A DNA stretch of 54,251 bases from Lachnospiraceae bacterium (lineage in GTDB: Bacteria; Bacillota; Clostridia; Lachnospirales; Lachnospiraceae), in the NCBI GenBank assembly GCA_021199655.1, contig JAJQHQ010000016.1, positions 1 to 54,251 of the forward strand, given 5' to 3'. Below the pieces are notes generated by a model. That model was given only the letters and a program-made list of their open reading frames with translations. It had not been told where the DNA came from and searched no databases. Of this stretch, positions 1 through 54,251 are shown in pieces; position 1 is the stretch's first letter; each line of letters starts with the position of its first letter. The translations under genes were made by a program, and so were the position numbers.

Positions 1-3000
1 AGGTTCGTCCAGCTCACCGTCCAGGTATCGTCACTGTTATCTGTGATAGTAGCTGTCGCCCCCGTCACCTCTACCAGGTTTCCGTTTTCCACCTTGTAAA
101 GTGTAAACGCAATCTTGTCGGAATCCGTTGACGGGCGCTTCGCGCTGCTGTCATCTGACCATACCTTTGTGATACTAACGCTTGTCTCTCCGTCATACTC
201 ATTCGTAATAGTTGGACTATCTGTTTTTGATGTAGTTGTTAGATTTTCATCCGTATAATATTCTACTTCTTCCACATATTTGCTCTGTGTCAAATCATAT
301 CTCACAGTAACTTTCGCATATATAGCATCTGTAGAATTTACCGAATACTGTGGGTTCCCACTTTCCACATCCGTCTCTGTAATTTTATATACATACACAC
401 CAGCTGTATCATACGTGATTGAGCCAAATGTCACTCTGCTTTCATTATTAGTCACTTCGTTAACAGCTGGCATCGGAATGTCCGCTACATCCATCCCACT
501 TACTGTAGTTGATATTGCTTCCAACTTAAATGTAAAAATATTCGGAACCGTATCTGGTTTTCCATTACCATTAAGTACTTTTTCAACTTGCAAACTTGCT
601 GTTGCTTTTTCAGATACTGTATCTGTAACCTCAAACGAATATGGTCCGTAAACAATGCTAATATTTATATTGTTATACGAACTGACAACAGCTAATGTTG
701 CAGACAAATCAGACTTGGTTACGTTTTCATCTTCATTATAAATTGCAAAATAATGCCCTGTATCAGAAATTTCATAACCATCTGGTGCTGTTGTCTCAAC
801 TATATAATATAACTGTCCATAATTAAGCCCTGTAAAGGTTGCCTCACCATTATTAGCAGTAAATACTTCTGCTCCTACTGGAGTTCTTCCCGTTATTTCT
901 CCAGTAGAAGAATTATAGTTAACAGAATATAATGTAAATCCTGCATTAGGCAATGTCTGGCTCAACGTCGCATTATATTTTCTAACTACAACAGAATTTC
1001 TGTCACCGCCAATCGTAGCACTATGCCCAACTATATTATAATATTTAGAAGTTGATGCAGTATAGTCTATGTCTCCGGAGAGTACCACATTATTCTGTAG
1101 CGTATATGTTCCAATCTCAATAACCATAACAGCAAATTGAATCTTCACATATGTTTCATCCGGAATAGTCACTGTCAATTCATTATTTAAATATGTATAA
1201 CTACACCCAATAACCTCATTCCCAGATTTATCTGTGAAAGAAACAGTTACATTATTACCCAGACCGCCCTTTGCCAGCTCAACCTCTGACGGCAAAGTAT
1301 CTGTTAAAGTTAAAGTATTTCCACTCGCAGACAGATCAAGTGCTTCGGGATTTGCTATAACAGTATAGGTAATCAAATCCGTAGAAGCGTCGCTACCCGA
1401 TTTCGTTACATATGTGCGCTTTACTGTTACAGTAGATTCAAACTCCGCCTTCTCTGTTCCAGTTTCATCTTTCAAATACACTTTATTTGTGTAATCTTTA
1501 GATGCATCAATTTCATCATTGTCAACAGTTGTCTGATATTGGCAATAGTAATAATTGCCATTATATGACCCAAGCTTTACACTTAATGTAGTCGTTCCAT
1601 CCGGTTGTACTGTTACATTTGCATTAGTATCACTTACTGATATCTTTGTTCCATTTTCGTTCACTTCATAGTTAAAGGAACCTGAAACATACGTCATTCC
1701 GGCTGGAATTACATCATAAACATAAGCATCAAAATCAGAAGCCAATGTTTGCTGATCAGCGTTTACTTTTATTGTCCATGTTATAATACCTGTACTTGAA
1801 TTATAACTACCTGTCTTACTTAATTGATATTCAGGAGTATAGTATACTATTGCTGAATCTTTACCTTTATAAGTCCATCCATCATACAACTCAGCAGTAT
1901 TTGTTATTTCTATTCCTTCAGAAATACTTTTAAGATTGCTTAATGTAGAGCTATCGATCGTCGTAGTAAAAGTAATCGTTATACTTTCATCCAATCCAAA
2001 AATAACAATACTTCCATTATTGTTATAGTTTTTCACAATATGGTAGGTATATTCATCGCTCGAGTAATCGGTCTGATATTCCTGACTATAATTTTCTATT
2101 GTGTCACCTTGAGCATATGTTTTTCCGGACGTTACACCTGTAATTACCAGATTATCCCAATTTATATCGCTCATTCCTAAAGAGTAATAAGTAATTCCCG
2201 TATCTTGTCCAGACGCAATAATGCTTCTATCCAAAATACGCGCCATATCAAGCTCAGTTCCATCCGGTAAATATACAGAAATTGTCCAGGTAATCACCCC
2301 TGTGTCCCAATCTGCAGAACCAGATTTTGAAATTTCTGGAGCTGAAGACGGAAGAGTCACTGTTTTGCTTGTTGAATCTGTTTCTCCAGGTGCCCCATCA
2401 TTATGATTGGTATCCAGTTTATTTGTCACGGAAATCGTATCTGTTAAAGATCCAGTCGAGAGCTTTGTTTTATACGTAATCGTATATATACTGGTCCAAC
2501 TTCTGGTGGTACTGAATGTATAACTAAAAAGCTGAGCCGTATCATTACTACCTGTCGACAATGACAATGTGGAAGTATCCGCAACTATGGTGTACATTCC
2601 ACCTTTATTACTGGTCATAACAATCGATCCACTTACCAGTTCCTGATTCTGTGAAATAACATCCGTGATGGTATATCCAGCCAAATTAGTAGTACCATCT
2701 CCGATTGTTATCGTATATGTGTAATAAGTTTCTCCATTTTCTTCTGAAACTTCAACTGCTTTGGTGGAAACATCTTTATATGGGGTAATTGTTGTTGTAT
2801 TTGTATCTGTAGTATTACTTCCATCCCAAGACCACGATGCGTTATTCGTCAAAGAAGTACCCCAGCCACTATCATCAACTGTTACATTATAAGAAACATA
2901 ATAAGTCGTATCCGCGCTTATAGTACCCATTACATCTGCAACATTAACAGTAAACTTTCCACTACTATCAACAGAAACTGTAACAGCATGTTTTGTTCCG

Positions 3001-5405
3001 TCTGTGCTGCTATAAACATATACCGTATCGCCTACAATGCTTTGTCCTGAACCAAGGGTATCTGTCAATGTTAATGTTGTGAGATCCGCATTAGGAGTTA
3101 CCTGAACAACATATTCTATTGTTCCATCAGATTTCATCAATACCTTTCCTGCATCAGAACTTCCTTTTACCGTTTTCTGAGCAGTTACTTCAACGTCCTC
3201 AAAGTTAATCGTTATTGGATCAGATGAACCCGGAAAACTAATGGTTTCACTCTCAGAAGTCCCTATAGAAGAAGAGTCGAGGCTGCAATAGAAATCAAAC
3301 GTGCCCTGTACATTCGTATCCTGATTTGCCAACCAGTCAGAATCAATTACAAATGTAACGATTCCATCTGTTATAGTATAAGTACCTACTACTGCGGAAC
3401 CATTGAATATAAATCCTGACCCATCCTTATCAATAGATGAGAAAAAGCCACCATTCGAGCTTAACAGATCGCTCAAATCATATGTCCACGCAGTTGCTTC
3501 TTTCGCTGCTGAAAGCATACTGTCTGCGATTGTATAAGAAACAGCAATTTTAAGAGTTCCTGTTCGAGATACATCATTAACTGACGATACACTGGTTACT
3601 GTAATGGAACTGGTGATATCTTCAAGATCTACGGTATCGCTGCTCCCATTCGATGTCAGTAAAATCGTGTTAGCAGTTCCATCAATTGAAAAACTTTCCT
3701 GCGTAAAAATCACAGAAGCTATCTCGCCGTCACTGTTGGTTTCCACGTAATCAGTCACAATTTCGGCTCCGCCGTCATTTTTCAGATGTACTACTTCTGT
3801 GCTGATCACTTCACCTTCAGCCTCAGTTGCTACCGGTGTAATGAAATCCATAGTCACAGTTACGCTGCCTTTCTCCGGCTCAATACGTTCACCTGTGGAT
3901 GTGCACAGGAAATAGATGTCGTAGAGAGTATACTCTACCACAACATTTTCATCGTCCGCTCCAAGCTCTGTGGAAAGCTGTGCGTTAAAAGCAGCCACCG
4001 CCGCGTTATACTCGTCACTGCCCGGTTCCAGATAATCTGCCTTCAGCTCTGCATCCTGCGGAAGATTTGCTTCTTCGGTTGCGACTGCAGAAATGATCAC
4101 TCGTTCGTCTTCATATGCAAAAGAAGTCTTCGGAGCCTCGGTTTCTTCTTCCGTCTCGATTTCGGTCTCCTCTTCAGTTTCCACAGTCTCCGTATCGGTT
4201 TCCGTTTCCTCTTCTGCCTCAACTGCAGCCTCTGTTTCTTCTTCCGCCTCAGCTGTAGCTTCCGTATCTTCTTCTGCCTCAGCTGCCGCTTCTGTTTCCT
4301 CTTCCGTTTCAGCTATTTCTTCCGTTTCCTCTTCCGTCTCTGTTTCGGCCGCAGCTGTTTCCCCCGTCACAACCGCACCAGTATAAGAGAAGCTGCTCTG
4401 TGTAAAGCTCATCGCGGTCATATCGCCATCTGCATTTACATTGACGAAGTCCGTCACGATCTCGGCAACGCCGCTGTCCTGGATGTGAACAACTGCTTTG
4501 TTTGTGATCTCGCCTTCCAGACCAAGCTCTACTGCCTGACGGAATACCATGCTCACGCTCACGCTGCCAGCTTCCGGCTCGACGCGTACACCGTCACATA
4601 CGAAATAGACATCGTACAGGACATACGCTGTCTGTGTGTTTTCCTCATCGATACCAAGCTGAGTGCCGAGCTGTGTCTCGATGGCACTTACCGCTGCCAG
4701 ATAAGCAGCTGCGTATTCCTCGCTGTCCGGATCAATATAATCCGCTGCCAGCTCCGTGCCCTGCGGGAAATTTGCTTCCTCGGCTGCCGTCGCTGTGATC
4801 ACAACGTCACTGTCCGAATAGGTAAAGGATGTCTTCGGCTCTTCCGCTTCGGTCTCATCCTCTGCTTCTGTATCCGCTTCGGTCTCTGCGTCAGCTGCTT
4901 CCGCTGCTGCTTCGGTCACGTCCTCCGTCTCCGCTTCGCTCTCGGATTCTGCCTCAGCAGCTGCTTCAGTTGCAGTCTCGGCGGCCTCTTCGGAGTCATC
5001 TTCTGTTGTCGTTTCATCGGAATCTGTTTCTTCTATAGAAAGTTCCGGCGTCGTTTCGCTGTCGGATGAAGCAGACGGATCTGTGCTCTCGTCTGCTGTC
5101 ACATCCGCATCGGAAGTGTCAGCTGCATCTGTGTCAACCGCTGTTTCCGTCGTGGTGGACGCCTCTGTAGATACGGCATCGGTCGTTGTGGATGACGAAC
5201 CTGCTGCCGCAGTTGTCTCATTGGATGTGTCTTCTGAATTGCTTTCTGCCGCCTCTGTGGTGGCCTCTGTCATTGTGGTCTCGGCGGCCAGTGTTGCGCC
5301 GTCATCGGCCAGTGTGGTAATCCCTGCCTGCTGCAGTACCATAGCCATGGCCAGTACTATTGCAAGGAATCGACCCCCCCGCGTGGTTTTTCTGCCTTTA
5401 CGCAT
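1..5405 (-). CDS. Giant cell-surface adhesin with pilin/Cna-B-type domains (3' end beyond the window)
   Basis: The frame is open from the ATG at 5405 to the left edge, about 1800 residues, so the C-terminus and any anchor lie outside. An AAAGGGG ribosome binding site precedes the ATG. Residues 1-34 form a signal peptide (MRKGRK followed by a hydrophobic stretch). Residues 35-190 are Thr/Glu/Ser-rich. Two related modules of about 150 residues follow (near 191-342 and 428-572), each starting with a KTSF.Y motif and containing EEAN.PQ, with an acidic TE-rich linker between them. The rest is a string of Ig-like repeats. Near the left edge are a SpaA-like segment (ending APDGYEIS), a pilin isopeptide-type segment (LQVEKVLNG ... 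GVYVYKITE) and a Cna-B start (VSITKVW). Such proteins bind host or neighbouring cells and are usually sortase-anchored, which cannot be checked here. The distal part is visibly more AT-rich than the first 1.6 kb. Confidence 0.88.
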   Translation of the reverse strand, partial: MRKGRKTTRGGRFLAIVLAMAMVLQQAGITTLADDGATLAAETTMTEATTEAAESNSEDTSNETTAAAGSSSTTTDAVSTEASTTTETAVDTDAADTSDADVTADESTDPSASSDSETTPELSIEETDSDETTTEDDSEEAAETATEAAAEAESESEAETEDVTEAAAEAADAETEADTEAEDETEAEEPKTSFTYSDSDVVITATAAEEANFPQGTELAADYIDPDSEEYAAAYLAAVSAIETQLGTQLGIDEENTQTAYVLYDVYFVCDGVRVEPEAGSVSVSMVFRQAVELGLEGEITNKAVVHIQDSGVAEIVTDFVNVNADGDMTAMSFTQSSFSYTGAVVTGETAAAETETEEETEEIAETEEETEAAAEAEEDTEATAEAEEETEAAVEAEEETETDTETVETEEETEIETEEETEAPKTSFAYEDERVIISAVATEEANLPQDAELKADYLEPGSDEYNAAVAAFNAQLSTELGADDENVVVEYTLYDIYFLCTSTGERIEPEKGSVTVTMDFITPVATEAEGEVISTEVVHLKNDGGAEIVTDYVETNSDGEIASVIFTQESFSIDGTANTILLTSNGSSDTVDLEDITSSITVTSVSSVNDVSRTGTLKIAVSYTIADSMLSAAKEATAWTYDLSDLLSSNGGFFSSIDKDGSGFIFNGSAVVGTYTITDGIVTFVIDSDWLANQDTNVQGTFDFYCSLDSSSIGTSESETISFPGSSDPITINFEDVEVTAQKTVKGSSDAGKVLMKSDGTIEYVVQVTPNADLTTLTLTDTLGSGQSIVGDTVYVYSSTDGTKHAVTVSVDSSGKFTVNVADVMGTISADTTYYVSYNVTVDDSGWGTSLTNNASWSWDGSNTTDTNTTTITPYKDVSTKAVEVSEENGETYYTYTITIGDGTTNLAGYTITDVISQNQELVSGSIVMTSNKGGMYTIVADTSTLSLSTGSNDTAQLFSYTFSTTRSWTSIYTITYKTKLSTGSLTDTISVTNKLDTNHNDGAPGETDSTSKTVTLPSSAPEISKSGSADWDTGVITWTISVYLPDGTELDMARILDRSIIASGQDTGITYYSLGMSDINWDNLVITGVTSGKTYAQGDTIENYSQEYQTDYSSDEYTYHIVKNYNNNGSIVIFGLDESITITFTTTIDSSTLSNLKSISEGIEITNTAELYDGWTYKGKDSAIVYYTPEYQLSKTGSYNSSTGIITWTIKVNADQQTLASDFDAYVYDVIPAGMTYVSGSFNYEVNENGTKISVSDTNANVTVQPDGTTTLSVKLGSYNGNYYYCQYQTTVDNDEIDASKDYTNKVYLKDETGTEKAEFESTVTVKRTYVTKSGSDASTDLITYTVIANPEALDLSASGNTLTLTDTLPSEVELAKGGLGNNVTVSFTDKSGNEVIGCSYTYLNNELTVTIPDETYVKIQFAVMVIEIGTYTLQNNVVLSGDIDYTASTSKYYNIVGHSATIGGDRNSVVVRKYNATLSQTLPNAGFTLYSVNYNSSTGEITGRTPVGAEVFTANNGEATFTGLNYGQLYYIVETTAPDGYEISDTGHYFAIYNEDENVTKSDLSATLAVVSSYNNINISIVYGPYSFEVTDTVSEKATASLQVEKVLNGNGKPDTVPNIFTFKLEAISTTVSGMDVADIPMPAVNEVTNNESRVTFGSITYDTAGVYVYKITETDVESGNPQYSVNSTDAIYAKVTVRYDLTQSKYVEEVEYYTDENLTTTSKTDSPTITNEYDGETSVSITKVWSDDSSAKRPSTDSDKIAFTLYKVENGNLVEVTGATATITDNSDDTWTVSWTN

Positions 5406-5545
5406 AGTTTTTGTTCCCCTTTCTTTTTCTTTTCTTCAAAAGGAGTACCCTCCCACACAATGCGATCGGACTTCTTTTGAATCGGCTGTTCATTTGCTGC
5501 AATTCGGCCCTTTTCTCCTGCTGTTTCCTGCCCACTTACAAATCC

Positions 5546-5572
5546 GTAATGATTCAGCACTTTCACAGTTAC
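5546..5572. repeat. Degenerate copy of the GTAACTGT/ACAGTTAC dispersed repeat
   Basis: The right arm CACAGTTAC is intact and the left arm reads GTAATGAT. Spacer and length match the better copies at 14877, 23124, 43463, 44060 and 45163. It lies upstream of the adhesin start, inside its probable 5' leader. Confidence 0.55.
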
Positions 5573-5622
5573 GAAGAAGATGCAGACAAGAGACCACAGA
5601 AGATTCTGTCGTCATTGTGTTT

Positions 5623-5651
5623 ATCATAATCCGTTCACGGGATTTTTTCAA
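5623..5651 (-). promoter_or_regulatory. Sigma-A-like promoter of the giant adhesin
   Basis: On the minus strand TTGAAA (5646-5651) and TATGAT (5623-5628) are separated by 17 bp. This predicts a leader of about 210 nt before the ATG at 5405, which would include the repeat at 5546-5572. The rest of 5406-5939 shows no convincing gene. Confidence 0.6.
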
Positions 5652-5802
5652 CATAAATTTCATCTTTTTTTCAATTTTTTTTGTGCGTTATCTCACTACT
5701 TAATAAATTTCGTTCGAACTTAACAAGTTTAGTTGAAGTGGACAACTTATTTTTTATCAACACTCTTCACAAAGGGGCGCACAATTATCCACATTGCTGC
5801 GA

Positions 5803-5853
5803 AAAGGCACCCTGAACCCGCTCAGATTTGAGCAGGCCGGATGCCTCTTTTGT
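5803..5853. terminator. Bidirectional hairpin terminator after the AAA-ATPase gene
   Basis: Imperfect stem with outer arms AGGCA/TGCCT and inner arms GCTCA/TGAGC, flanked by AAAA on the left and TTTT on the right, so it can terminate on either strand. It lies between the 3' end of the ATPase gene and the adhesin promoter. Confidence 0.6.
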
Positions 5854-5939
5854 TTCACCTTATTCTGCTATATTCTTTTGAGCATTTAACTCTCTCATGT
5901 CGATTCCACTCGACTTCCATTCTCTATCAGCCATATGCT

Positions 5940-7550
5940 CTATACGACCTCAATCCTGCATTTATGCACCTTGTCCTTGCGATTGTAGCCGCTTCCTACC
6001 AGGATGATCCTGCCGGTCGTCCTGGGCTGTTCGCCGATCTTCCCCTGAAACTTCAGGGCGTAGTTTTTATCTTTGATCTGCTGCAGTGCAGTCTCCGGGG
6101 AATCATCTACTTTCAGTTCGATGATAATGCCATCATCGGAACGGTTATAGGGATAAAAGATATAATCTACGTATCCAATCCCTGCCTGATCCTCTCGCTG
6201 AATATCGTATTTGTTTCTCGCTGAGATATATGCCAGCTTCACGCTGCCGGAAAGTTCCGCTTCATTATTATAAGCTTTCAGCGGCGATTCTGTTGTGTGA
6301 ACAATTGCCAGTACCTTTCCGACCGTCTCTTCATCGCCGTCATACGTCGCCTGCAGGATTCGTGCGGACTCTTTTTCGAGCTCGCGCATATAACTGTATT
6401 TTGGTTCCGTCCGTATAATTCTGTCAAATTCGAGTTCAAGTTCTTTATTCGGTATGCGCACGCAGCCATCATAGTAATTCAGATATCCGTATACGACCAT
6501 GGCGGAGAGGATTTCATCCCGCTTTTCCAGAACAGGCGCAGTGGTGGCATATTCGGATATATCGGCTTCTACCGGTTCACCTGCCGCAAGCAGCATCACC
6601 GCCTCCCGCACGCCATCCACGTCATCCAGCACATAATCTTTCAGTTCATCATACTCCCCGGCTTTCGCCCAGTAATTATTGAGTTCGTCGCGAGCGAGGG
6701 CACGTACAACCGAATTCGGATTATATATGCTGCTGCCGTTTTTTCTTTGATATCCGTCATACCATCTGGCCAGATCCGCCCGTGAAAATTCCGGTCTGAC
6801 ACAATTCTTCTGATAGCGTTGGTATAGTTCATCTACTTCTTCACTGGTAAATCCAAAGTATGCATCATACATACTGCTGTTTGCCATGTTATATTCGTCA
6901 AAATGATTCATCGTATCGCTGGCGGAGTATTTTTTGATTGGGAGGACGCCGGTCAGATATGCCAGCTCGACATATGCCCTGCCTTTGGTCATATCCCCCA
7001 GAAAAGCAGTGTATTTGCCTCTGTCATCTTCTGTAAAGTACGTTCTGTGGAATACATAGTCCCATTCGTCAAATATCATCAGGAATTTTTCGTTGTTATA
7101 CGCCAGGGAAACTGTGCGTAAAATAGCTCCCAATGAATCTCTCTCCCGAATCTTCGCCTCTGGATACGCTTCTTTTAAATCATCCACCAGACGCATCTTT
7201 ATTGTACCTATATATTCCTTATACGAGGTACATTCTGATACATCCTTGCTGAAATCGATATAAATCAGATTATGCTGATTCAAATGTTTTTCATAATCCT
7301 GATTTCCAGCCACTTTAAGATGCGAAAACACTTCTGCACTGTCTACGCCTTTTCCGAAGAAAGAGCCAATCATCGCAGCCACCACGGATTTCCCAAATCT
7401 CCGCGGCCTTGTGACGGAAATGTAGTTTCGTCCCTGCCCCAGTAACGTAATCATTTCTGATAACATCTCTGTTTTATCTACAAAGTATGGTTTCTCCGTT
7501 TCTCCCCTATACAATTCAAGAACATCTTCCGGATTCAGATAATATCCCAT
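5940..7550 (-). CDS. AAA-ATPase-like protein with C-terminal PD-(D/E)XK nuclease-like domain
   Basis: Residues 1-250 resemble the 'AAA-ATPase_like' family: an atypical Walker A with RPRRFGKS near residue 40 and a Walker B FLMIFDEWD. The C-terminal 150 residues carry GYVDYIF, then IIIELK and a downstream ALQQI..KNY segment, the D...E.K pattern of the DUF1703/PD-(D/E)XK fold. The family is abundant in gut Clostridia and Bacteroidetes and its biological role is not established. I chose the ATG at 7550 because the GGGGGG ribosome binding site lies between it and the in-frame ATG at 7565, giving about 536 residues. All catalytic motifs look intact. A second ATPase-nuclease protein of a different family lies directly upstream, and a decayed relative lies at 24000-25564. 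Confidence 0.85.
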   Translation of the reverse strand: MGYYLNPEDVLELYRGETEKPYFVDKTEMLSEMITLLGQGRNYISVTRPRRFGKSVVAAMIGSFFGKGVDSAEVFSHLKVAGNQDYEKHLNQHNLIYIDFSKDVSECTSYKEYIGTIKMRLVDDLKEAYPEAKIRERDSLGAILRTVSLAYNNEKFLMIFDEWDYVFHRTYFTEDDRGKYTAFLGDMTKGRAYVELAYLTGVLPIKKYSASDTMNHFDEYNMANSSMYDAYFGFTSEEVDELYQRYQKNCVRPEFSRADLARWYDGYQRKNGSSIYNPNSVVRALARDELNNYWAKAGEYDELKDYVLDDVDGVREAVMLLAAGEPVEADISEYATTAPVLEKRDEILSAMVVYGYLNYYDGCVRIPNKELELEFDRIIRTEPKYSYMRELEKESARILQATYDGDEETVGKVLAIVHTTESPLKAYNNEAELSGSVKLAYISARNKYDIQREDQAGIGYVDYIFYPYNRSDDGIIIELKVDDSPETALQQIKDKNYALKFQGKIGEQPRTTGRIILVGSGYNRKDKVHKCRIEVV

Positions 7551-7817
7551 TTCTGCACCCCCCATTTTGCCTGTTTACTTATAGATATTACTTGCAGCAA
7601 AATCAGCTGCCCGTTGTTCCGGAATCCGGCTGTGCTCCGCACATCTGCCGCAGCTTCGCTGCTATTGATTCTGTTGCGTCAGGCGCAGACAGCGTAAGCT
7701 GTCATGATTCCTTGTGCGCCTGTGTGCATTATAGCCAAAAGGCAGCTGAACCGCAACCGGATTTTCACAAAAAGACCGTTTATTATACCCGAATGCATAC
7801 AGAAGCGAAACGACTTC
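7551..7817. other. Intergenic region with short GC-rich hairpins
   Basis: No gene recognised. It contains small palindromes such as GCAGC.TTC.GCTGC and CAGCGTAAGCTG, resembling the other intergenic repeat units of this window. It separates the two ATPase genes, which therefore may not share a transcript. Confidence 0.4.
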
Positions 7818-9185
7818 TCACTGGTACAGCACAGCCCCATCCAGACAGATATAATCACTATTGTAGTCCGCATCAAAACCATTGATGGAAATAAATCCGA
7901 TTTTTCCGACCCTGATACCTTTTATTGCAGCCACCTGCCGGACTTCTTCCTGCATCTGTTTTTGAGTCACAGGAGCCGAAAGATACTTGACTTCGTATAT
8001 ATCATAAGCATCTTTCCTTTGCAGGACCACATCAAATTCGCCATGAGTCCTGGTTCTGGAATCATCGTAATAATAAGTGCCAATATTCAATACACCCTTC
8101 AGCTTGCGGCTTTGAACCTGAATGGAAAACCAGGTACGGCAAATGTCCTCAAACCGGTGAGAAATGAAAGTCACCAGCGAAGCCTCGATATACTCTTCAT
8201 AAAAAGCTTCCGCTCCCAACATCTGCAGCGCACTCTTATTGCTGTAAACATAAGCATAGAAAAACCTTAAAAGATTATCTGTAATCTCATAGCGGGTCTT
8301 TCGGTTGTCGTTTGGCTTATTGATCGGTGCAACCTTTGATACCAGTTCCATATTAAGCAGAGTCTTCATTTGCTTACTGAGCAAACCATTTGATGTCATA
8401 TCCAGTTTTTCTTCAATCTCTGTGTATTTCTTTTTGCCATTCGCAATAGCAAACAAAATACGCTCCATATTGCTGCTGACTGAAAGGTCAGACAACAGCA
8501 GATTATCAGCGTATTGATAGACGGCGCTGGATGGATTAAGGATCGTGCGTATCACATTCTCTTTCAAAGATGCAGAAGACATCAGTAGTTCATTGATGTA
8601 CGGTGAACCTCCAAAAACCGCATACATTCCAACCTTGTCATAAGGACTTTTCTCCGGATAGAAAGCGGAAGCCGTCTTATAATCCAGCTCTTTCAGACAA
8701 ATGACTGTCGTAAACCTGCCATAGAGCGCATTATTTTCCTCCAACAGATTTTTCATCATGCCTACATGGGAACCAGAGATAAACAGCCGGATATTGGCAA
8801 GGTTATTATCAATAATACTCTGAAACACAGAATCAACTGTCGCGGCTTCCGTAAATTGCTTAAGGTAAGGATACTCATCAATAATGATATTCAGCGTTTC
8901 AGGCAGCGCGTTCAGATAAATAAACACGTCTATGAAGCTGTCAAACGACATGGCGACAGGCAGCACTTTCATCCGCACGAGCACAGACACAAAACCATCA
9001 ATATTATCCTTCACAGGCGCTTTCAGGCATTCATAATACACCGTCTTATCCGAGTGATCTTTCAGGGCATGGGTAAGCAGTGTTGTCTTGCCAATCTTGC
9101 GCTTACCATAGATCATCATGCTTCCTCTGGGCTGATCAAGTATCTCCTGTATCAGAGCAAGTTCTTTCTCACGGCCAATAAACAT
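7818..9185 (-). CDS. Archaeal-type ATPase with winged helix and DUF234 nuclease-like domain
   Basis: 455 residues from the ATG at 9185. GTGAGGTG just upstream is the ribosome binding site, which argues against the in-frame GTG at 9197. The start MFIGREKEL is typical of the ATPase_2 family. Walker A is GKRKIGKTTLL near residue 27 and Walker B is LNIIIDEYPYL. A winged-helix segment (YTEIEEKLDMTSNGLLSKQ) is central. The C-terminus has EFDVV ... IYEVKYL, the D...E.K arrangement of the DUF234 nuclease-like fold. The function of this family in bacteria is unknown. An extended -10 (TGCTATAAT) at 9281-9289 suggests its own promoter. Confidence 0.85.
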   Translation of the reverse strand: MFIGREKELALIQEILDQPRGSMMIYGKRKIGKTTLLTHALKDHSDKTVYYECLKAPVKDNIDGFVSVLVRMKVLPVAMSFDSFIDVFIYLNALPETLNIIIDEYPYLKQFTEAATVDSVFQSIIDNNLANIRLFISGSHVGMMKNLLEENNALYGRFTTVICLKELDYKTASAFYPEKSPYDKVGMYAVFGGSPYINELLMSSASLKENVIRTILNPSSAVYQYADNLLLSDLSVSSNMERILFAIANGKKKYTEIEEKLDMTSNGLLSKQMKTLLNMELVSKVAPINKPNDNRKTRYEITDNLLRFFYAYVYSNKSALQMLGAEAFYEEYIEASLVTFISHRFEDICRTWFSIQVQSRKLKGVLNIGTYYYDDSRTRTHGEFDVVLQRKDAYDIYEVKYLSAPVTQKQMQEEVRQVAAIKGIRVGKIGFISINGFDADYNSDYICLDGAVLYQ

Positions 9186-9280
9186 AAGGCACCTCACTAG
9201 CTGAAATATTTTTCACTGAATTCAGATTCAGTATATCTGACAAAGTGAGATTTGTCCAGTAATTTACAGTTTATATTTGC

Positions 9281-9289
9281 ATTATAGCA
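9281..9289 (-). promoter_or_regulatory. Extended -10 element upstream of the DUF234 ATPase
   Basis: The minus strand reads TGCTATAAT, an extended -10 (TG-N-TATAAT). No good -35 is seen 17 bp upstream, which is common for extended -10 promoters. It would give a leader of about 90 nt. Confidence 0.4.
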
Positions 9290-9305
9290 CCTGCTTTTTT
9301 ACGGA

Positions 9306-9941
9306 TTATAAAATCTGAATCTGGCACATCTGCATCGCTTTCAGCGCATTCTCATGACTTTCTGGCGTCACACCCGCGCAGCAGGACGCGTCCACCGCGA
9401 TCGGTACTTCCGGAAAAGCCGCCTTGAGGATCATCGCGTTCGAAATCACGCAGATATCCGTACAAAGTCCGACAAGCTCGATGGAGTCCGGCACAATCCC
9501 GTCATCCGAATTATTGTCCTGATTGTACCGGCTTTCGCCATTCTGCGAATCCTGATATGTCTGATGCTGTGCGTTTTTGCTATCCTCGCCCTGTGCTACC
9601 AAGTCTTCTCCTTTCACCACACAGCTTCTTACAACCTCCGGCAGCGCAAGCGACCCGAACGACGGCTTGTCCACCACCGGGCAGCCCTCTGCATACACTT
9701 TCTCTGCGATTTCCCATCCGGACGTCCCTTTTACGCAATGCACTACCGGCAGGTTCCGTCCTTCCTGCGTCTGTAAATACGCCTCCGTATGGGTATCCCG
9801 CGTGTAAATTACCGTGCCGCCATTGCCCAGATACTCATCAATTTTCTTCCGCACATTGTCCACGATCGCGACCGCTTCCTTCGTGCCGAGCGCTCCGTCT
9901 ATAAAATCATTCTGCATGTCCACTACAATAAGAATTTTCAT
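9306..9941 (-). CDS. Isochorismatase-family cysteine hydrolase, probable nicotinamidase
   Basis: 211 residues. The family triad is visible: Asp8 in VVDMQNDF, Lys92 in VDKPSFGS and Cys164 in LCTDICV. DTHTE near residue 49 fits the metal site of nicotinamidases, which convert nicotinamide to nicotinate for NAD salvage. Between about residue 107 and residue 150 there is a hydrophilic low-complexity insertion rich in Gln, Asn, Asp and Ser that relatives lack. It sits between the lysine strand and the cysteine strand and would have to loop out. The gene stands alone, and substrate specificity within the family cannot be fixed from sequence. Confidence 0.85.
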   Translation of the reverse strand: MKILIVVDMQNDFIDGALGTKEAVAIVDNVRKKIDEYLGNGGTVIYTRDTHTEAYLQTQEGRNLPVVHCVKGTSGWEIAEKVYAEGCPVVDKPSFGSLALPEVVRSCVVKGEDLVAQGEDSKNAQHQTYQDSQNGESRYNQDNNSDDGIVPDSIELVGLCTDICVISNAMILKAAFPEVPIAVDASCCAGVTPESHENALKAMQMCQIQIL

Positions 9942-10033
9942 CTGAAAAGCTCCTCTCTTAATGCATCATAACCATTTTATATAGATATACTATAACAAAT
10001 TCAGTATAACACAGGCCGACAGTCACTTCTACT

Positions 10034-10067
10034 CGTTTTTCGTTTTTTCGTTTTTTCGTTTTTTCGT
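10034..10067. repeat. Octanucleotide tandem repeat CGTTTTTT
   Basis: Three perfect copies of CGTTTTTT follow one copy shortened by one T, then CGTC. The tract lies about 90 bp upstream of the nicotinamidase start and could vary in length by slippage. The rest of 9942-10121 holds no gene; a 12-bp perfect palindrome GGTAATATTACC lies at 10102-10113. Confidence 0.85.
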
Positions 10068-10121
10068 CTTTACTCCAACTCAAGCGCGCCGGTATACAGT
10101 TGGTAATATTACCCTTTCTGT

Positions 10122-10155
10122 GCGCTCAGCTCGTCGTGGTCGCCGCGCTGAGCGC
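10122..10155. terminator. GC-rich hairpin downstream of spmB
   Basis: Nine-base-pair perfect arms GCGCTCAGC and GCTGAGCGC with a 16-nt loop, starting 18 bp beyond the spmB stop codon. No T-run follows on either strand, so intrinsic termination is uncertain. Confidence 0.4.
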
Positions 10156-10172
10156 TCGCTTCGGTTCAGGCA

Positions 10173-10703
10173 TCAGCGGATCATCCGCCTCGCAAGCAGG
10201 GCACTCGCGGCAATTCCGGCGGCGGAGGCCAGCAGTGCGCCGCCCAGCGTATAGCGCGTTTTTTTGATACCGGCGCTCATAAAATAGACACTCATCGTAT
10301 AAAAAACCGTCTCCGTACTGCACAGCATCAGGGAGGCGGTCAGGCCGGTCAGGGAATCCGTCCCATACTGCCTGTAGATATCCAGAAGCAGTCCGGAGGC
10401 CGCGCCGGACGAAAACAGTTTCACGACGCCCAGCGGCACCAGTGCGGAGGGAAACAGTTCATTCGGAAGAATCTGCCCGATTCCTGCCGCCAGCAGATCC
10501 AGAAATCCCGATGCACGAAGCACTCCGGTCGCAACCATCAATCCGATCCATGTCGGCGCAAGCTTCACGACCGTTTCCAGTCCCGAAGCCGCTCCTTTTA
10601 CGAAGCAGTCATATGCCGGTACTTTTGCTGCCATTCCATAACTCACAATGCAAAAAATCACTAACGGTATTATGACTTCTGAAAGATACAACAGAATCTT
10701 CAT
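10173..10703 (-). CDS. spmB: Spore maturation protein B
   Basis: 176 residues, almost entirely hydrophobic with several membrane segments, matching the usual SpmB length. The segment around FVKGAASGLETVVKLAPTWIG and the following LRASGFLDLL are characteristic of the SpmB/nucleoside-recognition ('Gate') family. SpmA and SpmB are needed for dehydration of the spore core in Bacillus. spmA normally sits immediately upstream of spmB, but here the upstream neighbours are a terminator and a toxin-antitoxin pair, so spmA must be elsewhere or absent. The ribosome binding site is weak (GGAG 12 nt before the ATG). Confidence 0.85.
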   Translation of the reverse strand: MKILLYLSEVIIPLVIFCIVSYGMAAKVPAYDCFVKGAASGLETVVKLAPTWIGLMVATGVLRASGFLDLLAAGIGQILPNELFPSALVPLGVVKLFSSGAASGLLLDIYRQYGTDSLTGLTASLMLCSTETVFYTMSVYFMSAGIKKTRYTLGGALLASAAGIAASALLARRMIR

Positions 10704-10762
10704 CTTCTTTTCACATCTCCGTGTCCTGCCGTAATTATCTCATTCTATGATTCGAGCTGCGG

Positions 10763-10800
10763 AAAAAGAACCGGTGAGATATGCCTCACCGGTTCTTTTT
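10763..10800. terminator. Bidirectional intrinsic terminator after the toxin gene
   Basis: Perfect stem GAACCGGTGAG/CTCACCGGTTC with a six-base loop, flanked by AAAAA on the left and TTTTT on the right. On the minus strand it ends the toxin-antitoxin transcript before spmB. Confidence 0.9.
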
Positions 10801-10815
10801 GCTGATATAACTTTA

Positions 10816-11145
10816 TCACCTGATTGTTCTCAAAAAAACATTTTCATAATCCTGTTTCTGATGATATACCGCTTCTATAAAGGCGATATTTCCCTCAATT
10901 CGATAAAGCATAACATATTGATGTCGTCTAAACATAATCACGCGAATTTCCCGTTTCCTCAATTCAGGATGACTACAATACTGAAGGCTGGCAGCAACCT
11001 CAGACAATGTTTTCTGCGTCTCTCTGGCATCTTCTAATATACTTTTTGCAGCAGTGTCATTAAACAATGTATAGAAAACATAATCCACATACTGTTGAAG
11101 CTGCAGCTCCGCGTTTTTCGTCATGACTACATCATATAAAACCAT
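10816..11145 (-). CDS. RelE/ParE-type toxin
   Basis: 109 residues. The fold signature is visible: an N-terminal strand (LYDVVMTKNAELQLQQYVDYV), a two-helix segment, then HPELRKREIRVIMFRRHQYVMLYRIEGN, typical of RelE/ParE family toxins, and a C-terminal AVYHQKQDYENVF. The start overlaps the antitoxin's 3' end by 14 bp, the standard translational coupling of these pairs. Members either cleave ribosome-bound mRNA or block gyrase, and which one applies here cannot be told. A strong bidirectional terminator follows. Confidence 0.8.
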   Translation of the reverse strand: MVLYDVVMTKNAELQLQQYVDYVFYTLFNDTAAKSILEDARETQKTLSEVAASLQYCSHPELRKREIRVIMFRRHQYVMLYRIEGNIAFIEAVYHQKQDYENVFLRTIR

Positions 11146-11374
11146 ATTGTCTCTCCATCTCGTCTATGACATCTTTCATGGGGCGATAATTTCCTTCTGA
11201 GATATCATTCTCAGACTGATCCAAATCCCTGAGAATCTGCTCTGTTGTAATCGCCGCAAAAGGATTTGCCGGTTTTTTAGAAACAAACAGTTTCTGTGCA
11301 TATTGCATCACTTTCATTCTTGCATCTTCCGGCATGGATTCCATCATAGATACTGTTGCTTCGATAGTACTCAT
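11132..11374 (-). CDS. Antitoxin of the RelE/ParE-type pair
   Basis: 80 residues, with a strong ribosome binding site (GGAAGGGGG). The sequence is helical and acidic toward the C-terminus (ILRDLDQSENDISEGNYRPMKDVIDEMERQYGFI), as expected of an antitoxin whose tail wraps the toxin. I do not recognise a named DNA-binding family in the N-terminal half (SMMESMPEDARMKVMQYAQKL), though it resembles small antitoxins found with ParE-like toxins. It is first in the two-gene operon, and a TATAAT box lies at 11402-11407. Confidence 0.75.
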   Translation of the reverse strand: MSTIEATVSMMESMPEDARMKVMQYAQKLFVSKKPANPFAAITTEQILRDLDQSENDISEGNYRPMKDVIDEMERQYGFI

Positions 11375-11401
11375 GAAAAGACCCCCTTCCTGTCCTTATC
11401 T

Positions 11402-11407
11402 ATTATA
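11402..11407 (-). promoter_or_regulatory. Possible -10 box of the toxin-antitoxin operon
   Basis: Perfect TATAAT on the minus strand, directly after the stop codon of the upstream adhesin and about 28 nt before the antitoxin ATG. The -35 position (AAGACG) is poor. It would give the pair its own promoter, as there is no terminator between it and the adhesin. Confidence 0.35.
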
Positions 11408-14400
11408 TCACTGCATAAACCTGCGTCTTCTCCTCGCACTCATGGCAAGCACCAGGAATGCCGCGCCCATCAGCAGCACATAGCCGAACAGCGGCGTATT
11501 ATCCCCGGTCTCCACTGAGGTTGTCTCGCCCGATACGGAGCCGTTGTCAGACACCGTATAGGAAGAAGTATCAGACAGCAGATCGGAGGATGTTGAGTTC
11601 AGAATGGTATCCCAGTCGTCGCTCGATGTCGTGCCATATACTGAGTTCAGCAGAACGGTCTGTATCGACAGATTATCCTGAGTAAACGCTGCCGTGGCGT
11701 TCACTACCTTGATCTGATAACCAAACGAGCGCTGATCCGTGATCACATTGCCGTCCTTGTCCACTTCGGCAATATAAATCGTCACGCCGGAGGCCGATCC
11801 CAGATTCAGCGTCAGCTTCAATGTCTTTTCACTCGCGTTGTCCAGTGTCATGGCAATCGGGTCGGCATAGAGTTCTGTGAGATCCTCATCCTTGAAAAGC
11901 CCCACGTAAAATGTCTCGCTCACCGCTTTCTGCGTCGTTCCCTCGTAAACACGTTTTGTGAGATAAAGTGTTACCTTCGAGGCTTTCAGCTTATTCGTCA
12001 CCGTCACCGACTGCGTACTCCCTTTGGAAATCGTTACAGTCGGCTTGTCGACCGATACTACATAGGAGAACGTGGAAGAATCTGTGATGCGGGTGCCGCT
12101 CGAATCCACTTCTGCGATATAGTAGGTCATGCTGTTCTCGCCGGAGAGCAGGATGCGTCTGCGCACCGTGACAGAGGAAGCATTTGAAAGGCTCATCTTC
12201 ACGATCGTCGGCGTATCACTGTAATCCGAGTTCCGGTAAATTCCAAGATAAAATGTATTCGTCACCGCTTCCGCCGTTCCGGAGGAGTCTGTCACATTCA
12301 GTGTCAGCGAAAGCGTTCCGGTGTAACGATAGCCGCCGGGCAGCGACGTATAGACATTCTGCGCCACCATGCTTCGCGTTGTATCCGACATGGTCACCTT
12401 GCCGCTGTTCGTGTAACGGATCGTCAGCGAACTCGTCGATGTCTTCACAATTCCGTACTGATCTGTCTCTGAGAGGTAGTAAACGCCGTCTTTCGTCAGA
12501 TTGGAGAACGTTACAGTCCCGGTAAATCCGCTCACATCCAGCGACACCACATTGCTGACCTTTTTTGTACGGGCTGAATCTGAGAAAAGGGCAAAATAAT
12601 ATGTGTAAGCTCCCTTTGCCTGATACGTGCCCGATGTCGTGTCATAGGCATAGACCTGATAATCTCCCACGTACACCTGCTTGGTAACGGTAAGCTTATA
12701 ATCAGTCGAAACAGTCGCGGCATTCTCGATCGCTACCTCTGTCGTACAGCCCCGCACCACTGTAAATGCAACATCCGGCACCGGCGTATAGCCATCCGGA
12801 GCCGTAATCTCCGTCAGATAATACGTCTCGCCGTCTGTCAGGGCGTTGGTCCATACAATTTCCGTCTCGCCGGAGGTAAACGTCTTGCTGCCAACCGTGC
12901 TGACCTCATAAATCTTGCCGGAGCTGTCCTTGATCGCCAGCTTCGCACCGGAGAGCAGACCGCCATCCGATGAATCCCGCACACTGATCTTTACCGTAGA
13001 ATCGTTCAGCCGATTCTGCACCGTCACCGCCGCTGCCGTATCCCCATATCTGACCGTCACCGCATTCGCGTTCGTGTCCGGATAAGAAACATTGTAGGCA
13101 AATCCGCTCACACCGCCGGCCACTTCCGCGCCGGTACTGTCCGTCTCTCCGATATAAAAGGTCTGCTCTTCCGCCGTCGCTTCCAGCACAAAGGTCACCG
13201 TCTGCGTACTGCCGCCATCCATAGCGATCGCGATCGGTGCACTGCTGTTCGCAGCCGTCGTCAGGGTCGAATCCGTATAAACATTTACTTTCTGCGTTTT
13301 GGCTTCATCTGCGTAAACATCCACATAGAATGTCTCACTTCCCGCCAGCGCTGTCCCATCGCGGTCAAGGACGTTTAAGGTCACAGTCAGAGGTACTGCG
13401 TAGCTAAGTGAGCTCTCCGTTTCCGACTCGGATTCTGTCTCTGTCGCAGCTGCGGTTTCGGATTCTGTCTCCGCTGCTGCCGCTGTTTCCGATTCTGTCT
13501 CCGTCACTGCTGCTGTTTCTGATTCCGTCTCCGTTGCTGCCGTGGTTTCGGATTCCGTCTCCGTTGCTGCTTCCGTCCCCGTTGCTGCCGTGGTTTCGGA
13601 TTCCGTCTCCGTTGCTGCTTCCGTCCCCGTCTCGGTTTCTGTGCCGGTCTCGGTTGCTGCTGCGGTTTCTGACTCTGTCTCCGCCGCTGCTGTGATTCCT
13701 GCTTCCGTCTCTTCTTCCACTCCGGTAGAGAACGCAACCCGCAGCAATGCGGCCTCCGCATCCTTTACCGTCACGGAAGCGGCATAAACCGCTCCGGAAA
13801 GGTCGCCTGTGACCTCCACCGTCGCGGCCGGGGCCAGAACGGTTCCCTGTATGCCATCGGAAAGCTTCAGCGTACCGGTATAATCCACATAGTCATCATC
13901 TTCCAATGCCACAAAGTTATAAATCACATCTCCGGCCTCGAAAGCATCTTCATAATCAACGGTCTTTCCGGAACATTTCATCGCGTAGCCGGAAAAAGCA
14001 AGCTCCTGCTCCGCAGAATCTGCAACCACATTGATCACATAAGCCATATCTGTTACGTCCAGCACTTTGTCTGAAAACAGAGCTTCCAGCTGTGCCTCGT
14101 CCAGATTGCCGTCCTCATCCGCGTAAAGATTGATCACCGTAACGGACTTCGATGTCTTCGCGTCCGCCAAGCTGATGGACAGTTTCTTAAGATCGGTGAG
14201 AAGAGCCTTGCCCTCCTTGCCATCGAGGATCAGTTCCTCCAGATTTAAATCCGCTTCTTCGGCATCCGCTGTCAGTTCATCCGGAATGGTCACCGTCTCC
14301 GCAACAAACAGATAAGACAGCACAGAGGACAGCTTCTTCACCAGACTCTCAAGCTTTATCTTATCTCCGGAATTCTCCCGCTCCGAGCGCTCGGTCTCCT

Positions 14401-14818
14401 CTGTCTCTTTCTTTCCGGTGTTTTTTGATGACGTCTGCTTCCCGGATTCTGTGGTCTCCGCCTCAGTCGCGGATTCCTCGTCCGCAGCGGTCTGAGACTC
14501 TGCTTCAGCAGCCGCCTGTGTCTGCGCTTCCGTTGCAGCCTGTGTCTGCGCTTCCGTTGCCGCCTGTGTCTGTGCCTCTGTAGCCGCCTGCGTCTGTGCC
14601 TCCGTAGCCACCTGCGTCTGCGCCTCTGTAGCTGCCTGCGTCTGCGCCTCCGTAGCCGCCTGCGTCTGTGCTTCCGTCGCCTGCGTCTGTGTCTCGGCCG
14701 CAGCCTGCGCTTCAGTCGACTGGCCTTCTTCTGCAAATCCGGTAACGCTGCACTGCTGCACCAGCAAAGCTGCCGTCAGCAATACTGCAGCTATTTTTTT
14801 CAGCTTCCTCATCCTCAT
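11408..14818 (-). CDS. Wall-anchored surface protein with TEAQTQA repeats and tandem Ig-like domains
   Basis: 1136 residues. Signal peptide at 1-29 (MRMRKLKK, then a hydrophobic core). Residues 35-110 are near-perfect heptad-like repeats of AATEAQTQ, followed by an acidic Ser/Thr region. A globular part near 160-370 precedes a second TE-rich linker (ESETAAATET units, near 380-475). At least five Cna-B-like repeats follow, each with a pattern like LTLNV.D..GT ... FYVGLF, then YYIAEVD. The C-terminus is SVETGDNTP, a membrane span and RRRRR: a sortase-type sorting signal with a non-canonical VETGD in place of LPXTG. An ATG at 14812 is slightly better spaced from AAAGG. It shares its architecture, but not its domain set, with the adhesin at the left edge. 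Confidence 0.9.
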   Translation of the reverse strand: MRMRKLKKIAAVLLTAALLVQQCSVTGFAEEGQSTEAQAAAETQTQATEAQTQAATEAQTQAATEAQTQVATEAQTQAATEAQTQAATEAQTQAATEAQTQAAAEAESQTAADEESATEAETTESGKQTSSKNTGKKETEETERSERENSGDKIKLESLVKKLSSVLSYLFVAETVTIPDELTADAEEADLNLEELILDGKEGKALLTDLKKLSISLADAKTSKSVTVINLYADEDGNLDEAQLEALFSDKVLDVTDMAYVINVVADSAEQELAFSGYAMKCSGKTVDYEDAFEAGDVIYNFVALEDDDYVDYTGTLKLSDGIQGTVLAPAATVEVTGDLSGAVYAASVTVKDAEAALLRVAFSTGVEEETEAGITAAAETESETAAATETGTETETGTEAATETESETTAATGTEAATETESETTAATETESETAAVTETESETAAAAETESETAAATETESESETESSLSYAVPLTVTLNVLDRDGTALAGSETFYVDVYADEAKTQKVNVYTDSTLTTAANSSAPIAIAMDGGSTQTVTFVLEATAEEQTFYIGETDSTGAEVAGGVSGFAYNVSYPDTNANAVTVRYGDTAAAVTVQNRLNDSTVKISVRDSSDGGLLSGAKLAIKDSSGKIYEVSTVGSKTFTSGETEIVWTNALTDGETYYLTEITAPDGYTPVPDVAFTVVRGCTTEVAIENAATVSTDYKLTVTKQVYVGDYQVYAYDTTSGTYQAKGAYTYYFALFSDSARTKKVSNVVSLDVSGFTGTVTFSNLTKDGVYYLSETDQYGIVKTSTSSLTIRYTNSGKVTMSDTTRSMVAQNVYTSLPGGYRYTGTLSLTLNVTDSSGTAEAVTNTFYLGIYRNSDYSDTPTIVKMSLSNASSVTVRRRILLSGENSMTYYIAEVDSSGTRITDSSTFSYVVSVDKPTVTISKGSTQSVTVTNKLKASKVTLYLTKRVYEGTTQKAVSETFYVGLFKDEDLTELYADPIAMTLDNASEKTLKLTLNLGSASGVTIYIAEVDKDGNVITDQRSFGYQIKVVNATAAFTQDNLSIQTVLLNSVYGTTSSDDWDTILNSTSSDLLSDTSSYTVSDNGSVSGETTSVETGDNTPLFGYVLLMGAAFLVLAMSARRRRRFMQ

Positions 14819-14876
14819 TCACCTTTCACTATCGCAGTTATAAACCGTTCATGCCGCGTAGCCGTTCTGTCTCTTC

Positions 14877-14902
14877 GTAACTGTTCAGTTCCCCACAGTT
14901 AC
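14877..14902. repeat. Dispersed palindromic repeat, GTAACTGT/ACAGTTAC arms
   Basis: Perfect 8-bp inverted arms with a 10-nt spacer containing TCAGT. It lies between the surface protein start and the upp stop. Nearly identical copies occur at 23124, 43463, 44060 and 45163. Confidence 0.85.
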
Positions 14903-14910
14903 CAGACCTT

Positions 14911-15540
14911 TTATTTTGTACCGAAAATCCGGTCTCCCGCGTCCCCGAGACCCGGAACGATGTAGCCGTGTTCATTCAGATGATCGTCCAGCGCTCCGAT
15001 ATACATATCTACGTCCGGGTGCGCCTTTTTCATCGCCTCAATTCCTTCCGGGGCAGCAATGATGCACATAAAACGAATGCTCTTGCAGCCCTTATCCTTC
15101 AGCATCTGGATCGCAGCCACCGCAGAGCCGCCCGTAGCCAGCATCGGATCCACCACGAATACTTCTCTCTCGTCACAGTCTGCCGGGAGCTTGCAGTAAT
15201 ACTCCACCGGCTTTAAAGTCTCCGGATCACGGTAAAGGCCAATGTGTCCCACTTTTGCCGCCGGCATCATCGCCAGCATACCGTCCACCATGCCAAGTCC
15301 GGCACGAAGGATCGGAACCACCGCAAGCTTCTTTCCGCTCAGCTCTTTCACGGTTGTCTTTGCGATCGGCGTCTCGATCTCAACGTCCTGAAGCTTCAGG
15401 TCACGCGTCGCTTCATAACACATATACATGGCAATCTCACCGATCATTGCCCGAAAGTCACGGGATCCGGTCTCTTTTCTCCGAATGATGCCGATCTTGT
15501 GCTGAATCACCGGATGGTCCATGATCATTATCTTCTGCAT
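14911..15540 (-). CDS. upp: Uracil phosphoribosyltransferase
   Basis: 209 residues from the ATG at 15540, which has the ribosome binding site AGGAGGAGA. It makes UMP from uracil and PRPP for pyrimidine salvage. The sequence matches the family along its whole length: the start [34 protein letters not shown], the PRPP-binding [14 protein letters not shown], and the terminal [18 protein letters not shown]. It is the last gene of a four-gene minus-strand cluster whose order (ywlC, ywlE-like, rpiB, upp) recalls the B. subtilis ywlC-upp region. A 170-bp gap separates it from rpiB. Confidence 0.96.
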
Positions 15541-15710
15541 TTTCTCTCCTCCTGAACATATAAAAAACAACAGTAGTCATTTCCTGAAATCCGCGCCTGC
15601 ACCGTTTTACCGGAACCGCACGTCACGTTAAGCGTTTTCATAAATTTTCTGTATTTTACCACAGAAATATGTCCAAATCTTTTAGATATTCTTAAGGTTG
15701 CTGCAGCCCC

Positions 15711-16142
15711 TCACTCTTCATCAATCATCCGCACTCTGCGCGCATGGCGTTCCGCCCCGGAAAATGGAGTATTCAGGAACGTCTCCGTGATCATCACCGC
15801 AAGTCCCGGTCCAGTGACCCTCGCGCCCATACAGAGAATGTTCGCATCATTGTGCATACGGGTGGCTTCCGCGCTGAAGCAGTCGCCGCAAAGCGCCGCA
15901 CGGATTCCTTTATAACGATTGGCTGTCATTGACATGCCGATGCCGGTCCCGCAGATCAGAATGCCTTTTTCGGCACGTCCCGAAAGAATTTCCTGTACGA
16001 CCGCCTTTGCGTAGACCGGATAGTCCACCGCATCCGCGGACCAGGTACCGCAGTCCTTATACTCGATCCCTTTTTCATCCAGATACTTCAGAATCTCCAG
16101 CTTCAGGCCGTAGCCCGCCTGATCACAACCCACTGCTAACAT
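15711..16142 (-). CDS. rpiB: RpiB/LacA/LacB-family sugar-phosphate isomerase
   Basis: 143 residues, the normal size. The family interconverts ribose 5-phosphate and ribulose 5-phosphate (or 6-phosphogalactoses in LacAB). Diagnostic segments are AVGCDQAGYGLK at the N-terminus, CGTGIGMSMTANRYKGIRAALC with the active-site cysteine, and NDANILCMGAR. The start has the ribosome binding site TGAGGAGG and overlaps the 3' end of the phosphatase-like gene by 7 bp, so the two are translationally coupled. No sugar-uptake genes are nearby, which favours the housekeeping RpiB role. Confidence 0.92.
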   Translation of the reverse strand: MLAVGCDQAGYGLKLEILKYLDEKGIEYKDCGTWSADAVDYPVYAKAVVQEILSGRAEKGILICGTGIGMSMTANRYKGIRAALCGDCFSAEATRMHNDANILCMGARVTGPGLAVMITETFLNTPFSGAERHARRVRMIDEE

Positions 16143-16603
16143 AGTAATTCCTCCTCATTTAACTGTACTACCAGTTTTTTGATCAATGCTTCCAGCACTG
16201 AATAACACTGCCCATAATCCGCGAGAGAACCGCCGTACGGATTCTGCGGCCCTTCCGCCTCGCCGACAAAGCGATGGAGTACCTGCACCATCTCCTCATG
16301 CTGAGGTGCAAATGTTTCCAGCACTTTTTCCCTGACCTCATCTGTAAAAACCAGCATCAGAGTACGCTCATCGAAATCCTCCCGCACAAGCGGGTCACTC
16401 ATGTGTTCTTTCATTGTCAGTCCATTGCCCGCCAGCACTGCCTCTGCCTTCGGATTGATCGGCTCCGGAAACAGCACGACAAGCCCTTTTGACGTCACGT
16501 CCAGCTCATCGAGCAGGTATTTGCTCTGCAGGATCGCCTCAGCCATAGGCCCCGCCGCCGTGTCCGCCTGACTCACAAAAATCAGTCTGTCAAATTTTTT
16601 CAA
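16136..16603 (-). CDS. Low-molecular-weight phosphatase-fold protein with lost catalytic residues (ywlE position)
   Basis: 155 residues with the length and secondary-structure layout of low-molecular-weight protein phosphatases, including GPMAEAIL after the P-loop and NPYGGSLADY near the end. The catalytic loop, normally C-x-G-N-T-C-R-S, reads SQADTAAG at residues 11-18. The nucleophilic Cys is Ser11, the essential Arg is Ala17, and the general-acid Asp of the DP[YF]GG motif is Asn122. An active family enzyme cannot be formed from these residues, so this is probably a pseudo-phosphatase with a binding or regulatory role. The gene lies between ywlC and rpiB, exactly where B. subtilis has ywlE, the protein-arginine phosphatase. 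The reading frame is intact and coupled to rpiB, which argues against simple decay. Confidence 0.85.
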   Translation of the reverse strand: MKKFDRLIFVSQADTAAGPMAEAILQSKYLLDELDVTSKGLVVLFPEPINPKAEAVLAGNGLTMKEHMSDPLVREDFDERTLMLVFTDEVREKVLETFAPQHEEMVQVLHRFVGEAEGPQNPYGGSLADYGQCYSVLEALIKKLVVQLNEEELLC

Positions 16604-16649
16604 AACATTTCCCCCAATTCTCCATTCCCTTTTCTGTCCAAAGGTAAAA

Positions 16650-17696
16650 CTACACCCCGATCACCTGATGGCCGGCCGCTTTCATCAGCCGGTTCATGAT
16701 CGCCGCCCCCATCTGCGGCGTCTCAAAGGATTCCGAGTAGATCACAGAAACCTCCAGAAGGTCGAATTCCCGCAGGATCGCGTACAGATGCTGCGCGATG
16801 GTAAGCTCATGATCCCGGGAACCAATGGATCGGACGATCGCGTGGGAATAGCCGTCAAACGTCTCGTCTGCGGCAATGACTCCCGCTTTCCGTCCCGCAG
16901 CGGACTGGGCCGCTGTCAGCTCATTGATCTTCTCCTGCACGCGCTCCCGCTCGCCTTCCACAATAAACAGCGGCGCTTTCGGTGCGTAGTGGCGATATTT
17001 CATCCCGGGTGCTTTGGGCCGGATAGAAGGATCATCCGCAAGAAGCCCCCGGTCCATCCGCACTTCACCAACCACCTGACTTAACATCTCCTGGCTGATA
17101 AAGCCCGGACGCAGGATCACAGGAATATCTTCCGTCAGGTCCACGATCGTAGATTCCAGACCGATGGAAACAGGTCCTCCGTCAATGATCATATCGATCA
17201 CACCGTCCATATCCTCCGCGACATGCTGTGCAGTCGTCGGGCTTGGACGTCCGGAAGTATTCGCGCTTGGCGCGGCCACATAGCCGCCTCCCGCACAGAT
17301 CAATGCGCGCGCAATCTCGTTGTCCGGCATGCGCACGGCCACCGTATCCAGACCGCCGGTCGTCGCATACGGCACTTCCGCTGACTTTTTCAGAACCATC
17401 GTCAGCGGTCCCGGCCAGAATGCGTCTGAAAGAAGCTTCGCCTGCGCCGGGAGTCCCTCGGTAATCCTCCCGATTGCCTCCCATTTTGCGATATGAACGA
17501 TCAGGGGGTTGTCCGACGGCCTGCCCTTCGCCCGGTAGATCTTCGCAGAAGCTTCCGGATCCAGTGCGTTCGCGCCAAGGCCGTATACCGTCTCCGTAGG
17601 AAACGCGACCAGACCGCCCTGCCGCAGGATCTCACCGGCGCGGCGGATGCCTTCCTCACGGACGCCTTCACTCATATTTTCTACTTCCGTCTTCAT
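16650..17696 (-). CDS. ywlC: L-threonylcarbamoyladenylate synthase (two-domain Sua5/YwlC type)
   Basis: 348 residues from the ATG at 17696, which has the ribosome binding site AAGGAG. Upstream in-frame starts lack one. The enzyme makes threonylcarbamoyl-AMP from threonine, bicarbonate and ATP, for the t6A modification at position 37 of tRNAs that read ANN codons. The YrdC domain (about residues 20-205) shows GGLVAFPTETVYGLGANA, KGRPSDNPLIVHI and APSANTSGRPSPTTA. The Sua5 domain follows (APGMKYRHYAPKAP ... AIMNRLMKAAGH). It heads the minus-strand cluster with the phosphatase-like gene and rpiB. Confidence 0.94.
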   Translation of the reverse strand: MKTEVENMSEGVREEGIRRAGEILRQGGLVAFPTETVYGLGANALDPEASAKIYRAKGRPSDNPLIVHIAKWEAIGRITEGLPAQAKLLSDAFWPGPLTMVLKKSAEVPYATTGGLDTVAVRMPDNEIARALICAGGGYVAAPSANTSGRPSPTTAQHVAEDMDGVIDMIIDGGPVSIGLESTIVDLTEDIPVILRPGFISQEMLSQVVGEVRMDRGLLADDPSIRPKAPGMKYRHYAPKAPLFIVEGERERVQEKINELTAAQSAAGRKAGVIAADETFDGYSHAIVRSIGSRDHELTIAQHLYAILREFDLLEVSVIYSESFETPQMGAAIMNRLMKAAGHQVIGV

Positions 17697-17808
17697 TCCC
17701 CATTCTCCTTCACGGACGTTTTCTTTCTGACACAGGATCACATGTCTTTTTCCAGTCGTTTCGTCTGCACCACAGGAACTCTGTGTCCGCCGCTGCCTCA
17801 TTTCAAAC

Positions 17809-17837
17809 AGTATATCACCATAAGCGTATTTTTGAAA
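17809..17837 (-). promoter_or_regulatory. Probable promoter of the ywlC cluster
   Basis: Minus strand TTTCAA (17832-17837), 17-bp spacer, TATACT (17809-17814). The -10 is good and the -35 weak. It lies back to back with the promoter of the S1-domain gene. Confidence 0.45.
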
Positions 17838-17865
17838 CTATTTTTATTATTTTCTCTTTTTTCTG

Positions 17866-17894
17866 TGTTCAAAAAGAAAAAGCTGTGTTAGAAT
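17866..17894 (+). promoter_or_regulatory. Probable promoter of the S1-domain gene
   Basis: TGTTCA (17866-17871), 17-bp spacer, TAGAAT (17889-17894). The start codon is about 57 bp downstream, preceded by a strong AGGAGG. Confidence 0.45.
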
Positions 17895-17951
17895 GAAACT
17901 ATTCAGGCGTCCGCGGAATCCGGACGCAAGCGTCAGGAGGAAACGGAAGTT

Positions 17952-19037
17952 ATGAGCGAAGAAGAAAAAACAGTTGCACTGGAAACAGCAGCTTCGGCAG
18001 AAGCGGCAGAGGAAATGACCCAGGCTCCGGCAGAAGATGAAACGGCAGCGGAAGAAGCAGCGATGCCGGCGGAAGAAGCGGCAGCCGCAGAAGCGCCCAA
18101 AGCAGAGGAGCCTAAAGCAGAAGAGCCTAAAGCAGAAGAGCCGACAGAGACCATGGCGGATTATGACGCGGCGATCACCGCTTCCATGAAGCCAATCCAC
18201 GAAGGAGACATTCTCAAGGGCACCATCATCGGAGTTTCCGATGAAGAACTGACCGTCGACCTTGGCATCTACACGGACGGTATCGTTCGTCTGGAAGATG
18301 CAAGCGACGATCCGAATTTCTCATTCCGTGATTTTGAGATCGGACAGGAGATTTCCGCGACAGTCATCCGCCGTGACAACGCCCAGGGGCGCATTCAGCT
18401 TTCCCTGAAAGCGGCGGCAGCCGTACTTGGCTGGGAACGTCTGCAGCAGCTTCAGAAGGATCAGTCCAACATTACCGTCAAGATCAATGAAGCGGTCAAG
18501 GGCGGCGTGACCACTTATGTCGAAGGGATCCGCGGATTTATTCCGGCTTCCAAGCTTTCACTCTCTTATGTGGAGAATCTCGATGAGTATGTCGGCCGTG
18601 AGATTGAGGTCCGCGTCATCACCGCGGAACCGGATAATAAGCGTCTGGTCCTTTCGGCACGCGATATTCTCCGTGAAAAAGAGCAGGAAGAGCGTAAACA
18701 GCGCATTTCCAATGTCGAAGTCGGGCTTGTGACGGAAGGCGTTGTGGAGACCATCAAGGATTACGGCGCATTTATCAATCTCGGCAAAGGATTGAGCGGT
18801 CTGGTGCATGTCTCCCAGATCAGCCAGCAGCGCATCAAGCATCCGGGTGCAGTGCTCAAGGAAGGACAGACTGTCAAAGTCAAAGTCATCGCGGTCAAGG
18901 ACGGCAAGATCAGCCTCAGCATGAAAGCGCTGGAAGATGTGGCCGCACAGGAGATCGAGGAGGAGACCTACAAGATGCCGAAGGCAGAAAGTGCCACCAC
19001 CTCACTTGCATCCTTATTTAAAAATATTAAGCTGTGA
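17952..19037 (+). CDS. S1-domain RNA-binding protein (ribosomal protein S1-like)
   Basis: 361 residues with an AGGAGG ribosome binding site. After an Ala/Glu-rich N-terminal extension (1-75, with three PKAEE repeats) come three S1 domains, near 80-152 (HEGDILKGTIIG), 168-240 (VEGIRGFIPASKLS) and 254-326 (GAFINLGKGLSGLVHVSQIS). The last two match the domain types of Firmicutes S1/YpfD-like proteins, which bind mRNA on or near the ribosome. Classical S1 has four to six domains, so this is a short form. It is monocistronic, between its own promoter and a strong bidirectional terminator. The acidic extension has no recognised function. Confidence 0.85.
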   Translation: MSEEEKTVALETAASAEAAEEMTQAPAEDETAAEEAAMPAEEAAAAEAPKAEEPKAEEPKAEEPTETMADYDAAITASMKPIHEGDILKGTIIGVSDEELTVDLGIYTDGIVRLEDASDDPNFSFRDFEIGQEISATVIRRDNAQGRIQLSLKAAAAVLGWERLQQLQKDQSNITVKINEAVKGGVTTYVEGIRGFIPASKLSLSYVENLDEYVGREIEVRVITAEPDNKRLVLSARDILREKEQEERKQRISNVEVGLVTEGVVETIKDYGAFINLGKGLSGLVHVSQISQQRIKHPGAVLKEGQTVKVKVIAVKDGKISLSMKALEDVAAQEIEEETYKMPKAESATTSLASLFKNIKL

Positions 19038-19040
19038 TGT

Positions 19041-19115
19041 AATGATACAAGGGACAAAAAAGTCAGGAATAGAACTCTTGCGTTCCTGTTCATAACTTTG
19101 GGCACCGCAACAATA
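19041..19115. repeat. Degenerate dispersed repeat shared with 23350-23441
   Basis: The sequence from GATACAAGGGACAAAA to CCGCAACAATATGAG is related to the reverse complement of the segment around 23350-23441. The inner hairpin that is perfect there (GGTCAGGAAT arms) is damaged here. Confidence 0.7.
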
Positions 19116-19126
19116 TGAGACAATAA

Positions 19127-19150
19127 GTACTTCGCACATGCTGCGAAGTA
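19127..19150. repeat. Hairpin repeat with TTCGCA/TGCGAA arms
   Basis: Inverted arms TACTTCGCA and TGCGAAGTA with a five-base loop. It matches the third hairpin of the composite repeats at 23124 and 45163. Confidence 0.7.
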
Positions 19151-19167
19151 TGAATGAAAACAGACAG

Positions 19168-19208
19168 AACCGGCAGAAGAACCCCCGAAGGTTTTTCCGC
19201 CGGTTTTT
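19168..19208. terminator. Bidirectional terminator between the S1-domain gene and the amidase gene
   Basis: Stem AACCGGC/GCCGGTT with an inner AACC.../GGTTTTT pairing and TTTTT at the plus-strand end. The minus strand also carries T-runs inside the hairpin. It closes both convergent genes. Confidence 0.8.
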
Positions 19209-19210
19209 CA

Positions 19211-20098
19211 CTATCCCCTCAGATATGCCAGAATCCCGTCACAGATGGCCTGTGCCACCCGATCCTGATACGCTTCCTCCTGAAGCAGAGCCTCTTCCTC
19301 CGGATTTGTCAGAAATCCGCATTCCACGATCACAGTCGTGCTGACAGAACGCTTCAATATGTAATATGTCGTATTCCCTTTCTGCACCCGCGGCCGTTCG
19401 ATTGCAAGTTCCGTGTTCAGGCACTCCTGAATCGCCGCCGCCAGTTTCTCCCCTTCCGCGGACTGTTCATAATAAAAGACCTGCGGTCCTTTCACGGACG
19501 AATCGTCCGGATAGCTGTTCTGATGAATGCTAACTGTCAGAATGGGATTTTCTTCCGCGATCCGTGCAACGCGGCGTTCCATATCCTGCGCTTTTTTACT
19601 AGAGGCATCCTCGTCATAAAGGCCGTCCTCCGTCTCACGAGTCAGCACGGCTTCGTAGCCTTCCGCCTCAAGCAGAGCCGACAGCTTTTTCGCGTAAATC
19701 AGATTCAGTTCCTTCTCGCTGGCGCCGCTCGCTCCTACCATACCGGAATCAAAACCGCCATGTCCCGGATCAATAACGATCCGGTTGGTGTTCACCCCAT
19801 CCGCAGCATCTGCGGTGTCCGAGATTTCCGCGTCGCCCTGCGTTTTTTCCGCGCGGTGATCTGCACCATAAGCAGGCAAAAGCACAGCCGCAGCCAGCAG
19901 AACCAATATCATGAAGTATTGGATCAGTTTCTCAGCCCTTTGTTTTTGAGTTTCACCGGTATCGCAATTTTCGTTGGCATCATCTTTTTTGTTGGCACTG
20001 TTTTTTTCGTTGGCATTATCTTTTTCTTTAGTATTATCTTTTTCGTTGTGATCGTTATTTCCCACGTTTTGCACACTCTGATCGCAAATCTCTATCAT
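19211..20098 (-). CDS. N-acetylmuramoyl-L-alanine amidase (Amidase_3), CwlD-like
   Basis: About 295 residues from the ATG at 20098. It cleaves the bond between muramic acid and the peptide stem of peptidoglycan. The zinc-site motifs are all present: VIDPGHGG, the Glu in ASEKELNL, SIHQNSY and VECGFLTN. Before them is one membrane span (MILVLLAAAVLLPAYG), so the enzyme is exported or membrane-tethered. The first 60 residues are a striking Asn/Lys/Asp/Glu-rich tract made of NEKDN-like repeats. A TTG further upstream (20185) is in frame, but it lies in the U-tract of the preceding gene's terminator, so I reject it. The ribosome binding site of the chosen start is weak. The size and single domain fit the cortex amidase CwlD, but this is not certain. 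Confidence 0.85.
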   Translation of the reverse strand: MIEICDQSVQNVGNNDHNEKDNTKEKDNANEKNSANKKDDANENCDTGETQKQRAEKLIQYFMILVLLAAAVLLPAYGADHRAEKTQGDAEISDTADAADGVNTNRIVIDPGHGGFDSGMVGASGASEKELNLIYAKKLSALLEAEGYEAVLTRETEDGLYDEDASSKKAQDMERRVARIAEENPILTVSIHQNSYPDDSSVKGPQVFYYEQSAEGEKLAAAIQECLNTELAIERPRVQKGNTTYYILKRSVSTTVIVECGFLTNPEEEALLQEEAYQDRVAQAICDGILAYLRG

Positions 20099-20183
20099 TC
20101 TATGCGATCCGGGTGCAGAAATATTCAACCCGGCGCCCTGACGGAGCGTTTTTGTTGTATAGGAACAAAGCTTCCTATAAAGC

Positions 20184-20224
20184 AAAAAATCCCGACCCGT
20201 ACGTTTTCACAATACAGGCCGGGA
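20184..20224 (-). terminator. Intrinsic terminator after the NlpC/P60 gene
   Basis: On the minus strand TCCCGGCC pairs with GGGTCGGGA (one bulge) and is followed by TTTTTT. It separates the NlpC/P60 gene from the amidase gene and argues that the amidase has its own promoter. Confidence 0.75.
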
Positions 20225-20285
20225 AAAGGAGCAGCTATCTGTCATATATCTGTGGTCATAACATCCGGGAACAGATTCCCCGGTC

Positions 20286-22214
20286 TTACGACCAGTAACG
20301 AAGTGCCTTAAGTATATTACTGCTGTAATTATAGTTCGATATTTTGATGCCGCCCGTTGGGTACGCCGCCGAGTTACTCGCGTGCACGATCTTGCCGTCG
20401 CCAATGTAGATCGCCACATGAGACGCATAACTCGAGCTGCTGGAAGACCCATAGAAGATAAGGTCGCCGGGCAGAAGGCTGTCGGTACTCACCTCCACCT
20501 CCACCGGAGTAACGGAAGTGGAAAGAGCTTTCATCTGCGAATCCGCGCTGTGCGGCAGTGTGATACCAAAGTAAGCAAATACCGCCATCGTAAATCCGGA
20601 GCAGTCTGCACCGTTCGTCAGACTGGAGCCGCCGTATTTATACGGATTGCCCACAAACTGCAGCGCATAGTTCGCAATCTGTGATCCCAATGTGCTGCCG
20701 CTGGCAGTTATGCCTTCTTCCGCTGTTACCTTACCGCTCGAACCGATCGTGTAGGTCACAGAACCAACCGTAATGGTCGTTGAAGTCGCCATCTTACCAT
20801 CAGAGTAGAAATAATACTTATATCCGTCAATCGTCTGCAGTCCAGTCAGCATAATCCCCACAGAATCAAAGTAATACGTATCGCCATCGATCGTCTGCAG
20901 TCCGGTCAGCACCTCATAATCATCACTCAGATAATACGTATTGGTCCCGGTCGTAAACCAGCCGGTCGAGCGCGTATTCGTCTGATAACCGCTGGAACCA
21001 TAATAATACTGATTCACCCAGGTACTCGTCACCATCTTGCCGTCACTTCCGAAATAGTACCAGCGTACAGTCCCGCTCACCGTGATCTTCATCCGTGTGC
21101 TGCGAATTGCGACTCCATACGTTGGCCGGAAATAATAGGTGGAAGAACCGACCTTCTTCAATGTTCCGGTCACCTTTTTTGCCGTACTGGTATCGAAATA
21201 ATAAATCTCCCCGCCGATCGCCTGCAGGCCAGTCAGCAGCACACCGTTGGCATTTGCGTAATAATTCTCACTCGAGTTGACCCAGCCGTTGGTCACAAGC
21301 GCTCCATCTGTTCCGAGATAGTAAAAGCTTCCGCTGATCTTCTTTACTCCGGTCTGCTTCACGCCCTTGGATGAAAAATAATATTTATTCCCATCGATCG
21401 TCTGCCAGCCGGTCACCCGGACTCCATTCGAATTGACATAATACTTGCTGCTGCTGATCCATTTACTCTTCTGTACCACACCGTTCGCATTGCAGTAATA
21501 ATATTTCCCGCTGTATTTCACCCAGCAGCTGGCATATCGGACTCCGCTCGACTTAAAGATATAGGTGTTCGAACCGATCGTCTGCTTGCCGGTCACCATC
21601 ACACCCTTGCTGTTCACATATTTTTTGCCGACCCAGGTACTCTTCTGCACCACACCCTTCGAATTCGCGTAATAATACTTGCCGCTCACCTTGAACCAGC
21701 CCGTACTGTACTTCGTCTTCGTCTTGTAATAATAGGTATTCCCTTCCAGAGTCACAAAACCGGTCTTTCTCTTGCCGGTATATTTGCCCTTTGAATTGAC
21801 CCATTTATTGCCGATCCATTTGCTGACCGCCATAGTGCCGTCTGACTGCAGATAATACTTGCCGTACCATTTGGAAACATACAGTATCCCCGTGGACTTA
21901 TTTGCAAAATATTTCTTCTTCGTGCTCGCGTCCGTGATCCAGCCGTACTGCATCTTACCATCCGACGCAAAATAATACATGTTATTGCCGACCGTCACCA
22001 CACCCGTCTGCATGATGCCGCTCTCATTAAAATAATATCTCGCGTTGTCGATCGTCACCAGCCCGACCGCGTATCCCACAGAATCCGAAGTGGTATACAT
22101 CCGCCCGTTCTGCGTCGACACCCAGGCCGCCTCCGAATGTATGCCGGAAGCCAAAAGCAGAATCGACACTGCAAATACAAATGTCAGCAAAACTTTCTCA
22201 GCCTTAATCCTCAT
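20286..22214 (-). CDS. Secreted NlpC/P60 peptidoglycan hydrolase with cell-wall-binding repeats
   Basis: 642 residues. Signal peptide at 1-29 (MRIKAEKVLLTFVFAVSILL). Residues 30-500 are about twenty choline-binding-type repeats of roughly 20 residues, each with a pattern like GWQTI.G.KYYF...G. These bind the envelope. The C-terminal 120 residues form an NlpC/P60 endopeptidase domain with the catalytic Cys in NGADCSGFT, the His in YASHVAIYIGDG and the third polar residue in IVHASN. Such enzymes cut D-glutamyl-diaminopimelate bonds in peptide stems. The ribosome binding site is GAGGG. A clear sigma-A promoter lies at 22279-22307 and a terminator follows the gene. Confidence 0.93.
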   Translation of the reverse strand: MRIKAEKVLLTFVFAVSILLLASGIHSEAAWVSTQNGRMYTTSDSVGYAVGLVTIDNARYYFNESGIMQTGVVTVGNNMYYFASDGKMQYGWITDASTKKKYFANKSTGILYVSKWYGKYYLQSDGTMAVSKWIGNKWVNSKGKYTGKRKTGFVTLEGNTYYYKTKTKYSTGWFKVSGKYYYANSKGVVQKSTWVGKKYVNSKGVMVTGKQTIGSNTYIFKSSGVRYASCWVKYSGKYYYCNANGVVQKSKWISSSKYYVNSNGVRVTGWQTIDGNKYYFSSKGVKQTGVKKISGSFYYLGTDGALVTNGWVNSSENYYANANGVLLTGLQAIGGEIYYFDTSTAKKVTGTLKKVGSSTYYFRPTYGVAIRSTRMKITVSGTVRWYYFGSDGKMVTSTWVNQYYYGSSGYQTNTRSTGWFTTGTNTYYLSDDYEVLTGLQTIDGDTYYFDSVGIMLTGLQTIDGYKYYFYSDGKMATSTTITVGSVTYTIGSSGKVTAEEGITASGSTLGSQIANYALQFVGNPYKYGGSSLTNGADCSGFTMAVFAYFGITLPHSADSQMKALSTSVTPVEVEVSTDSLLPGDLIFYGSSSSSSYASHVAIYIGDGKIVHASNSAAYPTGGIKISNYNYSSNILKALRYWS

Positions 22215-22278
22215 ATCTCAAATCCCTCATGTAATAAGTTCGTTAAATTTGATTACAGAATTTTTAAATCTTTTTAAC

Positions 22279-22307
22279 ATTTTATCTTATGTCTCCTCCA
22301 AAGTCAA
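22279..22307 (-). promoter_or_regulatory. Sigma-A promoter of the NlpC/P60 gene
   Basis: Minus strand TTGACT (22302-22307), 17-bp spacer, TAAAAT (22279-22284). The leader is about 55 nt. Confidence 0.75.
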
Positions 22308-22344
22308 TACAAAGATTCCCTGAAAGCAGGAAAAAAACGGCCTC

Positions 22345-22372
22345 TTGACATTTCCGTTTTCCCCTATAAAAT
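22345..22372 (+). promoter_or_regulatory. Sigma-A promoter of trmB
   Basis: TTGACA (22345-22350), 16-bp spacer, TAAAAT (22367-22372). The leader runs through a small hairpin at 22389-22421 (GAACAGCA/TGCTGTTC arms) whose right half, GCGGTCTGTGGCCTGCTGTT, also occurs at 44386-44405. Confidence 0.7.
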
Positions 22373-22470
22373 GGAAATAAAAGTTTTAGAACAGCATATA
22401 GCGGTCTGTGGCCTGCTGTTCTAAATCACAACACAGCAGCATCGAAATGAAAAGACAGGAGAATACGATC

Positions 22471-23118
22471 ATGAGACTTCGCAATATCCCCGGATCACGG
22501 GAAGCGATTGCCGAAAGCCCTTTTGTTATACATGAGGATGAAATGCGGGAAAAAAAGGGACACTGGGACACCGTCTTTGACCGCGCACAGCCGCTTTATC
22601 TGGAGATTGGCATGGGAAAAGGACGGTTTCTGACAGAACTTGCCGGACTTCATCCCGACCGGAATTATGTCGGTATCGAAAAATTTTCCAGCGTGCTGGT
22701 GCGCGCCCTTGAGAAACGCGAACAGCTGCCCGAGCTTACCAACCTGCTTTTTTTGCGAATGGAGGCAGAAACTCTGACCGATGTGTTCGCCCCCGGCGAA
22801 GTCGCCGGCATTTATCTGAATTTCTCCGATCCCTGGCCCAAAGACCGTCACGCAAAGCGCCGCCTGCCCGGACGGGAATTTCTCGCGCGCTACGATCAGA
22901 TCCTCACACCGGACGGCCGGGTCGAATTCAAGACCGACAACCGTTCGCTGTTTGACTTTGCGCTTGACGAAGCCCGCATCTGCGGATGGACGATTGAAGC
23001 CTGCACCTTTGATCTGCACCATGACGAAGCAATGCTGCCGGGCAATATCATGACCGAATACGAGGAACGCTTCTCAGAAAAGGGAAATCCCATCTGCAAA
23101 GTGGTGCTTTCCCGTTAA
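22471..23118 (+). CDS. trmB: tRNA (guanine-N7-)-methyltransferase
   Basis: 215 residues from the ATG at 22471, preceded by ACAGGAG. Upstream in-frame starts lack a site. It methylates G46 in the tRNA variable loop using S-adenosylmethionine. The family signatures are LYLEIGMGKGRFL (SAM site), NYVGIEKF, LNFSDPWPKDRHAKRRL and FKTDNRSLFDF. Its leader contains a hairpin from one of the dispersed repeat families and it is followed by about 340 bp of palindromic repeats. Confidence 0.95.
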   Translation: MRLRNIPGSREAIAESPFVIHEDEMREKKGHWDTVFDRAQPLYLEIGMGKGRFLTELAGLHPDRNYVGIEKFSSVLVRALEKREQLPELTNLLFLRMEAETLTDVFAPGEVAGIYLNFSDPWPKDRHAKRRLPGREFLARYDQILTPDGRVEFKTDNRSLFDFALDEARICGWTIEACTFDLHHDEAMLPGNIMTEYEERFSEKGNPICKVVLSR

Positions 23119-23123
23119 TGTTC

Positions 23124-23240
23124 ATAACTGTTCAGTACCTTCACAGTTACGAGGGAAAAGCCCATTTAAAGTCGCTGCGCGATGGGGCTTTTCCCCGCAT
23201 TATATACGTTTTCATACGTACTTCGCAACAAGTGCGAAAA
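23124..23240. repeat. Composite three-hairpin intergenic repeat, copy 1
   Basis: It starts with the ATAACTGT/ACAGTTAC hairpin (23124-23150). A second hairpin follows with GGGAAAAGCCCAT and ATGGGGCTTTTCCC arms around a loop containing TCGCTGCGCG. After CGTTTTCATACGTAC, a third has TTCGCA/TGCGAA arms. The same order and spacing recur at 45163-45280. Further palindromes fill 23241-23393. Confidence 0.85.
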
Positions 23241-23393
23241 ATGATCCGAGCGACAAAAGGGTATGATACTACGGATTTCTCCGCACTTCGTGCTCCCGAA
23301 ATCCTAACACCATTCGGAATCCGCTCATTTTGGCCAATATATTGTCCAAAATGGCTACTTCCTCATGTTGTTGCGGTCCCCAAGGTCAGGAAT

Positions 23394-23424
23394 CGGAACG
23401 CAAGCGTTCCATTCCTGACCTTTT
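23394..23424 (+). terminator. Repeat-derived hairpin terminator after trmB
   Basis: GGTCAGGAAT pairs with ATTCCTGACC, with an inner GGAACGC/GCGTTCC stem, followed by TTTT. It is part of the dispersed element also found, damaged and inverted, at 19041-19115. Confidence 0.6.
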
Positions 23425-23473
23425 GTCCCTTGTATCATATAATATAATATAAATCATCCTGAGGTGACGGCAT

Positions 23474-23632
23474 ATGCGGCTTCGCGGCATTCGCAAAAAC
23501 CTGTACCTACTCGTCAGCGCCAGACCGGACTGGGACCGAAAGCTCCTGCAGATTCACCGTTCTTTTGAAGAGGTCCGGCAGCTGCTTGAAAAGAGCGACC
23601 AAAAGGCAGAAAAAATTCTTAAAAAAAGATAA
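23474..23632 (+). CDS. Small basic protein of 52 residues, unknown function
   Basis: ATG at 23474 with the ribosome binding site GAGGTG seven bases upstream. The product is strongly basic, starts MRLRGIRKNLYLLVSARPDW and ends in KILKKR. The middle is a predicted helix (SFEEVRQLLEKSDQKAEKIL). I do not recognise a family. The good ribosome binding site and placement just ahead of the tRNA promoter support it. It lies directly after the repeat-rich block. Confidence 0.5.
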   Translation: MRLRGIRKNLYLLVSARPDWDRKLLQIHRSFEEVRQLLEKSDQKAEKILKKR

Positions 23633-23640
23633 ATTTGGGC

Positions 23641-23669
23641 TTGCTTTTTTAAAAAGGCTGTATTATAAT
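23641..23669 (+). promoter_or_regulatory. Promoter of tRNA-Lys
   Basis: TTGCTT (23641-23646), exactly 17 bp, then a perfect TATAAT (23664-23669), about 50 bp upstream of the mature tRNA. Confidence 0.8.
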
Positions 23670-23721
23670 ACTCCTTGCTTGCGAGAGATGAGGTAATAAA
23701 TCCGCAGCGGAAATCAAAAAT

Positions 23722-23794
23722 GCGCGATTAGCTCAGCTGGAAGAGCACCTGACTCTTAATCAGGGTGTCCAGGGTTCGAGCCCCTGATCGCGCA
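23722..23794 (+). tRNA. tRNA-Lys (anticodon CTT)
   Basis: Full cloverleaf: acceptor stem GCGCGAT/ATCGCGC, D-arm GCTC/GAGC, anticodon stem CCTGA/TCAGG enclosing CTCTTAA, T-arm CAGGG/CCCTG with TTCGAGC. The anticodon CTT reads AAG. The CCA end is not encoded. Confidence 0.97.
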
Positions 23795-23999
23795 CTGAAA
23801 GCACTGTTTTCGATGACCATGAGTATCGGGGGCGGTGTTTTTTTCTTGCCCTTCGAAAAAGCCAGTGTTTATGCGGGTTCAGGGTATCCGAATATAATGC
23901 AACGCAGCCCCTCCGACAACTACTCGGCTCATGTATTTTACTCGACCGAATATTGCCGAAAGGGCTGACTGGCTTTCGCTGCATCTTTAATTACGGAAA
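23795..23999. other. Intergenic region without recognisable features
   Basis: Nothing recognised between the tRNA and the 3' end of the decayed ATPase gene, apart from a weak G/C stem with a T-run near 23829-23853 that could end the tRNA transcript. Confidence 0.4.
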
Positions 24000-25564
24000 C
24001 TATACTACCGCTTCAATCAACATTTTATCGCCCAGCGGTATTTTTTTTACGCCGATCTCCTTTTTCTTATTGAAATTAAAGCTTAACATATAACCCTTTT
24101 TCAGGTGAAAGTATTCAAGATATTCTGCCAGCTGCTCTTCACCGCGTTCGTTGTAAGCATTGCCGCGCACATATTTTCAGTTCGATCACGAATTGCTCCC
24201 CATGATAATCAATGATCAGATCCGTCTGCTTTCGGTTTCTGGTGCGTGCTTCCACATAATAATTGCCCGTGCCGTTAATAATCGGCTTTAAGAACAGCAT
24301 GAAGTAGCGGCGCCCGTCCTCTTCTACAAACTTCTGATTCTGATCACCATATATGTCATCGAAGTATTCGACAAATTTTTCCAGCAAATGCTCCACATCA
24401 AGATGTCCATCCGCTACAAACTGGTTCTTTTCATCAGATCCCAGACGGAACATTTCCGTTCTGGAGGCTTCTGCCGTCATCAGGAAATAGTTATAAAGCC
24501 GCGTCTCAAAAATTCGGTTCGCGACCTGCATTGTGCCGCCCTCGTTTTTGACAAAACCAAACATATGGAGCAGATTCGTCACCGGGTCATCTATATTGAA
24601 AGGAATCGGCTCACCCCTGAATAAAAGATCATAGATGCGCCCTCGCATTTCAGGATACTGATTCAGCTTGTCCCACAGAGACTCAAACAGGGCATTCTGC
24701 TCGGTCAGCAGAATCTTTACCGCCTCGTTCACGCCTTCCGCTGTCCACGCAGCACTTTTGTCCGGAAACGTCTCTGTCCATACCGGTGTGATAATCCGCC
24801 TCATATTCCTTCAGCATCTCACTGATCTCATCCGCGGAAAAGCTCATGTCAACGCGAAATTTAGCCGCGATGTTCCAGGGGCTGTTTGTCTTATGTTCTT
24901 CAGCAGGCACGTAACGCGAAGCGTTCTCGTAATCGTGCCTGCGGCCTGCCGCCGAGCATTCGCGAGGGGGCATTTCCATATCCGGACGAATCTTTCTCTT
25001 AATATTTCTGACATCATACACACCTGCCAGAATCACAGACTGGAAAGTGGCCGTCCCCGGACGTTTAAGATAATAAGCCCTCAGCTGTGCCAGAAAATCT
25101 ATAAACACCTGATTATTTGTAGCCGTATCTACCTCATCAATTATCAGAACCGGCATCACTTCCAGCGTCCGGCACCAGGATTTTATGACTTTAAATAACG
25201 CCTGAAGGGAATTGATTCTCGCAGTACCCTCTACAAATGCAGTCAGTCTTTCCTCGATTTCATCCGGAAACGAATCCATGGCATCCAGCAATTCCTCTGC
25301 AAATGCTGACACAAAATTCTCGACATTCTCAAACGCCAATGCATCCATAGTCTGAAAGTCCATGCTGATCACCGGATAGTCCTTGCGAAGATAATCAGCA
25401 AGCGCATTTAAGGTAGTCGTTTTCCCATACTGCCTCGCACGGTTAATCGTAAAATAGTCCCCGTTGTCCACCATCTTTTTGATTGCTTCCAGACGCTTTT
25501 CCAGATCTACCATATAATGCTTCTCTGGTCTGCAAAGACCATTTACATTAAAGATTTTTGTCAT
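24000..25564 (-). pseudogene. Decayed AAA-ATPase-like/nuclease gene, two frameshifts and an internal deletion
   Basis: The start MTKIFNVNGLC at 25564 has a GGAGG site. The first part carries the modified Walker A (INRARQYGKTTTL) and Walker B (VLIIDEVDT) of the family. Near 24790 the frame changes after EYEADYHTGMD. The continuation (DKSAAWTAEGVNEAVKILL) is in another frame, and the 'YTSGYPFLVSRLC'-type segment expected between them is missing. A second shift lies near 24168, where TGTGCGCGGC stands for an expected TGGCGCGGC. Reading on restores an uninterrupted tail (NAYNERGEEQLAEYLEYFH onward) to the stop at 24000. The C-terminal nuclease-like motif (TDLIIDYHGEQFVIELK) is still legible. The decay is therefore fairly recent. 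It is a distant relative of the intact gene at 5940. Confidence 0.85.
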
Positions 25565-25579
25565 ATCCTGACACCTCCA

Positions 25580-25715
25580 TTCACAAACCAGACTACGTGT
25601 TCGTTTCTCTCTTGATAATCTGAAACTGGATGATGATGTGCTGAATATCCCACTGTTCATGGCAGATCAGACCAATCGGCTGATTGGATTGGCATTGGAA
25701 CAAAAAAATCAATGA
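25580..25715 (+). pseudogene. Possible 3' remnant of an unidentified gene
   Basis: An open plus-strand frame reads LRVRFSLDNLKLDDDVL then FMADQTNRLIGLALEQKNQ and a stop. It looks like coding sequence but has no start. I cannot assign a family. It runs antisense to the leader of the decayed ATPase gene. Confidence 0.25.
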
Positions 25716-25758
25716 TTATACGAGTTCCCGAAAACAGGATACTGCTCATCTTATTTTC

Positions 25759-25792
25759 AGCCAGAGACAGGCTCTGATCCCTGTCTCTGGCT
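25759..25792. terminator. Hairpin after the CAP-domain gene
   Basis: Perfect 13-bp arms AGCCAGAGACAGG and CCTGTCTCTGGCT with an eight-base loop, 17 bp past the stop codon. T-runs are short on both strands, so termination is likely but not certain. Confidence 0.6.
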
Positions 25793-25808
25793 TTGATTAC
25801 GCCTTAGA

Positions 25809-28358
25809 TCACTTCGTGATTTTTACTTTCTTTACAGAACTCCACGCGGAATAATATGTTTTTCCACCGACAGTCTTATACGTCCGGATCCGCACATAAT
25901 ATGTTTTTTTCTTCGTCAGTTTGGAGAGCGTCCTGCTCACCTTTGACGCGCCGGAGACCTTGACCGTCTTGTTTCCGTCCGCAAACGTTTTGCTTGTGGA
26001 ATACTGGATCTGGTAGCCGGTCACAGAAGACGACTTTTTCCATTTGACGACGGCCTTTTTCGAAGAGGAATTTTTTACGCTCGAAAGTGACGTCCCTGTC
26101 AGGCGGACCGTAGTCTTCGCGACAAAATCACCGGATATGGTATTCCCCGCGCTGACCGTGTACGCCACGACTTTGTACGTATACTGCGTTCCATTCTTAC
26201 TTTTTACTTTCGTATCCGTATAGCTTACCGTTGTGCCGCTGGTGATCGTCGCAATCGTACTGTAATTTCCGGACTTTGTCTTGCGTGAGATGTAGTAGCC
26301 GGTCGCGCCGGTCACCTCATTCCACGTAACCGTGATTCCTTTGGATGTGTTTGTCAAAGCGGAAATCGTCGCCGTGCCAGGCTTCACCTTAATAGTGATG
26401 GTCCTGCTGGCCGCGTTATACAGACTGTTGCCCGCCGCGCTCACCGTAATAACCGCGGTACCGGGATTCACACCAGTCACCACGCCGCTGTTGTTTACTG
26501 TCGCGACGGTCGTATTACCGGAACTGTAGGTGATCGTGCCCTGGCCAGCAGCTGTGATTGTCGTTGTTCCGCCTATTGCGACGGAAGCGGAAGCTGCGCT
26601 GGCCGTTACCGTCTGGCTGGCCTTATTGATCGTAAAGGTCTTCTGCACGGTGCCTGTGTAATTTCCTTTGCCGGAGACCGTCACTGTCGCGGTACCTGGC
26701 GTCGTGTTATTAGAGTACGCAGTCGTATAATCTGTGCCGGCAGTCAGTGTCCTGCCGCCGCAGGTTACCGTGACAGACGGCTTCTTTGCCGTTCCGTCAT
26801 AAGTATAGCTGCTCGCGGAAAGGGCAATCGAAGCACCGGAAATGCCGGCCGGCTCAATCGTAAAGGTCTTTGTGAGGCTGCCGGTATAGCTGCCCGTACC
26901 GGTCACCGTCACCGTCGCGGTGCCCGCGTTCGTATTGTTCGAATAAGAAACCGTATAATCCGTATTTTTCGCGAGCGTTGCAGAGCCATAGCGAACGGTC
27001 ACGGTCGGTGTCTGTGCGGAACCGTTGTAAGTAAAGGTACTTCCGGACAGGGAAGCTTCCGCCTTTCCGATATCATACTGCACGGTCACCGATATGTCCA
27101 GCGTCTCCCCCAAGGCAGCTGCCCGAAGCACCGCGGTACCCGCCGTGGAAGCCGCGACCACCTGATTCCCGGAGATTGACGCACAGCTGCCGCTCACCAC
27201 GCTCCAGGAAGGCTCTGCGCTCACCGGCTGCCTGCGCCCGCCCGGCCAGGTCGAGGACAACGTGACAGTGACAGTCAGATTGGGCAGAGCCGCGCTCTCT
27301 TCTGTCACCAGATCGTAAGCACTTTTGTCAGCGGACAGCGTGACAGCTGAAATATTGCTGCCAAGCACCCGGACTGTCGCATCGGTAGCGCTGTCGTTTG
27401 CCGACACAGCTGTACTCTTATTTGACGATCTGGCAAATTCCTGGACCCAGTAATGACAGCCATTGTAATATACATGTCCGATCCCGACGGATGTGAAGCT
27501 GCTGCTTAACATATTTCTGCGGTGACCCTGTCCCGAGTAATCCTCGTCTTCCTCCGCCCAGCCGGTAAATACGGAGCTGGCGGTGGTGTAGCCCGCGGCG
27601 ATATTCTCACCGACAGTGTATATTGCATAAGAATTCTCAGTGTATGCTGTCCAGCAGGTCGTGCCATCCGGTCTTGTATGAGAATAATACAGCGCGATCT
27701 CGGCTGCTCTCTGCATCGCGATCGCTTCCAGATCGTAATCATAGGTCAACTCAGAAAGCCCGGAGCATACAGTTTTCGTCGTATTGTCAGAATTCCAGTA
27801 CCAGGCATCGCTGCCGGTCCGGAGGCTGTTGATCATGTCCAGCATGGAACGTGCTTCCGTCTGCCCGTAGGTCACGGTCAGTCCCAGAGAATACGTATCT
27901 GACGCCGATACCGATGCAAGGGAAATGCCGTCTGCGTCATCTGTATAAGCCGCCGTGTTCCCGTCATTGATGTTTTCAGAAGCCCCCCCATTGTTCGATG
28001 AAACAGACGAATCGCCTTCGTCCGAAGACACATATGTATCGACATCACCCACGCTTACCGCATCCGGAATTTGCGATTCATCGATGCTCTCTATTTCTTC
28101 TATATAAATAGTGTCCTCTCCGCCATCCGCAGCATTCTGCCCGTACTGACCGGTCTCAGCCGAAAGTCCTTCCATCCCGGAATCCGCGGCATCTGTCACG
28201 TCCTCCAGGATAATCCCGCTTTCCTCTGACAAAATCGCCTCGGACTCTTCCGCCAGGATCACCTCCTGCTCCTCCGCACAGCTTTGCAGAACACAGTTCT
28301 GTGAAGCAGAAAACAAAAGTACCGCTGCCAGCCCAAAGGCCCATTTCATTTTTTTCAT
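25809..28358 (-). CDS. Secreted CAP-domain protein with Ig-like and fibronectin-like repeats
   Basis: 849 residues, start MKKMKWAFG with the ribosome binding site GGGAG. Signal peptide at 1-28, then an acidic Ser/Glu/Asp-rich stretch to about 160. The CAP (SCP/PR1) domain covers about 170-315, with the family hallmarks RAAEIALYYSHTRPDG, GENIAAGY, GWAEEDEDYSGQGHRRNML and GIGHVYYNGCHYWVQEF. It is followed by a Big-type Ig repeat, two MBG-like repeats (each with FTYNGSAQTPTVTV or SYTYDGTAKKPSVTV), another Big-type repeat and two fibronectin type III-like repeats ending in KKVKITK. There is no sorting signal, so it is probably released or held by its repeats. Its activity is unknown. Confidence 0.92.
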   Translation of the reverse strand: MKKMKWAFGLAAVLLFSASQNCVLQSCAEEQEVILAEESEAILSEESGIILEDVTDAADSGMEGLSAETGQYGQNAADGGEDTIYIEEIESIDESQIPDAVSVGDVDTYVSSDEGDSSVSSNNGGASENINDGNTAAYTDDADGISLASVSASDTYSLGLTVTYGQTEARSMLDMINSLRTGSDAWYWNSDNTTKTVCSGLSELTYDYDLEAIAMQRAAEIALYYSHTRPDGTTCWTAYTENSYAIYTVGENIAAGYTTASSVFTGWAEEDEDYSGQGHRRNMLSSSFTSVGIGHVYYNGCHYWVQEFARSSNKSTAVSANDSATDATVRVLGSNISAVTLSADKSAYDLVTEESAALPNLTVTVTLSSTWPGGRRQPVSAEPSWSVVSGSCASISGNQVVAASTAGTAVLRAAALGETLDISVTVQYDIGKAEASLSGSTFTYNGSAQTPTVTVRYGSATLAKNTDYTVSYSNNTNAGTATVTVTGTGSYTGSLTKTFTIEPAGISGASIALSASSYTYDGTAKKPSVTVTCGGRTLTAGTDYTTAYSNNTTPGTATVTVSGKGNYTGTVQKTFTINKASQTVTASAASASVAIGGTTTITAAGQGTITYSSGNTTVATVNNSGVVTGVNPGTAVITVSAAGNSLYNAASRTITIKVKPGTATISALTNTSKGITVTWNEVTGATGYYISRKTKSGNYSTIATITSGTTVSYTDTKVKSKNGTQYTYKVVAYTVSAGNTISGDFVAKTTVRLTGTSLSSVKNSSSKKAVVKWKKSSSVTGYQIQYSTSKTFADGNKTVKVSGASKVSRTLSKLTKKKTYYVRIRTYKTVGGKTYYSAWSSVKKVKITK

Positions 28359-28470
28359 ACTCTTCTCCCTTCTTAGTAAACTGCAAAAAACAATTACTGT
28401 TCACTCTTTTTTCCTGGATTAATAGCTTTAATTTCAATAGTGATGTGATCCCATCTGCTTAATCAATCAA

Positions 28471-28499
28471 ACTATAGCATAAACAAAAATGCAGTTCAA
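28471..28499 (-). promoter_or_regulatory. Sigma-A promoter of the CAP-domain gene
   Basis: Minus strand TTGAAC (28494-28499), 17-bp spacer, TATAGT (28471-28476). The leader is about 105 nt. Confidence 0.7.
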
Positions 28500-28530
28500 C
28501 AAGATTTGCAGGCGACGGATGATATCTCTC

Positions 28531-28812
28531 TCACTCATCCGTTTCGGAACGCCAGGCAGCCGTCTCATACGCCTCATTCAGCCAGGCGATCGCCTCTTCG
28601 AGCCCGTCCTTTGAAGTCTCGAAAGACTGGTATGTCTTCTGTTCTTCGGGTGTGCACTCCCAGCAGTACGGCTGCGGATAAATTGCCGCCGTCAGCTGCC
28701 CGTCCTTTATAAACAGATTGTAACGCATTTCTTTATAGCTTCCCGTGAAATTCCTTTTTTTCAGAAAATCCAGAGAAATCTGTCCTTTCAGGGAAATATA
28801 CGACTGTTCCAT
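28531..28812 (-). CDS. Conserved hypothetical protein of 93 residues
   Basis: I chose the ATG at 28812 (MEQSYISLKGQISLDFLKKR), preceded by GGTGG at good spacing. An ATG at 28839 has no site. The protein has a compact alpha/beta look: SYKEMRYNLFIKDGQLTAAIYPQPYCWECTPEEQ, then a C-terminal helix (GLEEAIAWLNEAYE). From memory, similar small proteins are common in Lachnospiraceae, but I know no function. It stands alone. The 250 bp upstream hold only a fragment of the dispersed repeat (28888-28917). Confidence 0.7.
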   Translation of the reverse strand: MEQSYISLKGQISLDFLKKRNFTGSYKEMRYNLFIKDGQLTAAIYPQPYCWECTPEEQKTYQSFETSKDGLEEAIAWLNEAYETAAWRSETDE

Positions 28813-29062
28813 GTTTCGCCACCGGTTCCTTTCCATCATTTCAGGTTCTCATGTCCGCTTTGCAGGCACTGCCAGGCATAAAAATAAGTGCGAAGTACTA
28901 TACTGAATAGTTACTATCGTTCTATGCTTCCCGGCAGATACAAAGCGCCGTCCTGATCTGTCATCATCATACATAAACTCCGGTCTCATTGCAAGCACGA
29001 AAAAAGCCATGAAAAAAGCCATCCGTCAGCAAAAAACGGAATGACTTTATTCTGTAACAGTG

Positions 29063-29437
29063 TTATAATGTGATCTGGCAGACATCCAGAGCACTCGCGA
29101 CAGATTCGGGCGTCACCGGAAGGAGTCCGAACCAGGTGACCCCGATTTCATAAGAACAGACGCCATTTTCACGGTCGGAGAACCAGAGCATACGCGCGTC
29201 CCGGTTGTTTTCCCGGATCTGTTTTGCAGCCTCGCGGCCACAGGGTCCTGCAGCCGCGACCAGCATGATCAGACAGGGGTTCTGATATACGAAATTCAGA
29301 TATTCAGGCAGCGCATCGGTGCCGATATAAGTATGCACGAGCGGCCACTCGTTTCTTTCATGCGTAACTTTGCGCAGAATAGTTTCAAGACCCGCTATAG
29401 TCTGCTCCCGGTCTGCATATATGACATACCGCACCAT
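29063..29437 (-). CDS. Degenerate receiver-like protein without phospho-acceptor
   Basis: 124 residues with an excellent ribosome binding site (AAGGAGGTGA). The pattern of an N-terminal strand (MVRYVIYADREQ), a central strand (CLIMLVAAAGP), helix KQIREN, strand ARMLWFSD, then GVTWFGLLPVTPESVASALDVC follows the CheY-like receivers of LytTR regulators (compare '...DFLVKPV' in the neighbour at 29704). The central strand ends in VAAAGP where a receiver has the phosphorylatable Asp, and the usual Lys before the last Pro is absent. It is divergent from the LytTR locus and shares its upstream region. It may be a stand-alone pseudo-receiver; this is an inference from pattern only. Confidence 0.6.
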   Translation of the reverse strand: MVRYVIYADREQTIAGLETILRKVTHERNEWPLVHTYIGTDALPEYLNFVYQNPCLIMLVAAAGPCGREAAKQIRENNRDARMLWFSDRENGVCSYEIGVTWFGLLPVTPESVASALDVCQITL

Positions 29438-29478
29438 GTGCTCACCTCCTTGTGAATTGTGTCGCTGTATATTTTATC

Positions 29479-29504
29479 GTAACTGTGAAGAGCCGAACAG
29501 TTAT
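29479..29504. repeat. Dispersed palindromic repeat, inverted orientation
   Basis: GTAACTGT and ACAGTTAT arms around GAAGAGCCGA. It lies 42 bp upstream of the receiver-like gene, within its leader or promoter. Confidence 0.75.
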
Positions 29505-29598
29505 ATACTTCATGATAAACAGGACGCCCGGCAATTTACGAAATCGTTTTCGCTATTTACTTTACAATTTCCCACAGGAAATTGCAAGAGCAGACTGC

Positions 29599-29626
29599 TA
29601 AACGGTCACTTTTTCAGTTAAACGGT
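29599..29626. promoter_or_regulatory. Candidate LytTR-regulator operator (direct repeat)
   Basis: TAAACGGT occurs at 29599-29606 and 29619-29626, 20 bp apart. On the minus strand the sites read ACCGTTTAG and ACCGTTTAA. The first fits the AgrA-type LytTR consensus [TA][AC][CA]GTTN[AG][TG] at every position and the second at eight of nine. It lies between the divergent receiver-like gene and the LytTR regulator. A separate palindrome (CAATTTCC/GGAAATTG) lies just to its left. Confidence 0.55.
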
Positions 29627-29703
29627 AATCCGCACCCTGAGACAGAATATCCGGCACGGATGCTGCACACTGTGTGAAACGCCAGACCCGGAAAGGAGTT
29701 CCC

Positions 29704-30449
29704 ATGCATTTTGCTATCGTAGAGGATTTGAAATCCGATCAGGAGAATCTCATAAACCGCATTCGGGAAGACTGCGCCGCACATCAGGAAAATGTGGATC
29801 TGTCGGTCTATGAGAGCGGGGAAGCCTTTCTCAAAGAATTTCGCAGGGGTTCTGCAGTGCCGTTTTTCTGGATATTATGTTAAAAGGCGAGATGACCGGT
29901 CTCGATACAGCCTGGAAGATCCGCGAGACGGATGAAGAAATTCCAATTATTTTTACGACCACGGAATGAAACTTTGCGCTGGAGAGCTACGGTGTCCATG
30001 CCATGGATTTTCTGGTAAAGCCCGTGCAGGCAAATGCGCTCTCCTGGTGCCTGAAGCGGCTGCGTGATGTGCTGGCGGCGCCCGTTGTGCTGACTGTGCG
30101 GAGCATCGCAGAGGATCGGACATCAGTGAACCGTCTGATTCCGCTGGATGATATCCTGTACATGGAATCGGTGCGGAACGGTCTGCTGATCCACACCCGC
30201 AAAGAAACGATCCGTACCGGGCAGACCTATGCGGACATCGTTCGGCAGCTTCCGAATTCCGGACGTTTTTATGAGTGCAGCCGGGGTCTGACGGTGAACT
30301 TCTCTTTTGTATCAGCGATTACAGAAAACGGGGAAATCCTCCTCGGAGAAAAGGAACGGATTTTCTGCAGCAGAAGGAAACTGAAAGAAACTCTTGCCGC
30401 CTATGACAATTATCAGTTTATGGCAATGCGCAGTGACGGGGTTCGATAA
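29704..30449 (+). pseudogene. LytTR-family response regulator, disrupted by a frameshift and a stop
   Basis: The start MHFAIVEDLKSDQENL at 29704 has GGAAAGGAG upstream. After residue 50 (RRGSAVP) the frame must change near 29860 to continue as FLDIMLKGEMTGLDTAWKIR, where Asp is the phospho-acceptor. That frame meets a TGA at 29967-29969 (after IIFTTTE), then continues without further breaks as NFALESYGVHAMDFLVKPV and a complete LytTR DNA-binding domain (PLDDILYMESVRNGLLIHT ... RLPNSGR-type region ... FYECSRGLTVN) to 30449. The two lesions would abolish full-length protein. A LytTR-only product could start at the ATG at 30003. The partner kinase 18 bp downstream is intact. Confidence 0.85.
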
Positions 30450-30467
30450 AGCTAAGGGGGCCAGGCG

Positions 30468-31787
30468 ATGAATATTCCTTTCCTGATCTGTTTTCTATAT
30501 GAGACAGTTTCTACACTTCCCTATCGGCTCATGGGATACTATCCGTTCCGGAAGCGTCTGCTCTATCCGATGTGGACGATCGCGCTCCTGATCGGATGCA
30601 CACAGCTGCTCCATTCGGCGCTCTATGCCTGGCTGACTGTTCAGGACATCGGCGGCGAACGCTTTCTGGAATTTTTCTTTGCCGCAATCTGTTTTCTGAT
30701 CTACACAAACAGCGTTGACGCAGATCGCTGGAAAACGCTGTTTCTGTACGTGTTTCTCTTCGATTATATCATCCTCGTGCGCGGAATCTCGCTCTTTGCC
30801 GAAGCCCGGCTGTTCTACAGCCCGGAGCTGGAATTTAATTCTCTGCGCAGTCTGCTGCTGAACCTGATCGTTCTCGCGATGACCGCGCCATTTATGCTCC
30901 TGTTTCTCAAAAGAACCGCCGAACGGGTATTTCATACAGACGCGCCTTCCCTGTGGAAAGTGATCTGGCTGCTCCCGGTCTTTACCACTTTGATCGTCCT
31001 GCTGTATACAGGAGATCTCTCTCCGGAAAATGTGCGGCAGATCCGTTTCCTTCTCTCCCGCGTGCTTCTGATCTTCGGTATGTTCAGCCTGTACGGCGTT
31101 CTGTTTCAAACGCTGGATATCATCCGCAATGAAGCTGCGCTGGAAGAACAGGCCGCTCAGCAGGAAAATCTTCTGGCGCTGCAGCGCACGCAGTACAGCC
31201 AGCTCTCCCGCCATATGCAGGAGACGAGACAGGCGCGTCATGATCTCGCACAGCATCTGCGCATTATCAACAATTACATCAGCACCGGCAGTGACGCAGC
31301 GCTGAAGGAATATGTGGAAAACTACCAGCAGTCCCTCCCGCCGGATACCAGCCGTTCCTGGTGCAAAAATTTTGCTGTAAATACCATCGTCAGCTATTAT
31401 TTTCAGGAAGCGGAAAATTCAGGCATTGACTTTACCGCACAAATGAGCCTGCCGGAGCAGCTGCCCATCAGCGAACCGGAGTTCACCTCTGTCCTCGGTA
31501 ATCTGCTGGAAAATGCACTTCTGGCCTGCCGCAGTGTTGAAAACACCGCGCCGTTCATTCGTGTTCTCGCCAAAGCGGATGAACAGAAACTTCTTCTCAC
31601 CGTTGATAACACAGCTGTCACCGCCCCGACGATAAAGGCCGGGCGTTTCCTTTCTTCCCGGCATGAAGGCTACGGTCTCGGCACCGAGTCCGTACGCACG
31701 ATCGCCGAGCGCCATCAGGGACGTGCGGATTTTCGATGGGAAGACGGGATCTTCTATGCATCCGTAAGCCTGCGGGCTATGCCATAA
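30468..31787 (+). CDS. Sensor histidine kinase of the AgrC/GHKL type
   Basis: 439 residues, ribosome binding site AAGGGGG, 18 bp after the regulator. Six to seven hydrophobic spans fill residues 1-215. A coiled segment leads to the phospho-acceptor region RQARHDLAQHLRIINNYI. The GHKL ATPase domain has the N-box NLLENALLAC, a DNTA segment and the G-box YGLGTESVRTIAERHQG. Kinases of this class sense peptides or membrane stress and phosphorylate LytTR regulators. No peptide precursor gene is visible nearby. The frame is intact although its regulator is broken, so it either signals to another regulator or is orphaned. The last codons overlap a repeat-derived insertion (31775-31888). Confidence 0.92.
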   Translation: MNIPFLICFLYETVSTLPYRLMGYYPFRKRLLYPMWTIALLIGCTQLLHSALYAWLTVQDIGGERFLEFFFAAICFLIYTNSVDADRWKTLFLYVFLFDYIILVRGISLFAEARLFYSPELEFNSLRSLLLNLIVLAMTAPFMLLFLKRTAERVFHTDAPSLWKVIWLLPVFTTLIVLLYTGDLSPENVRQIRFLLSRVLLIFGMFSLYGVLFQTLDIIRNEAALEEQAAQQENLLALQRTQYSQLSRHMQETRQARHDLAQHLRIINNYISTGSDAALKEYVENYQQSLPPDTSRSWCKNFAVNTIVSYYFQEAENSGIDFTAQMSLPEQLPISEPEFTSVLGNLLENALLACRSVENTAPFIRVLAKADEQKLLLTVDNTAVTAPTIKAGRFLSSRHEGYGLGTESVRTIAERHQGRADFRWEDGIFYASVSLRAMP

Positions 31788-31890
31788 GGGCGCTGAGTGC
31801 CAGTGGCACTCGTTTAGCGCGGAACGCAGCGAAGCGAAGATGCCGACGAAGTCGGAGGATTCCTTATGGCTACGGCTATGCCATAAGGAA
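31775..31890. repeat. Palindromic module flanked by 15-bp direct repeats at the kinase stop codon
   Basis: GGCTATGCCATAAGG occurs at 31775-31789 (containing the kinase stop) and again at 31874-31888. Between them is the hairpin AGTGCC.AGT.GGCACT, homologous to the core of the element at 44197-44410. The right end is a perfect 11-bp hairpin, TTCCTTATGGC/GCCATAAGGAA (31860-31890). Confidence 0.8.
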
Positions 31891-31916
31891 AGGCGCCTCC
31901 CGTCAGGGAAACGCCT
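31891..31916 (-). terminator. Hairpin downstream of putP and the kinase gene
   Basis: AGGCG.CTCCC pairs with GGGAAA.CGCCT. On the minus strand it is followed by TTCC, and on the plus strand by a T-rich stretch after 8 nt. It lies between two convergent genes. Confidence 0.5.
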
Positions 31917-32033
31917 CTGTATCATATCTCTATTTTGTTTCATACAGCAGTTTTCATTTCTGAACCTGTTCCGCGTCCAGATCATTTTGAACTTCTCATC
32001 CTCTAAAAATGATCAGAATGCGGCCACATCCTT

Positions 32034-33566
32034 TCAGTCTTTCATTGCTGCCACTTCGTCGAATTCCTTCTCGATCGCTTTATCCGGTGCGCCGGTCGCA
32101 AGGCTCACGACCACATCCACCACGATCGCGATCAGGAATGCCGGGAGCAGCTCATAGATGGCAAATATACCGCCCAGCGGGCTGATGACATATTCCCAGA
32201 TGAATACCATGGTGCCGCCGGCGATCATGCCGGTGATCGCGCCCCATTTATTGCTTCTCTTCCAGAACAGAGCCAGCAGAACGACAGGACCAAATGCCGC
32301 GCCGAAGCCCGCCCATGCAAATGATACGATGGAAAACACTGAGCCCTCATTTCTGGCCCAGATCATCGCGATCACAGCAACCGCCACAACGGTGCACCGC
32401 GCGATAATGATCTGTGCCTTATCCGAAAGCTTCACACCAAGAGTATCACGGACAATATCCTGTGAAACACTGGAGGAAGCCGCCAGAAGCTGTGAATCCG
32501 CCGTGGACATCGTCGCTGCCATGATACCGGAGAGGATCACGCCCGCCACGATTGCCGGAAGGACGCCATGCGTGCTGATCAGCTCCGCGATCTTGATCAC
32601 GATCCGCTGAGAGTCAGAGGAAGAGAGCGCTTCCAGAGCTCCCGCACTGATCATTGCGTTTCCGATAATACCGATCAAAACCGCTATGCCCATGGAAATC
32701 ACGACCCACACCGTAGCGACACGGCGGGAAAGCGGAAGCTTCTTCGGATCCTCAATTGCCATAAAGCGCAGCAGGATGTGCGGCATTCCGAAATAACCAA
32801 GCCCCCATGCCAGCGTAGATACAATGGTCAGAGGACCATAGGATGCCGCCGCACCAGTCGCCGCATCATAACCCTGTGTCAGGTTCAGATAGCCCGGCAG
32901 GGACTGTGCGTTCGATACGACCGCAGACCAGCCTCCGGCTGCATTAATACCAAAGAACACAACAACGATCAGCGCGATCGTCATCACGATCGACTGCACA
33001 AAGTCCGAAGTAGAAGCCGCCATGAAGCCGCCCAACGTCGTATACAGGGTAATGACTACCGCTGAGATCAGCATCGCTGTCAGATAGTTCACACCGAACA
33101 GACTGGAAAACAGTGTACCGCAGGCATTGAAGCCAGATGCGGTGTACGGCACGAAAAATACGACAATGACAACCGCTGCGATCAGCGACAGGATGTGTTT
33201 GTCGTCGTGATAGCGTTTGGAAAAGAATTCCGGGATCGTCGTCGCGCCGATGTGCTGCGAATAGTGACGGATCGGCTTTGCCACGAAGAGCCAGTTCAGA
33301 TATGTACCGACTGCAAGGCCAACCGCAGTCCACACTGCCTCAGGTACGCCCGCGAGCAGCGCCACGCCCGGCAGACCCATCAGCAGCCACGAGCTCATAT
33401 CGGACGCCTCGGCACTCATCGCCGTCACCAGCGGTCCAAGCTTCCGGCCGCCCAGATAAAAGTCACCGGAAGATTTGTTCGACCGGGAGAACCAGACGCC
33501 AATCCCGACTACCCCGACCAGATACACGATCATTGTTACCAGAACCAAAATACTCCTTGAATCCAT
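32034..33566 (-). CDS. putP: Sodium/proline symporter
   Basis: 510 residues from the ATG at 33566, preceded by AGAGGAGG. A longer in-frame reading lacks a site. It is a solute:sodium symporter with about 13 membrane spans. The N-terminal signature SGDFYLGGRKLGPLVTAMSAEASDMSSWLLMGLPG, the mid-protein GYFGMPHILLRFMAIED and SAVISGIMAATMSTADSQLLAASSS-type Na+ site region match PutP closely. It imports proline for nutrition or osmotic protection. A strong promoter lies at 33643-33671. The TetR gene is just upstream on the same strand and may regulate it. Confidence 0.94.
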   Translation of the reverse strand: MDSRSILVLVTMIVYLVGVVGIGVWFSRSNKSSGDFYLGGRKLGPLVTAMSAEASDMSSWLLMGLPGVALLAGVPEAVWTAVGLAVGTYLNWLFVAKPIRHYSQHIGATTIPEFFSKRYHDDKHILSLIAAVVIVVFFVPYTASGFNACGTLFSSLFGVNYLTAMLISAVVITLYTTLGGFMAASTSDFVQSIVMTIALIVVVFFGINAAGGWSAVVSNAQSLPGYLNLTQGYDAATGAAASYGPLTIVSTLAWGLGYFGMPHILLRFMAIEDPKKLPLSRRVATVWVVISMGIAVLIGIIGNAMISAGALEALSSSDSQRIVIKIAELISTHGVLPAIVAGVILSGIMAATMSTADSQLLAASSSVSQDIVRDTLGVKLSDKAQIIIARCTVVAVAVIAMIWARNEGSVFSIVSFAWAGFGAAFGPVVLLALFWKRSNKWGAITGMIAGGTMVFIWEYVISPLGGIFAIYELLPAFLIAIVVDVVVSLATGAPDKAIEKEFDEVAAMKD

Positions 33567-33642
33567 AATGTTCCTCCTCTTTCCTGCAGCCTGCTGTTCC
33601 GGATTGGCAACCATTCTTTTTCTCAGACCACAATTAAAAGAC

Positions 33643-33671
33643 AGTATACACCCACGAAAAACCGACTGCAA
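33643..33671 (-). promoter_or_regulatory. Sigma-A promoter of putP
   Basis: Minus strand TTGCAG (33666-33671), 17-bp spacer, TATACT (33643-33648). The leader is about 70 nt. Confidence 0.7.
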
Positions 33672-33781
33672 TGCAGAACGAAGTCTATACTTTACAGATA
33701 CATTTTTTGAAATTTTATCAGGATTTAAAAGGATTTTTTTATTAGACTAAAATTTATATCCTGTTTTGTACAAAATATAAT

Positions 33782-34387
33782 TCATAATAAAGATTTTTCG
33801 TTCTCTTTCCGCAGATACTGAAGCAGCAGCGGAAGCTGCGTGGAAGAATACTGACTCAGCGAATAGTTTCCGCCGCAGATACACCAGTCATACATCATCG
33901 CCCGCTCCTGAAGCGCATAGGTGCGCACCATCTCATTGACGGAAATGTCGTCCCGCAGCTCGCCCTTCTTCTGCCCGTCCAGACAGATCCTGCGGAGAAG
34001 CCGGAAATAATAGCGGTTCTGATCCATCAGGTGCTTTTCACTCGTCGTGACCAGCTGCGTGGACAGCAGTCTGGCGAGCAGATCCAGCGATACAGAATTC
34101 TCAATCATGAAAAACAGCTCGTGATTCAGCCAGATCAGCTGGTCGAAGCAGTTCATATCCGCGGGAATCTGTTTATTCAGTTCCTCGTATTTTTCGTCAA
34201 ACAATGTGGACAGGGACGAAAGCAGGGCATCCTTCCCCGCAAAATAATGGTAAAAGGATCCCTTCGATGTCCCAGAGCGCTCTACGATCTCGTCCACCGT
34301 CGTCTCATCATATCCATTCTCGTAAAACAGTTCCCAGGCCGCCGAAACGATGCGGCTGCGGGTGTTGCGGGTATTGCGTTTTGCCAT
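33782..34387 (-). CDS. TetR/AcrR-family transcriptional regulator
   Basis: 201 residues from the ATG at 34387 (MAKRNTRNTRSRIVSAAWELF), with GGAAGG upstream. The helix-turn-helix is textbook: FYENGYDETTVDEIVERSGTSKGSFYHYFAGKDALL. The C-terminal ligand domain is unassigned. The upstream palindrome at 34423-34433 suggests autoregulation. The next gene on the strand is putP, 215 bp away with its own promoter, so control of putP is possible but unproven. Confidence 0.9.
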   Translation of the reverse strand: MAKRNTRNTRSRIVSAAWELFYENGYDETTVDEIVERSGTSKGSFYHYFAGKDALLSSLSTLFDEKYEELNKQIPADMNCFDQLIWLNHELFFMIENSVSLDLLARLLSTQLVTTSEKHLMDQNRYYFRLLRRICLDGQKKGELRDDISVNEMVRTYALQERAMMYDWCICGGNYSLSQYSSTQLPLLLQYLRKENEKSLL

Positions 34388-34422
34388 GGCTGTAAATTCC
34401 TTCCTATTATGTGAATTGTACC

Positions 34423-34433
34423 CCTTGTCAAGG
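34423..34433. promoter_or_regulatory. Palindrome upstream of the TetR gene, possible operator
   Basis: CCTTG.T.CAAGG, extended outward as an imperfect palindrome (TGTACC ... GGACA). It contains TTGACA on the minus strand, so a bound repressor would block the -35. The matching -10 is unclear. Confidence 0.4.
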
Positions 34434-34455
34434 ACATTTTTGAATTTTAGTTGCC

Positions 34456-34572
34456 CTATTTTCGTACAACGGTTTTCCAGTATATCCATTGTTCTGGAAT
34501 GGCGATCTGAGTGTTACCTTCATAATGGACCTCATCTAACGTGTCATCATCGATATAATACCTGCTGCACAT
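34456..34572 (-). pseudogene. Possible remnant of an SOS-response-associated (SRAP/YedK) gene
   Basis: A 38-residue frame starts MCSRYYIDDDTL, which resembles the N-terminus of SRAP-family proteins with their Cys2 catalytic residue, after AGGAG. After residue 12 it continues as DEVHYEGNTQIAIPEQW and stops, so most of the protein is missing. Family assignment rests on about ten residues. Confidence 0.35.
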
Positions 34573-34621
34573 ATCTACAATGTCTCCTGCCTTTATCTAT
34601 CACTAAATCTGCTGCCAACAA

Positions 34622-34697
34622 CAGTCAGATGTCCTTCAGTGCGCCACATATGCCATGATATCCCGCCAGAAAAAGATGGCTTATTATCCATGAAAGC
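34622..34697 (-). repeat. Second copy of the IS110 3' end
   Basis: Over about 77 bp this matches 35852-35928, the tail of the IS110 transposase gene and its downstream sequence, with roughly 13 differences. On the minus strand it reads on as SFSGGISWHMWRTEGHLTVVG. It indicates that a related IS110 element once ended here. Confidence 0.75.
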
Positions 34698-34807
34698 TTC
34701 TCATTTTTTATGGTTGCGGCTCAAAAAGCTTCTCATTTTACTCATTGCTTCTCAAAAGCTTCTCATTTTTTCCGTTTACTTCTCAAAAGCTTCTCATTTT
34801 TCGGAAA
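34694..34807. repeat. Tandem array, about 31-bp period, of AAGCTTCTCATTTT
   Basis: AAGCTTCTCATTTT begins at 34694, 34726, 34756 and 34787 (steps of 32, 30 and 31 bp). TCAAA precedes the last three copies. The 9-12 bases between the conserved blocks differ. The array lies immediately after the 3' end of the truncated ATP-binding gene and next to the IS110 3' remnant. Confidence 0.85.
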
Positions 34808-34814
34808 CCCTGGA

Positions 34815-35933
34815 TTATTTTCTATAGAAAACTGTTGTTACCGAGTCCCCCTTCTTTTCCAATATATCTAATTCCACAAGACGTTGTATATATCTGGATG
34901 CTGTAGCCCTGGACTTTCCAATAATTATTTTCACGGTTTGTGTGTCCACTTCATCATGAACTTTCAAGTATTCCACAATCGGAAGCATTTTTGCTTTTTC
35001 CTTATCAGAAAGCCTTCTACTCAATATATCCATCATTCTGTCAACAGATTTCATCGCCTCTGCTGACAGCATATTTGTTGAAGTCATCGGTTCTTCTGAT
35101 CCTTCTTCCGGATACGTATCATAATACCTTCCATGTTTTAATAATTTCAGATACAGATCACAGGCATTGCAGACCAGCTCCACTCCGCCCTTCGGATTTG
35201 CATTGATAACCGGATATGGTGCCAAAGCCTGATCACATTCCATCTTTATTTTATCAAAACCGCTTCCCCAGGATTCAATTTCACCTGAACGATAAAACAC
35301 ATCTGCCATTTTGGGGTTATGTGGGATAGATGGATGACGCTCATACACTCTCGCAACATCGATTTTATCCGGCCACTGCCCATCATTCCAGATTGTAATC
35401 TTATCATCATAAACCCGAATCTGAATCGGTATCCCAGTCTCATACGCTTTATGGTTAACCGAATTCAACAGCACTTCCCTGAAACCTTCTTTTGGCCATA
35501 GAAACGTTTCTATTCTCTGCAATCCATTGTATGATATCAACGCCTTCAGATATTTTGTATAAATCAGGTCGATTGCCTTGTCCACCTGCATCATCAAGGG
35601 TCCGTGTATATCATCGGAGTAAATGATATCATCCACCTTATTCTGACCATAAGCCCCTGCCGGCGCAAAATAAGCGATTTTAATATAAGCTCCCGTCACA
35701 TACTGCTCCGGGTCCGGATGAAACATAAGTGCAGCCGCACGAACAAGACGATTATGGTCATACAGTTTTAAATCATGCAGCAATACGTCATCTGGTGCGG
35801 ATGCCTCTGCCTCCGTCATGCGTTTCTTCGCAACAGCTTTCTTTCGAAAAGCAGCCAGATATCCTTCGGGTGTGCCACATATACCATGATATTCCGACAG
35901 AAAAAGATAGCTAATCATCCATAAACGCCTCAC
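34815..35933 (-). pseudogene. 5'-truncated ATP-binding/winged-helix protein (Schlafen AlbA_2-type C-terminal part)
   Basis: The frame is open for 372 codons, but its beginning is IS110-derived sequence, so the true N-terminal part is gone. From about residue 25 onward it matches the C-terminal half of ATP-binding regulators: AVAKKRMTEAEASAPDD, then FAPAGAYGQNKVDDIIYSDDIHGPLMMQVD, the HATPase-like FREVLLNSVNHKAYETGIPIQIRVYDD with IWNDGQWP, and SWGSGFDKI. A C-terminal winged helix follows (VKIIIGKSRATASRYIQRLVELDILEKKG). Some protein may still be made from an ATG such as 35933, which lies inside the transposase gene, but the usual AlbA_2 domain is missing. Confidence 0.75.
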
Positions 35934-37302
35934 ATTCCTCTATGTGGTCTATCCAATCCAGGTTGTTGTTCTTCTTTTCCTTTGGAATACCTGTTACTTC
36001 CAGTATCTTATCTTCACTGAATGGGAATGTCTTTACCGTTATTTTCAGCCAGGGTTTCCCGTCTTTCCGCTCCAGTCCCTGGCAAATGGAAACGTTATTA
36101 TATTGGTGCAAAAACAAGACAGCAATCTGCCGGATATACTTTGCATCAACAGTGTCCCGGCTAAATACATGTTTTTTCACAAATGGTGCGATTTCCTCCT
36201 GCACCTTACTCATTGTCGCTTTTACTCTTTTATCAATCATATTCCACACAAGCCCATGGGCTACAGCTGACCTCGCTCCCTGAAACAGCCAGTACCTTAA
36301 CCGCTTGCGTCCCCTGCGGCTGATCCTGGTCTCCCCCGTATGCTTCCCGGAACTACATGCCACAAGGCCAAGCCCGCTCAGCTTCTGGAGCTCTTTTGCG
36401 TCATCAAAACGGCTTATATCACCAAGCTCCGAAAGGATGCCGCCCATGATGTTCTCACCTATACCCGGTATCTCCAGCACATTCTCCGTGTGCGGTATCT
36501 CCATGCACTTCTGGTGGAGCTTCTCCTCGATCTCTGACAGCTTCTCCGTCAGCCTTGTGATCTCTTCCGCATACCATTTCACTGGCTCCCTGTTTTCTTC
36601 TGCACCTTCCTTCAACCCGATACTCTCTTCAGCATATCGTACAAGTTCTTCTGCCTTTGCGTAACCGCGTCCCCTGAGTTTCGCATTATGCCAGATTTCC
36701 CTGATCCCTGCCGTTCCAAGCTTAAGAATATCCTTCGGAAATGGTGCTTCTTTCAGCAATGCAAGGCTGAAAGCACCATCTACTTTTCCGTATGCCTCTT
36801 TATATTCCGGAAAATAAATCTTCAACTCTCGGTGAAGCCGGTTCATACACCGGATTCGGTCTTCCGTAAGCTGATCCCTGAACAGGGCAAACCCGCGCAG
36901 ATCTGCATATATCCCTTCAGGCAGATAAGGCATCCCGTAGTTTCCATCTTTTACAAGATTTGCAATCAGTTTCGGATCTTTCCGGTCATCCTTTCGCTGG
37001 CTGTTATCCTCCACTTCCTTTGTCTGCTTTACCGCATAAGGATTTACCTGGACAACACTGATCTCCTGCGAGACCATCCACGAAGCGATCGCGAACCAGT
37101 AATGGCCTGTTGGCTCAAGGCCAAGAACGATCTGCTTCTTCCCATGCTTCGCCGCCAGTTCCACCGCCCAGCCTTTCGCTTTTCCAAATCCCTCCGCATT
37201 ATTCTCAAAAGCCAGCGCCTTCCTGCTGAGTTCACGCCCCCGCGTATCAATCGCCCTCACATAATGTGTTTCGCTGCCTATATCGCATCCAACTATAAGC
37301 AT
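35911..37302 (-). CDS. IS110-family DEDD transposase
   Basis: 463 residues, longer than most IS110 transposases. The RuvC-like DEDD site is visible: Asp7 in VGCDIGSETHY, Glu in LGLEPTGHYWF and the Asp pair in KDDRKDPKLIA. The C-terminal transposase_20 domain has LEIPGIGENIMGGILSELGDI, then LSGLGLVACSSGKHTG with the serine motif, and ISRRGRKRLRYWLFQGA. These enzymes insert DNA guided by a bridge RNA made from the element's own non-coding end. The frame appears intact and the element may be active. The start overlaps the small ORF by 10 bp. Confidence 0.95.
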   Translation of the reverse strand: MLIVGCDIGSETHYVRAIDTRGRELSRKALAFENNAEGFGKAKGWAVELAAKHGKKQIVLGLEPTGHYWFAIASWMVSQEISVVQVNPYAVKQTKEVEDNSQRKDDRKDPKLIANLVKDGNYGMPYLPEGIYADLRGFALFRDQLTEDRIRCMNRLHRELKIYFPEYKEAYGKVDGAFSLALLKEAPFPKDILKLGTAGIREIWHNAKLRGRGYAKAEELVRYAEESIGLKEGAEENREPVKWYAEEITRLTEKLSEIEEKLHQKCMEIPHTENVLEIPGIGENIMGGILSELGDISRFDDAKELQKLSGLGLVACSSGKHTGETRISRRGRKRLRYWLFQGARSAVAHGLVWNMIDKRVKATMSKVQEEIAPFVKKHVFSRDTVDAKYIRQIAVLFLHQYNNVSICQGLERKDGKPWLKITVKTFPFSEDKILEVTGIPKEKKNNNLDWIDHIEECEAFMDD

Positions 37303-37583
37303 GTCATCACTGATGAAGAAAATTTTTCGTTCTTCTTAAACTTGCCGGACGTTTCCAGATGGAGCCAGGTCTTTGCTTTCAGGTTTTCGGTAATCTCATC
37401 AATCTTACGAAGCAGTTCCTGATCACACAGCGCCAGCGTTGATCCCTGAACTTTTCCGTTCTTCGATTTTGATTCTTTGGCCTTCACGGCAGCTTTCTTC
37501 TCCCGGCGATAATCCGCTCTGGATTTTTTTACGCAATTTTCAGATTCTGCTTGCTTTTCGACGGTCTTTACATTAGTATTCAT
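37293..37583 (-). CDS. Small ORF coupled to the IS110 transposase
   Basis: 96 residues, highly charged and Lys-rich in the first half (ADYRREKKAAVKAKESKSKNGK), then a helical segment QELLRKIDEITENLKAKTWL. The ribosome binding site GAGAGG is present. It ends within the transposase start (10-bp overlap), so the two are probably co-translated. IS110 elements normally encode only the transposase. I know no function. It could simply be a translated leader. Confidence 0.5.
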   Translation of the reverse strand: MNTNVKTVEKQAESENCVKKSRADYRREKKAAVKAKESKSKNGKVQGSTLALCDQELLRKIDEITENLKAKTWLHLETSGKFKKNEKFSSSVMTCL

Positions 37584-37612
37584 TTCAGATACCTCTCGTT
37601 CGTTTAGATTAT

Positions 37613-37642
37613 TACCAACTGTCGGGTCAGTAACTATCTAAA
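37613..37642 (-). ncRNA. Candidate stem-loop of an IS110 bridge RNA
   Basis: TTTAGAT and ATCTAAA form an inverted pair with an internal TTAC/GGTAA match, upstream of the IS110 ORFs where bridge RNAs of the IS110 group are encoded. Assignment is by position and structure only. Confidence 0.3.
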
Positions 37643-37720
37643 TCTACTTGAGGTATTTTCTTTAGTCAAGCTTCACTATGCTTTATATTATACAGGAAGC
37701 TTTCATACCATAAATCAAAA

Positions 37721-37764
37721 GACGGCAATATTTCCTTTTTGAGATTCAGAAACATTGCCGCGTC
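37721..37764 (-). terminator. Intrinsic terminator after ftsH
   Basis: Minus strand GACGCGGCAAT pairs with ATTGCCGTC (one two-base bulge) and is followed by TTTTG. It begins about 20 bp past the ftsH stop. Confidence 0.7.
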
Positions 37765-37783
37765 ATTTGCAAAAAAATTGTAA

Positions 37784-39598
37784 CTATTCTTCTGCAGCAA
37801 AGAGCGCCTCGAATTCTTCCCTGCCTATCTTTTCCTTCTCGATCAGCAGCTCCGCACTCGCGTGGAGCACATCGATGTGCGCCGAGATCATCTCACGTGC
37901 TTTTTCATGTGACTCATCGACAATGCGCTTCACTTCCTCATCGATCAGGGACGTGATCTTCTCGCCGTACGCGCGGGCGTGTGCAAGGTCTCTTCCGATA
38001 AATACCTGATCATCCTCGTTGTCGTAATTGATCAGACCGACTTTTTCCGACATACCGTATTTGGTCACCATCGCGCGGGCGATCGCGGTCGCCTGCTTGA
38101 TATCCTGTGAAGCGCCGGTCGTCACATCGCCGATGACCAGCTCCTCCGCAACCCGGCCGCCGAGGCTGACGATGATATTCTGCTCCATCTGGCCTTTGGT
38201 ATTGAACATCTCATCCTTTTCCGGAAGCGGCATCGTATAGCCGGCAGCACCCCGTCCCGTCGGTATGATGGAAACCGTATGCACCGGCCCGACATCCGGC
38301 AGCAGATGAAACAGAATGGCGTGTCCGGATTCGTGATATGCGGTAATCCGCTTCTCCTTCTCGGAGATCACGCGGCTTTTTTTCTCCGCACCGATCCCAA
38401 CCTTGATAAACGCGCGGTTGATGTCCGACTGACAGATATAGGCGCGCTTCTCTTTTGCGGCCATGATGGCAGCCTCATTCATCAGATTCTCCAGGTCCGC
38501 GCCGGTAAAGCCCGCCGTCGTCCGCGCGGTCTCCTTTAAGTCGACATCATCCGCCAGCGGCTTTCCTTTTGAATGAACCTCCAGAATCTCCTCCCGACCT
38601 TTGATGTCCGGCCGCCCCACCGATACCTGACGGTCAAAACGTCCCGGACGAAGGATGGCAGGATCAAGGATGTCCACACGGTTCGTTGCGGCCATCACAA
38701 TAATGCCCTCGTTGACACCGAAGCCGTCCATCTCCACCAGCAGCTGGTTCAGCGTCTGCTCGCGCTCGTCATGTCCGCCGCCCATACCGGTGCCGCGCCG
38801 TCTTGCCACCGCGTCGATCTCATCAATAAAGACGATGCAGGGCTGGTGTTTTTTCGCTTCCTCAAACAGATCGCGCACACGGGATGCGCCGACGCCGACA
38901 AACATTTCCACAAAATCCGAACCGGATATGGAGAAAAACGGAACGCCCGCCTCCCCGGCGACTGCCTTCGCGAGCAGTGTCTTGCCGGTGCCCGGAGGCC
39001 CCACCAGGATCACGCCCTTGGGGATGCGCGCCCCGATCTGGACAAAGCGGTCCGGCTCCTTCAAAAAGGATATGATCTCCTCGAGGTCTTCTTTTTCTTC
39101 TTTTAATCCGGCCACATTCTCAAAGGTCACCCGTTTTGCGTCCGGAGAGATCATTTTCGCCCGGCTTTTGCCGAAATTCATCATCCGGGAATTGCCGCCG
39201 CCCGCCTGCCGGTTCATCATCGTGAACATCACGATCATCACCACGCAGATGATCACGGTCGGAAACAGCCAGGTCAGCACCGCGCTCTCGCGCTCCACAT
39301 CCTCGATCTCCGGCACGATCTCATAAGCTTCCAGTTCTTCCGCCACGGTCTCGACATTCAGCACATTCACATAGCGGACGTCCCCCGTCTTCAGCACGAT
39401 CTTCAGAGTACCGGTCGGCGTCTCCTCATTGGGCGTGATCGTGATCGCCGCAACCTCATCGTTTTCCAGCGCTTCGGTCAGCTCACTGCTGTTCCATGTC
39501 TGCGCGGCCTCCATCCCGCCGCGGAACGTCATAAGAAGGATCAGGATGATCAGGACGCCCGCCAGATACAGTCCGATCCCTTTCGCGTTTTTCGTCAA
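37784..39598 (-). CDS. ftsH: ATP-dependent zinc metalloprotease FtsH
   Basis: 604 residues, typical length. A membrane-bound AAA+ protease that degrades misfolded membrane proteins and some regulators. Two spans flank a short extracytoplasmic domain (residues 8-25 and about 108-128). The AAA domain has Walker [12 protein letters not shown], Walker [11 protein letters not shown] and the second-region motif [19 protein letters not shown]. The protease site is [10 protein letters not shown]. The start codon is TTG at 39598, with AGGAG about 10 nt upstream. It is the last gene of the spoIIE-tilS-hpt-ftsH run, the same order as in B. subtilis. Confidence 0.97.
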
Positions 39599-39714
39599 TT
39601 CTTTGCATCTCCTGTCTATCGTATTCGCGCTGCTGCCATATCCCTTTCCGGACAGTCAGTTCATGCTGTGCCATTCAGACACTGTATCAGCAAACAGAAC
39701 TCACTCTCATCTGC

Positions 39715-40242
39715 TCAGTCCGAAAAAGTCACCACGCCGATAAATGGCAGATTCCGGTATTTCTGCGCATAATCCAGACCATACCCTACGACAAATTCAT
39801 CCGGAATATTGAAGCAGGTATAGTCTACCACTACCTGTGAGATCCGCCGTTCCGGCTTGTCAAGCAGCGTGCAGAGGCGCACGGAGGCCGGATTCCTTTT
39901 TTCGAGGATCTCGATCAGATAGCTTAAGGTCCGGCCGGAATCGATAATATCCTCCACGATCAGCACATTCTTGCCATCAAGCGGCTCATCCAGATCCTTC
40001 ACGATCTTCACCACGCCGCTTGATTTTGTATCATTGCCATAGCTGCTCACCGACATAAAATCCATCGTCACCGGCACCGTGATCCGCTTTGCCAGCTCGC
40101 ACATAAAAAAGACAGCGCCCTTGAGCACGCAGATGAGGTGTACTTCCTGTCCTGCGTAATCTCTGCTGATCTGTCCCGCAACCTCTTCAATCCTCTGGTC
40201 GACCTCCTGCTCCGTCAGCAGGATCTTTACGTTTTCCTTCAT
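39715..40242 (-). CDS. hpt: Hypoxanthine phosphoribosyltransferase
   Basis: 175 residues from the ATG at 40242; the adjacent GTG at 40245 is too close to AGGAG. It converts hypoxanthine or guanine plus PRPP to IMP or GMP. The PRPP motif is VLIVEDIIDSGRTLSYL. Other hallmarks are LICVLKGAVFFMCELA, MDFMSVSSYG and the C-terminal DEFVVGYGLDYAQKYRNLPFIG. It lies between tilS and ftsH, as in many Firmicutes. Confidence 0.96.
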   Translation of the reverse strand: MKENVKILLTEQEVDQRIEEVAGQISRDYAGQEVHLICVLKGAVFFMCELAKRITVPVTMDFMSVSSYGNDTKSSGVVKIVKDLDEPLDGKNVLIVEDIIDSGRTLSYLIEILEKRNPASVRLCTLLDKPERRISQVVVDYTCFNIPDEFVVGYGLDYAQKYRNLPFIGVVTFSD

Positions 40243-40319
40243 CACTTTTCTCCTGATTTGTATCTGGTCAGTACCTTAGCAGTTATCCTGATGTGATCCA
40301 GACTCCTTTGGGCTTGAAT

Positions 40320-41966
40320 TTATGAAATACCATCGCCCGCCAAAGCAATCTTCAGCACCTGCCGTGTTTCATCCGTGACCTTTGCAGCCTCGCTGAGCCG
40401 CCATCCGACCGCCCAGAGAATGTGTGATCCGTCTGCCAGCAGCAGAATCCGGTCACGCTTATCCCGCGGAATCTTCTGATCGATCAGATAGTCCTTCAGC
40501 TTTTTCTTCCCGCCCTCAGCGTTCACCACCAGATAATCCCCCGGCTGCCTGGTCCGAAAAAGCAAATTATCTTTTATTGTATCATAGGAAATCCATTTCG
40601 TATACTTTTTTTCTTCCAAAAAACATTTTTTTAGCTCCGGTGAATTGGGCATCAGCTCCGTCGTCACAGAAATGCCGCCATAAATACTGCCCGCAATTCC
40701 ATCCGGTGAGATCTGCCCCGGGACCGGAAGTTCGATTGCCGCGCACTCTCCAGCCTTCCTCTTTCCGCTGTCGGTTTCCGGAACATTATCACTGTCGGAC
40801 AGGGCGAAGCCGGCTGAGTTTTCGCCTGCACATGCGGAGCCCATCCTCATTCCTGCCGCCCCCCTGTGCTTCAGAAACCGCAGGATCCCATCCTCCCGCA
40901 CCACGCGGATACCGCCGGGCAGGTCACAGCGCTTTCCGCAGTCCATATCCGTAAGTTCTTCGAGCATGTGAATATGTACCGCGCCGATATTTTTAAGGCC
41001 GCTTTTCTTATTCCCGTCAGCGCATAGCTGGAGCGCGCGTCTCAGCAGCTCCTGCCGGATCAGGCGTTCTTCTTTTTTATATGCTTCCAGCCGGATCACT
41101 ACGGAACGCTCTGACCGAAAGCCAATCCTGGATTGCGGAACCCGTTGCGGCGGCTGATCCGCGCTTTCGCCTTCTGCTGCGATGCAGCGCCCGGCGGTCT
41201 CGTCCGTATCTTCGTCTTCCACAGCGATGCAGCGCCCAGCAGCCTCATCCGTCATCCGATCAATATAGTCCTGCACATCGCGAAGCCTGTCCGCCGCCTC
41301 CGCGATATGCCGCGACGCCTGCGGATTCAGATCTCTTTCCATCTGCGGAAGCAGGGAAAGCCGAATCCGGTTCCTCGTATATTCCGTCTCCAGATTGGTG
41401 CGGTCTGTTCTCCAGAGTAGTCCCGCCCTTTGCAGGCAGTCCTCAATATCCTTCCGTTCCGTAAAAAGAAGCGGACGAATCCGGTTCCCCTGCACAGGGC
41501 GAATTCCGCCCAGTCCTTTTAATGAGCTTCCGCGTGCCAGATTCCAGAGTACGGTCTCCGCCTGATCGTTCCGGTTGTGTGCCACAGCAATCCGATCCGC
41601 GTTCCATTCTCTGCCGGTCTCCTCAAAAATACGATAGCGCTCCGCCCGGGCCGCTTCCTCAATGGAAAGGCCTTCCATATCTGCTCTCTGACGAACCCTG
41701 GCCGCTGCGACACGGCAGGGGAGCTTCCATCCGGCGCACAGTTGTTCCACAAACTCCGCATCCTCAAGGCTCTCCCGGCCGCGCAGTCCATGCTCCACAT
41801 GGACCACGAGCAGTTCAAACGGCACTTTGCGGCGATAACATCGAAGGGCGTACAAAAGGCAGACCGAATCCGCACCGCCGGACACCCCGGCGATCACCCG
41901 CATCCCAGGCTCGATCATATGATATTCTTCTATTGTGCGAAAAATGGTTTGAATCAGATCGTCCAT
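40320..41966 (-). CDS. tilS: tRNA(Ile)-lysidine synthetase
   Basis: 548 residues, longer than the usual 430-480. It modifies C34 of the minor isoleucine tRNA to lysidine, changing its codon from AUG to AUA. The ATP-binding PP-loop is VSGGADSVCLL near residue 30, followed by VVHVEHGLRGRES, AVAHNRNDQAETVLWNLARGSSLKGLGGI and RTDRTNLETEYTRNRIRLSLLP. The C-terminal domain ends SHILWAVGWRLSEAAKV. The excess length comes from two inserts: a tandem duplication of a DE.AGRCIA.E unit near residues 240-275, and a Ser/Ala/Gly/Asp-rich stretch near 370-412. The ribosome binding site is GGGAGG. Confidence 0.94.
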   Translation of the reverse strand: MDDLIQTIFRTIEEYHMIEPGMRVIAGVSGGADSVCLLYALRCYRRKVPFELLVVHVEHGLRGRESLEDAEFVEQLCAGWKLPCRVAAARVRQRADMEGLSIEEAARAERYRIFEETGREWNADRIAVAHNRNDQAETVLWNLARGSSLKGLGGIRPVQGNRIRPLLFTERKDIEDCLQRAGLLWRTDRTNLETEYTRNRIRLSLLPQMERDLNPQASRHIAEAADRLRDVQDYIDRMTDEAAGRCIAVEDEDTDETAGRCIAAEGESADQPPQRVPQSRIGFRSERSVVIRLEAYKKEERLIRQELLRRALQLCADGNKKSGLKNIGAVHIHMLEELTDMDCGKRCDLPGGIRVVREDGILRFLKHRGAAGMRMGSACAGENSAGFALSDSDNVPETDSGKRKAGECAAIELPVPGQISPDGIAGSIYGGISVTTELMPNSPELKKCFLEEKKYTKWISYDTIKDNLLFRTRQPGDYLVVNAEGGKKKLKDYLIDQKIPRDKRDRILLLADGSHILWAVGWRLSEAAKVTDETRQVLKIALAGDGIS

Positions 41967-42038
41967 GTTTTATATGCCTCCCGCCAAAATCCTTCCGCCG
42001 AACCGGCACTCCAACCGCAGGCCATTCCCGGCCGCATT

Positions 42039-43433
42039 TTATTTCTCCCAGATCGTGCCGACCAGAATGGTCATGTCGTCCCGCGCGTTCAGCTCCTGCA
42101 TCAGATACACCCGCTCCATCAGCCGTCTGGCGTACTCCTGCGCGTTGCGCGTCACCAGACGGACGATCAGCTCGGCCATCGCCTGCTCACGGTCTTCTCC
42201 CGGCATCGCATCCAGCACACCGTCTGTCATCATGATGATGTTGTCCCCCGGCTCCAGCTGCCGGTGCATGCTCTCATAATTCGACTGCTGCAGTACACCG
42301 GTCGGAAACGAGTTCGCGCGGATCACCTCAATCTGCCCGTCCTTTCGGATAAATGACGGGGCAGCACCGGATTTCATCATATCACATCTGGCATTATATA
42401 AGTCAACCATACATAAGTCAATCGTGGAAAAAACCGGGCTGTTGTTCTGCAGCAGCATGCCGGAATTCAAAAGCCGCACCGCACTCTCCTGCGGAAAACC
42501 GGCAGCAAGAAACTGCTCCAGAAGCTCGATCACCTTTTCACTTTCAAGATTTGCCGCCGTACCGGAGCCCATTCCGTCCGCAAGGCTCATCACCACTTTG
42601 CCCGTATCCTTCTGCAGCAGTGTATAATTGTCTCCGGACACCAGTTCTCCGGCTTTTGTGATATGCGAAACACCGCAAAAAAACTGATATTTTGTATCCG
42701 GGACAAAATGAAAAAGCATCGGTTCCGCGGTGACTGCCGGGCGGCAGTTGAACGCCGGACACATCCTTTCCTGACAGCAGTCAGAAAGTGCCTCGGCAAC
42801 GGATCTGGCTGAAACTATGCTTCCCTTCTCATAATGCCTTTTTATATGGAGCGTCAGATAATACTCCTGTCTGTCAGCTTCCTGCCGAAACGCCCGAACC
42901 GCATCTACTTCTACATGCAGGAACCATAATTCCCTTTTCAGTCTCCCGGCAATCCGTTCTTCACTCTGCGGCAGGGAAGTGAACCCTTCCGCTGTCCTCT
43001 TCAGAAGCTCTGCTGTCCGGGCAATCTGTTCACCAGCAGCCTGCCTCTGCTCCAGCATACGGTTGCTCCAGAGCAGATTCGTGCGTGCCTCTTCATATCC
43101 TGTCAAAAGCGCCAGCTCCAGCTGCCCGGGCCGCTCACATTTTTTCTGAAGAAGCCTTCTTAGCTCTGCAGAAAATTCACCGCTTTGTTCCATTTCCTTC
43201 AAAAGCTCATACAGCATCCTGCAATGCTCAAAATACGCCCCGCCCCAGCAGCCGCTCTCTCCCCTGCAGCCTGAACATGCCCGATTCCTCACATTCTCAA
43301 ACAATACCTGCAGCTCCTCATCTCCCAGCCGTTCCTTCTGACAGGGCAGCTTTTCAAACAGCTTTGCCAGTGAAAAAAACGCCTCCGCAGCCTGTTCCAT
43401 CTGTTCCTGTTCCGGCTGTACCCATTCGCTCAT
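42039..43433 (-). CDS. spoIIE: Stage II sporulation protein E, PP2C phosphatase form without the membrane domain
   Basis: 464 residues. The start matches the cytoplasmic region that follows the membrane domain in full-length SpoIIE, including the Cys cluster (C53, C56, C62 in RACSGCRGESGCW). The PP2C-type phosphatase has its metal ligands: SLADGMGSG at 284-290, IIMMTDGVLDAM and ARDDMTILVG. SpoIIE dephosphorylates SpoIIAA to release sigma F in the forespore. Bacillus SpoIIE is over 800 residues with ten membrane spans. Here none are predicted, the ribosome binding site (AAAGGGG) and ATG are well placed, and upstream DNA is non-coding. The substrate pathway (spoIIAA-spoIIAB-sigF) is present 8 kb away. 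Confidence 0.9.
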   Translation of the reverse strand: MSEWVQPEQEQMEQAAEAFFSLAKLFEKLPCQKERLGDEELQVLFENVRNRACSGCRGESGCWGGAYFEHCRMLYELLKEMEQSGEFSAELRRLLQKKCERPGQLELALLTGYEEARTNLLWSNRMLEQRQAAGEQIARTAELLKRTAEGFTSLPQSEERIAGRLKRELWFLHVEVDAVRAFRQEADRQEYYLTLHIKRHYEKGSIVSARSVAEALSDCCQERMCPAFNCRPAVTAEPMLFHFVPDTKYQFFCGVSHITKAGELVSGDNYTLLQKDTGKVVMSLADGMGSGTAANLESEKVIELLEQFLAAGFPQESAVRLLNSGMLLQNNSPVFSTIDLCMVDLYNARCDMMKSGAAPSFIRKDGQIEVIRANSFPTGVLQQSNYESMHRQLEPGDNIIMMTDGVLDAMPGEDREQAMAELIVRLVTRNAQEYARRLMERVYLMQELNARDDMTILVGTIWEK

Positions 43434-43462
43434 CTTACATTCTCCCCTTTCGTCCGCACCTG

Positions 43463-43489
43463 GTAACGGTTCAGTACCTTCACAGTTAC
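43463..43489. repeat. Dispersed palindromic repeat, GTAACGGT/ACAGTTAC arms
   Basis: It matches the copies at 23124, 44060 and 45163, with one mismatch in the left arm. A second partial unit (TTCACGGTTACGG) follows immediately. It lies just upstream of the spoIIE ribosome binding site. Confidence 0.85.
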
Positions 43490-43656
43490 CTCATCTTCAC
43501 GGTTACGGTTTCTTATCATATCACCCGGCAGCCGCGTGATCTGTCAAAATCTGTCAGGGAAAATAATTCTGCGATCGAGTAGGGGAACACTTTCCCTATC
43601 CGCCTGCGCCGGCCGCGAGTGGCAAAACCACTAATTTCCTTTCGCGGCCGTGTGCA

Positions 43657-43690
43657 TAAAAAAAGACGCGGAATGAAACTATTCCGCGTC
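43657..43690 (-). terminator. Strong intrinsic terminator after divIC
   Basis: Minus strand GACGCGGAAT pairs perfectly with ATTCCGCGTC across a six-base loop, followed by TTTTTTT. It separates divIC from spoIIE. Confidence 0.92.
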
Positions 43691-43705
43691 CCGCTATTGC
43701 CACCA

Positions 43706-44008
43706 TTAATCTGCCACCCGATAAATCACATCATCCTCATACACCAGCCCAAGCTTTTCCCGCGCCAGCTTCTCGATGTATTCATCAGAATTCAGATAGT
43801 CGCTCAGCTCATCAATCTCTTCCGCACGAACTTCCTCATCTTGCAGCTGCTGTTCCAGATCTTCTACCTGTGCAGCATACGCCGCATTCTCCGCGCGAAG
43901 CGAATGGCTCTGTACCAGAAATACCGCAAGCAGCACCATAATGATCGCTGAGATCACGTACATACCAAGGCGATTCCCTGTGCTGAGCTGTTTTTTCCGT
44001 CCTGCCAT
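43706..44008 (-). CDS. divIC: Septum formation initiator (DivIC/FtsB family)
   Basis: About 100 residues from the ATG at 44008, nine bases after AAGGGG; the ATG at 44014 is too close. One membrane span (GMYVISAIIMVLLAVFLV) is followed by a coiled coil (RAENAAYAAQVEDLEQQLQDEEVRAEEIDELSDYL) and the family end SDEYIEKLAREKLGLVYEDDVIY. It links early and late division proteins at the septum. Its position near yabQ and spoIIE matches the B. subtilis yabP-yabQ-divIC-spoIIE order, here with repeats inserted in the spacers. Confidence 0.93.
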   Translation of the reverse strand: MAGRKKQLSTGNRLGMYVISAIIMVLLAVFLVQSHSLRAENAAYAAQVEDLEQQLQDEEVRAEEIDELSDYLNSDEYIEKLAREKLGLVYEDDVIYRVAD

Positions 44009-44059
44009 TTTCATCTACCCCTTATAATACAATGTCTGTGTACGGACGCTCCCCATTTT

Positions 44060-44086
44060 GTAACTGTTCAGTGCCTTCACAGTTAC
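44060..44086. repeat. Dispersed palindromic repeat, GTAACTGT/ACAGTTAC arms
   Basis: Perfect 8-bp arms, 11-nt spacer. It lies in the divIC leader. Confidence 0.85.
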
Positions 44087-44196
44087 CTCATTTTTTCTTT
44101 TACCGTCCGAAACAGCCGTGTCTGTTTTTTCATTGTAAGCTTTTTTTCGACCAATTTCAATTATTTTCTTACAAAATTTACAAATTTTTCGCACCA

Positions 44197-44410
44197 GTTC
44201 TGAACAGCAACAAGATGTAAAGACAGACTGTGCAGACTTGTCTGCTAAAGGCTGTATTTTCATCTTGGGATGGGCGGGTGCTGCGTGCCAGTGGCACGCG
44301 TTTAGCACCGACCGAAGCGGTAGCGTAGACGCCCATAAAGCCTCAGACATATGACGCGCAAGCGGCATATAGCCTTCGAAGAAGGCGGTCTGTGGCCTGC
44401 TGTTCAGAAC
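44197..44410. mobile_element. MITE-like element, 214 bp, with 13-bp terminal inverted repeats
   Basis: The left end GTTCTGAACAGCA (44197-44209) and the right end TGCTGTTCAGAAC (44398-44410) are perfect inverted repeats. The inside has no plausible gene. It contains the hairpin CGTGCC.AGT.GGCACG, a stem related to the one at 31798, and GCGGTCTGTGGCCTGCTGTT, also found in the trmB leader. The right terminal repeat overlaps the last codon and TGA stop of yabQ. Confidence 0.7.
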
Positions 44411-44763
44411 TTTTTATGAAACAGCAGTACAATTCGCTTTCTTACCCTCCCAATCCACCGAAGCAATGTACTTACCGCCCTCACGAATCCGCGGCTCAGA
44501 GTAATATGATACAGCAAAAAACCTATCAGCATCCCGACAAAGGCATATCCGCGGATAACTCCGCCCAACTCCCAGAAAACCAGATGAAAGGTCAGTATCC
44601 CGGCCAGCAGCCAGTAAAAAAAGTCCTCCAGAGACAGCGCCACCAGAGAATGACGTATGCTCCGCCGCAGCGCACGCAGAAGATCATAGAGGATCGACAG
44701 TGCAGCTCCATGCAGAACAGAACATAAAAATACGGCAGTCTCCTGCCGTATCACACTGCTCAT
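44404..44763 (-). CDS. yabQ: Spore cortex biosynthesis protein YabQ
   Basis: 119 residues with four hydrophobic segments. VLHGAALSILYDLLRALRR followed by LEDFFYWLLAGILTFHLVFWELGGVIRGYAFVGMLIGFLLYH is typical of YabQ. The protein sits in the mother-cell membrane and is needed for cortex formation. The ATG overlaps the yabP stop (ATGA). The last codon and stop lie within the terminal repeat of a MITE-like element, so the insertion may have set the present C-terminus (RKRIVLLFHKKF). Confidence 0.88.
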   Translation of the reverse strand: MSSVIRQETAVFLCSVLHGAALSILYDLLRALRRSIRHSLVALSLEDFFYWLLAGILTFHLVFWELGGVIRGYAFVGMLIGFLLYHITLSRGFVRAVSTLLRWIGRVRKRIVLLFHKKF

Positions 44764-45038
44764 TGAAACATCCTCCTTATAAGGCTGCCTTTTTTTGCAG
44801 GATTGCTGCCGGAATAAAGGATGCTCTCTACACTGCCGTGCATTTTCACTTCTCCCTGGGAAAGCTCAAGCCGACCAATATGGAGATCTTTCCCCTTTAC
44901 TGTCAGCATTCCCTGCCCGGTCTGAAGCACTACGGTATTTTCGTCAAAGGAGAGGACATCTGTCACGCCTGTCACGACACCCTCCGCTCTGTCTTTCCAC
45001 GAAATACTGTGTGGTCTGTCATTCTTTTTTTCTTCCAT
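44760..45038 (-). CDS. yabP: Sporulation protein YabP
   Basis: 92 residues from the ATG at 45038 (MEEKKNDRPHSISWKDR), with GGAG six bases upstream. The YabP/YqfC domain is clear: VTGVTDVLSFDENTVVLQTGQGMLTVKGKDLHIGRLELSQGEVKMHGSVESILYS. Made in the mother cell and needed for sporulation. The gene overlaps yabQ by 4 bp. A terminator hairpin lies only about 40 bp upstream, so transcription from rqcP is probably cut and a mother-cell promoter must overlap the hairpin region. I could not identify a convincing sigma E site. Confidence 0.92.
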   Translation of the reverse strand: MEEKKNDRPHSISWKDRAEGVVTGVTDVLSFDENTVVLQTGQGMLTVKGKDLHIGRLELSQGEVKMHGSVESILYSGSNPAKKGSLIRRMFQ

Positions 45039-45076
45039 CCCGCTCTCCGGATGCAATCACCTTGCTCTAAATATAT

Positions 45077-45116
45077 GAAAAAACCCCGGCTTACAGAACT
45101 GAAAAGCCGGGGTTTT
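45077..45116. terminator. Bidirectional terminator between rqcP and yabP
   Basis: AAAACCCCGGCTT pairs with AAGCCGGGGTTTT, with A- and T-runs on both sides. Confidence 0.9.
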
Positions 45117-45162
45117 CTATTTTTACTTATCGAAAGTCTGTGCCTGCTACGTATCTTCACAG

Positions 45163-45280
45163 CTAACTGTTCAGTATCTTCACAGTTACGGGAAAAAGTC
45201 CATTTAAAATCGCTGCGCGATGGGACTTTTTCCTGTAAAATATATGTTTTCATACGTACCTCGCAGCGAGTGCGAGGTAC
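45163..45280. repeat. Composite three-hairpin intergenic repeat, copy 2
   Basis: Hairpin 1 (CTAACTGT/ACAGTTAC arms, 45163-45189), hairpin 2 (GGAAAAAGTCCAT/ATGGGACTTTTTCC arms, 45191-45233) and hairpin 3 (GTACCTCGCA/TGCGAGGTAC, 45256-45280). The loop of hairpin 2 contains TCGCTGCGCG, as in copy 1 at 23124-23240. It lies between the rqcP stop and the terminator. Confidence 0.88.
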
Positions 45281-45304
45281 TGTCCTGAATAGTCACCGCT
45301 GCAT

Positions 45305-45544
45305 CTACAGACAGCGGTACATCTCCGCGGCAGCCTCTTTTTTGACAGTTTCTGCTACGGATACCACCTCAACCTTCACGGTCCTGGAGCCAAAACCGAT
45401 CTCTATCACATCTCCCGGCTTCACGGCTACGGATGCTTTCGCCGCTTTACCGTTGACCAGCACACGTCCTGCGTCACATGCTTCATTCGCCACAGTTCTG
45501 CGCTTGATCAGTCTCGACACCTTCAGATATTTGTCCAGACGCAT
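45305..45544 (-). CDS. rqcP: S4-domain RNA-binding protein RqcP (YabO)
   Basis: 79 residues, a single S4 domain: MRLDKYLKVSRLIKRRTVANEACDAGRVLVNGKAAKASVAVKPGDVIEI. In B. subtilis this protein works with RqcH on stalled 50S subunits, adding alanine tails to the nascent chain. The gene follows hup with a 4-bp gap, so they are one operon, as in related Firmicutes, where yabP and yabQ follow directly. Confidence 0.93.
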   Translation of the reverse strand: MRLDKYLKVSRLIKRRTVANEACDAGRVLVNGKAAKASVAVKPGDVIEIGFGSRTVKVEVVSVAETVKKEAAAEMYRCL

Positions 45545-45548
45545 CGGA

Positions 45549-45824
45549 TCAGCCGTTTACAACGTCCTTCAGCGCTTTGCCGGCTTTGAACTTCGGAGTC
45601 TTGGACGCCGCGATCTTCATCGTCTCGCCGGTCTGCGGATTTCTTCCTTCTCTCTCCGGGCGGGTAGCTACTTCAAACGTACCAAATCCAACCAGCTGAA
45701 TCTTCTCGCCATTCTTGAGCTGCTCCGCTACCACATCCGTAAACGCCTTAAGAGCCTTCTCTGAATCTTTCTTTGATAACTCGGTCTTCTCCGCAATCGC
45801 TGCAACCAGTTCTGTTCTGTTCAT
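45549..45824 (-). CDS. hup: DNA-binding protein HU
   Basis: 91 residues, standard size. MNRTELVAAIAEKTELSKKDSEKALKAFTDVV, GEKIQLVGFGTFEVATRPEREGRNPQTGE and the C-terminal KTPKFKAGKALKDVVN are diagnostic. It bends and compacts the nucleoid. It has its own strong promoter at 45879-45907. Confidence 0.97.
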   Translation of the reverse strand: MNRTELVAAIAEKTELSKKDSEKALKAFTDVVAEQLKNGEKIQLVGFGTFEVATRPEREGRNPQTGETMKIAASKTPKFKAGKALKDVVNG

Positions 45825-45878
45825 TTTAATTCCTCCTGTAAAAAATCTGTATTTTATGCAATCTCGTGCCCGCTACTA

Positions 45879-45907
45879 TTTATATAATGTAATAAATCGT
45901 TTGTCAA
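45879..45907 (-). promoter_or_regulatory. Sigma-A promoter of the hup-rqcP operon
   Basis: Minus strand TTGACA (45902-45907), 17-bp spacer, TATAAA (45879-45884). The leader is about 45 nt. Confidence 0.8.
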
Positions 45908-45915
45908 GCCAATTC

Positions 45916-45958
45916 GTAACTGTTCAGTATCGTAACTGTTCAGTACCCTCACATTTAC
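45916..45958. repeat. One and a half copies of the dispersed palindromic repeat
   Basis: A half copy (GTAACTGTTCAGTATC) runs directly into a full copy with a mutated right arm (ACATTTAC). It overlaps the last codon of the phosphoglucomutase gene by 4 bp, including the stop. Confidence 0.8.
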
Positions 45959-47697
45959 AGCATGGAGTTGATCATCGAGAGCACCTGCTCGCCCAACGCG
46001 GCCGATTTTGCGTCCGCATCCTCAAGAGAGGTACCCTTGACGCCATAGTAGAACTTCACCTTCGGCTCCGTGCCGGACGGACGTACGCAGAGCCATGCGG
46101 AATCCGTAAGGTCATAGTAGAGCACATTCGAATTCGGAAGACCGGTCGGCTTCACCTCGCCGGTCGCGATGTCCGTGATCGTATCCGCCTTGTAGTCACG
46201 TGCGGAGACGACCTTGTAGCCGCCGATCTCTGTCGGCGGATTCTTCCGCAGAGTCTCAAGGATCTCCTGAATCTTCTGCAGACCTTCCATACCCTTGAGC
46301 GTGATAGACTTAATGTCGTCCTTATAATAACCATAGCGCTCGTACAGCTCGATCATCGCATCCCAGAGTGTCTTGCCCTGTGCCTTATAGAACGCAGCCG
46401 CTTCCGCCAGTGCCATCACCGCCACGATCGCGTCTTTGTCACGTGCATGCGTACCGATCAGGCAGCCGTAGCTCTCCTCAAAGCCGAACAGATAAGTGCC
46501 TTTTCCGCTCTGCTCAAAGCCCAGGATCTGCTGTCCGATATATTTAAATCCGGTCAGGACCTCGATCAGGCCCGTCCCATAATACTTCGCGATCGCGTCT
46601 GCCATGTTGGTCGTCACGATCGTCTTGATCAGGACGCCGTCTTCCGGAAGACCTTTGAGGGCTTTCCTCTGACCAATCTCATAATCCGCCAGCAGGCAGC
46701 CGGACATATTGCCGGTCAGCGTATGGTACTCGCCCGTCTTTGAATCCTTCACGCGGACGCCGAGACGATCCGCATCCGGATCTGTTGCCAGCACCAGCTC
46801 CGCGTCAATCTCCTTCGCCAGCTTCAGGCCAAGGTCAAACGCCTCGTCCGCTTCCGGGTTCGGATAGCTGACTGTCGGGAAATCACCGTCCGGAAGCTCC
46901 TGCTCCGGCACCACATAGACATTCTCAAAGCCGAGTTCCTTCAGTACGCGGCGCGCCGGGATATTGCCCGTGCCGTGCAGCGGCGTGTAGACGATCTTCA
47001 GATTCTTACTTTCCTGCTCGATCGTCTCCGGATGGAGCACCAGCTTCTTCAGACAGCCGATAAACGCGTCGTCGATCTTCTCTCCTATCACCTCATAAAG
47101 TCCTGCCGCAATCGCCGCTTCCTTATCCATCGACTTCGCCGCCGTATAGTCCGTGATCGCCTTCACTTCCGCCATGATTCCGGTATCATGCGGCGGTGTG
47201 ATCTGCGCGCCGTCCTCCCAATAAACCTTGTAACCATTGTATTCCGGCGGGTTGTGGCTGGCGGTAATATTGATACCGGCGATGCAGCCGAGCTCACGTA
47301 CTGCGAAAGACAGCTCCGGCGTCGGGCGCAGAGACTCAAATACATACGCCTTAATGCCGTTCGCCGCCAGCGTCTGCGCCGCAAAATCCGCGAATTCCGG
47401 CGACATGTGACGGGAATCGTACGCGATCGCTACCGCTTTTTTCTGCGGATCGTCGCAGGCTTTGTTGATATAATTCGCCAGCCCCTGCGTCGCTTTCTGT
47501 ACAACGTATTTGTTCATACGGTTTGTACCCGCGCCAATAATACCGCGCAGGCCTGCCGTACCGAACGCCAGCTCTGTGTAAAACCGCTCCTTAATTTCAT
47601 TCTCATCGTTCTCAATCGCTTTCAGCTCCGCTTTGGTCTCTTCGTCAAAATGCGGATTGGAAAGCCATTCCTCATAGGCTTCTCTGTACGCTTCCAT
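45955..47697 (-). CDS. pgcA: Phospho-sugar mutase (phosphoglucomutase/phosphomannomutase family)
   Basis: 580 residues from the ATG at 47697, preceded by TTAGGAGG. It interconverts glucose 1- and 6-phosphate, feeding glycogen and envelope sugars. The catalytic phosphoserine loop is NITASHNPPEYNGYKVYW, the metal loop ATDPDADRLGVRV, the sugar loop GFEESYGCLIG and the phosphate-binding loop RPSGTEPKVKFYYGV. The length and the N-terminal segment (EAYREAYEEWLSNPHFDEETKAEL) fit the long PgcA type of Firmicutes. The stop codon lies within a dispersed repeat. Confidence 0.94.
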   Translation of the reverse strand: MEAYREAYEEWLSNPHFDEETKAELKAIENDENEIKERFYTELAFGTAGLRGIIGAGTNRMNKYVVQKATQGLANYINKACDDPQKKAVAIAYDSRHMSPEFADFAAQTLAANGIKAYVFESLRPTPELSFAVRELGCIAGINITASHNPPEYNGYKVYWEDGAQITPPHDTGIMAEVKAITDYTAAKSMDKEAAIAAGLYEVIGEKIDDAFIGCLKKLVLHPETIEQESKNLKIVYTPLHGTGNIPARRVLKELGFENVYVVPEQELPDGDFPTVSYPNPEADEAFDLGLKLAKEIDAELVLATDPDADRLGVRVKDSKTGEYHTLTGNMSGCLLADYEIGQRKALKGLPEDGVLIKTIVTTNMADAIAKYYGTGLIEVLTGFKYIGQQILGFEQSGKGTYLFGFEESYGCLIGTHARDKDAIVAVMALAEAAAFYKAQGKTLWDAMIELYERYGYYKDDIKSITLKGMEGLQKIQEILETLRKNPPTEIGGYKVVSARDYKADTITDIATGEVKPTGLPNSNVLYYDLTDSAWLCVRPSGTEPKVKFYYGVKGTSLEDADAKSAALGEQVLSMINSML

Positions 47698-47834
47698 TTG
47701 ATTTCCTCCTAAATTATGTATCGGAAGTCTGCCACACCCCTTCTCTGTGAAAACGGTATCTTCAAGAATTTCACAGTTTCTTCGCTGCAGCCTGTATAGT
47801 ATCCGGCGATGCTTCCGATCTGTCATGATAAACG

Positions 47835-47863
47835 ATTATATCAGCTTTTCTCTGAAATGAAAA
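47835..47863 (-). promoter_or_regulatory. Probable promoter of the phosphoglucomutase gene
   Basis: Minus strand TTTTCA (47858-47863), 17-bp spacer, perfect TATAAT (47835-47840). The leader is about 130 nt. Confidence 0.55.
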
Positions 47864-47948
47864 CCGCTTTTCCGCCATTTTACGCCTTTTTTATGCGCAC
47901 GGCCGGACAGGGTGTATTGCGGCTAAAGCCGCATCCGGCCGACGCGGG

Positions 47949-47980
47949 CGAGCAGGAGCCGCCAGGCCGCCTCCTGCTCG
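47949..47980. repeat. Perfect GC-rich palindrome downstream of cotS
   Basis: CGAGCAGGAG and CTCCTGCTCG arms around a 12-nt GC-rich loop. A smaller hairpin, GCGGCTAAAGCCGC, lies just to its left. No T-run follows, so a factor-independent terminator role is doubtful. Confidence 0.7.
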
Positions 47981-48003
47981 ATCACAGAGCCGGACAGGAT
48001 ATT

Positions 48004-48981
48004 TTACGTCTCCAGCTGCTTCAGGAACGCCTCCCTCGCCTTCTCCTGCCGGTTCATCTTCACCAGCTTATCCGAATACTGGCGGGAGATCCAGGCCTTA
48101 TTTCCACCATAATACGTACCGGCAAGCTTCCGGAACCTCTCCGGATACAGCATCCGCACATAAAGCAGTCTGCGCTCCGTATGTGAAAGCGGCTGCACCC
48201 GGCCATAGCTTTCCAGCATACGCATGCCAAAGCGCACGTTCCAGTCATGCTTTTCCAGAATTTTGCGCATAAAGCGGTAAAGATCATTCACCTGAAAATC
48301 GAAGCGGCAGCAGTCAAAATTCGTCGTTGCGATCTCATAGCCGCAGATCAGAACATGATGATGGCTGTAATCCCCGTGACAGACACAGCCATTGTGCTCC
48401 GTGCGAAACTCTTCCAGAAGATCGTTTACACGTGACAGCTGCGATACCGCTTCCGCTGCCTGTGCGAGATATTGCTCACAGGACTCCAGAAACATCTGTT
48501 CAAACATGCTTCTTTTCTGCCGGGTGCGTACAAACGTGCGGATTTTGCGCAGCTGCGCGTTCCAGGCACGCAGCTCCTCAAGAGGCGGCCGCGCGACATA
48601 ACAGGTGTCTTCCTCCTCTACTCTCGTCAGCCGGTGCAGCCGTGCCAGATTCTCCACCGCCCTTAGCACTTCCGTCTCATTCGACGGATCGCACTCCCGG
48701 CCCGGAAACCATTTCTTCACTACATAGCGCTTCTCCTCCCAGTCTCTGGAAACCAGCGCCCCTTCTTTGTTGGGCAATATCTCATCTACATTTCCGTAAC
48801 CGCCTTCGCAGACCGCCCTCATCACCCGGTTCTGAAACTGTGCCCTGTTCTCTGTGCCCGCATATTCACTCAAAATGCCCGGTCCGCCGGACGTATCAAG
48901 ATACCAGTACCCGCGCCCGCGTCTGGTGCCGGTCACCTCCAGCTCATACTGCTCCAATACCCTTAAAGCCCTGTCGTTCAT
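48004..48981 (-). CDS. cotS: CotS-family spore coat protein (kinase-like fold)
   Basis: 325 residues from the ATG at 48981, after GGGGAGG. The protein-kinase-like aminoglycoside phosphotransferase fold is visible: KKWFPGRECDPSNETEVLRAVENLARLHRLT, the catalytic-loop region CVCHGDYSHHHVLI, the metal-loop-like TTNFDCCRFDFQVNDLYRFMRKI, and the C-terminal ERFRKLAGTYYGGNKAWIS typical of the CotS/YsxE group. These proteins are incorporated in the spore coat. The HGDY core suggests catalysis remains possible. Monocistronic, flanked by palindromes on both sides. Confidence 0.88.
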   Translation of the reverse strand: MNDRALRVLEQYELEVTGTRRGRGYWYLDTSGGPGILSEYAGTENRAQFQNRVMRAVCEGGYGNVDEILPNKEGALVSRDWEEKRYVVKKWFPGRECDPSNETEVLRAVENLARLHRLTRVEEEDTCYVARPPLEELRAWNAQLRKIRTFVRTRQKRSMFEQMFLESCEQYLAQAAEAVSQLSRVNDLLEEFRTEHNGCVCHGDYSHHHVLICGYEIATTNFDCCRFDFQVNDLYRFMRKILEKHDWNVRFGMRMLESYGRVQPLSHTERRLLYVRMLYPERFRKLAGTYYGGNKAWISRQYSDKLVKMNRQEKAREAFLKQLET

Positions 48982-49055
48982 GCCGCGCCCTCCCCATAGA
49001 CAGCCTGACATCGGTCAGATGGTAACGCCCCCTCGCTATCGCTCGGCGGCAAGTC

Positions 49056-49122
49056 GCGTCTGCCATTCCGAAGCCGCTTTGCGGCTGGCAGACGCTGCGA
49101 AATGGATGCCTGAAGGCATCCA
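49056..49122. repeat. Two strong adjacent hairpins upstream of cotS
   Basis: GCGTCTGCCA/TGGCAGACGC (49056-49095) encloses an inner GCCGC/GCGGC stem. TGGATGCCT/AGGCATCCA (49103-49122) follows with a two-base loop. No gene is recognised in 48982-49217. Confidence 0.8.
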
Positions 49123-49217
49123 TTGTTTTCCGATAAGCTATCTTATGAGGAAAGGTATAAAAATATGAAAAACAGTTAAAACTGCAGGACGACGGTCAGA
49201 TCTTAGCCGTCCATGAT

Positions 49218-50177
49218 TCACAACCGCTCATACCAGTCGCCGATATATTCTTCAATCTCCGCAAAATCTACCGTACATTCCCCCTGGTAGATTCCAACCG
49301 GTACCCGATCCGAAAATCCATATATCTTTGGAATAGTATCCTCTTCAAAGCAATATACTACAATCTTTTTTTCTTTCGGATATACCAGCCAGTATTCACG
49401 CACACCCGCCCGGGCATACTTAAAACGCTTCAGGTGACTGTCCTTCAGGGCAGTAGCCTCTGATAATACCTCCACCACAAGATCCGGCGCACCACAGATC
49501 CTCCCATGCCTGATCTTATCCGGGTCACACAGGATCAGCACGTCCGGCTGTACCATGGTCCTGTCATCACAGTCCAGCTGCACATCCAGCGGAGCCACCA
49601 TGGGGCGGCAGGAACCATGCCTGCTTCGAATGTATTCTGAAAAGCAGCGCCAGATCTCTGTCGCTATCATCTGATGAATATGGGTCGGTGCCGCCATATC
49701 ATAAAAGATGCCATCAATCAGCTCCATATGCCGATCCTCCGGCAATGCCAGATAGTCCGCCACGGTAAAGAAATCTGAGCGGGTATCGTGAGCTGACTCC
49801 GCGGCAAATGAATCCGGGCGGGTACCATAAGCCATGGCCGGTTCCGCAACAAAACCTGCGGAAGTAAGCCCCGCATGATCATAGTTGTACGTATGCTTTG
49901 GAACCGGACGTCCTGCTCCGCCGCAAGCCCCAGACGCCCCCGGCGTATATTCCGATCCCCTGTCAGGCTCAGGCGAACCTGGCCCACGCTCTGATCCCGC
50001 ACCGAATCCATCATCAAATACTTTCTGCAGTGCCTGCAGCGTTGCGTAGCGGGGAGACTTCGTAATGCCTCCCAGCACTTTCTGCACGGTCCCGACCGGA
50101 AGATCAGCCATCTCTGCAATCTGCGCATAGGAGTATCCCAGTTCGTTCTTTTTTCTTTTCATCTCGTCAATTGTCAT
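49218..50177 (-). CDS. Helix-turn-helix domain fused to a Uma2-family PD-(D/E)XK nuclease-like domain
   Basis: 319 residues. Residues 1-60 are an XRE-type helix-turn-helix (GYSYAQIAEMADLPVGTVQKVLGGITKSPRYATLQALQKVF). Residues 61-130 form a Gly/Pro/Ser-rich linker. The rest is a Uma2/DUF820 domain: FTVADYLALPEDRHMELIDGIFYDM, MVQPDVLILCD with the active-site Asp, and PDLVVEVLSEAT ... REYWLVYPKEKKIVVYCF with the E.L..A-type acidic site. Uma2 proteins are nuclease-fold proteins expanded in some bacteria, without a proven role. The fusion suggests that DNA binding directs or regulates the nuclease-like part. A very good promoter precedes it. Confidence 0.88.
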   Translation of the reverse strand: MTIDEMKRKKNELGYSYAQIAEMADLPVGTVQKVLGGITKSPRYATLQALQKVFDDGFGAGSERGPGSPEPDRGSEYTPGASGACGGAGRPVPKHTYNYDHAGLTSAGFVAEPAMAYGTRPDSFAAESAHDTRSDFFTVADYLALPEDRHMELIDGIFYDMAAPTHIHQMIATEIWRCFSEYIRSRHGSCRPMVAPLDVQLDCDDRTMVQPDVLILCDPDKIRHGRICGAPDLVVEVLSEATALKDSHLKRFKYARAGVREYWLVYPKEKKIVVYCFEEDTIPKIYGFSDRVPVGIYQGECTVDFAEIEEYIGDWYERL

Positions 50178-50294
50178 AAGAATTGCCCCTTATCGTCTCA
50201 TAAACCGTCTTATCCTATGTATTGCCATACGGCAGACCGTCCTTTGTGCTGGTCCACTCAGTTCACAGCATATATTCTTTCTGTTATTTTCCCG

Positions 50295-50323
50295 ATTTTA
50301 TCACCGGTCTATCCAAATGTCAA
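50295..50323 (-). promoter_or_regulatory. Near-consensus sigma-A promoter of the HTH-Uma2 gene
   Basis: Minus strand TTGACA (50318-50323), 17-bp spacer, TAAAAT (50295-50300). The leader is about 110 nt. Nothing else is recognised in 50178-50475. Confidence 0.8.
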
Positions 50324-50475
50324 CCGTTTATTTTCCATAAAACATCCTTTTCTTTGCAATTTCATTCCATTTTTAATCCATTTTCATATCACAGATATTA
50401 TTATGAACTCCCCCTCATCTAAAACCAATGGGATTGCGGTCAACCTGTCTCAATCCATGCATTGTTCTGCTGTAC

Positions 50476-51213
50476 TCAGTGCTGCCCTGTATCCTTACAC
50501 ACCGCCGCTTCCCGCATCCGGCGCAGGATCCGTTTTTCCGCGCGGGAGACCTGCACCTGTGTCATGCCAAGGCAGGCAGCAGTCTGCACCTGCGTCATAT
50601 CTTCAAAATAACGCATCCGGATCAGTCTGCGCTCGTCCGGCGCAAGTGCTTTCAGAAGCTGGTCAAGCAGCATATGATCAAGCAGAATTTCATGATGATC
50701 CCGTTCGTCCGGCAGCCGGTCCTCCAGAAGCACCGGCGTACCGTCTCCCTGATAAACCGTCTGATTCAGGGATTCGACGTCAGAACAGGCTTCCAACGCC
50801 ATCACCAGCTCTTCCGGACTGACGCCAACAGCAAGCGCAAGCTCCTCCATCGCCGGTTCCGTCTGGCCGTCCTGCTCCAGCTCCTCGCGTGCGCGCATGG
50901 CCCGTACCGCCGTTTCCTTCAGCAGCCGCCCCACCCGGATCATTCCGTCGTCCCGCAGAAAACGGCGGATCTCCCCTGCGATCATCGGAACCGCGTAGGT
51001 GGAAAAACGCACGTCAAAAGAGCTGTCAAAATTGTCGATTGCTTTCAGAAGACCGATGCTTCCGATCTGCACCAGGTCCTCATATTCACAGCCTCGCCCC
51101 GTAAAACGACGCACAACCGTATACACCAGTCCTATATTTTCCTCTGCCAGCTGCGTTCTGGCCTCTTTATCCCCCTCGTGAGCTTTCCTGATCAACGCAA
51201 GGGTCTGTTCCAT
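50476..51213 (-). CDS. sigF: RNA polymerase sporulation sigma factor F
   Basis: 245 residues. Region 2 is ENIGLVYTVVRRFTGRGCEYEDLVQIGSIGLLKAIDNFDSSFDVRFSTYAVPMIAGEIRRFLRDDGMIRV. Region 3 starts GRLLKETAVRAM and region 4 has ERRLIRMRYFEDMTQVQTAACLGMTQVQVSRAEKRIL. It directs early forespore transcription. Gene order with spoIIAB and spoIIAA upstream distinguishes it from sigma G. The ribosome binding site GAGG is nine bases upstream and the gap to spoIIAB is 24 bp. The C-terminus (AAVCKDTGQH) is slightly extended. Confidence 0.95.
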   Translation of the reverse strand: MEQTLALIRKAHEGDKEARTQLAEENIGLVYTVVRRFTGRGCEYEDLVQIGSIGLLKAIDNFDSSFDVRFSTYAVPMIAGEIRRFLRDDGMIRVGRLLKETAVRAMRAREELEQDGQTEPAMEELALAVGVSPEELVMALEACSDVESLNQTVYQGDGTPVLLEDRLPDERDHHEILLDHMLLDQLLKALAPDERRLIRMRYFEDMTQVQTAACLGMTQVQVSRAEKRILRRMREAAVCKDTGQH

Positions 51214-51237
51214 TCGTCTGTCCTCGATCTCCCTTTT

Positions 51238-51840
51238 TTACCGCCCATCTGACAACAGGATATTCCGGGCATCGTTTCCGTCATACAGGCTCTTTGGCAG
51301 CATTCCATCCTGCTCAGGCTGCAGCATATCAAACGCATCTGTTTTACCGCATATACTTTCCGAATGCCGGCCGCCTCCAATCCTTCTGGTCATACGCACA
51401 CAGGTGCCCTCTCCCGGTGCAGATTCAACCTCCAGCGTATCCATAAACGCTTCCATAAACGCAAATCCCAATCCCGAGTGGTCATTTTCTTCCGCTGTCG
51501 AAAAGAACGGCTCCATCGCGCGCTTTACATCCGCGATGCCGCAGCCGGTATCCCGCACTTCCACTTCCAGAAGGTTGTCCCGGATATGGCAGGTAATCCA
51601 TATCCTGCCCGCCTCTTCCGCTGTATCTTCGCTTTTCACAAAACGGCTTTTTACAACAGATTCATTTTTATACGCATGAATGATCGCGTTCGTGACCGCC
51701 TCGGACACGGCAGTTTTCACATCTGCCACCTCTTCCAGCGTCGGGTTCAGCTGCGTCATAAACGCAGCAACCGTCACCCGCGCAAAGCTCTCATTGCAGG
51801 AATGGCTGTCAAATTCCAGTTTCATTTCATTTTGCTGCAT
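51238..51840 (-). CDS. spoIIAB: Anti-sigma F factor / serine kinase SpoIIAB, with C-terminal extension
   Basis: 200 residues from the ATG at 51840, which has AAAGGGGAG upstream. A GHKL-type kinase that holds sigma F inactive and phosphorylates SpoIIAA. Visible motifs: VKTAVSEAVTNAIIHAYKN (N-box), VEVRDTGCGIADVKRAMEPFF (G1) and HSGLGFAFMEAFMD (G2). The normal protein ends soon after the GEGTCVRM strand, at about 145-150 residues. Here about 45 more residues follow (from GGGRHSESICGK to NILLSDGR), rich in Asp, Gly, Leu and Pro, of no recognised family. They are in frame and precede sigF by 24 bp. Confidence 0.93.
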   Translation of the reverse strand: MQQNEMKLEFDSHSCNESFARVTVAAFMTQLNPTLEEVADVKTAVSEAVTNAIIHAYKNESVVKSRFVKSEDTAEEAGRIWITCHIRDNLLEVEVRDTGCGIADVKRAMEPFFSTAEENDHSGLGFAFMEAFMDTLEVESAPGEGTCVRMTRRIGGGRHSESICGKTDAFDMLQPEQDGMLPKSLYDGNDARNILLSDGR

Positions 51841-51954
51841 CCTGATTCTCCCCTTTCGATCCGTGTCTGGTTTTTCCATTTCTTAAAACCCGGATTCCAT
51901 TCTTTATAACTGCTCCGCGCCTTATCGGCTGCTGTTCTTCTTATTGTGATACTT

Positions 51955-52290
51955 TCAGCACGCCGGGGTCCGCAACGGCATTCCCTCATAAATATCCATG
52001 ATTTTCCCGATACCCGAGACTTCAAGCATCTTCCTTATCCGCTCTCCGACATTGACCGCTGCCACCGTGCCGCCCATGAAACGCATCCTCTTGTAGCGGC
52101 CAATCAGCATGCCGATGCCGGAGCTGTCCATAAATGTGGTTCCCGCAAAGTCAAAAACAATGCAGCGGATATGTTTTCTTTGCACCAGTTTGTCCGCCTC
52201 GGCGCAAAGCCGGTCCGATGTGTGATGATCGATCTCCGCCGGCAGATGTACGGTCATCACCGTGCCTGCGATTGAAAATACTGAATCCAT
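51955..52290 (-). CDS. spoIIAA: Anti-sigma F factor antagonist
   Basis: 111 residues from the ATG at 52290, with the ribosome binding site AGGAGG; longer in-frame readings lack a site. STAS domain with the phosphorylated serine in FMDSSGIGMLIGRYKRM, and CIVFDFAGTTF before it. Unphosphorylated SpoIIAA displaces sigma F from SpoIIAB, and SpoIIE removes the phosphate. First gene of the spoIIA operon. A terminator for the preceding gene lies only 30 bp upstream, leaving little space for the expected sigma H promoter, which I could not identify. Confidence 0.95.
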   Translation of the reverse strand: MDSVFSIAGTVMTVHLPAEIDHHTSDRLCAEADKLVQRKHIRCIVFDFAGTTFMDSSGIGMLIGRYKRMRFMGGTVAAVNVGERIRKMLEVSGIGKIMDIYEGMPLRTPAC

Positions 52291-52320
52291 GAAAGTCCCT
52301 CCTGTTCCTGTTTTGCACGC

Positions 52321-52360
52321 AAAAGGAGAGCGCCGGATCTTCCGTCTGCGCTCTCCCATA
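52321..52360 (-). terminator. Intrinsic terminator after the TPR gene
   Basis: Minus strand GGAGAGCGC pairs with GCGCTCTCC, followed by TTTTGCG. It separates the TPR gene from the spoIIA operon. Confidence 0.8.
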
Positions 52361-52394
52361 CTTTTGGGTTTATCGTTTGGTTGCTGTTCTGAAC

Positions 52395-53981
52395 TTAGTT
52401 TATCACGTTTCCGGACGCGTCGTACGACAGCCCGGTCGTCGGATCTGTCCACACCACCTCCGAAGAGGTCGCGGTGTCATCATAGATCGTAATATCATCG
52501 CCCGTGTCGGCCGTGACGTCCGTCGCCGCGTCGCCGAGTCCGCTTAAATCCAGCGTGTTCGTGGACGTATCGCCGTCCGAGGAGGACGAGGAAATATAGC
52601 CCTGAACGACCGACGCATTGGACGGATAGTATTCGATGATCTGGTTGAAGATCTCATCCGCGCTGTCCCGGTCGCCCAGATAATAATAGGCCATTCCGAG
52701 ATACAGAAGCGCATCATAATGCTTCGACTGCTCACGGTTCGGATCCGCCTCTACGGCTTTTGCCAGATTCTCCGCGGCGGTCTCGTAGTCCTTCTGTACA
52801 TAGGCCGTCGTGCCCGCGTTATAATATTCGGTGAACAGGCTGGCGGATACCGCGCTGCTCAAAGACTCATAAAGGGACAGGGCATTGCCTTCAAATACAT
52901 CCGAGCTCAGCTCGAGCAGCTGCTCTGCCGCCTCTGATTCGTCTCCGCTGACATAAAGATCCGCGATCGCCAGAAGCTCATCGTAGCTGTCCACTTTGGC
53001 CAGCGCCGCGTCCCGGTCTTCTTCCGCCTCCGCGATCTGCTCCTCATAGCCGTCAATCTCTTCCTGCAGTTCTTCCGCCTGCACCTGCACGGACGCAAGC
53101 TTCGCGTTCGCTTCTGTCACCTGCCGGTTCGCGTTGTCATTCGCATTCTGCCGGCTCGCCGGTACGATCAGAAACCACACGATCGCGCCGCCCAGCAGAA
53201 TTCCCAGAATGATGTTGATAAAGGTCGCTATCGTCGAGCTGTCGCGGAACGTTGTGGGCTGAATGATCATTTCATTCCCGCTTAAATACCGGAGCGTCCC
53301 GGATACCTGCTCTTCCTCGCCTTCCTTCTCATAGCGTTTGTGTCTGCGATTCAGGTTCGTGCCTTTGCCGGTGGCCGTCTCGATCTCCTGCAGATAACGC
53401 AGCGTCGTCGTGTTCGTCGCGTCAATCTGAATGGCCTTTTTGAGCAGCCTGCGCGAACGGGAATACTCCTGCCGTTTCATATATAACAATGCCAGAAGCT
53501 GATACGCCTTCACCAGCCTCGGATTGCGGCTGATGACCTTTTTCAGCTGAATGATAGCCATGTCCTCATTGTCTTCCCGGCAGTACATGACAGACTGGTT
53601 GTATTTGCGGATAGTCTGGTTAATCGAATCCAGCTTGTTTTTATTATTCTGCATCTGGTCGATAAAATAATCGGCCAGGTTGTCCTCCGGCTGGAGGTTT
53701 TTGCTGATGACCCACTCACAGAGCGCCGCAACGGCTTCGCCGGTCTCATAATAACATAAGCCCAGCAGATTGCGGGCATCGGTATTGGCCTTATAAAACT
53801 TCAGGCTGCGCTTCAGGCAGGTGATCGCTCCCTCCATATCCCTGACGCGCGCTTTTTCCAGCCCCTCATTGTAAAGAAGATTCGAAATACGCCCGATCCG
53901 CTTCTGAATTGTAATATCCGCTCCGCAGCCCGAACAGTAGTCAGACGCGCCGAGAGGGGTATTGCAGTAAATACATTTCAT
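52395..53981 (-). CDS. Membrane protein with zinc ribbon, TPR repeats and coiled coil
   Basis: 528 residues. An N-terminal zinc ribbon has CIYC at residues 3-6 and CSGCG at 16-20. Two or three TPR-like helices pairs follow (ISNLLYNEGLEKARVRDMEGAITCLKRSL; LVKAYQLLALLYMKRQEYSRSRRLLKKAI). One membrane span lies near 255-275 (FINIILGILLGGAIVWFLIV), then a coiled coil (ANAKLASVQVQAEELQEEIDGYEEQIAEAEED), further TPRs (AGTTAYVQKDYETAAENLAKAVEADP) and an acidic Ser/Thr/Asp tail. The zinc ribbon and first TPRs would be cytoplasmic and the rest outside. It probably scaffolds a complex. The ATG overlaps the upstream small gene by 4 bp. Confidence 0.85.
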   Translation of the reverse strand: MKCIYCNTPLGASDYCSGCGADITIQKRIGRISNLLYNEGLEKARVRDMEGAITCLKRSLKFYKANTDARNLLGLCYYETGEAVAALCEWVISKNLQPEDNLADYFIDQMQNNKNKLDSINQTIRKYNQSVMYCREDNEDMAIIQLKKVISRNPRLVKAYQLLALLYMKRQEYSRSRRLLKKAIQIDATNTTTLRYLQEIETATGKGTNLNRRHKRYEKEGEEEQVSGTLRYLSGNEMIIQPTTFRDSSTIATFINIILGILLGGAIVWFLIVPASRQNANDNANRQVTEANAKLASVQVQAEELQEEIDGYEEQIAEAEEDRDAALAKVDSYDELLAIADLYVSGDESEAAEQLLELSSDVFEGNALSLYESLSSAVSASLFTEYYNAGTTAYVQKDYETAAENLAKAVEADPNREQSKHYDALLYLGMAYYYLGDRDSADEIFNQIIEYYPSNASVVQGYISSSSSDGDTSTNTLDLSGLGDAATDVTADTGDDITIYDDTATSSEVVWTDPTTGLSYDASGNVIN

Positions 53982-54136
53982 CGACTCCCCTGCTTTCTGT
54001 TCTTCTTTTCCTCCCGCAGCATCTCCTTGAGGATGTCGCTCATATCCGTCAGGTCACGGCTGTAGATCGCGTCCTCGGCCTCGTTGACATCCATACTGGT
54101 ATGGAACTTTTTCAGTTCCTCCTCATAGTTAATCAT
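53978..54136 (-). CDS. Small charged protein of 52 residues, coupled to the TPR gene
   Basis: ATG at 54136 with a very strong ribosome binding site (GAGGAGGAG). It starts MINYEEELKKFHTSMDVNEA and ends KKNRKQGSR, with a helical middle (DMSDILKEMLREEKKN). The stop overlaps the start of the TPR gene (ATGA), so they form an operon. I know no family. The pairing suggests a partner of the TPR protein. Confidence 0.75.
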   Translation of the reverse strand: MINYEEELKKFHTSMDVNEAEDAIYSRDLTDMSDILKEMLREEKKNRKQGSR

Positions 54137-54212
54137 ATGTACTCCTCCTCGTATATCCTGTCACAGATATGCATTGCCAATCCATGTCGCAGGCTTGTTA
54201 CTATTCACGGCG

Positions 54213-54235
54213 AGCCTGACACTTGCTGTCAGGCT
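54213..54235. repeat. Hairpin near the right edge
   Basis: AGCCTGACA and TGTCAGGCT arms around CTTGC. GTTACTATTCA just to its left resembles an arm of the dispersed repeat family. No gene is visible in 54137-54251. Confidence 0.6.
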
Positions 54236-54251
54236 GCGCCAGAACACGTTT

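Follow-up and report, generated by a model that had tools for sequence, protein, structure and literature searches.

The window analysed here, a stretch of 54,251 nucleotides from a Lachnospiraceae bacterium, corresponds to contig 109 of a genome of 3.98 Mb that is 98.56% complete. On its reverse strand, at 16136–16603, lies an uninterrupted open reading frame of 155 amino acids with a TTG start and, by eye, a GGGGG stretch 7 bases upstream. Its product scores 48.8 bits against the low-molecular-weight (LMW) phosphatase profile PF01451 (LMWPc), for which the cut-off is 23.2, and is referred to here as pseudo-YwlE, since the fold is that of an LMW phosphatase without the catalytic residues. On the same strand, upstream, is the gene for Sua5 (threonylcarbamoyl-AMP synthase; 16650–17801; PF01300 and PF03481), the fusion partner of pseudo-YwlE in relatives, the true start of which may be internal to this reading frame. 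In the window the two are separate genes with no fusion. RpiB (15711–16142, reverse strand) overlaps the pseudo-YwlE gene by exactly 7 bp, and Upp (uracil phosphoribosyltransferase, assigned by Pfam; 14911–15570, reverse strand) closes the syntenic block. The order Sua5–pseudo-YwlE–RpiB–Upp, assigned with Pfam, is the one that we take to surround ywlE in Bacillus subtilis; both the overlap and the synteny had been proposed in a preliminary description of this DNA and are borne out.

Beyond Upp, a 1,136-residue protein with long Thr/Glu/Ala repeats (11408–14818) looks secreted by eye and is matched by none of the Pfam profiles. A ParE-type toxin gene follows (10816–11374; PF05016, 30.5 bits), with an upstream 80-amino-acid frame, likewise without a Pfam match, that may encode the antitoxin. 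On the other side of Sua5, an N-acetylmuramoyl-L-alanine amidase gene (19211–20185) adjoins that of an NlpC/P60 hydrolase with choline-binding-type cell-wall repeats (20286–22214).

The predicted structure of pseudo-YwlE is that of an LMW phosphatase, as had been claimed. AlphaFold2, run on 106 aligned rows, gave a pLDDT of 96.1 and a pTM of 0.91, and a Foldseek search with this model was led by YwlE (4pic, TMq 0.88), other LMW phosphatases being recovered as well. YwlE also headed a sequence search of the PDB (4pic, E 2.5e-11, followed by 4kk4 and 4kk3). The P-loop reads SQADTAAG (residues 11–18; 16550–16573, reverse strand), in agreement with the preliminary description, compared with CTGNTCRS in active relatives, and departs from the C(X)4CR(S/T) pattern. 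The general acid Asp of the DPYGG motif is indeed replaced by Asn, but at residue 121 (16241–16243, reverse strand) rather than 122. These assignments, which rest on the sequence and its homologues, leave the protein without nucleophile, arginine and acid.

We compared pseudo-YwlE with its close homologues, taken as the query plus the best 120 of 1,099 relatives from a protein search. The loop Cys and Arg are absent from all 121. Position 11 is Ser in 110 and Thr in 11, position 17 is never Arg, and Asp14–Thr15 is invariant; Cys133 and Cys155 are present in 118 and 91 of the same 121, respectively. The claim that all three catalytic residues are replaced does not extend to the whole of this group, since the acid position is Asp in 35 (Asn in 81, Ser in 5). 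A dead loop conserved in 121 of 121 sequences is more than chance. Thr15, also found in all 121, occupies P-loop position 5 and is the YwlE-type residue; according to an excerpt of one report (PMC8001253), Thr at this position steers YwlE and PtpB to phospho-arginine. Database names, where given among the best 120 of 1,099, are phosphotyrosine protein phosphatase or protein-tyrosine-phosphatase, names that are very likely wrong for members that have neither Cys nor Arg.

Within the genus, 33 of 36 genomes match pseudo-YwlE, and Cys and Arg are absent from all 33 loci read. A further 24 genomes of the order yielded 12 matches, with identities of 33% or below throughout. Named records recovered by a family alignment search were mostly from uncultured Lachnospiraceae, together with isolates of Robinsoniella, Parablautia and Hominisplanchenecus. 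Cys is absent from all of the best 80 named loci kept and Arg is present in 13, in what is a best-match sample biased to near kin. The loop is SNSDTCR[GS] in the isolates Robinsoniella peoriensis and Hominisplanchenecus faecis; a Murimonas intestini record with the same loop carries the title UNVERIFIED_CONTAM. A chance loss in one genome, or a sequencing error, was considered and is excluded by the 121 of 121 homologues (query plus best 120 of 1,099) and by the isolates with SNSDTCR[GS].

Pseudo-YwlE is under purifying selection about as strong as that on Sua5. A codon model returned omega values of 0.089 for pseudo-YwlE and 0.082 for Sua5 (33 same-genus sequences each), and of 0.045 for RpiB and 0.031 for Upp (28 sequences each), dS being saturated in many same-genus pairs. 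Pairwise NG86 medians for pairs with dS below 1.5 were 0.185 for pseudo-YwlE (194 pairs), 0.156 for Sua5 (271), 0.090 for RpiB (167) and 0.050 for Upp (112), and the eight closest pseudo-YwlE pairs gave 0.02–0.12. The value of 0.089, far from 1, makes a gene simply in decay very unlikely. Together with the pLDDT of 96.1 and a dead loop fixed across the genus, it lends strong support to the retained, presumably non-catalytic role that the preliminary description had suggested. That a selected pseudophosphatase sits at the ywlE position is, in our judgement, close to certain, and the protein is predicted to be catalytically inactive.

Loss of the catalytic residues is graded across the family. 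We surveyed 250 genomes from 249 genera, of which 121 match pseudo-YwlE and 129 do not. Loci were read as stop-to-stop frames, seven matches containing one stop within the matched stretch; 120 were read and 118 counted, after dropping L106 (a second copy in G093) and L128 (a frame without the P-loop stretch) and with the weak matches in G225 and G148 excluded. Strictly intact copies (CxGNTCR plus Asp) number 11 of 118. At least one of Cys, Arg and the acid Asp is lost in 98, and all three in 7, the window's copy included. Position 11 is Ser in 44, Cys in 41, Asp in 17, Gly and Ala in 7 each and Glu in 2, so that Cys is absent from 77 of the 118 copies; Arg is present in 87 and the acid Asp in 59. 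Of the 107 copies outside the strictly intact class, nine retain Cys, Arg and Asp and differ elsewhere in the loop; judged by these residues, they may be active.

The series CTGNTCRS, SNSDTCRS (Cys lost, Arg present) and SNSDTAVG occurs among living members of the family, and as near relatives of the window read SNSDTCR[GS], Cys was lost before Arg in the window's lineage. On a tree of 133 rows and 143 columns, which included 10 of the 33 same-genus rows and left out the catalytic columns, we count a minimum of 17 changes for the state of Cys and of 18 for that of Arg; this tree, from a quick search under a single-matrix model, is poorly resolved, with 62 of 130 inner branches open. The gene itself is dispensable over evolutionary time, 129 of the 250 family genomes being matchless. 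In 59 matchless genomes (19 with McsB, 40 without), the roughly 1.5 kb that follow Sua5 contain no LMW phosphatase. Adding G261, which has its copy elsewhere, brings the stretches downstream of Sua5 to 60, none with an LMW phosphatase and 38 with RpiB or Upp.

The cognate arginine kinase also appears to be in retreat. By its sequence, pseudo-YwlE is encoded by the ywlE orthologue of a bacterium in which McsB was not found: a profile search of the 98.56% complete genome gave no PF00217 match. PF00217 and NF002194 matched none of 14 control genomes, B. subtilis among them. The NF002194 search therefore carries no weight, and since PF00217 was silent in the controls yet had matches at the level of the class (83 of 118 genomes) and of the family (53 of 250), its presence is used as a relative measure. 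A CtsR profile also gave no match in the window's genome and is given no weight, just 1 of the 14 controls having matched. A search for a second, intact YwlE in the same genome, which the preliminary description had called for, returned an intact LMWPc protein, but one of phosphotyrosine type, with the P-loop CWGNICRS and Ile at position 5 (C107:29330–29755). The neighbours of this gene resemble, by eye, cobalamin synthesis genes.

Among the 118 family loci, those in genomes with McsB comprise 10 strictly intact and 12 other copies, and those in genomes without it 1 and 95 (Fisher P=6.6e-8, ignoring kinship). Under the looser criterion that Cys, Arg and Asp all be present, the counts are 10 and 12 with McsB and 10 and 86 without (P=4e-4, again ignoring kinship). 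A tree-aware pair test of the intact state against McsB was not significant, with only two supported pairs. Ranked by score, the top 11 McsB proteins of the family (E of 4.8e-59 or better) include those of all 10 McsB-positive genomes with strictly intact YwlE; the eleventh genome, G303, gave no Sua5 match. Twelve McsB-positive genomes have a non-intact copy at the ywlE position, and 19 examined (L168–L186) have none downstream of Sua5. We also aligned 24 McsB proteins of the family with three from outside it. Guanidino kinases carry the motif NEEDH; its first Glu is kept in 5 of 5 McsB proteins of the family that accompany intact YwlE and replaced in 14 of the 19 others (7 of 12 with degenerate YwlE, 7 of 7 with no matching YwlE). 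Replaced motifs read NGDDH, NADDH and similar. As NEEDH loss accompanies YwlE loss, kinase and phosphatase seem to decay together and, to judge from this motif, the arginine kinase too may be turning into a pseudoenzyme in those genomes.

What has been kept in the degenerate copies is a different part of the protein. Most of their best conserved positions fall in a single loop, KGLVVLFPEPINPKAEAV in the window (residues 39–56; 16436–16489, reverse strand), with the family pattern RGxVVLFxEPxNxK. All 107 copies outside the strictly intact class, which come from 106 genera, have Phe45 and Pro48; Gly40, Glu47, Lys52 and Asn50 are found in 105, 103, 99 and 97 of these, respectively. In contrast, 30 of the same 107 copies retain Cys, 39 retain Asn14, 76 Arg and 48 the acid Asp. 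In its strict form, LFxEPxN, the motif occurs in 11 of 11 intact copies, 81 of 107 others and 0 of 7 outgroup copies. Since it is found in intact and degenerate copies, the loop seems to predate the catalytic loss and to have outlived it. In the model, residues 41–50 follow the second strand and precede the second helix, a position presumably beside the mouth of the active site in the LMW phosphatase fold. The loop is the strongest hint in the sequences that pseudo-YwlE may have a binding function.

Sua5 is the neighbour most often found with this gene. Adjacency, scored within loci of about 3.4 kb, some of which are ended by contig ends, was observed in 120 family loci for Sua5 in 117, RpiB in 68 and Upp in 22, and in 29 for Sua5 alone. 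Sua5 and the phosphatase domain are encoded together at 16 loci, in a single frame of 503–562 codons without a stop, which requires at least seven changes on the 133-row tree, and Pfam confirmed the domain order in all seven of the Sua5 fusions scanned. Two frames join LMWPc to LacAB_rpiB (L143:1453–2376, with STNNTCRS, and L150:1072–1965, with CKENTYLS), and a single frame joins Sua5 to Upp (L202, in G116) in a genome without a phosphatase gene at the ywlE position. The RpiB and Sua5–Upp fusions imply that part of the fusion signal is adjacency.

A model of one Sua5 fusion, L097, reached a pTM of 0.80, a score that does not measure interfaces (16 of the 38 alignment rows were fused). Sua5 crystal structures alone cover this model at a TMq of 0.62, roughly what we estimate that an unconstrained third domain would permit, and the model seems to place the phosphatase domain firmly. 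Across the 38 rows, fused or unfused, the Sua5 catalytic domain has many invariant positions. Mirror-tree partial correlations give Sua5 a slight edge over RpiB (0.29 versus 0.22, 67 rows) and were 0.45 for Sua5 versus 0.21 for Upp (36 rows); the test is not relied on for the choice of partner. TsaD is the enzyme that uses the Sua5 product. YwlE counteracts McsB-driven, ClpCP-dependent loss of TsaD in B. subtilis, according to the excerpted text of one study (PMC7546277), and given this protection, the t6A pathway is a plausible setting for a YwlE that has ceased to dephosphorylate.

These observations can be read in several ways. Our preferred reading, which we put forward tentatively, is that pseudo-YwlE is a retired YwlE that now serves as a non-catalytic partner of Sua5. 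YwlE of this family would have borne the additional RGxVVLFxEPxNxK loop while still an enzyme. Once McsB was lost or had diverged, selection on catalysis would have gone; in the window's lineage, Cys would have given way to Ser along with a change of the loop Asn to Asp, and Arg would have been lost later, the fold and the RGxVVLFxEPxNxK loop staying under strong purifying selection throughout. Through that loop, the retired protein might then bind Sua5, the source of threonylcarbamoyl-AMP for t6A formation in tRNA, as a partner or serve as its third domain, for example by holding Sua5 near the transferase TsaD. Somewhat less probable, at a chance of roughly one in three, is a pseudophosphatase with another partner, such as a Clp-related factor, the active LMW-PTP paralogue or RpiB, the adjacency to Sua5 being that of an old operon. 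Conservation and selection name no partner, an intact LMW-PTP paralogue is encoded in the same genome, RpiB fusions occur, operon neighbours do fuse (as at L202) and the mirror-tree test barely separates Sua5 from RpiB. The link to Sua5 nevertheless persists with neither RpiB nor Upp adjacent in 29 of 120 loci, and among the frames read Sua5 fusions number 16 against two with RpiB. The regulation of RpiB suggested in the preliminary description is weak on the same grounds, RpiB adjoining 68 of 120 copies against 117 for Sua5, the two RpiB fusions notwithstanding.

The remaining alternatives are all improbable. A reader of phospho-arginine (or phosphotyrosine), binding without hydrolysis, as had also been suggested, would fit the Thr kept at P-loop position 5 in 121 of 121 (query plus best 120 of 1,099) and the Arg that 76 of the 107 not strictly intact family copies retain; it is unlikely in a genome with no PF00217 match and in a clade that has lost the phosphate-binding Arg and placed an Asp in the anion-binding loop. 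Relaxed selection after McsB loss, with the gene heading for deletion, might explain the 129 matchless genomes of 250, the highly varied P-loops and the L128 frame that lacks the P-loop stretch. Against this very unlikely course stand the genus omega of 0.089, the confident fold and loop residues invariant in 107 copies from 106 genera. We give as little credence as to any of these to a natural Cys-to-Ser trap, in which Ser would accept and hold phosphate as a slow covalent sensor: Ser is seen more often than any other residue at the nucleophile position (44 of 118), and the title of entry 4kk4 has C7S YwlE crystallised with a phosphorylated serine, but Cys is replaced by Asp, Ala, Gly or Glu in 33 of 118 copies and the window's clade is without Arg and mostly without the acid. 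Equally remote is phosphatase activity by other chemistry, such as one that uses a nucleophile elsewhere in the protein. The conservation of Asp14 and Thr15 (121 of 121), Cys133 (118) and Cys155 (91; all among the query plus best 120 of 1,099) would speak for it; the window's protein, in contrast, has none of Cys, Arg and acid at the catalytic positions, and the kept Cys residues are distant from the loop in sequence.

Pseudo-YwlE resembles the YwlE proteins of B. subtilis and Geobacillus (4kk3, 4pic) in fold (TMq 0.83–0.88), length and Thr at P-loop position 5, but is without Cys, Arg and general acid and has the LFxEPxN loop, in a genome where McsB was not found. With the LMW phosphotyrosine phosphatases Wzb and PtpA it shares the fold, but it has Thr rather than Ile at position 5 and the catalytic residues are absent. 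The LMW phosphatase 4egs of T. tengcongensis, a YwlE-like domain that is presumably fused to RpiB, bears the PDB name RpiB under a title that calls it a phosphatase, and suggests the same neighbour link. In TsaN, Sua5 is also joined to further domains (TsaD–TsaC–SUA5–TcdA, 8ide), with no LMW phosphatase domain named in the entry's title. The eukaryotic pseudophosphatases MK-STYX and PTPRK D2, as excerpted accounts describe them, likewise keep the fold for binding without catalysis, but they belong to another phosphatase superfamily and another kingdom. Searches of the openly licensed literature found nothing on YwlE in Lachnospiraceae, on ywlC with ywlE or on a Sua5–LMW phosphatase fusion, and among the matches listed there no pseudophosphatase title concerned bacterial LMW phosphatases.

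The family offers a natural series of bacterial pseudoenzyme evolution. It suggests that a major group of gut bacteria has given up protein-arginine phosphorylation on more than one occasion, and raises the possibility of a further component in the t6A tRNA pathway, which is nearly universal. We consider it possible, and hold it with less confidence than the partnership in the window itself, that an exaptation runs through the whole family, in which YwlE gained a binding loop, was built into threonylcarbamoyl-AMP synthase as a third, structural component and outlived arginine phosphorylation. If true, this would be a large family of bacterial pseudophosphatases in which every stage from active enzyme to dead, partner-fused domain would be present in living species.
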